Positions 1 through 39,491 of a stretch of 39,491 nt of DNA are shown here, piece by piece. The notes beneath the pieces are model-generated. The model had not been told where the DNA came from. It saw nothing but the letters and a program-made list of their open reading frames with translations, and did no database searches. Both the position numbers and the translations under genes were made by a program. The stretch comes from an uncultured Pseudomonadota bacterium (lineage in GTDB: Bacteria > Pseudomonadota > Zetaproteobacteria > Mariprofundales > Mariprofundaceae): contig CAJXLC010000020.1 of NCBI GenBank assembly GCA_913055645.1, positions 1-39,491 on the forward strand, given 5' to 3'. How positions within the stretch are numbered: position 1 is the first letter of the stretch; each line of letters starts with the position of its first letter.

Positions 1-1202
1 ATATCCTCCATGCGTTCATACAGTGATAACTCTTTACGCAAGGAGCGTGCCGCATTCAAATGGCTTACTTCACTTAACTGGGTTTCAAGCCGACTTATAC
101 TACGTTGCATATTTATCGCTGGGTAATGGCCTTGCTCAGCAAGCTTTCGATCCAATACAGCATGCCCATCTAAAATCGCCATCGCAGCATCCGCAACGGG
201 GTCAGCAGATAAATCATCGCCTTCCACCAACACCGTATATAAACCACTAATATCACCACGTTTATCTGCCGACTGTGAGCCAGGTCCAGCACGCTCCAAA
301 AGCTCTGCCAAAGCAGCAAAACAAGATGGCGTGTAACCCTTGCTGGCAGGGGGTTCACCGAGCATCAAACCAATTTCACGCTGTGCCTGCGCAAATCGTG
401 TCATGCTATCCATCATCAATAAAACGCGTTTTCCTTTATCCCTAAACGCCTCAGCAATGGTGGTTGCCAGCAAGGCTGCACGCACACGTAACACAGGCGG
501 CACATCCGATGTCGCCACAACAACAACACTACGTTCTAAAGCCTCTTTCCCCAATGCCGTATCAAGAAACTCACGTACTTCACGGCTACGCTCACCCACA
601 AGCGCAATCACATTGATATCTGCATCAGAATTTCGTGCCAACATACCCATCAGCATGCTTTTTCCCACACCAGCACCTGCAAACAAACCCAAACGTTGCC
701 CCCAACCCATAGGTAAACAAGCATCCATCATGCGTACACCCAAATTCATAGGTTCGTCAATAATATGACGATCATATGGATTCAAGCGTTTGCCATGTAA
801 GGGATACGATTTTCCTGAGGCATGCAAAGGCTGACTATCCATGGGGATACCCAAGGCATCCAAAACTCGCCCTTTCAATGTATCATCTACTTGTATAGAA
901 GGTTCGTGTAATTGCGGAGTAACCACATCTCCGGGAGCCATACCTCGTGTCGATCCCACAGGCATTAATAAGGTTCTATCATCGCGAAATCCAACAACTT
1001 CAGCTTCAATACAGTGCCCTGCTGTGCAGGTAATGTCACATGCATGACCAATACTACTTGTTAACCCTGTTGCTTCGACCATAGGTCCTAGAACTTTATG
1101 AACACGCCCACGTAAAGGATATGCAGGAATCTGCTTTATATCGTCAATAATTTGACTGCGGTAAGCTTTATCTCCAAGCAATGGTTTCAATGTCAAACTC
1201 AT
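1..1202 (-). CDS. fliI: Flagellar export ATPase FliI (3' end cut by window edge)
   Basis: FliI is the cytoplasmic ATPase that energises and orders substrate delivery to the flagellar type III export gate. The frame is open from an ATG at 1202 to the left edge, giving about 400 residues; the family runs about 440, so roughly 40 C-terminal residues lie outside. A Walker A motif (AGAGVGKS, around residue 174), a Walker B strand (LLMMDSMTRFAQAQR) and the GERSREV and GEPPASKGYTPS signatures of the F1-beta-like export ATPases are all readable. Its ATG overlaps the fliH TGA in an ATGA tetranucleotide, so translation is coupled. Position after fliF-fliG-fliH is the usual order and separates it from an F-type ATPase subunit or an injectisome ATPase. 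Confidence 0.95.
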   Translation of the reverse strand, partial: MSLTLKPLLGDKAYRSQIIDDIKQIPAYPLRGRVHKVLGPMVEATGLTSSIGHACDITCTAGHCIEAEVVGFRDDRTLLMPVGSTRGMAPGDVVTPQLHEPSIQVDDTLKGRVLDALGIPMDSQPLHASGKSYPLHGKRLNPYDRHIIDEPMNLGVRMMDACLPMGWGQRLGLFAGAGVGKSMLMGMLARNSDADINVIALVGERSREVREFLDTALGKEALERSVVVVATSDVPPVLRVRAALLATTIAEAFRDKGKRVLLMMDSMTRFAQAQREIGLMLGEPPASKGYTPSCFAALAELLERAGPGSQSADKRGDISGLYTVLVEGDDLSADPVADAAMAILDGHAVLDRKLAEQGHYPAINMQRSISRLETQLSEVSHLNAARSLRKELSLYERMED

Positions 1203-1903
1203 ACAACCTCTTCAAGCTCGCTGACATCACCATCATCACCCTGCAATCGCATACGTAACTGCTCAATTATTGCTTTGATTGCCTGCTCTGGGCTTATTTG
1301 AATATCTTGTTGTTGAGAAATCAACCGGCAACAACCAGATAACACATCAGCTTGCGCTCTTATCCGCCACTTACCTATGCTATCTTCCTGTATCAAACGT
1401 TCAAAAACAGCCAAATCATCAGGGTTCACTAATAATAATAAATCTGACACGCTCGGCATCTGTAAAGCCGCCCGTCGCACAGCTGCAAGCATCATCTCAT
1501 AACGCTGCTCACCAAGCTCGCCCAACACCTTCTCAATCACTGCCTGTGCAATATCCAGCACTGTATCATTACAAGCATCTGATAGATTGCACACTTGTTC
1601 TTCAGCCTGTTGTAATAACTTATCCAAGTTCTCTATGCTTTGTTCTGCTCGCTTGGCTCCCAAAGCCATACCTGCTTTTTCACCCGCGGCATAGGCTTTA
1701 TCATAAGCCTCTCTCTCCATCATTTCAGCGCGACCTTGCGCCTCTTGCAGCATGCGTTCTAATTCCTGCATACGCTGCTCTTCTGCAGATAATGCCGACG
1801 AAACTCCCTTCATCACCCCCTCTCCAAAAACAGGATAGGGTGATGAAGACTCTGCTTGATGCAGTGATTTATCTTCTGTAATGGGTAAAGGTGCTAGTGC
1901 CAC
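1199..1903 (-). CDS. fliH: Flagellar assembly protein FliH
   Basis: FliH binds FliI and holds the ATPase at the C-ring as its peripheral stalk. The 234-residue product has an N-terminal low-complexity stretch, then a long charged coiled coil (about 45-105) rich in Ala, Glu, Gln and Arg with spaced small residues (KAYAAGEKAGMALGAKRA), then a V-ATPase-E-like C-terminal domain ending in acidic residues. The start is a GTG with GGAG about ten bases upstream; the nearby ATG (in TATGGAG) is in another frame. Sequence conservation in this family is low, so identification leans on the coiled-coil pattern and on the position between fliG and fliI, which together are decisive. It is 30 bases downstream of fliG. 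Confidence 0.9.
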   Translation of the reverse strand: MALAPLPITEDKSLHQAESSSPYPVFGEGVMKGVSSALSAEEQRMQELERMLQEAQGRAEMMEREAYDKAYAAGEKAGMALGAKRAEQSIENLDKLLQQAEEQVCNLSDACNDTVLDIAQAVIEKVLGELGEQRYEMMLAAVRRAALQMPSVSDLLLLVNPDDLAVFERLIQEDSIGKWRIRAQADVLSGCCRLISQQQDIQISPEQAIKAIIEQLRMRLQGDDGDVSELEEVV

Positions 1904-1933
1904 AAGGAAGTCTCCATAGACATAGCGTTCAAT

Positions 1934-2938
1934 TTACACCATATCATCGCCACCTCCCAAAGTGATTGAACCATCCTCATCCAATTTACGCACAGCACGT
2001 AAAATGGTTTGCTGTGCCTCTTCGACATCCGCCAATTTCAACGGTCCCATCACCTGCATATCCTCGCGCATGATTTCCGCCGCACGTTGTGACATATTGG
2101 AAAAGAAACTTTCCGCCAATTCTTCCGATGCGCCTTTTAAAGCGCGTACCAAGTCATCTGATGAAATATGTTTCAAAATTGTTTGAATATCACGCATTTC
2201 CAATTCCAGAAGATCCTCAAAGACCAACAACAATTTATCAACTTGCGAAAATAATTCTTCGTCTTTTTCTTCCAAACGTTCCAAAATAGGTCGTGAAACA
2301 CCCTTGTCTAAGGTTTTAAGAATTTCGACAACACTCACCATGCCATCAAAGCTCATACCAGTATTTCCAGTGGATTCTGATAGTTCTTTTTCCAAAGTCT
2401 CTTCAATATCAAGCACCAATTCCTTCGGTACACTTTCAATCTTGGACATGCGCATCACAACTGACATTTGCATATCTTCAGGCAGCAAAGCAATCACCTG
2501 ACTTGCCACAGAGGTATCTATATTCCCTAAAATCAAAGCAATGGTTTGCGGGTGCTCTGCTTCGATATAGCTCACAATCATTTCAGGTTTGATGCGCGAC
2601 AACTTCTCCCAAACAGTAAGCTTCTTTGGTTGATTTAGATTCGTCAAAATACGGTTCGCACGATCTTCATCGACAGCCAAATGTAACAATGCCGTCACAT
2701 CCTTACGCGATGAATGCATCATGGGATCATCTGAATTATGCATCTCCATATACTCATCGAGTACTTTTTGTAATACATCACTGTCAACTTTTCCCAAATC
2801 TGCCATACGCCTAGCAAGACGGGTCATGGTGGCATCATCCATATTCTGCACCAAAGGAGCCGCCGCTTCAGGACCCAAAGCAAAAAGTAAAATTGCAACT
2901 TTATCTTCGCCACTTAATGGCTTAGAGGCTTTACTCAT
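1934..2938 (-). CDS. fliG: Flagellar motor switch protein FliG
   Basis: FliG forms the rotor ring face that touches MotA and converts ion flow into torque; it also takes part in direction switching. The 334-residue product shows the N-terminal FliF-binding domain, the middle domain with the hallmark EHPQTIALILGN, and a C-terminal torque helix with alternating charges (ALKGASEELAESFF, then MREDMQVMGPLKLADVEEAQ). I chose the ATG at 2938 (MSKASKPLSGED) because it overlaps the fliF TGA as ATGA; a longer reading from 2953 would begin inside fliF and has no ribosome-binding site. Length matches the family (about 330). The matching stator genes motA-motB are at 37.5-39.1 kb of the same window. Confidence 0.95.
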   Translation of the reverse strand: MSKASKPLSGEDKVAILLFALGPEAAAPLVQNMDDATMTRLARRMADLGKVDSDVLQKVLDEYMEMHNSDDPMMHSSRKDVTALLHLAVDEDRANRILTNLNQPKKLTVWEKLSRIKPEMIVSYIEAEHPQTIALILGNIDTSVASQVIALLPEDMQMSVVMRMSKIESVPKELVLDIEETLEKELSESTGNTGMSFDGMVSVVEILKTLDKGVSRPILERLEEKDEELFSQVDKLLLVFEDLLELEMRDIQTILKHISSDDLVRALKGASEELAESFFSNMSQRAAEIMREDMQVMGPLKLADVEEAQQTILRAVRKLDEDGSITLGGGDDMV

Positions 2939-4605
2939 GCTGTTCCAACCCATTCATTCAACACCTTACCTGCTCGCTCTGGGTTATTGCTTACTGCCTG
3001 ACGCGCGCGCTCCATTTTTTCCAACCGTTCGCGGGCTTCATCTGATAATGTGGGCTGATAAGCCAATGCCGCATTTTCTGAAGAGTCTTCAGAGGAGTCA
3101 TCTGTAGACGTGATACGCTGAGCTAGTGGACGTAATAAAAACCATGCCAACAAAAACAATGCAACACCGACCAAACCATAACGCGCTATTTCTAAATAAA
3201 ATGCTTTGTTCTCAGTAGACTGTAGTGCCTCTGCATCAGGCAAACTTGAAATATCCAACAATGGCATACTCTGCAACTCAACCGTATCGCCACGGTCTTC
3301 ATCGTACCCTATTGCGCCACGAACTAAGGTTTGCAAACTTTTCAGTTCACTTTTTCCGCGCGGAACAAATGTTTTAGCACCTTTACTATCCGTTGTAAAA
3401 CTACCACCCACAACCACTGCAACTGAGAGCTTATCAATGCTACCAAAGGGAATAATACGATGTTCGGTGGTTGAACTTATTTCATAATTATTTGTTTCAT
3501 CACGGCGGTTTGCCTGTTCGCTCGGAGGACTTCCTGCTCCAGCCGAGGCAACCGAACCATCCGCCAAAATTGCAGGATTTTTACCAGGCGTATTGGAAGC
3601 CACGCCAGGCACACCTGAGGCTGATGCATCCACAGATTTCCGGTTTTCTTCCGTGCTACTCTGACTACGTAGAACCTGCTCATCTGGGTTATATTTTTTA
3701 CTGTTTTGTTCCACATACTGACGGTTAATCTTGGCAGAAACACGCACCACAGCTTGTCCCGCACCCACCACCTGTTCAAGCATTGTAGTCAAGCGGCTTT
3801 CCATACGTTTTTCCATCTGACTTTGATAACTTTGCATGCTTTCACCTTCACCAGCCGTCTGCGGGTCATCTTTGGAAGATAATAAGTTGCCTGATGAGTC
3901 TACAATGGTCACGGCTGATTTATCCAACTCTGGAATACTCGCTGCTACCAAATTCTGAATCGCTTCCACAGTATTTTTTGGCATACGTTTACTACCCATT
4001 AACTGCAACATCACCGAGGCACTTGCCTTGCGATCATGATCTGCAAATGCGGATTCTTTTGGCATCACCAAATGTACACGTGCCGCTGTCACTTGTGGCA
4101 AAACTTCAATGGTACGTGCCAACTCACCCTGCTGGGCGCGTTGTAAATTAATTTTTTGCGTAAAATCACTGATGCCAAACTCGTTACTGCGATCAAAGAT
4201 TTCAAAGCCCAAACCCGAACCAGGCATCATATCCTGACTTGCCAGTTTCAAACGCATCGCATAAACCTTATCGGCAGGAACAAGTACCGTTCCACCACCT
4301 TCTAATTTATATGGCACATGCTCTTTCTGTAACATTTCAACAATCGCTGAAGCATCTTTTTCATTCATGCCTGTATAAATCGGGCGATAAGGTGTTTCAG
4401 ATGACCATAACATCAAGCTAAGAAAGCCCACCAACATCAATGTGCCCGCAATAAATAATAAAATACGTCTATGACTAATCAGGCTATTTTGAATCTGAAT
4501 AAACTGACTCCCCGCGGGGGCAGTTCCAGCACCTATCTCACCTTGTAATGGTGCATTCATAGGTTGTTGCATTGCCATTTGTTGGGGTGTGGGTAAATCA
4601 GCCAT
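2935..4605 (-). CDS. fliF: Flagellar MS-ring protein FliF
   Basis: FliF builds the MS ring in the inner membrane, the foundation for rotor and export apparatus. The 556-residue product has a first membrane helix at about 48-68 (ILLFIAGTLMLVGFLSLML), two ring-building domains of the YscJ type (with VLVPADKVYAMRLKLASQ and QGELARTIEVLPQVTAARVHL), a Ser/Asn-rich periplasmic linker, a second membrane helix near 470-490 (YGLVGVALFLLAWFLL) and a cytoplasmic FliG-binding tail ending in NPERAGKVLNEWV. The ATG has a good AGGAG seven bases ahead. It overlaps fliG by four bases, and 71 bases separate it from fliE. Slightly shorter than the E. coli protein (552 there), so full length. Confidence 0.96.
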   Translation of the reverse strand: MADLPTPQQMAMQQPMNAPLQGEIGAGTAPAGSQFIQIQNSLISHRRILLFIAGTLMLVGFLSLMLWSSETPYRPIYTGMNEKDASAIVEMLQKEHVPYKLEGGGTVLVPADKVYAMRLKLASQDMMPGSGLGFEIFDRSNEFGISDFTQKINLQRAQQGELARTIEVLPQVTAARVHLVMPKESAFADHDRKASASVMLQLMGSKRMPKNTVEAIQNLVAASIPELDKSAVTIVDSSGNLLSSKDDPQTAGEGESMQSYQSQMEKRMESRLTTMLEQVVGAGQAVVRVSAKINRQYVEQNSKKYNPDEQVLRSQSSTEENRKSVDASASGVPGVASNTPGKNPAILADGSVASAGAGSPPSEQANRRDETNNYEISSTTEHRIIPFGSIDKLSVAVVVGGSFTTDSKGAKTFVPRGKSELKSLQTLVRGAIGYDEDRGDTVELQSMPLLDISSLPDAEALQSTENKAFYLEIARYGLVGVALFLLAWFLLRPLAQRITSTDDSSEDSSENAALAYQPTLSDEARERLEKMERARQAVSNNPERAGKVLNEWVGTA

Positions 4606-4676
4606 ACATTGCTCCTAACATCATTGTCTTAAATATTTTAACGCTATCGGACAAACACAAACATGGACCCAATGAT

Positions 4677-4961
4677 TTATACCTGCATACGCATAACTTC
4701 ACGGTATGCATCCACCATTTTATTGCGCGCTGCCATCATCAACTGGAATGATAAACCCGCTTTTTTTACCGCCATCATGGTGTCAGTTACGTTGCCAACA
4801 CCATCAACAGCCAACGTTTCTGCATTCTTAGCTGCTGTTTTCACATCATGATTCACATCGGCTGTATATTGTTTCAACAAAGCACCAAAATTACCTTTGG
4901 GCTTAGTGGTTTCAGTTTGTGTAACTGATCCTAATTGAGTTGGTAAACCTTGAATGTTCAT
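4677..4961 (-). CDS. fliE: Flagellar hook-basal body complex protein FliE
   Basis: FliE joins the MS ring to the proximal rod and is an early export substrate. The product is 94 residues, typical for the family, with the conserved core NHDVKTAAKNAETLAVDGVG and the C-terminal helix LSFQLMMAARNKMVDAYREV followed by MRMQV, which closely matches the rod-type helix of FliE proteins. A good AGGAG lies six bases before the ATG. It sits nine bases downstream of flgC and starts the switch from rod genes to MS-ring genes, the usual flgB-flgC-fliE-fliF order. The 71-base gap to fliF carries no clear terminator. Confidence 0.95.
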   Translation of the reverse strand: MNIQGLPTQLGSVTQTETTKPKGNFGALLKQYTADVNHDVKTAAKNAETLAVDGVGNVTDTMMAVKKAGLSFQLMMAARNKMVDAYREVMRMQV

Positions 4962-4970
4962 AACAATCTC

Positions 4971-5420
4971 CTAACGCATAAGTTCGAGTGATTTAAGAAA
5001 CATCCGTTTGGAAGCCTCCATCACCGTGACATTGGCTTCAAAACTTCTTGCTGCTGAATTCATATCCACCATTTCTTGCACTGAATTCACATTGGGCATT
5101 TTTACAACGCCATTGGCATCGGCATCAGGGTGCGCAGGGTCATACACCTCACGAAAAGGGCGTTGATCCTCAATGGTTTTTGCAACCTTAACTGATTGCA
5201 AAGAGCCTTGATCAAAAGAGCTTTGAAACACAGATGAAAATGAATGATTGTCTATAGGTGCGGACTGAAAAACCACCTGTCTACGGCGATAAGGACCACC
5301 TTTTGCGGTGCGCGTTGAATCTGCATTGGCAATATTTTCTGCAACAATATCCAAACGCGAACGCTGTGCGGTCAGCCCTGCTGAACTGACATGCATGGAA
5401 GAAAATAGCGTATTAGGCAT
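4971..5420 (-). CDS. flgC: Flagellar proximal rod protein FlgC
   Basis: FlgC is a proximal rod subunit of the flagellar axle, exported through the type III apparatus. The 149-residue product has the N-terminal rod/hook motif (SSAGLTAQRSRLDIVAENIANADST) followed by the FlgC-specific GGPYRRRQVVFQ, and the C-terminal coiled-coil motif (MPNVNSVQEMVDMNSAARSFEANVTVMEASKRM). Length equals the family average. The ATG overlaps the flgB TAA as TAATG, and GGGAGG lies just before it, so translation is probably coupled. No signal peptide is present, as expected for a type III export substrate. Confidence 0.96.
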   Translation of the reverse strand: MPNTLFSSMHVSSAGLTAQRSRLDIVAENIANADSTRTAKGGPYRRRQVVFQSAPIDNHSFSSVFQSSFDQGSLQSVKVAKTIEDQRPFREVYDPAHPDADANGVVKMPNVNSVQEMVDMNSAARSFEANVTVMEASKRMFLKSLELMR

Positions 5421-5833
5421 TAGCGACCTCCCGCTTTAATCACATTTGCAAGTCCGCTTAAACGACCTTTCAAAATTGTCATCGTCAATTCATGCATCAT
5501 TTGATTTTCTGCCATCGCAGTCATTTCTCGCTGGGTATCAACGGTATTCCCATCCATACGAGAGGCTACCGATGCACGGTTAAATACACCGCCACCTAAA
5601 GGTGCTGAGGAATGATGAGGCTGAAGGTGAGCAGGATTGGTTCTAGCCATCGCTGTTGAACCAGATGCTGCCGATTTTTCCGCCATAAAATCTGAAAACG
5701 TGCGCATATCCGCGCGATAATTAGGGGTATCAGCATTGGCAATATTTGCCGCATATACACTTTGTACTGTCTCACGTGCCGACATTGCCGATTCTAATCG
5801 TAGCGTTCCTGCGCCAAACAAGGACTGAGTCAT
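5420..5833 (-). CDS. flgB: Flagellar proximal rod protein FlgB
   Basis: FlgB is a proximal rod subunit and the first gene of this early flagellar operon. The 137-residue product carries the family motif AANIANADTPNYRADMRTF near its N-terminus and a C-terminal helix (MTAMAENQMMHELTMTILKGRL) that packs with the other rod proteins. I start at the ATG at 5833 (MTQSLFGAGTL), preceded by a strong GGAGGTAAT; a longer frame starting at 5914 adds 27 residues with no family resemblance. The promoter is expected in the 207 bases upstream, where only a weak sigma-54-like site is seen. Confidence 0.95.
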   Translation of the reverse strand: MTQSLFGAGTLRLESAMSARETVQSVYAANIANADTPNYRADMRTFSDFMAEKSAASGSTAMARTNPAHLQPHHSSAPLGGGVFNRASVASRMDGNTVDTQREMTAMAENQMMHELTMTILKGRLSGLANVIKAGGR

Positions 5834-5910
5834 ATTACCTCCTATTATCTCCCATTGAGAAAATCGATAATGGTTACGCTCAGTTCCTTCTGAAAACGTA
5901 GTGATTACAA

Positions 5911-5925
5911 GCAAAAACTATGCAT
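5911..5925 (-). promoter_or_regulatory. Weak sigma-54-like promoter before flgB
   Basis: On the minus strand the sequence reads ATGCATAGTTTTTGC. The -12 half (TTGC) is perfect and the -24 G and following CA fit, but the -25 position is T where a G is expected. It would start transcription about 66 bases before the flgB ATG. It is supported mainly by context (two sigma-54 activators upstream and better sites before the TPR gene and motA). Confidence 0.3.
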
Positions 5926-6002
5926 CACCTCGCTGTTTATCCAAACGTTATATAGTAAATCAAACACTTACGTATATTTCGTCAGTTTCTTGACAGCTTA
6001 AC

Positions 6003-6038
6003 CACCTCATTGTGCTACAAAGCATCTTTTATGAGGTT
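6003..6038. other. Inverted repeat between flrC-like gene and flgB
   Basis: Two seven-base arms, ACCTCAT and ATGAGGT, flank a loop of about 20 bases just downstream of the activator stop codon. On the minus strand there is no T-run after it, so it is not a convincing intrinsic terminator. It could attenuate read-through into flgB or be an activator-binding site for the flgB promoter; nothing in the sequence decides between these. Confidence 0.25.
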
Positions 6039-6040
6039 TA

Positions 6041-7393
6041 TTAAGCCGAAGCAAATGCTATGCCAGAATGATAGTCATTAAGCTTGTTGCGTAAGGTTCG
6101 AATACTAATACCCAGTAGCTTTGCTGCTTCTGTACGATTGCCTTGCACATGTTCCAGCGTTTGCTCAATCAACACACGTTCCATATCCCGAATGCTCATG
6201 CCTGCCTGCACATCCACTGATGAGCCTTGTTGGTGTGGTGAAGATACTGGAACAAAACCCAAGTGTTCACAGTGAACTTGTCCATCAAGGCTCATTAAAA
6301 AAGCCCGGTGCATACAATTTTCCAACTCTCGAACATTGCCTTTCCATACATGCTCTTGAAGATATGGCATCACATCCTTTGCTAATTGCGGGGCAGGTTT
6401 ATGATACATCTCTGAAAATTTTTGTAAAAAATGTTCAGCCAATGGAGCAATATCATCGGGTCTTTGGCGTAGTGGCGGTAATTGAATCGTTACAACATTT
6501 AATCGATAATATAAATCCTGCCGAAAATCTCCCTTTTCCACAGACTGAATAATATCACGATTACTGGTTGCGATAATACGCACATCCACTTTCACAGGTT
6601 TGCGTCCACCAAGCCTATCCACTTCGCCTTCCTGCAAAACACGCAACAATTTGGCTTGTAAATGCAAAGGCATCTCAGTAATTTCATCCAACAACAATGT
6701 TCCTTCATGGGCAATTTCAAACTTACCTGGTCGCGATTGTGTTGCACCTGTAAACGCGCCTTTTTCATGCCCAAACAATTCAGACTCAAGCATGCTTTCA
6801 GGAATTGCCGCACAATTAATGGCAACAAAGGCTCGCTCACGACGATTGGAGCATTGATGCACATAGCGTGATAAACGCTCTTTCCCAGTTCCCGATTCAC
6901 CCACCACCAAAACAGAAGCTTGGCTTGGTGCAACCAACGCCACCTGATCCAATAGGCGGCGCGTATCAATATCTTGGGTGATAAATACATCACTGCCTTG
7001 GCGCTGTGTCTCTGCCTGACGACTTAACTCAGCCTGATGGCCTGCTTTCCGTACATAAATTTCCATTGCCTCATCAGGGCAAGGAAGCATGCGATAATCC
7101 ATCACGCCCAACTGCATCAAATCTTCAGCACGCTTGGCATCACCTTGCTCAGCCAATACAACCACATTCGCTTGCGGCTGTTTTTCAAACAGTCTACGCA
7201 CTCGTGACAACACCGTTAACCCATCCCAAACCAATATGATTGCATCACACTCAGGCATCCACTGCTCAATTTCACTTGCTTGGGCATACGATATCACAGG
7301 GGTATCAGGCAACATGCGCCCCAATTGCACACGCACATCTGCTTCAACTAACTCTGGAAAATCCAATAAATAAATAGATGCACGCACAGTCAT
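6041..7393 (-). CDS. Sigma-54-dependent flagellar activator with degenerate receiver (FlrC/FleR/FlbD type)
   Basis: This enhancer-binding protein should open sigma-54 promoters of flagellar genes. Of 450 residues, 1-125 are receiver-like, about 135-370 form the AAA+ domain with Walker A GESGTGKE (165-172), the sigma-54-contacting GAFTGA (212-217) and Walker B LLLDEI (233-238), and the C-terminus is a Fis-type helix-turn-helix (NRTEAAKLLGISIRTLRNKL) very like FlrC and FleR. The receiver lacks the phosphorylated Asp in a normal context (AIILVWDGLT replaces the usual LLDxxMPG) and the N-terminal acidic pair, so phosphorylation is unlikely; FlbD-type regulators are similarly degenerate. Its start overlaps the upstream TPR gene by four bases, and flgB follows 207 bases downstream. 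No kinase gene is adjacent. Confidence 0.85.
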   Translation of the reverse strand: MTVRASIYLLDFPELVEADVRVQLGRMLPDTPVISYAQASEIEQWMPECDAIILVWDGLTVLSRVRRLFEKQPQANVVVLAEQGDAKRAEDLMQLGVMDYRMLPCPDEAMEIYVRKAGHQAELSRQAETQRQGSDVFITQDIDTRRLLDQVALVAPSQASVLVVGESGTGKERLSRYVHQCSNRRERAFVAINCAAIPESMLESELFGHEKGAFTGATQSRPGKFEIAHEGTLLLDEITEMPLHLQAKLLRVLQEGEVDRLGGRKPVKVDVRIIATSNRDIIQSVEKGDFRQDLYYRLNVVTIQLPPLRQRPDDIAPLAEHFLQKFSEMYHKPAPQLAKDVMPYLQEHVWKGNVRELENCMHRAFLMSLDGQVHCEHLGFVPVSSPHQQGSSVDVQAGMSIRDMERVLIEQTLEHVQGNRTEAAKLLGISIRTLRNKLNDYHSGIAFASA

Positions 7394-9363
7394 GGATACT
7401 CCTTCAATAATGTTTTTGCTTTTTTTTCTGCAACCGCAAGTGCTGCCAGCGAAGCATAAATACCTGCGCTCGGATCTTGACTCTGTTGTTCTAACTTTTC
7501 TAAGGCTTGCTTATGCTTTCCCGTTTTCAGCTGACAGATGCTATAATGATACAACCACGCAGCATCACGTTTTTTCTCATCGATCTTTGCATACAAATCT
7601 TCGGCTTGTTGATAATCCTTGGCTTTGAATAGATTGTTCGCCTGCTTTATAAGTGATTGTGCAGCATCTGCTTCAGGCATCACTCCGTACGCTTTCCAAG
7701 CGCTGGCTGCCATATGCCAATGCTTTAATTTTTCAGCAATTTCAGCTCTTGTTTTCCAATAAACAAGTCTCTCTTTCATCGTGATATCATCGGCTGATAC
7801 ATTCATAATACTCTGTGATGCAGCTCTTGGTTTATTGGCATGTAACTGCATTCTAGCCACCAGCAATAACATGTCAGGACGATACAAAGTAAACTCATGC
7901 TCATCTAACCAAGCCAATACCCGCCCAACACCACCGCTATCACCACGGTCTAACCATAACCGTGCCCGCTCTAGCATGATTTTCTGCCCCCATACACTAC
8001 CATTGGCTTGTTTATAAAGTTTGCTAAGAAGTTTCTCGGACTGTTCATAAGCCATAATCATGCGCAAAGCATGCGCTACACCCAATTGTAATTTTGCAAC
8101 ATCCAAATCATCTCGGCGAAAGATGGGAAAACGCTCCCAAAGAGAAACTGCCTCAACCCATTTTTTATGTTGCAATAATGTTTGCAGTGTCTGTTCAAAA
8201 AAGGCTATTCCCTCATGCAAAGCGTCCGAACGATAACCTGGAATTTCAGAACGAGCCACACGAGAAAAATTTTCCAATGACACCATGTCAATTTGTTTAG
8301 GACTATGTTTAGAATCACTATGACTCAAACGTTGCCATAAACGAGCTAAATATAATTCCGCCTCATTTTCAATAGGTGATAGTTGATTTTGGTCAGCCAA
8401 ACGTTTCAATGCAATAATCACTGGTTTTAAGGTGTGATAATCCTGACTCTTTTGATATGCAAGCATCAGTTTTCGCATAAATGCTTGTTTACCAATGCTT
8501 TGCTCTGCTTTTTGCTCAGCTAAGACATCATACTCACGCTCAATACGATCCGAAGGTTTTACCTTATACAACAGCCACAAATCTGCTCGTAACAAACGCA
8601 CCAATGCAACATAATCATCGTTTAAATAGTTACTTAAAAAATCATCGGCTTGCTTCATTGCCTCTTTATCTCTTTTGGCAATATGTAAAACTTGAATATA
8701 GGTGGACCAAAGCTGTTCATCTTTTTTTATCACATCAGGATGTTTTTTAAAGACACCATCCAATTGTTTTAATGCTATATCAAAACGTTTCTCAGCCATA
8801 TCAACTACAGCAAGCCATGCCTTGGCAAGGGATTCTTCTCGGCTACCCAAATCTTCGCTCATGCCATATTGAATAAGGTTGGAACGCGCCTCATTCCATT
8901 TTTTCCGCCCAATATATATGCGAGCCATCAACATCGCAGCCTGCACAGCCTCATTATGCCCTTCATAATTAGATCGCAATTCACGCGCATATCTCAATGC
9001 TTCTTTTTCATCACCATGCTTCCAATATAGCCACGCCAAGCGCCATTGTAATTCTGGAGCATTAACGCGATCAGGAAATTCTTTTTTCAAAGTTTTAAGT
9101 GCATTTACAGCAGGTGAAATACTCTCATAATACTGGGATTGAGCGTGCATTTCTTCGGCATCCGCAATCAAGGATAATAATTCAAAACGTTCTTTATCTT
9201 CCAATGTTTCATTGGCAAGTAGGGCTTGAGACATCCGAATCGCCTGCTCAGAATTACCATTATTTAAGAAAATACGAATGCCATCTACCCGCTCACTCGC
9301 CATCAGTGCTTGAGGTAAAAAACAGACATAACACAACAATAAAATAACATATTTAAGCGACAT
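7390..9363 (-). CDS. Secreted TPR-repeat protein, coupled to the flagellar activator
   Basis: Function unknown. The 657-residue product starts with a signal peptide (MSLKYVILLLCYVCFLPQALMA, cleavage probably after residue 22), then is almost entirely paired amphipathic helices of the tetratricopeptide type: for instance EALRYARELRSNYEGHNEAVQ near 120, KRFDIALKQLDGVFKKHPD near 210, and a final KDYQQAEDLYAKIDEKKRDAAW with KTGKHKQALEKLEQQ near 600-640. It should be a periplasmic scaffold. Its stop overlaps the start of the sigma-54 activator by four bases, so both come from one transcript, and a sigma-54-like promoter sits at its 5' end. By position it may serve flagellar assembly or report it, but that is inference; a general envelope TPR protein is the alternative. 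No Shine-Dalgarno precedes the ATG. Confidence 0.7.
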   Translation of the reverse strand: MSLKYVILLLCYVCFLPQALMASERVDGIRIFLNNGNSEQAIRMSQALLANETLEDKERFELLSLIADAEEMHAQSQYYESISPAVNALKTLKKEFPDRVNAPELQWRLAWLYWKHGDEKEALRYARELRSNYEGHNEAVQAAMLMARIYIGRKKWNEARSNLIQYGMSEDLGSREESLAKAWLAVVDMAEKRFDIALKQLDGVFKKHPDVIKKDEQLWSTYIQVLHIAKRDKEAMKQADDFLSNYLNDDYVALVRLLRADLWLLYKVKPSDRIEREYDVLAEQKAEQSIGKQAFMRKLMLAYQKSQDYHTLKPVIIALKRLADQNQLSPIENEAELYLARLWQRLSHSDSKHSPKQIDMVSLENFSRVARSEIPGYRSDALHEGIAFFEQTLQTLLQHKKWVEAVSLWERFPIFRRDDLDVAKLQLGVAHALRMIMAYEQSEKLLSKLYKQANGSVWGQKIMLERARLWLDRGDSGGVGRVLAWLDEHEFTLYRPDMLLLVARMQLHANKPRAASQSIMNVSADDITMKERLVYWKTRAEIAEKLKHWHMAASAWKAYGVMPEADAAQSLIKQANNLFKAKDYQQAEDLYAKIDEKKRDAAWLYHYSICQLKTGKHKQALEKLEQQSQDPSAGIYASLAALAVAEKKAKTLLKEYP

Positions 9364-9375
9364 GATGCCAATAAC

Positions 9376-9390
9376 GCAAAACTCATGCCG
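9376..9390 (-). promoter_or_regulatory. Sigma-54 promoter candidate before the TPR-activator pair
   Basis: On the minus strand the site reads CGGCATGAGTTTTGC: GG and GC are separated by exactly ten bases, the -12 half TTGC is perfect and the -24 half GGCATG matches five of seven consensus positions. Predicted start is at about 9364, directly at the ATG (9363) of the TPR gene, which has no ribosome-binding site. Either the mRNA is leaderless or the site is a chance match. Confidence 0.45.
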
Positions 9391-9520
9391 AAATAATTCT
9401 TATATTTTTTTTGTTGTATTACTAAATGTCAGCCTATATTTCTAAAGCTTCATAAAGGCATACGGCATACCAAAAAGACTTATATACTAGGTTCTTTTAG
9501 AAAAGAATAATTTTCACGCA

Positions 9521-10924
9521 CTACTCAGCGGAAGCAACCAAACCTTTCTTTTTGATTTTTTCCACAAGTGTTGTGCGATTCATCGACAAAAATTTGGCAG
9601 CCTGATTTTTATTCCAATCATAGCGTTTTAGGGCTGATAGAATTAAGTGGCTTTCAAATTCATCTACAATGCCTTTAAAATCCAAATTTTCATGCTCTTC
9701 AATGTTAATACGAAAGCCCTGCAGCGCACGCTGTCCTTCATTCAACATCCGTGATGGCAAATCATCTAACGTTACCTCACCATCACGTTTTAATGTCGCA
9801 ATACGCTCAATAAGGTTCTGCAACTCACGCACATTGCCAGGCCATTGATAGTCCACAAATGCCTGTCTTGCAGCCTCATCAAAACCCTGAATCGATGCCT
9901 TCTTTTTACCATTAAACAACGCTATAAAGTGCTCTGCTAATAACAGAGAATCTTCACCACGCTCGCGCAATGCAGGCAGTTGCAATGGAATCACATTTAA
10001 GCGATAAAATAAATCCTCACGGAAGTGTCCCTCTGCAATCTCTTCTTCCAAATCTCGATGGGTGGCTGCAATCACTCGCACATCAATATGAATACTTTGA
10101 TGGCTGCCAACAGGTTCGAAACAACGTTCCTGTAAAACACGCAGTAATTTTACTTGTAATTTAGCACTCATATCACCAATTTCATCGAGAAATATGGTGC
10201 CGCCATTAGCAACTTCAAAACGACCTGGGCGTGCTCGAACAGCACCTGTAAAAGCACCCTTCACGTGCCCAAAAAGCTCTGATTCCAATAATTCTTCGGG
10301 AATTGCCCCACAATTAATCGATACAAATGGCTTGTTTGCACGGTTCCCTGATGCATGTAATAAATTCGCCAACACTTCCTTGCCTGTGCCAGACTCCCCT
10401 GTAATCAATACCGTGCTATCAGAATCTCCCAGCAACTTCGCCGTTTCACGAATTTTACAAATGGATGCACACTGCCCCATCAATAACTCAGAGCTACTAT
10501 CTGCTGCCACCTTCTTCTTCAACGTGTTGTGCTCTTGCTTAAGCTGTCGCTTTTTCATCAGCTCTTCGATTCGTAAGAGTAATTCCCCCAAATCAAACGG
10601 CTTCTTAAGAAAGTCATCTGCTCCCAATCGCACTGCCTCAACCGCAGTATTCACTTCGGAATAACCTGTCATTAAGATAATGCCCATATCAGGATCTGCT
10701 GCTTGAAATTCCTTCAACAAATCAATCCCACTACCATCTGGCAATCGAATATCGAGCACTGCAACATCATATTTGCCTTGGCTCATAGCTTCCCGCGCAC
10801 GCATGGCATTGGCCGCCGTTGTTACATGGTAGTTTGCATCTTCCAATGTTTCTTGAAGTGTCATGCGAAGATCATCTTCATCATCCACCAACAACATATA
10901 AGCAGTCTGTTTCACGTTAGGCAT
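9521..10924 (-). CDS. NtrC-family sigma-54 response regulator with intact receiver
   Basis: A two-component transcription activator. From the chosen start it has 467 residues: receiver (about 10-125) with acidic pair in LVDDEDD, phospho-acceptor Asp58 in AVLDIRLPDGSG and Lys108 in FLKKPF; AAA+ domain with Walker A GESGTGKE (176-183), GAFTGA (223-228), GGTIFLDEIGDM as Walker B; Fis-type DNA-binding helices near the C-terminus (WNKNQAAKFLSMNRTTLVEKI). ATG 10924 (MPNVKQTAYM) is preferred over a TTG at 10963; GGGGGAG abuts the ATG, closer than usual, so the start is not certain. No histidine kinase gene is adjacent. Next to the flagellar operon it may be an upper-tier flagellar regulator, but PilR, ZraR or AtoC-like roles fit the domains equally. 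Confidence 0.9.
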   Translation of the reverse strand: MPNVKQTAYMLLVDDEDDLRMTLQETLEDANYHVTTAANAMRAREAMSQGKYDVAVLDIRLPDGSGIDLLKEFQAADPDMGIILMTGYSEVNTAVEAVRLGADDFLKKPFDLGELLLRIEELMKKRQLKQEHNTLKKKVAADSSSELLMGQCASICKIRETAKLLGDSDSTVLITGESGTGKEVLANLLHASGNRANKPFVSINCGAIPEELLESELFGHVKGAFTGAVRARPGRFEVANGGTIFLDEIGDMSAKLQVKLLRVLQERCFEPVGSHQSIHIDVRVIAATHRDLEEEIAEGHFREDLFYRLNVIPLQLPALRERGEDSLLLAEHFIALFNGKKKASIQGFDEAARQAFVDYQWPGNVRELQNLIERIATLKRDGEVTLDDLPSRMLNEGQRALQGFRINIEEHENLDFKGIVDEFESHLILSALKRYDWNKNQAAKFLSMNRTTLVEKIKKKGLVASAE

Positions 10925-10989
10925 CTCCCCCGATTTGCACTTATGTACATGTTTTGAGCACAATTTAGCATCTTACAAAAAACAGAGAT

Positions 10990-11017
10990 ATTCTAGTCAC
11001 TTTGATAAAAAAGTCAA
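10990..11017 (-). promoter_or_regulatory. Sigma-70 promoter candidate for the response regulator
   Basis: On the minus strand TTGACT (five of six) and TAGAAT (five of six) are spaced by 16 bases, placing the start near 10983 and a leader of about 59 bases before the ATG at 10924. The good match and correct position support a housekeeping promoter. Confidence 0.5.
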
Positions 11018-11239
11018 AATTATGACGCTGCAAGCAAGCAGTTTTATTTATACACGCTAAAAATATTCGGTATTTCGTCAAAAAACAATCATTCACTTGG
11101 ACTCGCAATACACATCAGTAATTTCCCAGAAGTCTATTGAGTTTAGGCAATTGTCGAGTGTTACGCGTGATTGAGATGATTTTTACCTTAAAGTGATATG
11201 AAAAATAGCCAATATCCACTTTTTCGTAGTAGGTTACTC

Positions 11240-11259
11240 TAAGTCTGGTAGGCTCCTAG
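11240..11259. repeat. Solitary repeat end related to the 37206-37373 element
   Basis: TAAGTCTGGTAGGCTCCTAG matches 16 of 20 positions of the reverse complement of the left end of the inverted-repeat element at 37206. No partner end was found within 200 bases on either side, so it may be a decayed copy or a chance resemblance. Confidence 0.35.
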
Positions 11260-11321
11260 CATCAGCCTGATTCTACGACTAAACTAGGTACCACCCACTT
11301 ATTAAAATGAAGGAGGTCGCT

Positions 11322-12641
11322 ATGTCCATGTTTAAAACAGAGATGAAACAAATCATTGATATGGATGTAGCTGATATTGCCAGTTTGCCAGCTTTAAAAA
11401 GACATAGTGCAAGTCTTTTACGTTTTATATCGCGAATTATCCATCGTTTCATCAAGGATAAATGTATTCAACGCGCCTCAGCATTGGGTTATGCCTCACT
11501 CTTAGCCATTGTTCCCCTCGTTGTGCTTGGTTTTTCTGTATTTACTAGTTTCCAAGCTTTTGACACTATTTCCAGTCATGTTCGCGATGCACTTTTAGAA
11601 TACCTCATTCCGACAAGCCAACAAGCCGTGCAAAGTTACCTTGGCAACGTCACCGACAAAGCAGGAGCACTTTCTATTTTTGGTATTCTTGGCTTGCTTA
11701 TTACAGCAACGGCTCTATTGAACACCATGGAAGAAGCTTTTAATGATATCTGGCGAATCTCAAGAAAGCGCCCTTTACTTTCTAAGTTTATCACCTTTTG
11801 GTCCTTACTTACGCTATCACCTATTTTAATAGGTGCATCCATTAGTATCACATCTTATTTTGCGGCTTTGCCTATTATTCAAAATGTTGCAGAAGGGGCT
11901 TCTGCCATTCGCCATGTCCCATTTCTTATTCCATGGCTTATTTCTTCCAGTGCCATGACTGCGCTATATATGGCATTACCCAATGCCCATGTGCCTATGC
12001 GCCACGCTATTATAGGTGGTATGGTGGCTGGGGTATTATTTGAAATCGCTAAACTTGGTTTTACATTTTATGTTACTGAACTTGCCAATTATGAAAAAAT
12101 CTATGGCGCGCTTGGCACACTACCCGTCTTTCTAGTTTGGCTATATCTTGTTTGGGTATTGGTACTCATAGGCGCAGAGGTAACATTCTGTCTACAACAC
12201 CCCGAACAGTCCCAGCGCCATGACAAATGCCTTGTTCGTTCGGGTATTCGCAATTTTTTTCTTCACCTCGCACTGATACGTGCCGCACAAGCCATTCAAA
12301 AAGGGCTTAATATGCACTTAAGTGATCTTATGAAAGAAACAGATATTCCAGATAATATTTTACAAGAATGGCTAGATAATTTGTGTGACAAAGGATTGCT
12401 TAAGCAAGTCATCACGGATGATCCGCGCGGCGCATGGGTACTTGGGCAGGATGCAAATTCACTCACCCTTCGACATATCCATGATGCATTGCAGCCAGAG
12501 GTTATGGAAATACCAGAAGCATGGAAAGATAGTCCGCTAGGCAGCACATTAAATGGATTATACTTTCGTATGCAGCGCGAACACGATGTTTACCTATCCG
12601 ATGTAAGCATACAGAGTTTGCTCGATAAAGAACAAAAGTAA
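11322..12641 (+). CDS. YihY/BrkB-family inner membrane protein with C-terminal winged-helix-like domain
   Basis: The family (UPF0761; once misnamed RNase BN) consists of inner membrane proteins of uncertain function. The 439-residue product has a family signature after the first helix (CIQRASALGYASLLAIVPLVV), about six membrane helices up to residue 290, and the typical PVFLVWLYLVWVLVLIGAEVT near 265-287. The last 150 residues are soluble; helices plus a strand pair (DNILQEWLDNLCDKGLLKQV, then GAWVLG) look like a winged helix, seen also in longer family members. I start at ATG 11322, preceded by a perfect AAGGAGGT; an ATG at 11307 overlaps that site and is unlikely. Length exceeds the E. coli protein (290) because of the extra domain. 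Confidence 0.85.
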   Translation: MSMFKTEMKQIIDMDVADIASLPALKRHSASLLRFISRIIHRFIKDKCIQRASALGYASLLAIVPLVVLGFSVFTSFQAFDTISSHVRDALLEYLIPTSQQAVQSYLGNVTDKAGALSIFGILGLLITATALLNTMEEAFNDIWRISRKRPLLSKFITFWSLLTLSPILIGASISITSYFAALPIIQNVAEGASAIRHVPFLIPWLISSSAMTALYMALPNAHVPMRHAIIGGMVAGVLFEIAKLGFTFYVTELANYEKIYGALGTLPVFLVWLYLVWVLVLIGAEVTFCLQHPEQSQRHDKCLVRSGIRNFFLHLALIRAAQAIQKGLNMHLSDLMKETDIPDNILQEWLDNLCDKGLLKQVITDDPRGAWVLGQDANSLTLRHIHDALQPEVMEIPEAWKDSPLGSTLNGLYFRMQREHDVYLSDVSIQSLLDKEQK

Positions 12642-12644
12642 CTA

Positions 12645-12752
12645 TTCAGATCACTACTGATTTTTCCAAGTTCTGCGTTGAAAAATGCTTACGTGCAGGA
12701 AGTACGCTACGCTTTTTCGCATTGATCTTGAACAAATCAGTGGCAATCTGAA
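12645..12752. repeat. 108-bp imperfect hairpin repeat between yihY-like and pepP-like genes
   Basis: The outer arms TTCAGATCACTACTGATTT and AAATCAGTGGCAATCTGAA pair at 16 of 19 positions, and pairing continues inward through CAAGTTC/GATCTTG, GAAAAATGC/GCTTTTTC and ACGT-rich tips, so nearly the whole stretch folds as one stem. It begins four bases after the upstream stop codon. Its right arm, read on the minus strand, is about 85 percent alike over some 46 bases to 34051-34097, so it belongs to a dispersed family. It may end transcription in passing, but lacks a T-run. Confidence 0.75.
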
Positions 12753-12785
12753 CAGCTACGTACAAAAAACTCACAAGGAACGATT

Positions 12786-13934
12786 ATGGCCACTGCTCAA
12801 CTGATTATTTCAGATTCCGAACACAATGCGGATATGCTTTATATCTCACGTATGTTTGTCCCCGACGCATTTATTGCAATTGGTATTGATGGGTGTCAAA
12901 AAAGCACCCAGTGGCATGGATTATTCTCACCTTTAGAGGTGGATAGAGCAAAAAAACAATCAGGTTTCCATGACGTGCATCTGGATAGTATCTGGCGAGA
13001 AAAGGCAGCGTCTCATGGTTGGACTGCAAGCCTTGCCAGTACTGCGGCAGCCTTCTTAAAAGAGCATGGTATTACCAACATTACGGTTCCTGGTCAGTTT
13101 CCTTTGATGTATGCAGAACAATTGCGTGAATTGGGATTCCAAATCACTGCTCAGCAAGGCTCTTTATTCCCTCAACGAGCAATCAAAAGTGATGATGAAA
13201 TAAAACAGCTCGCACGCGCAGAGCGCCTAACCAAACGTTCTATGATGCAAGCTGAAAACTTCCTTGCCGCTTGCAGTATTGGTAATGACAATATCTTGCG
13301 TCACCCAGACGATGCCAAAACAAAAGTAAAATCCAAACATGTGCGTGCTGCCATCGAAACCTTTCTTATCAGTCAGGGTGCCATGCCAGCCCATACCATT
13401 GTCGCCTGTGGAAAAGAGGGTGCAGACCCACATAATATCGGCTCAGGTTTTATTCGCGCACACCAGTCAATCATCATTGATATTTTCCCTCGTTTGTTAG
13501 ACTCTGGTTATTGGGGCGATATGACACGCACATATGTCAAAGGCAACGCATCTGCTGAACTAAGTAAAATGTATAAAACCGTACGTGAGGGTCAGGATAT
13601 TGGTCTAAATAGCGTTGCAAATGGTGTGCATGGCGCAGATATTCATAACGCCATTCTTAACCACTTTGAAAAGCAAGGTTTCAAAACAGGGCTTAAAGGC
13701 GGTAAACAAACAGGCTTCTTCCATGGTACAGGGCATGGCGTAGGTCTCGAAATTCATGAATCTCCGCGCATTTCAGTACGTGATGATGTTTTACAGAGCA
13801 ATCAGGTCGTCACTGTAGAGCCTGGCTTGTATTATCCCAATATTGGTGGCATACGCCTTGAGGATATGGTTGTCGTACGCCATCAAGGCTGTGAAAATCT
13901 CACCAAACACCCTAGAAAACTAGAAATTCCATAA
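12786..13934 (+). CDS. Xaa-Pro aminopeptidase, M24 family
   Basis: A cytoplasmic metallopeptidase expected to remove N-terminal residues before proline. Of 382 residues the first 130 form a creatinase-like N-terminal domain; the rest is the pita-bread catalytic fold. All five metal ligands are visible: Asp232 (IIIDIFPR), Asp245 (WGDMTRT), His317 (FHGTGHGVG), Glu345 (VTVEPGLY) and Glu359 (GIRLEDMV). The ATG has AAGGA ten bases upstream. The gene stands alone behind the hairpin repeat and is followed by a 105-base gap. Proline specificity is family-level inference; a related M24 dipeptidase is possible. Methionine aminopeptidase is excluded by the N-terminal domain. Confidence 0.9.
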   Translation: MATAQLIISDSEHNADMLYISRMFVPDAFIAIGIDGCQKSTQWHGLFSPLEVDRAKKQSGFHDVHLDSIWREKAASHGWTASLASTAAAFLKEHGITNITVPGQFPLMYAEQLRELGFQITAQQGSLFPQRAIKSDDEIKQLARAERLTKRSMMQAENFLAACSIGNDNILRHPDDAKTKVKSKHVRAAIETFLISQGAMPAHTIVACGKEGADPHNIGSGFIRAHQSIIIDIFPRLLDSGYWGDMTRTYVKGNASAELSKMYKTVREGQDIGLNSVANGVHGADIHNAILNHFEKQGFKTGLKGGKQTGFFHGTGHGVGLEIHESPRISVRDDVLQSNQVVTVEPGLYYPNIGGIRLEDMVVVRHQGCENLTKHPRKLEIP

Positions 13935-14039
13935 TATAGCAAATAACCTAGCAACCAAAACAATTACAAACTTGTCAAAAATCTGCTACACTGCCGTTAA
14001 AATTCTTTGAATAAATGCAATCTATATAGGATAAGAACG

Positions 14040-14927
14040 ATGAGCCAAGAATTTCTCGACCTTTCAGGTATTAATACGCCAAGATCATCTCAGGGTGCAT
14101 TATGCGCGGAAGATTTCCCTATTCTTAAAGATCTTTCCCCTTTAAGCCTGCGTATTCTAAATGATGCTAGTCGCACCATGCGTGTATCAAAAGGTGTGGA
14201 ATTGGTTCATGAGGGTGATGCCCCACATGACCTTTATTTTATTAAGCGCGGAAAAATGTCCATTGCCAAACAGTTTGGTCAACAAATCAAAATTTTGACA
14301 TCACTATCAAAAGGCGAAACGTATGGTGAGTTTGGTATTTTACGCCAAAAATCACGTTTTGCCTCGGTTTATGCAGCAGAAGCCAGTGAAATTGTGCGTG
14401 TTGAGCTATCAGCTGTGCACCAAGTCTTGGATGCCGATCCTCATTTCAAGACGGCTCTGAATAAGATTCTTTCCCGTCGTATGCTCGACAGTTTCTTTTT
14501 TAGCCACCCTGTATTTAAGTCCTTACCCGAAGATACACGCATCCAAATTTCAAAAGAATTACCTGTTCATTTTTACAGTCGTGATACTCGTCTGTTTGCA
14601 CAAGGTGAAAAACCACAAGGTATTTTCGTTGTTTTATCAGGTGAAGTTGAAGTTCATTATCTCAATCGTAACCGTGATGACATTCTGTTAGAAATTCGCC
14701 GCGACAATGATTTGGTAGGCGAACTAGCATCAAAGAATGGTACATCATTGGCATACTCTGCGATTGCTGCCAGTGATTTGGATGTACTACTTCTAGATAA
14801 TGCTACTATGAAAATCATGCATGAGCATCATCCTGAAACATTTAAAAAATTAGAAAACTATATTAATACGCGCGCTTCACGCACGGCAGAACGCTTAAAA
14901 GAAAACAATCATCAGACTGATATTTAA
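14040..14927 (+). CDS. Protein with two cyclic-nucleotide-binding folds, no output domain
   Basis: The 295-residue product has two Crp-like beta-barrel domains. The first (about 35-150) reads VELVHEGDAPHDLYFIKRGKM, then GETYGEFGILRQKSRFAS, in which the phosphate-binding cassette with GE and Arg is partly kept. The second (about 160-270) reads TRLFAQGEKPQGIFVVLSGEVEV, then DLVGELASKNGTSLAYS, where the Arg is missing, so nucleotide binding is doubtful. There is no helix-turn-helix, kinase, membrane helix or signal peptide; the C-terminus is a charged helix. I start at ATG 14040 (MSQEFLDL), with AGGATAAG upstream; an ATG at 14007 lacks a binding site. It probably acts by protein contact. Its end overlaps the convergent UPF0104 gene by four bases. 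Confidence 0.8.
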   Translation: MSQEFLDLSGINTPRSSQGALCAEDFPILKDLSPLSLRILNDASRTMRVSKGVELVHEGDAPHDLYFIKRGKMSIAKQFGQQIKILTSLSKGETYGEFGILRQKSRFASVYAAEASEIVRVELSAVHQVLDADPHFKTALNKILSRRMLDSFFFSHPVFKSLPEDTRIQISKELPVHFYSRDTRLFAQGEKPQGIFVVLSGEVEVHYLNRNRDDILLEIRRDNDLVGELASKNGTSLAYSAIAASDLDVLLLDNATMKIMHEHHPETFKKLENYINTRASRTAERLKENNHQTDI

Positions 14928-15841
14928 TTTGAGCGCAATCCTTTTATTCCACCCAAACGCCACAACACCCATGCACCAGGAAGCGCGGCGATAGATAAAA
15001 CAATCACCCATAAAGCAGCCATCGCCGTTGCAGCGTCGGCACTGGCTCCAAAGTACACAGCAAACCCAACATACCCTGCTTCTCGCACACCAAATCCATT
15101 GAGTGAAATCGGTAATGTTGCTACCAAAGCAACCAGCCCAACCATCATTGAAAATGCTGCCCAGTTCATATCCAGACCAACCGCTAAGCCTAAAAATACA
15201 TGCGCTTGCACAATCATCATCTGAAATAGCAATGAGACAGGCAAACTACGCCACCACATATGTTGAAAACCTGATTTATGTAATGGTAACTGCTTTAAAA
15301 CAGCCAGCTTTTCAGGTAATCGTGCATGCAACCATGGATAAAGCAGCATGCCAACCCACATAGCTACAACCAATGTCACCCAACTCCACCACCAAGCTGC
15401 TGGCCAAGAAAACATCAACATACTGACTGTAATCAATGCCACCAAGGCATACATGCCGTTGGCACGATCCAAAATTACACTGGCGGCGGCACGCACACCC
15501 ATCTTGGTGCGTCCTTCACCTTTGGCCAATAAGATACCCCGTACCACATCGCCACCAATGGTTGAGGGCAAAAATAAGCTGGCAAACATACCCAAGAAAT
15601 AAAGCCTAATTTTCCGTGTTCGTGATACTTCAATCGCCAAACCTTGCGCAATCCAAGCCCATCGCAACCCGCACAACACATATCCCACCACCAAACATAG
15701 CCATGCTGCAAGCAACCACCATGGGTTTACCGCTAAAATACGTTGCCATACCTGACCCAAATCCACATAGGTCAACACACCATACAATAGCCCGAAAGTG
15801 AATATTATTTTTAAAGCAAGAATCAAATGGGAACGCGACAT
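14924..15841 (-). CDS. UPF0104/lysylphosphatidylglycerol synthase-TM-like membrane protein
   Basis: A 305-residue inner membrane protein with about eight hydrophobic helices, beginning HLILALKIIFTFGLLYGVLTY. It carries family landmarks: RLYFLGMFASLFLPSTIGGDVVRG (around 85-107), where the FxxxFLPSxxGGD pattern is typical, and ISLNGFGVREAGYVGF (around 250-265), matching the usual PxxxxGxGxREA. It lacks the soluble aminoacyl-transferase domain of MprF. Related small proteins neighbour polyprenyl-linked glycosyltransferases, as here (an ArnT-like and a GT2 gene start 90 bases away on the other strand), suggesting a lipid flippase or glycolipid role. That role is inference. Function in this family is not well established. 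Confidence 0.82.
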   Translation of the reverse strand: MSRSHLILALKIIFTFGLLYGVLTYVDLGQVWQRILAVNPWWLLAAWLCLVVGYVLCGLRWAWIAQGLAIEVSRTRKIRLYFLGMFASLFLPSTIGGDVVRGILLAKGEGRTKMGVRAAASVILDRANGMYALVALITVSMLMFSWPAAWWWSWVTLVVAMWVGMLLYPWLHARLPEKLAVLKQLPLHKSGFQHMWWRSLPVSLLFQMMIVQAHVFLGLAVGLDMNWAAFSMMVGLVALVATLPISLNGFGVREAGYVGFAVYFGASADAATAMAALWVIVLSIAALPGAWVLWRLGGIKGLRSN

Positions 15842-15864
15842 GCGGGCAACGTATCACATTTATA

Positions 15865-15886
15865 GATGCTAAAAAACCTTAGCATC
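15865..15886. promoter_or_regulatory. Eight-base perfect hairpin in the divergent UPF0104/arnT-like promoter region
   Basis: GATGCTAA and TTAGCATC pair perfectly around a six-base loop and are followed by GTTTT on the plus strand. It lies between two divergent genes, so a terminator role is unlikely unless it protects one promoter from the other; an operator for a dimeric regulator is the other reading. A second, looser pair (CGTTTTA / TAAAAC) follows at once. Confidence 0.4.
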
Positions 15887-15932
15887 GTTTTACTCGTGGG
15901 ATTTGTGATAAAACAACGATAGCCTGCGCCCT

Positions 15933-17555
15933 ATGAACCGACTCGGGAATATCCCCCAACATCATTATATATGGTATTTACTAGCCATTTGGACTGTGTT
16001 TAGCTTACCTTCTTTGGGGCTTGCGCCATTATTTGATTACGATGAGACCATTTATGCACAAACGGCTGCGGATATGATGCATTTGGGTGAATGGGTCGTA
16101 CCTACAGCCAACGGACTACAATTCTTTGAAAAACCACCCTTTACCTATTACATGATGGATTTATGTTTTAGCATATTCGGTGAGAATGCCTTTGCAGCAC
16201 GCCTGCCATCAGCTCTATTCACCTTATTCACCGCCATTTTATTATTCCGCTTTGGTCGCGACCTTCATTCCCCACAATTTGGTATGGCTGCAGCACTTAT
16301 TTTCCTTTCCATATTGGAAGTTGGCATCTTGGGGCATGCCGCCATCTTGGATGCTGTATTAAACTTCTTTATCGCAGGCTGTTTACTCAATTATTTTCGT
16401 TGGTTGCAGTCTTCTGAGCGTAAACATGCTCTCTGGTGCGCAGCCATGATGGGCTTGGCAGTAAGCATCAAAGGCCCTGTCGGTGCGGTTGTTCCTATAT
16501 TGGTCATTATGGCTGACCGCCTGATTGTCGGCGATTTGATTCGCACACTGAAAACCATTCCTTGGCTCTCTGCTTTAGCACTCTTTTTCATTACCGCCAC
16601 ACCTTGGTATTTGATGATTTTCATCGAGCATGGCATCGGTTTTTTATACGAATTTATTGTTGTGCAAAATATCGGCCGCGCCCTACATCCCATGCAAGGT
16701 CATGGTGGTGGCTGGCATTATTATATTGTCGTATTTATGGTTTCCGTGTTGCCTTGGCTGGCATGGATGCCTTATCTCATCAAGTCATGGCAAGGCAATA
16801 CACGTGAACCGCTTTCTCACATGATTCGTTTGGCTTTATTATGGAGCGTGATTGTCCTCGTATTATTCAGTTTCGCACAAACCAAGTTGCCACATTATAT
16901 CTCTTGCCTATACCCTGCGATTGCTTTGGGTCTCACCGCAGCATGGTTTCACAAAGCCGCTGATTTCTCGCAACTTCGCAACATGCAAAGAGCAACCGTG
17001 TTTATTTTGCTGCCTGTTGCGCTGGCTCTTATGGTATTTCCTATCATCTATCCAAGCCTCACAGCATGGGTACATCATCCACGTGCTATCGCCGTATTAT
17101 CGCAAGATATTCAACCAAGTTTCTTTATCACAATGGCAGGTATCGCCCTGTTCGCAGCACTGATTTACCTATGGCGCAACACTGAGCAAACATTCGCATT
17201 GCACCGCTTTATTATTCTCGGCTTACTATTGCAGTCATGCCTGATTATCCCACTCGGAACTTTTGCAGGGAAGCTTGCTCAAGCACCACAAAGCCGTATC
17301 GCTGAAACCATGCAGTCATTGCCCAAAGACATGCCTATTTACAGCTACAATTTAAACTTCCCATCCATGTCCTTTCAATCAGGGCGTTCTTATCAGGTTG
17401 TATTAAACCAACAAGGCATACAAACACTGCAGGCTGAAAGGCAAACTTATGGGCTTATTTTACGCAGTGAATCACTGCAGCAACTCCCGTGGTTAAAAAA
17501 TGTTCAGGCAACGATTGATCAAGGTGGCTTTCTGTTTTATGTGGTAAAACCATGA
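15933..17555 (+). CDS. ArnT-like polyprenyl-phosphate glycosyltransferase (GT83/PMT_2)
   Basis: A membrane transferase that moves a sugar from a polyprenyl-phosphate carrier onto a lipid or protein acceptor on the periplasmic face. The 540-residue product has a first periplasmic loop with the catalytic acidic motif (FDYDETIYAQTAADM) and the family sequence GLQFFEKPPFTYYM, then about eleven further membrane helices and a small periplasmic C-terminal domain with two-fold beta character. Its stop overlaps the next GT2 gene as ATGA, so the two form one unit: the GT2 enzyme would make the donor, this one would use it. The ATG has no clear ribosome-binding site. Substrate is unknown; aminoarabinose addition to lipid A is not supported, since the other arn genes are absent here. 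Confidence 0.85.
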   Translation: MNRLGNIPQHHYIWYLLAIWTVFSLPSLGLAPLFDYDETIYAQTAADMMHLGEWVVPTANGLQFFEKPPFTYYMMDLCFSIFGENAFAARLPSALFTLFTAILLFRFGRDLHSPQFGMAAALIFLSILEVGILGHAAILDAVLNFFIAGCLLNYFRWLQSSERKHALWCAAMMGLAVSIKGPVGAVVPILVIMADRLIVGDLIRTLKTIPWLSALALFFITATPWYLMIFIEHGIGFLYEFIVVQNIGRALHPMQGHGGGWHYYIVVFMVSVLPWLAWMPYLIKSWQGNTREPLSHMIRLALLWSVIVLVLFSFAQTKLPHYISCLYPAIALGLTAAWFHKAADFSQLRNMQRATVFILLPVALALMVFPIIYPSLTAWVHHPRAIAVLSQDIQPSFFITMAGIALFAALIYLWRNTEQTFALHRFIILGLLLQSCLIIPLGTFAGKLAQAPQSRIAETMQSLPKDMPIYSYNLNFPSMSFQSGRSYQVVLNQQGIQTLQAERQTYGLILRSESLQQLPWLKNVQATIDQGGFLFYVVKP

Positions 17556-18265
17556 AGTTATCAGTCATTATTCCAGCCTATAACGAAGCCGAACGTCTTC
17601 CAAACACCCTAAAAGATGCTTATGCATGGTTAAACGAGCATCTAACCCATGATTTTGAAATACTTGTGGTGGATGATGGCAGCAGTGATGACACTTGCAA
17701 AAGTGTGCGTCAGTTCATGGATGATATGCCTGAATTAACCCTTATCGAACAACCTCAAAACAAAGGCAAAGGCGCAGCCGTACGTCGTGGCATGTTAGCG
17801 GCAACAGGTGAGGTTCACGTCTTTATGGATGCCGACCATTCCACCCATATCCGTGAAGTTAAAAGGGTATTTACAAGCTTGAAAACCCACCCGCAATGCG
17901 AAGTCATTATTGCATCACGCCAACATCCCGATTCTGATATAAGCCAGCATCAATCATGGTTGCGCGAACATATGGGCAAGAGCTTCAACCTACTTATGCG
18001 CCTTGCCACAGGCATTGATATGCCCGATACCCAATGCGGCTTCAAGGCATTTACTGCCAAAGCCTCACAACAAATTTTTTCAGAGCAAAAGCTTGATGGG
18101 TTCAGTTTTGATGTGGAAGTATTGTTTCTTGCCGCACGCATGAACTACCAAGTATCCGAAATTCCCGTTGAATGGATTAACGAACCCAATTCCAAAGTTC
18201 GCATGCTTATTGACCCACTCAAAATGTTTATCGACATTCTAAAAATCCGTCGTTTACATCGATAA
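17552..18265 (+). CDS. GT2 polyprenyl/dolichyl-phosphate glycosyltransferase (DPM1/ALG5-like)
   Basis: This enzyme should move a hexose from a nucleotide sugar to undecaprenyl phosphate at the cytoplasmic face. The 237-residue product is a bare GT-A domain: SVIIPAYNEAERLP at the N-terminus, nucleotide-binding VVDDGSSDDT near 45, NKGKGAAVRRGM near 75, the metal-binding FMDADHSTH near 92, and DTQCGFKAF with FSFDVEVLFLA near 155-195, all typical of the ALG5/DPM1 group. It lacks the C-terminal membrane helices of GtrB and ArnC, so it is probably peripheral. It overlaps the ArnT-like gene by four bases, a common donor/transferase pairing. Confidence 0.87.
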   Translation: MKLSVIIPAYNEAERLPNTLKDAYAWLNEHLTHDFEILVVDDGSSDDTCKSVRQFMDDMPELTLIEQPQNKGKGAAVRRGMLAATGEVHVFMDADHSTHIREVKRVFTSLKTHPQCEVIIASRQHPDSDISQHQSWLREHMGKSFNLLMRLATGIDMPDTQCGFKAFTAKASQQIFSEQKLDGFSFDVEVLFLAARMNYQVSEIPVEWINEPNSKVRMLIDPLKMFIDILKIRRLHR

Positions 18266-18355
18266 TCACCCTACACCCATCAAGTCGACTTTTATTGATT
18301 GGTGATTTATTGCTTCTAAAAAACTTACCTGCAATAATTATAAAATTACAATTTA

Positions 18356-18492
18356 CTAGGGAAGTGCTGATTAACGCCTTTTGACACCATTTGTCATCTT
18401 GAGCGAAGTCGAAAGATATTTGTTTTCAATGTGTTGTGAGATAGACATCTCCGCTTTGGTCGAGATGACACCTTTAATCAGCGCTTCCCTAG
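18356..18492. mobile_element. 137-bp MITE-like element with 19-bp terminal inverted repeats
   Basis: The ends CTAGGGAAGTGCTGATTAA and TTAATCAGCGCTTCCCTAG are inverted copies with one mismatch in 19. Inside, 18392-18470 is itself an imperfect palindrome of the widely scattered type beginning TGTCATCTTGAGCGAAGTC and ending GGTCGAGATGACA. No open reading frame is present. The form fits a non-autonomous element moved by a transposase elsewhere. The outermost CTAG may be part of the repeat or a target duplication. It fills most of the gap between the GT2 gene and the Hsp15-like gene. Confidence 0.75.
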
Positions 18493-18530
18493 ATAGACCT
18501 ATAAAAAGTTAAATTTCTTGCACAGTATCG

Positions 18531-18929
18531 CTATTTGCGTTGAAAACGAATAATCTGCCGTCGCGATTTTTTATCAGGGCGTTTGTCAGGTCTAGGCGCA
18601 GAAGCTGCCAATAATTTCCGTTGTTTGTTAAGTTTTTCACGCGCTTGTATGCTCTGCTCGCTTTCTTGATAGAGGGCTTGGGCAATCGTTGCCGAACCGC
18701 GTTTTTCTGCCAAGCCAAGTACGGTAATGATATAAACATCCAAGCCACGTTTGATTTGTAACACATCCCCAATTTGTAACGTTTTAGCAGGTTTGGTGCG
18801 TATGCCATTAAGTTCCACATGACCGCCTTTCACCGCTTCACTGGCAAGCCCTCGGGTTTTAAAAAAACGTGCTGCCCATAACCATTTATCGACACGAACA
18901 CTCATATTCCCTTCGGACTTCATTACCAT
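18531..18929 (-). CDS. hslR: S4-domain RNA-binding heat-shock protein 15-like
   Basis: Hsp15 binds 50S subunits carrying a stranded nascent chain and helps to recycle them. The product (132 residues from the first ATG) begins its S4 domain with VRVDKWLWAARFFKTRGLASEAVKGG, closely matching Hsp15, and has the basic tail RPDKRPDKKSRRQIIRF, also like Hsp15. Three ATGs are possible: 18929 (three bases after GAGGT), 18923 (best spacing from that site) and 18905 (behind GAAGGG). Comparison with Hsp15, which has about ten residues before VRLDKW, favours 18923. It begins one base after the hrpA stop, so it is probably the second gene of the hrpA transcript. Confidence 0.9.
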   Translation of the reverse strand: MVMKSEGNMSVRVDKWLWAARFFKTRGLASEAVKGGHVELNGIRTKPAKTLQIGDVLQIKRGLDVYIITVLGLAEKRGSATIAQALYQESEQSIQAREKLNKQRKLLAASAPRPDKRPDKKSRRQIIRFQRK

Positions 18930-18930
18930 C

Positions 18931-21900
18931 TTACCTCAATGCCTGCCATCGTTTTTCCAATCTTTTCACCGAAACAGGCACACTGGTTTTTAATTCTTGC
19001 GCAAATAACGAAACACGCAATTCCTCAATCATCCAGCGAAATTCGTTTAAATCATGATCCACAGCATGTTTATCCTGCAAAAGCGCACGGCGTTGCTGAT
19101 ATTGCTGCCAGAACACATCAATTTGCTCCGCCATTTGTTTGTCTTTATTCAAATCCCGTGCTGATTTCTCGACACGAATCGTCGCAGCATCCAAAAAGCG
19201 CGACACATGTCTTAACCATGCAGTGGGTGTGGCAGCTACAAAACCATCATGCACCAATACAGCACTCTGCTGCTTTACATCCTCCAGCATCGCTGCCTTT
19301 TGAGGTGCAACACTGGCAGTAATCGCCGCGGTTAATCGTGCATGAGCTTGCAATGCTTCATCGACCATTTTTATGATACGTTGCCCTTCTTGAACTAGAC
19401 TTGCCCTGCCCTTTTCCAAACACTGTGTAAAAGCATCGTTGTTGCGCGGCAATTGCTGTGTCGGGATATGGGATAAGAAAACCGTTTCAAATATTTTTTC
19501 AATCACATCTTTGCGTAACCGTTCAGGCTCACCCATCAATGCGGCGAACATCATCATCGACTTCATTTTTTTCATTTGCTGATCAAGCATGTTAACCTGT
19601 TGATACATCGCCAACATACATAATCGGCGCAAACCACCACGCATCGCAACATCGGCTTTATCACGGCTATCAAACATCACAATCGCCACACTATCCTGTG
19701 TATCCACCAAAGCAGGAAATAGCTGTAAATTTAAACCCTGTGATTTTTTTGTTACCAACTCTGGCAGCTCATCAAAATCCCAAGATTTGATTGATTGGCG
19801 CTCCAAGGGATGCCCCGCTGTCTCTTGCACGAACCCTTTTGAAAATTTGCGCTGAAGTTCATATAGATTACCACTTTCAGCGATTTTCTTCTTGCGCGAA
19901 TCCAACACACGAAAGTTCATCAATAAATGTTTTGGTAGCTTCTCCAAACCCCATTCATCCAATGGCACATGCACACCAGTCATACGCTCAAGTTCTTTTG
20001 AAAATGCAGGTAATAATGCGCCTTTACCCATATCCATTGCTGACATGGCAGCCTCTGCAAACTGTGGTGCAGGCACAAAACTACGGCGCAATGTTTTCGG
20101 CAAGCTCTTAATCAACAAGGCGAGCTTCTCTTGTAGCATGCCCGGCACCAACCATTCAAATCTTTCCGCTTCCAATGCACCCAACATAGCTTGCGGCACA
20201 AGCAAGGTGATGCCATCAGCATGATGCGATGGATCAAAATGATATTCATAGCGCAAACGCTGCGCACCAACTTGAATGCCATCAGGAAAATCCGAGGCTG
20301 CAATGCCTGTATCTTGTTTTGCCAATAAAATCGCTTTGCTCAAAAACAACAGTTTGGGGTGTTTGTTTTCTTCTTGTTTGCGCCATTGCTCAAACAATTT
20401 TCCGCTGTGTACATGTTCGGGAATCAATGTATCAAAAAAATCAAAAATCACCTGCTCTTCTGCCAATACATCACGCCGACGTGATTTGGCTTCTAGCTTT
20501 TCCAATTCATTGATTAACTGCTTGTTGTGCTGGGCATATTTCCCATGTGTCCGATATTCACCCAATACCAAAGCATGTCGAATAAACAGTTCCCGCGATA
20601 ATACCGCATCAATCGCCCCATAATTTATAATACGTTTCGCCACTACGGATAAACCAAACAAATTCACCCGTTCATAAGCCAATACTTGCGCACGTTTGGA
20701 TGACCAATGAGGTTCAGAATATTCACGTTTAATCAAATGCGGAGCCAATGTTTCTAGCCACGCGGGATTAATTGGCGCAAGCGTGCGTGCATAAAGTTTA
20801 CTTGTTTCCACCAAATCAGCTGCCATCAACCATTTGGGTGGTTTTTTATACAAAGCAGAGCCAGGGAACAATGATAACTTTAAATTTCGTGCGCCAAGGT
20901 AGTTTTTCGCCTCATCCTGCACTGCAATATGCCCAAGCAAACCTGCTAACAAACCACGATGCACCTCATCGGCTGTGGCAGGCTGTTGATTCGGACGCAA
21001 TTTAAGCTCACGCACAATGCCCAAGAGTTGCCCATGCAAATCATGCCACTCACGCAAACGAACATAGGATAAAAAATGTTTCACACACAATTTCCGCAAC
21101 TGATTTTTGGAATGATGCTTGGCTTGTTCATGATACCATTCCCATAGCTTTAACCAACTCATAAAATCTGATGTTTCATCGGTAAACACGCGGTGTTTTT
21201 CATCAGCTTTCTGCTGTACATCCATCGGTCTTGAACGTGGGTCTTGCACCGACAATGCCGCAGCAATAATCAACACTTCATGCAGTGAGTGTTCTTTATG
21301 GGCCTGCAATAACATGCGTCCCAAACGTGGATCAATGGGTAAGCGCGCCAGTTTTCTACCCATCGCAGTAAGTTTTCGTGATTCATCCACCGCCTGCAAC
21401 TCATGCAACAAACGATAACCATCGGAAATAGAGCGCGAATCTGGCGGATTCATAAAAGGGAACTTCGTCACATCACCCAACCCCAAACTCGCCATTTGCA
21501 AAATCACACTGGCAAGGTTGGTTCTTAAAATCTCTGGCGCTGTTTGCTCACTGCGTTGGCTAAAACTTTGTTCATCATAAAGGCGAATGCACACACCCGC
21601 CGCGATACGTCCACAGCGCCCAGAGCGTTGATTCGCACTGGCTTGAGAAATGGGTTCGACGGGTAATCGCTGTACTTTGGTGCGCGGGCTATAGCGAGAA
21701 ATACGTGCTAGCCCTGTATCAATCACAAAACGAATGCCTGGCACCGTCAATGATGTTTCTGCCACATTGGTTGCCAAGACAATGCGTCGCCCACGGTGAT
21801 TTTGAAATACCTTATCCTGCTCTCCTGCTGAAAGTCTTGAAAACAACGGGATAACTTCGGTGTTTTTCATCGCATGCTGTGCAAGGGCATGGCTGACCTC

Positions 21901-22821
21901 ACGAATTTCCCGCTCACCGGGCAAGAATACCAACACATCTCCCAACGCATCCATGCGTTCCACTTCATCCACCCCCGCAACAATCGCTGATGGTAAGTTA
22001 TTATCCAGCGCATCTTCATCACCTGCAATGGGGTGATATAATATCTCTACAGGGTAACTGCGCCCAGATACCTCAATCACAGGTGCATCATTGAAAAAAT
22101 TGGAAAAATGCGCTGTGTTAATCGTTGCAGAGGTGACAATCACTTTCAAATCAGGACGTTTTGGCAAGAGCTGTTTGAGATAACCCAATAAAAAATCAAT
22201 ATTGAGACTACGCTCATGTGCCTCATCAATAATAATAGTGTCATAGTGTTCAAGCCGCGCATCACCTTGAATCTCTGCCAACAAAATACCATCGGTCATC
22301 AGTTTGATATAACCATCTTTTTTACTGTGATCAGAAAAGCGAACTTTATAACCAACATGTTCACCAACTTTGCTTTTCAGCTCTTGGGCAATACGTGTCG
22401 CGACACTTCTTGCGGCAATTCTTCGTGGCTGGGTATGCCCAATCAGACCAGCAATGCCCCGCCCAAGCTCCAAACAAATTTTAGGGATTTGCGTGGTTTT
22501 ACCTGAGCCAGTTTCACCCGCCACAATCACGACTTGATTTGATGCAATGGCTTGTGAAATTTCTTGCCGCTTGGCAGATATAGGTAACGCTTCAGGATAT
22601 ACAAGTTTGGGAACTCGCGCTTTACGTTGTAAATATTGCGCCGATGAATGTTGAATGCGTTTAGCAATCTCCGACAGACTTTTATCAATAGGCTTCCCCT
22701 GCCTTAATCTATGTGACAAACCATGTAAACGCTTGGATAACAGTCGACGCTCGAACAACATACATGTTGCAAGTTCAGCAAAGAGTTCTTTGATATGTTT
22801 TTGATTTGAAACGCTAGACAC
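18931..22821 (-). CDS. hrpA: ATP-dependent RNA helicase HrpA (DEAH box)
   Basis: HrpA is a cytoplasmic DEAH/RHA helicase, linked in E. coli to mRNA processing and rescue of stalled ribosomes. At 1296 residues it equals the E. coli protein (1300). Motif I is GETGSGKTTQ near residue 100, the DEAH box is in IIIDEAHERS near 200, motif III SAT near 230, and motif VI is QRSGRCGR near 395; the helicase-associated and OB-fold regions and the long DUF3418 C-terminal domain follow. Start is a GTG (SSVSNQKHIKELF) with no ribosome-binding site; a promoter candidate places the transcript start only a few bases before it. Hsp15-like gene follows at once, giving a ribosome-related pair. Confidence 0.95.
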   Translation of the reverse strand: MSSVSNQKHIKELFAELATCMLFERRLLSKRLHGLSHRLRQGKPIDKSLSEIAKRIQHSSAQYLQRKARVPKLVYPEALPISAKRQEISQAIASNQVVIVAGETGSGKTTQIPKICLELGRGIAGLIGHTQPRRIAARSVATRIAQELKSKVGEHVGYKVRFSDHSKKDGYIKLMTDGILLAEIQGDARLEHYDTIIIDEAHERSLNIDFLLGYLKQLLPKRPDLKVIVTSATINTAHFSNFFNDAPVIEVSGRSYPVEILYHPIAGDEDALDNNLPSAIVAGVDEVERMDALGDVLVFLPGEREIREVSHALAQHAMKNTEVIPLFSRLSAGEQDKVFQNHRGRRIVLATNVAETSLTVPGIRFVIDTGLARISRYSPRTKVQRLPVEPISQASANQRSGRCGRIAAGVCIRLYDEQSFSQRSEQTAPEILRTNLASVILQMASLGLGDVTKFPFMNPPDSRSISDGYRLLHELQAVDESRKLTAMGRKLARLPIDPRLGRMLLQAHKEHSLHEVLIIAAALSVQDPRSRPMDVQQKADEKHRVFTDETSDFMSWLKLWEWYHEQAKHHSKNQLRKLCVKHFLSYVRLREWHDLHGQLLGIVRELKLRPNQQPATADEVHRGLLAGLLGHIAVQDEAKNYLGARNLKLSLFPGSALYKKPPKWLMAADLVETSKLYARTLAPINPAWLETLAPHLIKREYSEPHWSSKRAQVLAYERVNLFGLSVVAKRIINYGAIDAVLSRELFIRHALVLGEYRTHGKYAQHNKQLINELEKLEAKSRRRDVLAEEQVIFDFFDTLIPEHVHSGKLFEQWRKQEENKHPKLLFLSKAILLAKQDTGIAASDFPDGIQVGAQRLRYEYHFDPSHHADGITLLVPQAMLGALEAERFEWLVPGMLQEKLALLIKSLPKTLRRSFVPAPQFAEAAMSAMDMGKGALLPAFSKELERMTGVHVPLDEWGLEKLPKHLLMNFRVLDSRKKKIAESGNLYELQRKFSKGFVQETAGHPLERQSIKSWDFDELPELVTKKSQGLNLQLFPALVDTQDSVAIVMFDSRDKADVAMRGGLRRLCMLAMYQQVNMLDQQMKKMKSMMMFAALMGEPERLRKDVIEKIFETVFLSHIPTQQLPRNNDAFTQCLEKGRASLVQEGQRIIKMVDEALQAHARLTAAITASVAPQKAAMLEDVKQQSAVLVHDGFVAATPTAWLRHVSRFLDAATIRVEKSARDLNKDKQMAEQIDVFWQQYQQRRALLQDKHAVDHDLNEFRWMIEELRVSLFAQELKTSVPVSVKRLEKRWQALR

Positions 22822-22832
22822 CCGCGCACTCT

Positions 22833-22862
22833 ATTTTAGACTGCTCATGAGTACAGGCTCAA
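22833..22862 (-). promoter_or_regulatory. Sigma-70 promoter candidate for hrpA
   Basis: On the minus strand TTGAGC (four of six) and TAAAAT (five of six) are spaced by 18 bases. The predicted start, near 22826, would leave only about five bases before the GTG of hrpA, so the message would be almost leaderless. The lack of a Shine-Dalgarno sequence agrees. Confidence 0.35.
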
Positions 22863-22968
22863 ATTCATATGCGTATTCAAATGATATCTATCATATTTAG
22901 GCTATTGCTTTCATATATGTGTTATGCCCTAGCAAGTAACAATACTGTTTTTTATAAAAAAATAGCGT

Positions 22969-22974
22969 TATATT
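22969..22974 (+). promoter_or_regulatory. -10-like box directly before mlaF
   Basis: TATATT lies six bases ahead of the mlaF ATG, which has CCCGCC instead of a ribosome-binding site. A -10 element there would start transcription at or next to the ATG. The -35 region is poor (TGTTTT at 17 bases), so this is a suggestion only. Confidence 0.3.
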
Positions 22975-22980
22975 CCCGCC

Positions 22981-23787
22981 ATGATACACACGGAACAATT
23001 AAGCCGTCATTTTGATGATGTTATCGCTTTAAATAACACCGATATTCATATCAAAGCGCAACAAACAACCGTCATTATGGGTGGTTCAGGCTCTGGCAAA
23101 ACAACCTTATTGCGTTTGTTGGCAGGTTTGGAATGCCCAACATCAGGGCATATTTGGTATGGCGACGATGATTTAAATGGCATGAGCCAAAAACGTCTTT
23201 ATCAATTACGCGCTCGTATGGGCATGCTTTTCCAATATTCTGCACTGCTTAACTCGTTAAATGTGTACGATAATGTTGCCTTTCCTTTGGTTGAACACAC
23301 AAAATTGGACAACTCCGTGATTCACACCATGGTCACCATGAAACTTGAACAGGTTGGTCTGCGCGGCTTTGAAAATCTCATGCCATCACAACTCTCCGGT
23401 GGCATGGCAAAACGTGTTGCATTTGCCCGTGCATTAGCAATGGATCCAGAAGTTGTATTTTTTGATGAGCCAACATCAGGATTGGATCCTATTTCAGCAG
23501 GTGTAATAGCATCACTTATTGGCAATATCACCAAACACACAAAAATGACCTCCATTGTCGTCACCCATGATGTTCATGCAGGGCTTGAGATTGCTGACCA
23601 TGTTATTTTATTATGGCAGGGTAAAGTAATTGCAGAAGGGACATCTGATGTTATTCGCAACTGTGATGATGCGCGTGTTCAACAGTTTATTGAAGGACGT
23701 CCCGATGGTCCTATCCCATTCTCACGTAGCGAAACATCTTATATTGAAGATCTTTTGCATAAACCTGGCACAGTGAGGATATCGTGA
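22981..23787 (+). CDS. mlaF: Phospholipid ABC transporter ATP-binding protein MlaF
   Basis: MlaF drives the inner-membrane MlaFEDB complex that exchanges phospholipids with the periplasmic carrier MlaC. The 268-residue product has Walker A GGSGSGKT (34-41), signature LSGGM (138-142), Walker B VVFFDE (158-163), D-loop SGLDP and switch His196 in VVTHD. The LSGGMAKRVAFARAL form, with MAKR, is typical of the Mla/Mkl group rather than of import ABC proteins. It is first in mlaF-mlaE-mlaD-mlaC and its TGA overlaps the mlaE GTG. The usual fifth subunit, the STAS protein MlaB, is not encoded nearby. Confidence 0.95.
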   Translation: MIHTEQLSRHFDDVIALNNTDIHIKAQQTTVIMGGSGSGKTTLLRLLAGLECPTSGHIWYGDDDLNGMSQKRLYQLRARMGMLFQYSALLNSLNVYDNVAFPLVEHTKLDNSVIHTMVTMKLEQVGLRGFENLMPSQLSGGMAKRVAFARALAMDPEVVFFDEPTSGLDPISAGVIASLIGNITKHTKMTSIVVTHDVHAGLEIADHVILLWQGKVIAEGTSDVIRNCDDARVQQFIEGRPDGPIPFSRSETSYIEDLLHKPGTVRIS

Positions 23788-24584
23788 ACAAAACCAATAC
23801 CTCACAAAACACCTTTATTATCTTTTTTGGCTACTTGGGTCGCTGTTTTTTACGTGCCATTGAAAGCATAGGCGATGCAGCAGTATTAAGTGCAACATCA
23901 TTGGCGCACCTATTTCACAGACCATGGCAAGGCAAACATATTGTTTTACAGCTCTATGCATTAGGCGTTGGTTCATTTGTTATTATTGCTATTACGGGTG
24001 CTTTTACAGGTATGGTTTTGGCTCTTCAGGGTTATTATACCTTGGCAAAATTTGGCTCCGAGTCGCTACTTGGGTCTGGTGTGGCATTGTCAATTATTCG
24101 TGAGTTAGGTCCTGTATTGGGTGCTTTTATGATGGTGGGTCGTGCAGGCTCAAGCATCACAGCTGAGATTGGCATTATGCGTGTGACAGAGCAGTTAGAC
24201 GCTTTACAAATGATGGCAGTCAACCCCAAGGCTAGGGTCATCTTACCTCGTATTATTGCTATGATTATCGCACTGCCTTTATTGGTTTCAATGTTTGATA
24301 TGATTGGGCTAGGCGCAGGGTATATTGTTGGTGTTGAGCTATTGGGTGTGAATGGTGGTGCCTTTGTGGGTGAAATGATTGCCAAGGTTACACCTATGGA
24401 TTTATATGCAGGCTGGGTAAAAGCACTCGGTTTTGGCATACTCATCGGCATTATTTGCACATACATGGGCTATCGCGCAACCCCCACAACAGAGGGTGTC
24501 GCGAAAGCCACAACACAAGCAGTGGTCGCAGGATCAGTCGGGGTACTTGTACTCGATTATATCCTGACATCATTTTTTCTGTAA
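23784..24584 (+). CDS. mlaE: Phospholipid ABC transporter permease MlaE
   Basis: MlaE is the membrane-spanning subunit of the Mla phospholipid transporter. The 266-residue product has an amphipathic N-terminal helix, then five hydrophobic helices, and family motifs GAFTGMVLALQGYYTLAKFG near 72-90, ELGPVLGAFMMVGRAGSSI around 110-130, and the conserved AEIGIMRVTEQLDALQMMAVNP. The start is a GTG whose first bases overlap the mlaF stop (GTGA), and length is standard (E. coli 260). The next gene, mlaD, follows after 99 bases that hold a small AT-rich hairpin. Confidence 0.94.
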   Translation: MNKTNTSQNTFIIFFGYLGRCFLRAIESIGDAAVLSATSLAHLFHRPWQGKHIVLQLYALGVGSFVIIAITGAFTGMVLALQGYYTLAKFGSESLLGSGVALSIIRELGPVLGAFMMVGRAGSSITAEIGIMRVTEQLDALQMMAVNPKARVILPRIIAMIIALPLLVSMFDMIGLGAGYIVGVELLGVNGGAFVGEMIAKVTPMDLYAGWVKALGFGILIGIICTYMGYRATPTTEGVAKATTQAVVAGSVGVLVLDYILTSFFL

Positions 24585-24620
24585 CCGAGACTTGAGTCAC
24601 ATTGCAATGAACCTGCAATG

Positions 24621-24660
24621 AAATAACAAAGTGTGGCATTCATACATTATTTTGTTATTT
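24621..24660. other. AT-rich hairpin between mlaE and mlaD
   Basis: AAATAACAAA and TTTGTTATTT are perfect ten-base inverted arms around a 20-base loop, within the 99-base gap. The stem has one G or C pair in five or so, so it is weak, and it could tune the mlaFE to mlaDC ratio or mark a regulator site. Two direct copies of TGCAATGA lie just before it (24603-24621). Confidence 0.4.
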
Positions 24661-24683
24661 AATCACTAAAAGAGAGGAACAAT

Positions 24684-25133
24684 ATGCAATCCTATCGCAA
24701 AACTGAAATTACTGTGGGCGTCTTTGTATTCCTTGGCATCATGGCTATGGCTTGGATGGCTATTAAGTTAGGACAAGTGGGCGGCTTAGGCTCATCGGGT
24801 TATCATGTATCAGCAACGTTTGAAGATGCAGGTGGTTTACGTGCAGGTGCTGATGTAATGTTAGCAGGTGTTTCGATTGGTCGTGTCGCATCAGTACAAT
24901 TAAAAGGACAGGAAGAAGCATTGTTGCAGTTGGAAATTCAACAAGGTGTAAAACTGACTACTGATGCGATTGCAGCGGTACGAACCAAAGGTATTATTGG
25001 CGAACGCTATGTTCGGATTAGCCAAGGTGCGGATGATGAAACTATCGAAGATCATGGCGAAATCGAAGAAACAGAATCTGCTATCAATATCGAAGATTTA
25101 GTCAGTAAGTATATTTTCTCAAGCTCAGAGTAA
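24684..25133 (+). CDS. mlaD: MCE-domain phospholipid-binding protein MlaD
   Basis: MlaD forms a hexameric ring anchored in the inner membrane that passes phospholipids between MlaE and MlaC. The 149-residue product has one N-terminal membrane anchor (TVGVFVFLGIMAMAWMAIKL), then a single MCE domain with GLRAGADVMLAGVSIGRVASV and AAVRTKGIIGERYVRI, and a short acidic tail with the hydrophobic end of the pore helix (NIEDLVSKYIFS). It is shorter than the E. coli protein (183) mainly at the C-terminus. AGAGGAAC precedes the ATG. It lies between mlaE and mlaC, in the usual order. Confidence 0.94.
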   Translation: MQSYRKTEITVGVFVFLGIMAMAWMAIKLGQVGGLGSSGYHVSATFEDAGGLRAGADVMLAGVSIGRVASVQLKGQEEALLQLEIQQGVKLTTDAIAAVRTKGIIGERYVRISQGADDETIEDHGEIEETESAINIEDLVSKYIFSSSE

Positions 25134-25202
25134 TATTTACCCCTCCCTCACGTACATAGGTGTATTAAGCTTTGCAAAGATATTTAGAATAAGGAGTCAG
25201 AT

Positions 25203-25823
25203 ATGAACATCACGATAAAGAGCTTGCTTGCATTTGTACTATTATGGGTTGCAACCCCCGTTTGGGCGGAGGACACAACAGTTGATGGTCCTAAGGTTGT
25301 CGTTGAAACAGCTGTAAACGGCATACTGCATGCATTAGAAAATAGAAAGGATCAAAGCAAACTCACTGAAGAAGATCGCGATGCTATTCGTCAACAGGTT
25401 GAAGGTCGTTTTGATTATCGTGAAATGGCTCGTCGCAGTGTGGGCAGGGCTTGGAACAAACAAATCCCTGAACAACAAGCTGCATTCACTGAAACATTTC
25501 GCCAGTTGTTAGAACGCTCATATGGTAATCGTTTATCCGAATACCATGGTCAAACCGTTGAATTTGATGATACTGAATTCAAAAAGAATAAAGCACGGGT
25601 TAAAACCCATGTTATTGATAGCAATAAAGTTACACCTGTATTTTATCGATTACACCAAAATTCTGGTACATGGCAGGTCTATGATATTAAAATTGAAGGT
25701 GTCAGCTTGGTCGGCACATTCAGAAAAGACTTCAAGGGACCTTTGAAAAAAGATGGCTTTGACGGTCTATTAAAAGCATTGCAAGATAAAGTTGCGCGTT
25801 TAAAAGAAAAGGATGCCAGCTAA
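25203..25823 (+). CDS. mlaC: Periplasmic phospholipid carrier MlaC
   Basis: MlaC shuttles phospholipids across the periplasm between MlaD and the outer-membrane MlaA complex. The 206-residue product has a clear signal peptide (SLLAFVLLWVATPVWAED, cleavage probably after VWA), followed by the MlaC/Ttg2D fold with RFDYREMARRSVGRAWNK and FTETFRQLLERSYGNRLSEY, both signature stretches, and a terminal VSLVGTFRKDFKG. AAGGAG lies in good position before the ATG. The mlaA partner gene is not within this window. The YhdP-like gene follows after 30 bases. Confidence 0.94.
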   Translation: MNITIKSLLAFVLLWVATPVWAEDTTVDGPKVVVETAVNGILHALENRKDQSKLTEEDRDAIRQQVEGRFDYREMARRSVGRAWNKQIPEQQAAFTETFRQLLERSYGNRLSEYHGQTVEFDDTEFKKNKARVKTHVIDSNKVTPVFYRLHQNSGTWQVYDIKIEGVSLVGTFRKDFKGPLKKDGFDGLLKALQDKVARLKEKDAS

Positions 25824-25853
25824 GGTATATTTGTTACACATAAGCAACTTCGC

Positions 25854-28800
25854 ATGAAGTTATCTTTAAGTAACATGCAAAAAATACTACAACGTGTTGC
25901 TGTACTACTATTGCTGCTTATCACCTTGACTGGTGTGGCTGCATGGTTATTCATGCCTGACATCAACCGTATGCGCCCGCAGATTGAATCCTTACTCAAA
26001 CAAGAGATGCAATTAAGCAAGCTTAGCCTACAGGGGCTATCGTGGTATTGGGCTGGTCATATCGGTTTTAAAGTTGATCACTGTAGCTTTAAAACGCAAG
26101 ATAAGATGGTCATCGTTGATGATACATCACTGACTATTCAGGTATCATTGATAGGCCTTTTACGTGGCGAACTGTTGCCCAAACGCATCGCACTTCAGGG
26201 TGGTTTATTACAACTTGATGCTTCCAATTATGATCATCTAAACCACCCAAACATTTCGCCAACGCACCTGATTATGGATGATATGAATGTGCAATGGCGT
26301 TATGCATCCTATCAAGGAAACCTAAAATCTGCTGCCTTGGATATAGATATTCCCTCTGGGTCTGCTCTCTTACGCATGCCTGGCTTCCGATTAACGGCAA
26401 CATTGGATTCACAATCCCAATTAGTTTCCGCAGATTGGAAATTTGATAATATTCATTGGTTACCCATTGAATGGCAAAAATTTATGCTCGGCAATGTGTC
26501 AGGCGAAGCTCACCTACAACAGCAAAATACATTGCAGTGGAAGTTGGACATGCAAACACAAGGCTCTTCTGCTGCTATCAATGTGCCTACAGGACCCTTT
26601 CAGCTACCGTTTAATCAATTACTTTCAACATGGCTCATCAGCTTTGATAAAGATTATAATCTACAACAATGGAATATTCCTTCGCTCAAATGGCTACAAG
26701 GAAAGAATCAGGGTATGGCTCGTGCACACTGGCAGGATGGTAAATTCTCACTCAGTGCAAATTCTGATTATTTGGACATGCCGTTACTATGGTCATGGCT
26801 GCGCCCATTGGGTAACACAAAAAGCTGGCTGACTTGGCTAAGCAGCATGCAGCATGGCGTTGCTTCTGACATTAAAGTTTCACTTAACGTGCCATGGGAG
26901 CATCCTCTTCAAGGATTACCTAAAAATAAGGATTGGGATAAGCTGCGTTATCATGTAAGTGCGCAAGTTGACAATGCTGATGTTCATTTGGGCTTTGATG
27001 ACAACAAGCTTACCCATAGTAAAGCAAAAGTAGATGTAGATGAGAATGGCTTAAAAGCGGATATTAGTCACGTTGAATTACCGCATCAGGTAGGCACAGC
27101 ATCTGGAACATTGAATATGCCATGGAAAACCTTGGATATACATATGCAAGCTCATGGGCAAACAGATGTTGGAAAACTACAACAATGGTTTAGACCATCC
27201 CGCGCCGACAATCTACGCTGGATTGATGCCCCTGCTACCACAAGCGTTCAGCTTCAATGGAACCCTTTGCAGGATGAACCTAGCCTAGCCCATGTGTCAC
27301 TCAAGCCATCTGCAACATGGCATTTGGAGCCAAATAATATTCCTCTACAAATTAAATCAGGAGAAATAATATGGGATATGCAGCAGGGATTACATGCTAA
27401 AAAGTTAAACATTCAAAGCAAACTTTTACATGGCGAGATGTCATTCCAAGCCAAAGAAACAGCCCAACAAACTGTGCAACTAACATCCTTAACAAGTCAC
27501 ATTCAAGGCGATTTTTCTGAGCTTGATGCATACTATCATATTCCCATTGAGCAAGCCGCTGGGCAGCTACAAGCAGATATTAAATTTGATAAGCATTGGT
27601 ATGGCACATTAAACTTTAATCAAGCATCTTGGAAAAACTTTCTTGGCTCCCACAAAACAATAAAATCTCCTATGCAAGTGAGCTTTCAAGGAGATCTGGA
27701 AAATGGAACCCTTAAACTGCATAAGTTATTCTGCAATCAAGCCCCCATTCAGTTATCGGGATCAGGTCAAATAAACAACTATGGTTTGAAATTAGATTTA
27801 ACATCGCTAAAGGCTCCAGCTTTTAAAGGTGCGCTCAAAGTCTCCGCGCCTTTTACTAAAGACCCATGGGAAATGATGATTCATGCGCAATACTTAAATC
27901 GCAAAGCGCTACCTGAACAGCTTCCCCAAACTGAAGCCCTTGCAGATAAACCTTGGTCTCTTCAAGCTAATATCGGCAACTTCGTTTGGGATGATGCAAC
28001 CATGACAGGCGTATCCATGAAGCTTGCCTCAAAACGCAATAGTGCCGGCTTTTTTAAAGCTCATGAGATTCATTCTGGCACACTCGTTCTACAAGACATA
28101 TCTGCCTTATTTGCTTTACCTGGCGGTAGCGCTGTAGATCTAAGACATTTATCAGCAGCCATGGGTAAGCAGCATTTAGTACTATCCGCATCATTAACAC
28201 CTGAAACTGATGGAGGTATGCGCTGGCAAGGTTTTGCACAACTTGATGGTGATTTTGGTGGTACAATGCAACGGGCAAAGCTTACAAAACTATTTAAAGG
28301 CGGTGATATGCACGCCCTGTTTCTAGGACAGGGTATCTTGCTTAAAGATCAACCTTGGTGGGATGGACTACGTGGCCGATTACGTTTACGTGTTGATGAT
28401 GGTATTATCCTCAAAGGTGGTACGCTTACCAAAACATTGGCTGCTGTAAGTCTCGTGGATTTACCTGATTTATTTTTTGGTGCTCGCAAGGATTTGAGCC
28501 ACGATGGTTTGTATTATAAACGATTACAAATTGAGGCTACCCTGAAGGAACAAATGTTTAATATTCATAAACTTGGCTTACGTTCATCTGCTATGGATAT
28601 TGCGGGTGAAGGGAGTTTAAATCTTGAAAAAGATCATATTGACTTAAAGATGATTGTTCGTCCATTTCAAAACTTGGATGCCCTGCTTGGAAAAATACCC
28701 TTGCTTCGAGACCTTTTAGGCGGGGCTGCACACTCACTTATACGGAAGATTTATCATATGCATGGCTCTATAGCCAATGCTACTGTCGATCAATTATCGC

Positions 28801-28904
28801 CTGAAGAGGCGGGTTTATCACAATCTGGGTTGGTTGAAACCTTGCTAAGCATTCCTGATTTATGGTTTGGCAAAAACACAACCACTCAGCAGTCAAAGCC
28901 ATAA
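25854..28904 (+). CDS. YhdP-like AsmA-family envelope protein (intermembrane lipid transport)
   Basis: A large inner-membrane-anchored periplasmic protein, likely a bridge-like lipid carrier. Of 1016 residues, one N-terminal membrane helix (VAVLLLLLITLTGVAAWLFM, about 12-31) is followed by extended beta-rich sequence without cysteines clusters or catalytic motifs, the DUF3971/AsmA style of YhdP, TamB and YdbH. The end carries the YhdP-type stretch with DLKMIVRPFQNLDALLGKIP then LLRDLLGGAAHSL. YhdP is known to affect phospholipid flow to the outer membrane. Being 30 bases behind mlaC, it is probably part of the mla transcript, supporting lipid transport. It is shorter than E. coli YhdP (1266). 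The stop abuts the convergent SPOR gene with no gap. Confidence 0.82.
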   Translation: MKLSLSNMQKILQRVAVLLLLLITLTGVAAWLFMPDINRMRPQIESLLKQEMQLSKLSLQGLSWYWAGHIGFKVDHCSFKTQDKMVIVDDTSLTIQVSLIGLLRGELLPKRIALQGGLLQLDASNYDHLNHPNISPTHLIMDDMNVQWRYASYQGNLKSAALDIDIPSGSALLRMPGFRLTATLDSQSQLVSADWKFDNIHWLPIEWQKFMLGNVSGEAHLQQQNTLQWKLDMQTQGSSAAINVPTGPFQLPFNQLLSTWLISFDKDYNLQQWNIPSLKWLQGKNQGMARAHWQDGKFSLSANSDYLDMPLLWSWLRPLGNTKSWLTWLSSMQHGVASDIKVSLNVPWEHPLQGLPKNKDWDKLRYHVSAQVDNADVHLGFDDNKLTHSKAKVDVDENGLKADISHVELPHQVGTASGTLNMPWKTLDIHMQAHGQTDVGKLQQWFRPSRADNLRWIDAPATTSVQLQWNPLQDEPSLAHVSLKPSATWHLEPNNIPLQIKSGEIIWDMQQGLHAKKLNIQSKLLHGEMSFQAKETAQQTVQLTSLTSHIQGDFSELDAYYHIPIEQAAGQLQADIKFDKHWYGTLNFNQASWKNFLGSHKTIKSPMQVSFQGDLENGTLKLHKLFCNQAPIQLSGSGQINNYGLKLDLTSLKAPAFKGALKVSAPFTKDPWEMMIHAQYLNRKALPEQLPQTEALADKPWSLQANIGNFVWDDATMTGVSMKLASKRNSAGFFKAHEIHSGTLVLQDISALFALPGGSAVDLRHLSAAMGKQHLVLSASLTPETDGGMRWQGFAQLDGDFGGTMQRAKLTKLFKGGDMHALFLGQGILLKDQPWWDGLRGRLRLRVDDGIILKGGTLTKTLAAVSLVDLPDLFFGARKDLSHDGLYYKRLQIEATLKEQMFNIHKLGLRSSAMDIAGEGSLNLEKDHIDLKMIVRPFQNLDALLGKIPLLRDLLGGAAHSLIRKIYHMHGSIANATVDQLSPEEAGLSQSGLVETLLSIPDLWFGKNTTTQQSKP

Positions 28905-30029
28905 TCATTTCACTAGCTTATTATTCTCCAACCAACAGTCTGCCACCTCTAGTTTCGTGCAAATATCTAACATTGCCTCTCTAGCCAGAGTTCGCGTGCT
29001 ATAACGGCCTGATTGAACACGATAAATAAGCTTACCTGCAGATCTTTTACTTACCACAAAGGTCTGAAAAAGATAATTATGTTTAATCATTGCGACCATT
29101 TTTTCTGCATTTTTCATGCTTTGAAATGACCCAATATTAATTACCCATTCCGCAGCTAACATATCAATATTACGAGGCTTTTTATTATAGGAATGTTTTG
29201 AGTAAACATGCTTTCCTTCATCCATAATCAACCATGGGGCGCTCGCATCGCGGCGCAATAAATATAACTCTTTATCATCATTTGCATTGTAATTGCTAGA
29301 TTGATAACCCTGCCTAAAAGATACAATCACCGCTTCACCTGCATCATTCGCATCAGGCACAATCTTTATATCTGAAATTTGAATGTGTATAAATGTTTTC
29401 TTCCGGTTAATCCTTTGTTTATGTTCAGACCATGATTGATAGTTATATTTATCTGTTTGAAAATTCACATCATAATGGTTCATATAAGCCTTATGATTCA
29501 GTGATTGCCAATCCTTAACCCATGATTGTACAGCACTTTCAACAGATGCTCGAACAGCCGCTGTTAAAGTACCCGTTTGTTCTTCTTGAGCCGGCATGGC
29601 AGCACTATCTATTCGCATGAATGCCTGCAAACGCTTTTCCGCCTCTTCTAATGCAGAGGTAAATTCAGCATTCCCAAGTTTTTTAATACCATCATGTGCC
29701 GCATGCGCATAACTACCTGCCCGTAATGCCGCCGCAAAAGACTTCCTCCGAAACGCCTCGCCTTTTATCAAGGCTGCCAAAGGATTTTTTTGAATCACAT
29801 CAGTGCTTAACCAAGCAAGTGCTGCATCAACTTGCTCATGCTCAAGCTCCAATATCGCCAACAACACTTCCCTATCACCCTCTGCCAAAGACAATACTTT
29901 TTCACTCTGATTGGATTTAAGTAAATTATAGGCGGTTTGTTTCGTCATGTGTTCGGCTGTCGCATTCAAACTTTGCAAAGGCATCAACAACACAAGCCAC
30001 ACAATCCATACAGGCACTTTTCTAAACAT
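28905..30029 (-). CDS. Periplasmic protein with NTF2-like and SPOR domains
   Basis: Probably a peptidoglycan-associated protein. The 374-residue product has a signal peptide (VWIVWLVLLMPLQSLNATA), helical TPR-like pairs up to 150, an NTF2-like domain (about 165-295) with WVKDWQSLNHKAYMNHYDVNFQ and VIVSFRQGYQSSNYN and LYLLRRDASAPWLIMDEG, of the type attached to Csd6/LdtA-like L,D-transpeptidases, and a C-terminal SPOR domain (AAEWVINIGSFQSMKNAEKM through VQSGRYSTRTLAREA), which binds denuded glycan at division sites. No transpeptidase Cys motif is present. Its ATG overlaps the M14 peptidase stop (TAATG), so both are co-translated in the glyQS operon. The domain reading is from pattern recognition; the exact partner is unknown. 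Confidence 0.75.
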   Translation of the reverse strand: MFRKVPVWIVWLVLLMPLQSLNATAEHMTKQTAYNLLKSNQSEKVLSLAEGDREVLLAILELEHEQVDAALAWLSTDVIQKNPLAALIKGEAFRRKSFAAALRAGSYAHAAHDGIKKLGNAEFTSALEEAEKRLQAFMRIDSAAMPAQEEQTGTLTAAVRASVESAVQSWVKDWQSLNHKAYMNHYDVNFQTDKYNYQSWSEHKQRINRKKTFIHIQISDIKIVPDANDAGEAVIVSFRQGYQSSNYNANDDKELYLLRRDASAPWLIMDEGKHVYSKHSYNKKPRNIDMLAAEWVINIGSFQSMKNAEKMVAMIKHNYLFQTFVVSKRSAGKLIYRVQSGRYSTRTLAREAMLDICTKLEVADCWLENNKLVK

Positions 30030-31018
30030 TAATTAGCAACCTTCTGCACATGCAATTGTGCCCCATCTTGCACCCCACCTTTCTGTGTCTTTTGCGTCAA
30101 AATATCCATATGTTTATCAATGTCCTCAAACAATGGATAAGCAGCCAATGTCTCCTCTTTGGGAATATTATAACGCAGCCAATGAATCAAATCCGTCCAC
30201 ATTTTAGAAACTTGCTGCTTGCTTGGCATTATACCCGCATACGGCAACTCTACGGTAACAACGGGGATTTTATGCTGAATCCCTGCTGAATTCCCCAACG
30301 AACCCGGGTAAACACCAATAAGTCTTAAATGCAGTGCTCCCAACTTCTTCGGGCCAACAGGTGGACCATCAAAATCAAGCACGCCATAAGGCGCATGCAC
30401 CGATACAATCGCATCAGGCTTAAAGCGTTTAATTTCATCATAAAGCCATTGTGATTCAGGCTCGCTCAAAGGCTCCACGCCAGGGTAACGGCGCGGGTCA
30501 TGACCTGTTTTCTTCCAATAACGAGAGGTTTCTTCATGCCAGTTTGGCGTAGGCATATTACGATTAAGATCAACACCATGTGCATTTAATCGCACTGATT
30601 TTTTTTGCAGCAAGCCATCAGGGTTCAACAGTGGTACAACATGCCAGTGAAACAATCCTGAATGATATACATCCAATATTTTCATCCATTTAAATACAAT
30701 GCTTACCGACGCATATTCGTCGCCATGCGTACCACCAATCAGCAAGACGCGCCCTATGGGTTTACGTCTTTCAAATAATGGCGGGTATTCCTTTAACAAA
30801 ATAGCCTGCCCATTCACTGAACGCGCTTCCGTATCTTGTAATTGACTTTGTAAACAACGTGTTACACTTACACTGCCTAATTTATGCCCAATACGCTGAC
30901 ATTCCTCTTGAACAGACGCTGGTATTTGCATTTTTTCTTCACCAACAGCAAGCACACTGCTCAGTAAACTGACCAGTGTAATACCTAAAAAAAATAATCT
31001 TTTACAGTTTTGATACAT
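30029..31018 (-). CDS. Secreted M14-family zinc carboxypeptidase (MpaA/Csd4-like)
   Basis: A zinc carboxypeptidase likely to trim peptidoglycan stem peptides. The 329-residue product has a signal peptide (RLFFLGITLVSLLSSVLA), then an M14 domain: zinc ligands His98 and Glu101 in GGTHGDEYAS, NPDG near 132, the substrate-binding Asn-Arg in VDLNRNMPTPNW (152-153), third ligand His208 in VSVHAPYG, and catalytic Glu257 in VTVELPYAG. MpaA acts inside the cell in E. coli, whereas this one is exported, like the shape enzymes Csd4 and Pgp1. Start ATG 31018 overlaps the glyS end by about 17 bases; a TTG at 31024 is less likely. The SPOR/NTF2 gene follows with a one-base overlap. Confidence 0.87.
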   Translation of the reverse strand: MYQNCKRLFFLGITLVSLLSSVLAVGEEKMQIPASVQEECQRIGHKLGSVSVTRCLQSQLQDTEARSVNGQAILLKEYPPLFERRKPIGRVLLIGGTHGDEYASVSIVFKWMKILDVYHSGLFHWHVVPLLNPDGLLQKKSVRLNAHGVDLNRNMPTPNWHEETSRYWKKTGHDPRRYPGVEPLSEPESQWLYDEIKRFKPDAIVSVHAPYGVLDFDGPPVGPKKLGALHLRLIGVYPGSLGNSAGIQHKIPVVTVELPYAGIMPSKQQVSKMWTDLIHWLRYNIPKEETLAAYPLFEDIDKHMDILTQKTQKGGVQDGAQLHVQKVAN

Positions 31019-33080
31019 CAGCAAGCTGTAAAAATAATGCCCTAAGCTGACCCAATAGAGCCAAACGATTGCCTTTTACAGCCACATCATCTGCCATCAC
31101 CATCACATCATCAAAGAATGTATCAACAGGCTCGCGTAAGGTTGCCAAAGCTTCCAGTTGTGCTTCAGGTTCTGTCGGGAATGTTGAAGAAACTTCATTT
31201 AATTGCTCAAACAGTACTTTTTCAGCCTGTTCTTCAAACAAACCTTCATCAACATGCAAAGAAATATCACCTGCTTTTTTGAGTATATTCGCAATGCGTT
31301 TATTGGCTGCTGCAACGGCCTGCCCAGCTTCAGAATCAGCAAATTTAGTCAACAATTCCGCTACTGCGAGATGTTGATACAATGGCAACTCAACATTGCC
31401 ACTCAATGCCGCATCAACTGCAGATTTACTAACCATAAAGCCGTCTGCCATACCCAATAAACGCTCATGAATAAAATGCGTGACTGCCATTTGTGTTTCA
31501 TCGCTAATCGCAATGGTCACACGCTGTTGATTCCATTGTTTTGCGGCTTCTTTGAGCACCTCGGTCAAGGTCATATTGATAGGATTTCGTTTATTCTCTA
31601 ATAAATGAATCAAACCAATCGCAGCTCTGCGTAGTGCAAAAGGATCAGCACTTGCCGTAGGGATTTTACCCAAGTGGAAATACCCCAATAATTTATCAGC
31701 CCGCTCAATGACACCAATCGCACATGCGATGGGACTTGTTGGCAAAGCATCATCGGCTCCAGAAGGTGCATAATGTTGGCTAACCGCATCGGCAACAGCA
31801 TCATTTTCACCATCCATCTTGGCGTAAATACCACCCATATAGCCTTGCAATTCAGGAAACTCACCCACCAAACCCGTGGTTAAATCAGATTTACATAAGT
31901 ATGCCGCACGTTGTGCATCATTGGCATCCACACCTAGCTCAGCAGCACTATCCAACACAAAGCCACGCAACCTACGCACTTGGTCACCAACCATGCCCAA
32001 GCCATCTTGGAATACGATTTCAGATAACTTTTCAACACGCGCGTCTAGGCTTTCTTTTGGATCACGTTCAAAGAAGAACATGCCATCGGCAAGGCGTGCA
32101 TTCACCACACGCTCATTGCCATGCGCCACCATAGCAGGATCTTTTGATTTGATATTGGCAACAGCAAAAAATACATTCGATGTGTTGCCATCTTTATCTT
32201 GAGTAGAGAAACAGCGTTGATGATGTTTAAGCTCAATACGGCTGACTTCAATCGGAAGTTTTAAGAATTCAGGCAAATAGTGACCCGTAATCACATGCGG
32301 CCATTCGGTTAAGTCCGTTACCTCTTCAACCAAATCCGCATCTTCAATAAGGGTTACCCCTGCCGCTGTACATGCAGCTTCTAAGCCTTCGACAATACTG
32401 GCTTTTCGCGCTGTTCGGTCAGCAATCACCATACGTTCTTCAAGCCACTCAAATGGTTTTTCTGCGCTAATTTCACCTTTGGCATTGCTTGCCATACGAT
32501 GACCATATGAATCTTTACCTGCCTGAATCCCTGCAAATGAAAAATCTAAAACTTCATCGCCCAAACGCGCTACAATCCAACGAATTGGACGAATAAATGC
32601 ATCACTGCGGTTCTCACCATCTTGCCATTGCATTTGCTTGGGACTTGGCAAGCCGCGAAGAATCGCAGGCATGGCTTCAGCAATAATATCGACAACTTTT
32701 CTACCTTTCACTGTAATCACAGCCTTCATATACTTGGCTTTGCCATCACCTTTATCGGTGAATTCAAAATCCGATACATTCAGCCCTGATTTTCGAGCAA
32801 AACCTTCCGCAGCTTTGCTTGGTTCTCCGTCTTTGAGTGCAACATTTTCAGGCGGTCCCCAAATCACTTGTTCACGGTCAGCTTGCATAGTTGGGCAATC
32901 CATCACATGAATAAGTAAACGGCGTGGCGTTACGCCTAGCCTCAATTCGGACACTTCAATATTGGCCGCCTTCAAAAGCTTTTCTAAGGCAGTTTTTAGA
33001 GCGTTGCCCATGCGTGCTGACACGCCTGCTGGAATTTCTTCAACACCAATTTCAATCAGTAATGGTTTCAAATCACTCAT
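31002..33080 (-). CDS. glyS: Glycine--tRNA ligase beta subunit
   Basis: GlyS is the tRNA-binding subunit of the alpha2-beta2 bacterial glycyl-tRNA synthetase. The 692-residue product starts with [19 protein letters not shown], contains [39 protein letters not shown] and [17 protein letters not shown], and ends in the DALR-type anticodon-binding region ([26 protein letters not shown]), all standard. E. coli GlyS is 689. Its ATG overlaps the glyQ TGA as ATGA. It is followed by the M14 peptidase within the same transcript, an unusual envelope companion for a tRNA synthetase. Confidence 0.97.
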
Positions 33081-33934
33081 GATTCCACCCCCGCATAGCC
33101 TTGTGCAACGGTGCGCGATAATCCGCGTACACGCCCAATAAAGCGTTGTCTCTCTGCCACCGAAATTGCCCCACGTGCATCAAGCAAATTAAACGCATGC
33201 GAAGCTTTAATCACTTCCTCATAAGCTGGTAAAAAGAGCTTGTTGTCCGATAGTTTCTTACAATCGCCCTCAGCTTGATCAAACTGTTGGTGTAAGAATG
33301 ATGTGTCTGCATGCTCAAAATTATAAGCGGAAAATTCTTGCTCATTACGCAAGAAGACATCGCCATAAGTCACTTTTGTACCATCAGGTTGTTCAACCCA
33401 TGTGAGGTCATAAACATTTTCTACGCCTTGGATATACATCGCTAGACGCTCTAAACCGTAAGTAATTTCACCTGGCGTGCGGCTTAATTCCACACCACCT
33501 ACCTGTTGAAAGTAAGTGAATTGTGTTACTTCCATACCATCAAGCCAAACTTCCCAACCAAGTCCCCATGCACCAAGGGTTGGTGATTCCCAATCATCTT
33601 CCACAAAGCGAATATCATGCACATCGGTATCAATGCCAATTTCACGCAACGATGCCAAATACAAATCCAAAATATCTTCAGGCGCAGGTTTTAAAATCAC
33701 CTGAAACTGGTAATAATGCTGTAAACGGTTGGGATTCTCACCATAGCGACCATCGGTCGGGCGACGGCACGGTTGCGCATAAGCTGCCCGCCAATCCTTA
33801 TCATCCAATACCCGCATAAAGGTTGCAGGATGAAAGGTTCCAGCCCCCATGGAGCTATCATAAGGCTGCTGTACAACACAGCCCTGCTTTGCCCAAAACT
33901 GTTGTAATGTCATAATTAAATCTTGAAATGTCAC
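33077..33934 (-). CDS. glyQ: Glycine--tRNA ligase alpha subunit
   Basis: GlyQ is the catalytic subunit making glycyl-adenylate and charging tRNA-Gly. The 285-residue product has family hallmarks [80 protein letters not shown] and [21 protein letters not shown], and a standard length (E. coli 303). The start is a GTG (TFQDLIMTL) with GGAG eight bases upstream. A sigma-70-type promoter candidate lies at 33983-34010. No T-box leader is seen in the 42-base leader it implies. Confidence 0.97.
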
Positions 33935-33982
33935 GGTTAAAACTCCGATACCTGCTTAAAACAATCATTCTTTACCGCTCGA

Positions 33983-34010
33983 ACTATATCGACATGAGTC
34001 TTTTCGTCAT
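33983..34010 (-). promoter_or_regulatory. Sigma-70 promoter candidate for glyQ operon
   Basis: On the minus strand ATGACG (four of six) and TATAGT (five of six) are spaced by 16 bases; transcription would start near 33976, about 42 bases before the glyQ GTG. Position at the head of the four-gene glyQ-glyS-M14-SPOR operon supports it. Confidence 0.45.
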
Positions 34011-34050
34011 TAAAAGTTATTCGTAAGTTTTCAGCAAGCTAAAGTGACAG

Positions 34051-34097
34051 CTCAGATTGCCGCTAATTTATTCAAGAGCAAGGTGAAAAAGCGCCGC
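34051..34097 (+). repeat. Single-arm copy of the 12645-12752 repeat family
   Basis: This plus-strand stretch, beginning CTCAGATTGCCGCTAATTTA and running into AAGGTGAAAAAGCGCCGC, matches the minus-strand reading of the right arm of the hairpin at 12645-12752 at about 85 percent over 46 bases. The second arm is absent here. It falls exactly where base composition changes. Confidence 0.6.
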
Positions 34098-34182
34098 AGT
34101 GAGCAACCAAGTATGTCGCAGGATTATTCGCCAATGACCCATCGCTAACAAAGCTGCCTGCCTTGAAAATAGGTGGCAAGCG

Positions 34183-34216
34183 AGCTGGGTTGCTGCCGAT
34201 GGACTGCAACCCAGCT
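34183..34216. repeat. Perfect 11-base-pair hairpin before the ion channel gene
   Basis: AGCTGGGTTGC and GCAACCCAGCT are perfect inverted copies around a 12-base loop. The stem is GC-rich and stable. No T-run follows, and it lies 33 bases before the channel ATG, so it may sit in that gene's leader, be an operator, or be part of the repeat remnant that begins at 34051. Confidence 0.55.
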
Positions 34217-34248
34217 ACGAGACGATTGATATCAGGGTCGTTCTTGCA

Positions 34249-35247
34249 ATGAATACGGATATACATAGAATTGAATATATGGTAGATAAGACTATATCTG
34301 TACTACGCAATCTGCGTGAGCAGGCCTATACGCTGGTTGATGGGAACCATTCGCTGCCGGGAAGAATATTCAACGGTTTTATTCTTCTGCTGATTGTCGG
34401 TAATGTCGTTGCCATTGTTCTGGAGTCGGTTGCATCTGTGTACGCTGCCCACCGCCTGTTTTTCGAAAGCTTCGAAACCTTTTCGGTGATGGTGTTCACG
34501 CTGGAATACCTACTGCGTCTGTGGGTTTGCGTCGAGGAAACCCGCTTTTATCGGCCTGTGCGCGGTCGCCTGCGCTATATGTTCAGCTTTATGGCTATTG
34601 TGGATCTTGCCGCAATTCTGCCCTTTTATTTATCCATGTTTACGGCGCTCGATACGCGTTTCTTGCGTGTGTTGCGCTTGCTGCGGGTGTTCAAGCTGAC
34701 GCGGCATTTTCACTCGCTGGAAGTGCTGATGCATGTTATTCGCCAAGAAGGGCCAGTGCTGGCTTCTGCCATGTTTATTTTAATAGTGCTGATTATACTG
34801 GCTTCAGGCGGCATGTATGTGGTTGAACACGATGCCCAGCCGGAAGCATTCGGGAGCATTCCCCGCGCCATGTGGTGGGCGGCTGTCACGCTGACCACGG
34901 TAGGGTATGGCGATACCGTCCCGATTACGGATGCCGGAAAAATGTTCGCTTTAGCGATCACCATTCTCGGTGTCGGCATGGCCGCCATGCCTGCGGGTAT
35001 TATCGCTTCAGGCTTCACGCGTGAGTTGCAGAAACGTCGGAAAATGTACCAGACCAGTGTGCGTGAAGCGCTGGAAGACGGGTTTATCTCGCCTGAGGAG
35101 CAGAAGGATCTGGAAGAAATACGTAAACGCCTTGGTCTGGATCCTGAGGATGCACAGGCCGTTACCCGCGCGGAATTTGCGCTGATGTGCGAGCTCGAGG
35201 AGAGCAGCCACTGTCCGCACTGTGGTAAGAAGCTGTCTGGCTCTTGA
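34249..35247 (+). CDS. Voltage-gated potassium channel family ion transporter
   Basis: An inner membrane potassium channel of the six-helix Kv type. The 332-residue product shows helices S1 to S3 between about 35 and 130, an arginine-rich S4 sensor (TRFLRVLRLLRVFKLTRHF, about 140-160), a pore loop with the potassium filter TTVGYGDTVP (around 215-225) and S6 (MFALAITILGVGMAAMPAGIIASGF), as in KvAP-like bacterial channels. A soluble C-terminus of about 75 residues is charged and ends in HCPHCGKKL, a single CxxC pair that could bind metal. Start codon choice between 34249 and 34279 is open; neither has a good binding site. G+C is clearly higher than in the genes to the left, and a broken partner gene follows. 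Confidence 0.9.
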   Translation: MNTDIHRIEYMVDKTISVLRNLREQAYTLVDGNHSLPGRIFNGFILLLIVGNVVAIVLESVASVYAAHRLFFESFETFSVMVFTLEYLLRLWVCVEETRFYRPVRGRLRYMFSFMAIVDLAAILPFYLSMFTALDTRFLRVLRLLRVFKLTRHFHSLEVLMHVIRQEGPVLASAMFILIVLIILASGGMYVVEHDAQPEAFGSIPRAMWWAAVTLTTVGYGDTVPITDAGKMFALAITILGVGMAAMPAGIIASGFTRELQKRRKMYQTSVREALEDGFISPEEQKDLEEIRKRLGLDPEDAQAVTRAEFALMCELEESSHCPHCGKKLSGS

Positions 35248-35349
35248 CGGGATACTGATTTATTCCATGCTTTTCGAGGGCGTACCGGTGGCGGCAGAAC
35301 ACGCCCATGCCAGGGGTTAGATTCAGATCACCGGACAGGAGGCAGACTG

Positions 35350-35528
35350 ATGTCTAGCATGAGTTTGCAACGTGTTTTCTTTGCGTTTTTTGTATTGCTG
35401 GCGCTATCAATGAATTTCGGTTTCTTTTATGGGCAGACCGACAATGCCTTCACCATAATCCCTATGAGCTGTTTGGAGCGATTGTAATCAACCTGGTTGA
35501 CCATTCTCAAACTCCTTCGACTCTCTGA
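35350..35528 (+). pseudogene. Frameshifted and truncated small membrane protein gene
   Basis: A perfect GGAGG seven bases before the ATG opens a 45-residue frame, MSLQRVFFAFFVLLALSMNF then GFFYGQTDN, that ends in nonsense (AFTIIPMSCLERL). Shifting by one base after DN restores LHHNPYELFGAIVINLV, the continuation expected from a small conserved membrane protein family (I believe DUF6394, often beside potassium channels). The match then stops, at about 35500, where a full-length member would go on for some 60 residues. So one indel plus loss of the 3' half. It reads in the same direction as the channel, 102 bases downstream. Confidence 0.65.
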
Positions 35529-35529
35529 T

Positions 35530-35700
35530 GCTGTGAAATTACATTCACTCTTTTGGCGGGACATGATCTCATTGTCGCTTTCGTAATTTTACCCAAACGC
35601 GGCATTGCTCCATAGAGTGCGAGGCAGATAGCATCAAGGATGGTTGATTTCCCCGCTCCGGTTTGCTTGGCAAACAGCAATCCTATTTCAAAATTCGTTC
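35530..35700 (-). pseudogene. sbcC: Remnant of the SbcC/Rad50-type nuclease ATPase N-terminal region
   Basis: On the minus strand LLFAKQTGAGKSTILDAICL then ALYGAMPRLGKI matches the Walker A region of SbcC. After that the frame breaks; one base over it resumes as ESDNEIMSRQKSEC, again like SbcC (NEIMSRQ..EC). The true N-terminus and the remaining 900 or more residues are missing, and no sbcD is beside it. The remnant ends about where the pseudogene on the other strand ends, suggesting one deletion removed parts of both genes. Confidence 0.6.
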
Positions 35701-35770
35701 CGTGTCGGAAACAGACCAGAATTACAGCCTGTGTGAGATCATGCACGCCACGCTGAAATAGACAGGTTCA

Positions 35771-37174
35771 TTACCACCCTTCATCGCCCGGAACATCTTC
35801 GGGTTCAGCCTTCACCAGTGATTTTGCCACCACCGCATCAATTTCCTGACTGATATAGGCCTCACCCGGCAGAATATTGATGCAACGCAGTTGCGTGCCA
35901 TCGGCTAATGTCTGCTGCCCCAGATCCTTCTGTTTGAAACCGTGACCCAGCGATAGCATGGTGCCATATTGTGCCGTGACGCATGTGCCGTCACCGATCC
36001 CGGCCAGCAGCTCCGCCAGCCCGATCGGTGCGCCGATAATGGTAAATTCTTTTCTGCGTCCTATGCCCATATGTCCGACAACCACCTCGCCAATCGACAT
36101 ACCGGCACGAAACGCAACCATGCCGCCATCGGCCCGTTTTATGGCCATTTTTTCACAGCCTGCCAACAGAGCCATGGCAGCCTTGGCTGCCTGATTCTCG
36201 TGGCATTTGAGATCAAACGGATGGTTGAACACAGCCACCAGCCGCTCACCACTCACATCATCCACATGCCCCCCGAAGGCATGCACAATTTGCTGAAACA
36301 GGGCGAAACAGCGATTGAGCGTGGCAATCACCTGTTCGTGATCATTATGTTGCAGGTAATCGTTAAAATCGATCATTTCGACCACCACCACGCTGACCTC
36401 CCGTTCCAGATGATCATCCAGCCGCGTATTTCTGTCGTATTCATCCGCCACCAGATGCGGACGTTGATAACGCCCATACAGATCAAATACTTTTTCGCGA
36501 TGCTCCAGTTTGGACACCATCTTGTTGAATTGATAAAATGCCTTGCCAAATTCATTGGTCGAGAAAATCGGCAGTTGCACGGCAAAATCACCTGTGGCAA
36601 CACGTTTGGATGCGGCAGCCAGCAGGCGCAGCTGCTTCACAATGCGTCCGCTCATGCCATAAACCAGCAGCGCTGCCAGCAGCGCGATCACTGCCGCCAT
36701 GGCGCTCAGGTGCAGTTTGATTTGTATATCATTTTCATGCCATGATGTGCCGGGGAAATAGACAGCAATGCTTCCCAGCCGGGTGCGATTGAATGTAATG
36801 CTGCTGGCATACCACTTGGGTTGCCCGGTAACCGCAACCGCCTCAGTGGGCAAAGCCGACAAGGATTTCACCGCCGCTGGAATGACACCATCACCAAACT
36901 TCATCGTTTCACCATTGGCCCAGCGCAGATAAATGGCAGTTCCGGGCAGATGCCGCCTGAACATCTCAACCAACTGCTTCACCTCAGGCATCGAGACAGC
37001 AGCCATCGGCATTTTCAACTCATCCGACAACAGACCGATCAACAGGGTGGCCTGCGCCTGCTCACTATGATGCCACGCTTTTTTTTCTATATCGGCAATA
37101 CTGACGAGCATCGCAACGGTCACCATAGCGACCAGAAAAATCGTCATCAGACTCCACAGCGTACGCAACGACAT
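35771..37174 (-). CDS. Membrane-bound class III cyclase homologue with catalytic residues lost
   Basis: The 467-residue product has an N-terminal membrane helix (8-27), a periplasmic sensor of about 130 residues, a second helix (158-176), a HAMP linker (177-230) and a class III nucleotide cyclase domain (about 255-420). The fold is clear (GGHVDDVSGERLVAVFN, FRAGMSIGEVVVGHMG, RRKEFTIIGAPIGLAELL) but the metal Asp pair is Glu266 and Glu310, the base-selecting Lys is Asp306, and the catalytic Asn and Arg are Gly385 and Leu389. It is therefore probably not a working adenylate cyclase; it may signal by conformation. GGGAG precedes the ATG. It is divergent from motA across a repeat element. Confidence 0.85.
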   Translation of the reverse strand: MSLRTLWSLMTIFLVAMVTVAMLVSIADIEKKAWHHSEQAQATLLIGLLSDELKMPMAAVSMPEVKQLVEMFRRHLPGTAIYLRWANGETMKFGDGVIPAAVKSLSALPTEAVAVTGQPKWYASSITFNRTRLGSIAVYFPGTSWHENDIQIKLHLSAMAAVIALLAALLVYGMSGRIVKQLRLLAAASKRVATGDFAVQLPIFSTNEFGKAFYQFNKMVSKLEHREKVFDLYGRYQRPHLVADEYDRNTRLDDHLEREVSVVVVEMIDFNDYLQHNDHEQVIATLNRCFALFQQIVHAFGGHVDDVSGERLVAVFNHPFDLKCHENQAAKAAMALLAGCEKMAIKRADGGMVAFRAGMSIGEVVVGHMGIGRRKEFTIIGAPIGLAELLAGIGDGTCVTAQYGTMLSLGHGFKQKDLGQQTLADGTQLRCINILPGEAYISQEIDAVVAKSLVKAEPEDVPGDEGW

Positions 37175-37205
37175 CGCTTCTCCCTGTTTGTGTAAATAAA
37201 TTAGC

Positions 37206-37373
37206 CTAGGAGGCTGTCGGACTTATGAGAAATCTACTGCGCGGTAGGGACAACGGCCCAACACTCCTGATTTATCGTTGCATAGTTACCACTATGCGCC
37301 TCAAAATCATGCTATTTTTGACTCGTTCCCCTACCTGCTCGCTACGATCACCCTAAGCCCAACAGACTCCTAG
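37206..37373. mobile_element. 168-bp MITE-like element with 20-bp imperfect terminal inverted repeats
   Basis: CTAGGAGGCTGTCGGACTTA at the left and the inverted TAAGCCCAACAGACTCCTAG at the right agree at 17 of 20 positions. The interior has its own inverted parts (GCATAGTTACCACTATGC) and no open frame. The form suggests a non-autonomous mobile or dispersed palindromic element, and a related single end lies at 11240-11259. It separates the cyclase homologue from the motA promoter. Confidence 0.65.
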
Positions 37374-37456
37374 CATATTGTTTGCCAACCTATCCATATG
37401 CCCCACTTAGCTGCGCTGTTCCGCCACGGCAATCCAAACAAACGAAATATTCACTT

Positions 37457-37472
37457 TGGCCGCAAATTTGCT
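37457..37472 (+). promoter_or_regulatory. Sigma-54 promoter of motA-motB
   Basis: TGGCCGCAAATTTGCT has the -24 half TGGC and the -12 half TTGCT at exact consensus spacing (GG and GC ten bases apart). The start would be near 37483, giving a 39-base leader that carries GAGGAG before the motA ATG. It ties motAB to the sigma-54 activators encoded at 6-11 kb. Confidence 0.65.
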
Positions 37473-37521
37473 TAATTCATGTATCAGCACTTCAGCTCAC
37501 ACGTTCATTGAGGAGATCAGC

Positions 37522-38373
37522 ATGGATATGTCAACGATTGCAGGCATTATGGCCGGGATTGGCCTGATTGTGTTATCGATCTTCCTGTCCGCCGTACAGC
37601 CCGGCGTATATATCAACCTGCCCGGACTACTGATCGTGATCGGCGGCACCCTTGCTGCCACCCTGGTCAGTTTCCCTACCCCGGAATTGGCCAAGGTCTG
37701 GCGCATATTGGGTCATGTATTTCGTAACAGGGAATATTCCATTCGAGATGATATTTCTGAAATCGCCCATGCCGCACGTTTGCGGCGGCATGGTGATCTG
37801 GCTCGTATTGAAGATCAGCTGGAACGCATCGACAACCCGTTTTTGAGAACGTCCATCCAGCTGGTGATTGACAACACGCCGCCCGCAGAAATCGTCAATA
37901 TTTTGCAATGGCGCATCAAACGTCTGCGCGAACAGGAACGCGCCGAAGCGCATATCTTCCATACCATGAGCATTTATGCACCGGCCTTCGGCATGTTCGG
38001 CACCCTGGTCGGCATGGTGAATATGTTGTACGGCATGAATGGCCCTGACCTGCTCAATGTCGGTCATAATATGGCCGTCGCTCTGATGACTACATTGTAC
38101 GGGCTGGTGCTATCCAATCTTATTTTTAAACCGATTGCGATCAAGGTGGAGCGGCGCACCGAAAAACGCGCCATGATTATGCGTATGATCGTTGAGGGCA
38201 CTATCATGCTGGCCGGCAATCGCAGCCCTGTATTCATTCGCGAAACCCTGAAATCCTTTTCGGCTCAGCATGATGATGAGCTGCGCGGCGCCAGCCATTC
38301 TTTCACCGACGAATTGCGCCCAACCGGTAAAGCATCCGGCAAGAAAGAACACAACCTGGATGATGATTTCTGA
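37522..38373 (+). CDS. motA: Flagellar stator protein MotA
   Basis: MotA with MotB forms the ion channel that pushes the rotor. The 283-residue product has four membrane helices: two near the N-terminus ([20 protein letters not shown] and [17 protein letters not shown]) and two after a large cytoplasmic loop ([20 protein letters not shown] and [18 protein letters not shown]). The loop carries the charged stretch [23 protein letters not shown] that contacts FliG. I start at ATG 37522 ([10 protein letters not shown]) with GAGGAG eight bases upstream; an ATG at 37456 lies on the promoter. It overlaps motB by one base (TGATG). Family resemblance is closer to PomA-type MotA than to ExbB/TolQ. Confidence 0.94.
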
Positions 38374-39140
38374 TGCATCAACAGAACGGAAAACCAGTCG
38401 ATCTTTATCCCGGTTCCGGCATGGAATCCATTCGTAGCCATATTCTTGCCGATCCCGAAGAACATCTCTATGAAGATGATGGCCAGTCGGTAACACAAGA
38501 CGGGTGGATGGTCGCCTATCTGGATTTAATGACCTTGCTGCTGGCTCTGTTTATTATCATGGGGGCAATCAGCCACTCCAAGGCCGGCGTCAAAATGCAG
38601 GCGCCATCTTCACCGCAGAACACCGCTACCCAAGGCTCGCCCGTCTCGGACAATGCCACGATTCAACGTCAGGGTCAGAAGAAGGGGCAGGAAGAAAGCG
38701 TACAACGCATTCTGGGTAGCAATTCGCTCGGTGGCGTAATGGATTATAAAGCATCGCCGGGGGAAATTCGCCTGCAGATGCATGCCAATATGCTATTTGA
38801 TGCAGCCGGTACGCACCTGAGTAAAAAGGCCATGCGCACCCTCAAAAACATCGCCCGCGTGCTGACTAACTATCAGGGCAAAGTTGAAGTGGCCGGACAC
38901 ACGGATAATACGCCGCTCACCAAAGGTCGCTTTCATTCCAACTGGGAGCTCTCCAGCGCCCGGGCCGCAACCGTTGTAGAAGCATTGATCAATCTGGGCA
39001 TCAGCCAGCGTCGCCTGCACGCCACCGGCTATGCCGATACCAAACCGGTAGCATCCAATGCCACCGCCGAAGGGCGCGCCAAAAACCGCCGGGTGGAATT
39101 TGTTATCGATATGGGGCCGGAGTTTCTCTACACACGTTAG
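38373..39140 (+). CDS. motB: Flagellar stator protein MotB
   Basis: MotB anchors the stator to peptidoglycan and carries the ion-binding Asp. The 255-residue product has a 45-residue cytoplasmic head, one membrane helix with the essential Asp in [16 protein letters not shown] (near 50), a Gln/Ser-rich periplasmic linker, and an OmpA-type peptidoglycan-binding domain (about 140-250) with [30 protein letters not shown] and [13 protein letters not shown]. The first ATG overlaps the motA stop. The ion used, proton or sodium, cannot be told from sequence here. Base composition matches motA and the channel gene. Confidence 0.94.
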
Positions 39141-39289
39141 CGCGCATAGATTTCCCTTTGATTAGTTTAGCTGGAACAGCTGGAACCCAACGTCCGACAT
39201 GGTTCATAAACCTCCGGGATTTTCTGCCAGCATAAAATCAATGTCGGATGCGGGGTTTACATCAACAATAACAACAGGGAACGCAGAGG
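39141..39289. other. Convergent gap after motB
   Basis: This 149-base gap between motB and the converging DoxX gene has no strong stem-loop terminator. It holds a nine-base tandem duplication (AGCTGGAAC twice, about 39170-39187) and, on the minus strand, a GGAGG before a 34-codon frame that runs into motB and is not credited as a gene. Confidence 0.5.
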
Positions 39290-39491
39290 CTATTTCCCCC
39301 GGCTGCAAAAACGGGGCAATACCCACCGGGATATCGCTGCATCTATCGACAGCTTGCCGGGGCCAAACAGGATGATGGCAAGCAGCATCAACCCCCATGC
39401 CTTGTGATCAATAAATTCGGCACCGACAAAACCCGCCCATAATCCATGCGGCCACAGAGCCGGATAAGAAATAACGGCCACGATATTGTAG
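39290..39491 (-). CDS. DoxX-family membrane protein, C-terminal part (5' end outside window)
   Basis: The minus-strand frame is open at the right edge and ends at TAG (39290). The visible 66 residues, with AVISYPALWPHGLWAGFVGA, FIDHKAWGLMLLAIILFGPG then KLSIDAAISRWV, match the last helix and conserved GPGxLSxD end of DoxX proteins, small four-helix inner membrane proteins of oxidative or metal-stress and other operons. Upstream genes lie off the window; in some bacteria DoxX closes a bufABCD-like copper-binding peptide operon, but nothing here tests that. Confidence 0.75.
   Translation of the reverse strand, partial: YNIVAVISYPALWPHGLWAGFVGAEFIDHKAWGLMLLAIILFGPGKLSIDAAISRWVLPRFCSRGK

Follow-up and report, generated by a model that had tools for sequence, protein, structure and literature searches.

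How phospholipids arrive at the outer membrane has been debated for a long time, and the route is hard to dissect in Escherichia coli because three bridges are redundant there. A stretch of DNA from a genome of the class Zetaproteobacteria (Mariprofundales) raises this question in another form: may the Mla pump, which would return phospholipids to the inner membrane, and a bridge, which would deliver them outward, be set together by one operon? The window, by which we mean the whole stretch of DNA analysed, corresponds to a single contig (39,491 bases), and the genome has 1.88 Mb at 99.5% completeness. In the window mlaF, mlaE, mlaD, mlaC and a gene for an AsmA-like protein of 1016 residues stand head to tail, all on the plus strand (22981-28904), with the following features.

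22981..23787, + strand: mlaF, MlaF-type ATPase, an open reading frame with MlaF NF008809 as best NCBIfam match
23784..24584, + strand: mlaE, permease of 266 residues, PF02405 239.3 bits
24684..25133, + strand: mlaD, short single-MCE type of 149 residues, TIGR04430 140.9 bits, PF02470 over its cut-off
25203..25823, + strand: mlaC, periplasmic carrier of 206 residues, PF05494 161.9 bits
25824..25853, + strand: mlaC-yhdP gap of 30 bases, without a terminator-like site
25854..28904, + strand: YhdP-type AsmA-like gene, 1016 residues, PF13116 71.6 bits

The coordinates of the open reading frames and the scores of the family models agree with the original prediction of mlaFEDC and a YhdP-like gene running in one direction across a 30-base gap. 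Upstream of mlaF lies hrpA, on the opposite strand. On the other side a SPOR/Cds6_C gene (28905-30029) is convergent with yhdP, the two stops abutting (28904/28905) with 0 bases between; in Mariprofundus ferrooxydans PV-1 (L144), which shows the mlaD-mlaC-yhdP order as well, a relative of this gene follows yhdP at a distance of about 2 kb.

The identities of the Mla proteins were computed with family models. MlaE scores far over the PF02405 cut-off of 22.5 and shares 44% identity with E. coli MlaE, and MlaC is likewise well above the PF05494 cut-off of 26, with MlaC chains of the PDB matching it at E 4.4e-16 and weaker. MlaD passes the short-type model TIGR04430 (cut-off 135). As for MlaF, its best NCBIfam match NF008809 gives 278.5 bits, under the cut-off of 441, in an alignment that reaches the model end; it has 47% identity to E. 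coli MlaF, and the alignment to PDB MlaF extends into the C-terminal extension. Gene context and this extension support the assignment as a putative MlaF. The reading of MlaC as HpnM was rejected, with 98.5 bits against the TIGR03481 cut-off of 160.1 and an HpnM-passing paralogue elsewhere in the class. Some class members have a second MlaC relative (L053:3183-4965 and L054:1790-2677); the one of L054 is HpnM by NCBIfam (TIGR03481, 210.6 bits), and the one of L053 adjoins a radical-SAM gene that is HpnH-like by eye. The original prediction noted no MlaA at this place, which holds for the window but not for the genome, where another contig carries mlaA (G000:C34:18220-18807, PF04333 224.8 bits). 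Beside it stands a gene for a small membrane protein, BI-1-like by eye (L081:8905-10976, on G000:C34), and a similar gene is found directly behind mlaC in genome G004 (L042:6680-7984).

How far can the long protein be taken as a YhdP? PF13116 is its sole Pfam match (cut-off 46), and a profile comparison with four AsmA-like proteins of E. coli places YhdP well ahead of the other three, with E 2.2e-6 against 7.2e-4 for AsmA, 0.0095 for YdbH and 0.091 for TamB. Both results speak against the explanation that the protein does not function as a YhdP and is instead a diverged AsmA-like rod which carries a different cargo or works in a different direction, for which there are nevertheless several points: the alignment with E. 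coli YhdP covers the C-terminal part alone (profile columns 842-985) with weak likeness elsewhere, BLAST against E. coli YhdP gives 17% identity over 114 residues, the class YhdP profile finds no match in E. coli YhdP, the protein has 250 residues fewer than the 1266 of E. coli K-12 YhdP, and a 777-residue AsmA protein of the same genome outscores it on PF13116 with 91.2 bits. On balance we think a different cargo or direction improbable, and we keep the name YhdP-type. The likeness to E. coli K-12 YhdP consists in the PF13116 family, the homologous C-terminal part and a predicted N-terminal membrane helix, whereas similarity elsewhere is very low, the gene here is linked to mla, and the genome is without TamB or YdbH candidates.

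The computed AlphaFold2 model of the protein (pLDDT 82.9, pTM 0.56) has an N-terminal helix at residues 5-32 followed mostly by strands, about 56 by hand count. The helix is the predicted membrane helix and the remainder a long predicted beta rod. Beta strands are spaced by about 0.48 nm, and the strand count multiplied by this spacing puts the predicted rod at no more than about 27 nm, which would be enough for the periplasm; a literature search for the length of YhdP returned no paper. A Foldseek search with the model returned ApoB100 in its best rows (E 3.2e-8), a second fold search returned TamAB chains with Z 7.6-7.7 over 186-191 residues, level with unrelated beta proteins, and a PDB sequence search with the 1016-residue protein gave nothing convincing.

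From this arrangement we infer one transcript. For an operon that would join the return pump with the main outward bridge speak the conserved order, the short gaps, the lack of any terminator-like site in the 30 bases between mlaC and yhdP, and the presence of the pair in 24 of 24 good genomes of the class (defined below) that have neither TamB nor YdbH. Against this reading stand the gaps of 99 bases between mlaE and mlaD and of 69 between mlaD and mlaC, which could hold promoters (mlaF and mlaE overlap, at a distance of -4), the four genomes with mlaFEDC and no yhdP found (G017, G018, G044, G077), the placement of yhdP elsewhere in G004, the 777-residue AsmA protein, and the weak likeness to E. 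coli YhdP outside the C-terminal part. Promoter-like sites occur at chance level, 18 being found where 18.7 are expected.

By its own terms the original prediction would have been refuted had the pairing occurred in this genome only, but the computed survey of neighbours finds it across the class. A YhdP match just behind mlaC is present in 69 of 78 class genomes, at least 60 by a 5-kb criterion (a YhdP match at most 5 kb downstream of mlaC on the same strand) and 9 by region maps; strict adjacency of the two genes was read only from the region maps and the maps of named loci. In 59 of 65 named class loci yhdP is directly behind mlaC, but many of these loci come from assemblies already included in the 78, so that the two counts are not independent; among the six named loci without yhdP, the sequence of L167 ends right behind mlaC. 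The gap between the two genes has a median of 36 bases and is at most 50 bases in 43 of 59 rows, one of which (L107) represents the latter portion of a gene broken by a frameshift. Outside the count are nine of the 78 genomes. G004 has yhdP elsewhere while mlaC stays with mlaFED, and G005 has yhdP elsewhere with MlaC not found; G017, G018, G044 and G077 keep mlaFEDC, a long YhdP not being found in them; and in the assemblies of G041, G066 and G073 mlaC, yhdP or both were not found, the sole MlaC match of G066 being the weakly matching paralogue at L053. In a sister family (f2) the mlaC-yhdP pair stands alone with mlaFED on another contig, as seen at L059 (G002), L060 (G001) and L061 (G003), with L090 and L092.

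YhdP proteins from other genera share about 27-41% identity with that of the window, and the operon is rarely flanked by the same outer genes (the SPOR gene in 1 and hrpA in 2 of the 65 named loci), so the mlaC-yhdP order seems to be maintained by selection rather than to reflect recent divergence. Beyond the class the pairing was not seen in any of the 52 sampled genomes of the phylum with both genes (0/52 within 5 kb on one contig, the distance being measurable in the 22 of 52 with both genes on one contig), and YhdP was found at none of 15 distant MlaC loci. In 11 of the 52, yhdP is located 10-22 kb upstream of mlaC and has the same orientation, thus the two genes are regional neighbours there too. 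This suggests another explanation, linkage without shared control, in which mla and yhdP were already neighbours in an ancestor and came closer together in the class, and the genes have promoters of their own and no joint regulation. However, yhdP is upstream of mlaC in those 11 genomes and downstream in the window genome, the gaps between mlaC and yhdP are mostly under 50 bases, and the tight order has persisted although the sequences diverged strongly and other neighbours changed; we therefore judge linkage without shared control unlikely, and continue with joint expression as the preferred reading. No description of the mlaC-yhdP pairing was found in the literature, nor any work on Mla and phospholipid in Zetaproteobacteria, in a search of titles and abstract openings with most subscription journals outside its scope.

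The locus agrees with the mlaFEDCB operon of E. coli K-12 in the order F-E-D-C and in its protein families, but yhdP replaces mlaB; in E. coli about 52 kb separate yhdP from the mla operon. That MlaB is missing, as first proposed, was borne out at the level of the genome and of the class: a search with a small STAS profile found no STAS open reading frame in the window, and in computations with the family model NF033618 none of the 78 class genomes has an MlaB over the cut-off, which the E. coli control passes. A STAS open reading frame stands directly 3' of mlaC in 4 of 15 non-class MlaC loci, which indicates that the local search is able to detect such a gene. In the whole genome the top STAS match belongs to a cluster of STAS, HATPase, TPR and second-MCE genes and reaches 71.7 bits with TIGR00377 (cut-off 53.45), a model of anti-sigma-antagonist type; of the remaining matches, a weak one lies inside a 509-residue open reading frame and a third is at chance level. 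The gene of the top STAS match was rejected as the MlaB of mlaFEDC-yhdP, since it is part of the other MCE cluster and its score is that of an anti-sigma antagonist. The absence of MlaB is not unusual in itself, since MlaABC are "sparsely distributed" according to the available part of PMC10665443, and we infer that MlaF works without MlaB.

A further question is whether the YhdP-type protein shares its task with other bridges. In E. coli, YhdP, TamB and YdbH are jointly essential, and the loss of YhdP slows outward flow in mlaA* cells, as stated in the accessible portion of PMC8593681. By the Pfam models the YhdP-type protein is the only member of this trio found in the window genome, where the computed search gave no TamB candidate (PF04357) in the whole genome and no YdbH candidate; bridges outside the three Pfam models escape such detection, and the 777-residue AsmA protein could be a further route. 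In the class TamB was found in 11 of 78 genomes and YdbH in 19, with neither in 55. Among the 39 good genomes (at least 90% complete and at most 5% contaminated) the mlaC-yhdP pair is present in 37, and the 24 of them without TamB and YdbH all have it. The two good genomes without the pair have another bridge, G044 TamB and G004 YdbH, a number too small for statistics. None of YhdP, TamB and YdbH was found in G017, G018 and G077 (84-88% complete), which may reflect either incomplete assemblies or bridges missed by the models.

Based on these results, our preferred explanation, held with moderate confidence, is that one operon sets the ATP-driven return of lipids and a probable main outward bridge together, co-expression and the two directions being read from the genes and their order. 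MlaFED and MlaC, with MlaA encoded elsewhere, would carry stray phospholipid from the outer membrane to the inner membrane at the expense of ATP, while phospholipid would pass along the YhdP-type rod, anchored in the inner membrane, to the outer membrane; with yhdP behind mlaC, the return pump and the outward bridge would be made in step. Because it is the only trio member found in the genome, the YhdP-type rod is probably the main outward route, and perhaps essential. The absence of TamB and YdbH from the genome gives more weight to the view that two opposing routes are joined in one array, and the interpretation in the original prediction is partly supported.

The closest precedent, by analogy, is the mlaEFD-tolC-tamB operon of Veillonella parvula and other Negativicutes, in which the loss of tamB rescues the loss of mlaD, showing opposed action of an AsmA-like protein linked to mla (PMC10665443, in its available text); it offers an experimental parallel for opposing routes in one array. 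Both systems encode an Mla transporter side by side with a large AsmA-like bridge, and both lack MlaB. In the class studied here, unlike Veillonella as portrayed in the consulted part of that source, the bridge is of YhdP type and not TamB, MlaC and MlaA are present, MlaD is short, and the order starts F-E-D. The pairing is thus a class-wide variant of a known arrangement. In two class genomes an outer-membrane efflux (OEP) gene (TolC-like, PF02321) stands between mlaD and mlaC, at L074:6360-7712 in G068 (83.5 bits) and at L050:7468-8817 in G044 (79.8 bits), which recalls the tolC of the Veillonella operon. No such rescue was seen in Brucella when an AsmA-like gene and an MCE operon were both mutated, according to the accessible text of PMC12436622, so opposed action is not a rule.

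MlaC and YhdP might also form a functional unit on one path, the carrier handing phospholipid to the rod or taking it from there. The genomes G001-G003 of family f2 point this way, for in them the only mlaC is with yhdP and the only MlaE is on another contig, beside mlaF in the two that are readable; moreover, mlaC and yhdP are among the most closely spaced genes in the operon. Yet the split in f2 is probably one event in one family, G004 has the reverse arrangement with mlaC by mlaFED and yhdP elsewhere, the four genomes G017, G018, G044 and G077 keep mlaC where no long YhdP was found, and a comparison of MlaC distances with YhdP distances between pairs of 46 loci gave no specific correlation (partial r -0.24). 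Co-evolution of the two proteins was accordingly dropped as unsupported by the distance correlation, a crude test on related loci that covers the 46 of 65 with all five genes complete. We regard a single path through both proteins as rather doubtful. There is little probability, too, in the bolder form of our preferred reading, that the operon holds, MlaA aside, the whole known two-way phospholipid traffic (pump, carrier and sole trio bridge) and that MlaC and the YhdP rod interact directly, the carrier feeding or draining the bridge; this direct action is suggested because the sister family G001-G003 keeps mlaC-yhdP away from mlaFED.

After Veillonella, the locus provides a second example of an array that combines an Mla transporter with a large AsmA-like bridge, and it does so in a distant lineage. 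Where the single trio bridge is encoded together with the return pump, yhdP is predicted to be essential and the levels of pump and bridge to be tied, and such an mla-yhdP array in an iron-oxidising class would ease testing of the balance between the two lipid flows.

Two further MCE operons of the window genome are worth recording. The second, mlaE2-mlaF2-mlaD2-TPR-HATPase-STAS, lies on the minus strand of another contig (G000:C13, L079:2326-6489) and combines genes for an MCE transporter, a STAS protein and a SpoIIAB-like kinase. The same operon is found 3' of yhdP at L071, L072, L105, L118, L124, L125 and L154, and HATPase-STAS without the rest of it is found there at L120, L128 and L133. 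Control of the STAS protein MlaB by phosphorylation is left open in the available part of PMC7367683, and this operon, with its STAS and kinase genes, could serve as a natural test of such control. The third (L089:7139-9585, on G000:C32) consists of a permease, an ATPase-like gene, a 294-residue MlaD-domain protein and a TPR gene.

Follow-up and report, generated by a model that had tools for sequence, protein, structure and literature searches.

Receptor-type class III adenylate cyclases (Pfam: PF00211), such as the CyaB/Cya2-like proteins with a HAMP domain, share their fold, the HAMP-cyclase architecture and the threonine of the purine pocket with the pseudo-cyclase analyzed here (PSC), which also has a direct paralogue of this type in its own genome; unlike them, PSC has both metal-binding Asp residues, the Lys, the Asn and the Arg replaced. 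Predicted-inactive bacterial members of this class have so far been noted singly. The mycobacterial homologs Rv1359 and MSMEG_0545 lack a metal Asp – Rv1359 also the Arg – and are predicted to be inactive, but they are transcriptionally regulated (PMC3961136). In contrast, PSC is a membrane receptor that has lost nearly the full set, is linked to a pair of stator genes, and belongs with 18 orthologues under selection to a family of 19 members. In the heterodimeric class III cyclases (mammalian C1/C2, NeoR/RGC; PMC8815786), a cyclase-fold partner lacking residues is kept for regulation (the C1/C2 case), and PSC is similar in this respect; however, the protein studied here lacks residues of both active-site halves, and a heterodimer partner is a candidate only. 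On the side of motility, the second-stator protein MotC of Pseudomonas aeruginosa binds and stimulates the membrane diguanylate cyclase SadC (PMC12288467), and in the same species cAMP affects flagellar rotation in a MotAB-dependent manner (PMC6855561). Like this MotCD-SadC surface-sensing pair, the PSC locus combines a second flagellar stator with a membrane nucleotide cyclase, in our case known from gene adjacency. Yet SadC is an active enzyme of another family, whereas PSC appears to be a dead class III cyclase encoded beside the stator.

The window, i.e. the whole stretch of 39,491 nucleotides that was analyzed, is a contig of an uncultured zetaproteobacterium of the Mariprofundaceae. PSC is encoded on its reverse strand (35771..37174, 467 aa), and the open reading frame with its translation, Pfam and AlphaFold2 together give the order N-terminal membrane helix, periplasmic alpha/beta module, second transmembrane helix, HAMP domain, degenerate class III cyclase domain and C-terminal tail. 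The putative periplasmic sensor module (approximately residues 33–150; 36725..37078) is delimited by AlphaFold2 secondary structure and has no Pfam match. The HAMP domain extends over approximately residues 174–226 (36497..36655), with a Pfam match to residues 174–224 above the curated cut-off (E 4e-8). For the cyclase homology domain (residues 258–421; 35912..36403), the Pfam model Guanylate_cyc gives E 1.3e-9 and 38.4 bits, the curated cut-off being 21.9, and phmmer against PDB aligns residues 258–393 with Cya2, CyaB and others. A model built with 27 related sequences (mean pLDDT 82.7, cyclase domain mostly 80–93) shows the class III fold after the long membrane helix, the alpha/beta module, the second transmembrane helix and HAMP; Foldseek target TM-scores against the isolated cyclase domains of CyaB, Cya2, CyaC and RhGC are about 0.76–0.87. 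By domain score and fold, PSC is a member of the class III nucleotide cyclase homology family. A first-pass annotation, made from the letters of the sequence, had proposed precisely this fold behind a retained periplasmic sensor and HAMP domain, and all three parts are recovered here.

The residues were assigned by alignment to solved class III cyclases and 60-odd relatives. The two metal Asp of an active enzyme are replaced by E266 (codon 36377..36379, reverse strand as all codons given here) and E310 (36245..36247), the substrate Lys by D306 (36257..36259), and the transition-state Asn and Arg by G385 (36020..36022) and L389 (36008..36010). These are the five substitutions that had been read from the sequence beforehand. 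The accompanying claim that all main catalytic positions are changed goes one position too far: the substrate-selecting Asp/Thr position is kept as T378 (36041..36043). Misalignment can be ruled out as a cause of the substitutions, as the anchors GHVD..G, G.....G and FT..G line up and canonical neighbours stand in the same alignment. On sequence grounds, we infer that PSC is catalytically dead.

The genome of the window (G000) contains eight Guanylate_cyc genes. The other seven are all D-K-D-T-N-R, which rules out a genome-wide trend to cyclase degeneration. The closest paralogue of PSC within the genome (G000:C7:6585-7889) has the same architecture and, across almost its whole length, about 30% identity; the set to which it belongs occurs in most of the class's 78 genomes. 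All 47 scored paralogues without stator linkage retain D, K, D, N and R, i.e. loss of catalytic residues among them is 0/47. Because these 47 and the seven other cyclases of the genome are canonical, the degeneracy of PSC goes beyond chance. Besides the seven canonical cyclases, the genome has 29 matches to cNMP-binding domains, which makes normal cAMP signalling probable in this organism.

The 18 orthologues of PSC, at 38–71% identity, occur in one genus (coded g11); in an independent scan, the named records with orthologues belong to Mariprofundus and to unclassified Zetaproteobacteria. Within the Zetaproteobacteria, all 19 family members found are degenerate, each in its own way. Column counts were made on 18 full-length members, including the window protein. 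The Lys position holds Q in nine, S in three, R and H in two each, and A and D once each; the Asn position holds A (7), S (5), T (2), E (2), D (1) and G (1); the Arg position holds Q (13), H (2), L (1), E (1) and M (1). The canonical residue is thus found in 0/18 members in each of these three columns. The metal positions are more mixed (n = 18): E10/D6/Q2 at the first, D12/A2 plus E, N, S and G once each at the second, with both Asp residues present in 6/18 alignment rows. The substrate-selecting Thr is kept in 16/18. A search for restored catalytic residues, suggested in the first-pass annotation as a check, finds them in 0/18 orthologues.

The five catalytic columns lie between the 58th and 84th percentile of variability within the domain, whereas the canonical paralogues have zero variability there. 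Only in the cyclase domain are the pseudo-cyclases less conserved than the canonical proteins (mean entropy 1.18 vs 0.97). T378, G309, G381, the GHVD and FNHP motifs and HAMP are conserved in the family. All reading frames are open, with no frame breaks, and dN/dS of the cyclase domain ranges from 0.06 to 0.19 in each of the nine pairs measured; open frames and low dN/dS rule out decay into a pseudogene. The PSC family therefore has the hallmarks of a pseudo-enzyme and not of a pseudogene, with purifying selection on the fold and catalytic positions set free – as anticipated by the early suggestion of selection for the fold without catalysis.

Divergently from PSC, on the forward strand, lie motA (37522..38373, MotC-like) and motB (38373..39140, MotD-like, with plug and OmpA domain according to Pfam and NCBIfam). 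This MotA has about 30% identity with the genome's main MotA (G000:C7:40441-41151), which lies within the flagellar cluster, and 45–54% with MotA homologs of other Pseudomonadota, several of them in flagellar clusters. NCBIfam models score below their cut-offs, namely MotP and MotA for MotA, and MotD as the best model for MotB. By sequence comparison, the pair is a second stator distinct from the main one, and it appears MotCD-like. At the main flagellar MotA gene (L114 8917-11155, G000 contig C7), two MotB-like genes come next.

Among the class's 78 genomes, 22 have the second-stator MotA type (G060 only a fragment of it, where a contig begins), and a cyclase paralogue directly adjoins it in all 21 loci with a readable flank. 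In 17 of these, namely the window and 16 g11 genomes, a degenerate cyclase is encoded divergently from motA; in the other four (G001, G002, G003, G015) the cyclase gene precedes motA in the same orientation, apparently in an operon. The stator-linked cyclases of G003 and G015 are fully canonical, in that of G002 Lys has become Arg and Asn is lost as well, and that of G001 lacks the first metal Asp, Lys and Asn. Besides these two arrangements, the genomic surroundings of the pair vary among lineages; in G045 and G047 it is part of the flagellar cluster, with a TPR gene on one side and a sigma-54 response regulator on the other. Since most of the linked genomes form one related group, the 21 loci can by no means be counted as independent. 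The link to motility had been offered as a natural guess from the motAB neighbour; with the neighbourhood conserved throughout, it is much stronger than that. Outside the class, none of nine loci with related MotA genes has a class III relative of PSC beside it. In some loci of other Pseudomonadota where the related stator pair lies in the flagellar cluster (L139, L142, L143), a putative GGDEF-type (diguanylate cyclase) gene was read by eye after motB (FDPLTQVWNRYR motif); if this call holds, they represent another neighbourhood of stator and nucleotide cyclase.

In the interval between PSC and motA, a search for sigma-28 and strict sigma-54 promoter motifs found none, and loose GG-N10-GC matches are taken as chance. 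The interval contains a dispersed MITE-like repeat of 173 bp with imperfect inverted ends (37204..37376), which has a second copy at G000:C4:32176-32343 and related copies in 30 of the 78 genomes. On the other side of PSC, the intergenic region 35248-35770 contains, on the reverse strand, scraps read by eye as a broken SbcC-type ATPase (GAGKSTILDAICLALYG), an apparent gene remnant.

In a careful tree, the canonical cyclase of G003 groups with the eroded ones of G001 and G002 (100/100), apart from the 19 pseudo-cyclases, which form their own group (100/100). Catalytic residues were thus probably lost at least twice, each time in stator-linked cyclases. Because the deeper stator-linked homologs in G003 and G015 keep all catalytic residues, an active ancestor of the stator-linked cyclases is indicated, and the sequences point to a stator-linked, still active enzyme as the origin of PSC. 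That all stator-linked cyclases, G015 included, form one clade is rejected (AU p 0.023), although this hypothesis was named after the tree had been seen and long branches are involved; with G015 left out, it is not rejected (AU p 0.27). The second-stator MotA proteins of the cyclase-linked loci form one group (97/100), and one ancestral link between cyclase and stator is plausible.

From position 34249 to the end of the window's contig (39491), GC3 is 0.58–0.61 (0.59–0.61 for PSC and motAB), vs 0.34–0.44 in the rest of the contig. This segment carries PSC, motAB and a potassium-channel-like gene with a counterpart of 89% identity in G048; PSC and MotA are closest to g11 genomes, with 71% and 93% identity to G061. 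The adjoining glyS has its nearest relatives within the genus of the window (87% to G009; at most 71% in g11) and is native to the genome. Among the ten other genomes of this genus, only G015 has the second stator, in the operonic form. Since GC3 differs, the nearest relatives belong to another genus and glyS is native, PSC and motAB have apparently travelled together; the simplest reading of this seemingly foreign segment, which is close to Mariprofundus, is a joint transfer of the two. The contig, which ends 351 bp past motB, could also be chimeric at the GC junction (33.9–34.3 kb).

Because the catalytic residues are lost, the protein is kept intact and its gene always lies beside stator genes, PSC most likely signals to the second motor without cAMP. 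We would give about even weight to the full proposal, made by analogy with known systems: a pseudo-enzyme receptor, descended from a stator-linked cyclase that was still active, whose contact with proteins of the second stator would serve to control that stator or to report on it without a second messenger. PSC would then be a dead paralogue of a receptor-type class III cyclase whose membrane and periplasmic sensor, HAMP domain and cyclase fold serve as a signalling body. A periplasmic signal – the stator or proton-motive state, the cell wall or surface contact – might alter the conformation of the HAMP and cyclase domains, and this change could pass to the neighbouring stator by protein contact, favouring its engagement or release. 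The coupling would be analogous to that of MotC and SadC in Pseudomonas, but no second messenger would be made. The longer scenario is somewhat doubtful: a receptor cyclase that once signalled for the second stator via cAMP would at least twice have become non-catalytic and contact-signalling, keeping input and output modules and dropping the messenger.

The main alternative involves a different partner. PSC may heterodimerize with a canonical paralogue, e.g. G000:C7:6585-7889, and so damp or tune cAMP synthesis, as a dominant negative or allosterically in the manner of C1/C2-type heterodimers. We regard this as rather unlikely, although a canonical paralogue of the same architecture exists in this genome and in most genomes of the class, the structural positions of the fold are retained, and class III cyclases without some residues commonly act as heterodimers (PMC8815786). 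The six family members with both metal Asp could even form an active mixed site, and a C1-like donor of the metal Asp only is possible there; for the window protein, with Glu at both positions, such a donor is ruled out, and across the family the metal pair is inconsistently kept. Moreover, the paralogues are just 30–35% identical and their genes, unlike the stator genes, are unlinked to PSC.

The linkage itself may have a simpler cause, namely shared regulation or an ancestral operon, with a receptor role of PSC separate from the stator. The promoters are divergent in most genomes, so that PSC and motAB may have nothing but transcriptional control in common; the genomes are for the most part closely related, and this stator type is never found without the cyclase, which means that phylogeny cannot separate the two. 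Yet the pair persists through changed orientation, changed surroundings and an apparent transfer, and we consider this explanation improbable. Slimmer still are the chances of the nucleotide receptor suggested in the first-pass annotation, whose pocket would bind ATP, cAMP or another nucleotide without turnover. The purine-side Thr in 16/18 members and the retention of several pocket glycines and the strand framework would agree with it, but base and triphosphate are held by Lys, Arg and the metal ligands, and these have been lost and vary even among close orthologues, which would not be expected of a conserved binding site. It is very improbable that PSC is an active cyclase whose metal site is of an unusual Glu/Glu type: Glu can bind metals and a few members keep Asp/Asp, but Lys, Asn and Arg are replaced too, differently in each lineage and with no conserved set of substitutes.

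If PSC is indeed a receptor that acts on the second stator by contact, a second messenger might not always be required where a flagellar stator is coupled to a receptor of the nucleotide-cyclase type. The PSC family offers 19 members under selection, an intact control paralogue within one genome, intermediates of partial loss, stator-linked relatives that are canonical, and a specific partner; it thereby makes testable what role the cyclase fold has once catalysis is gone.
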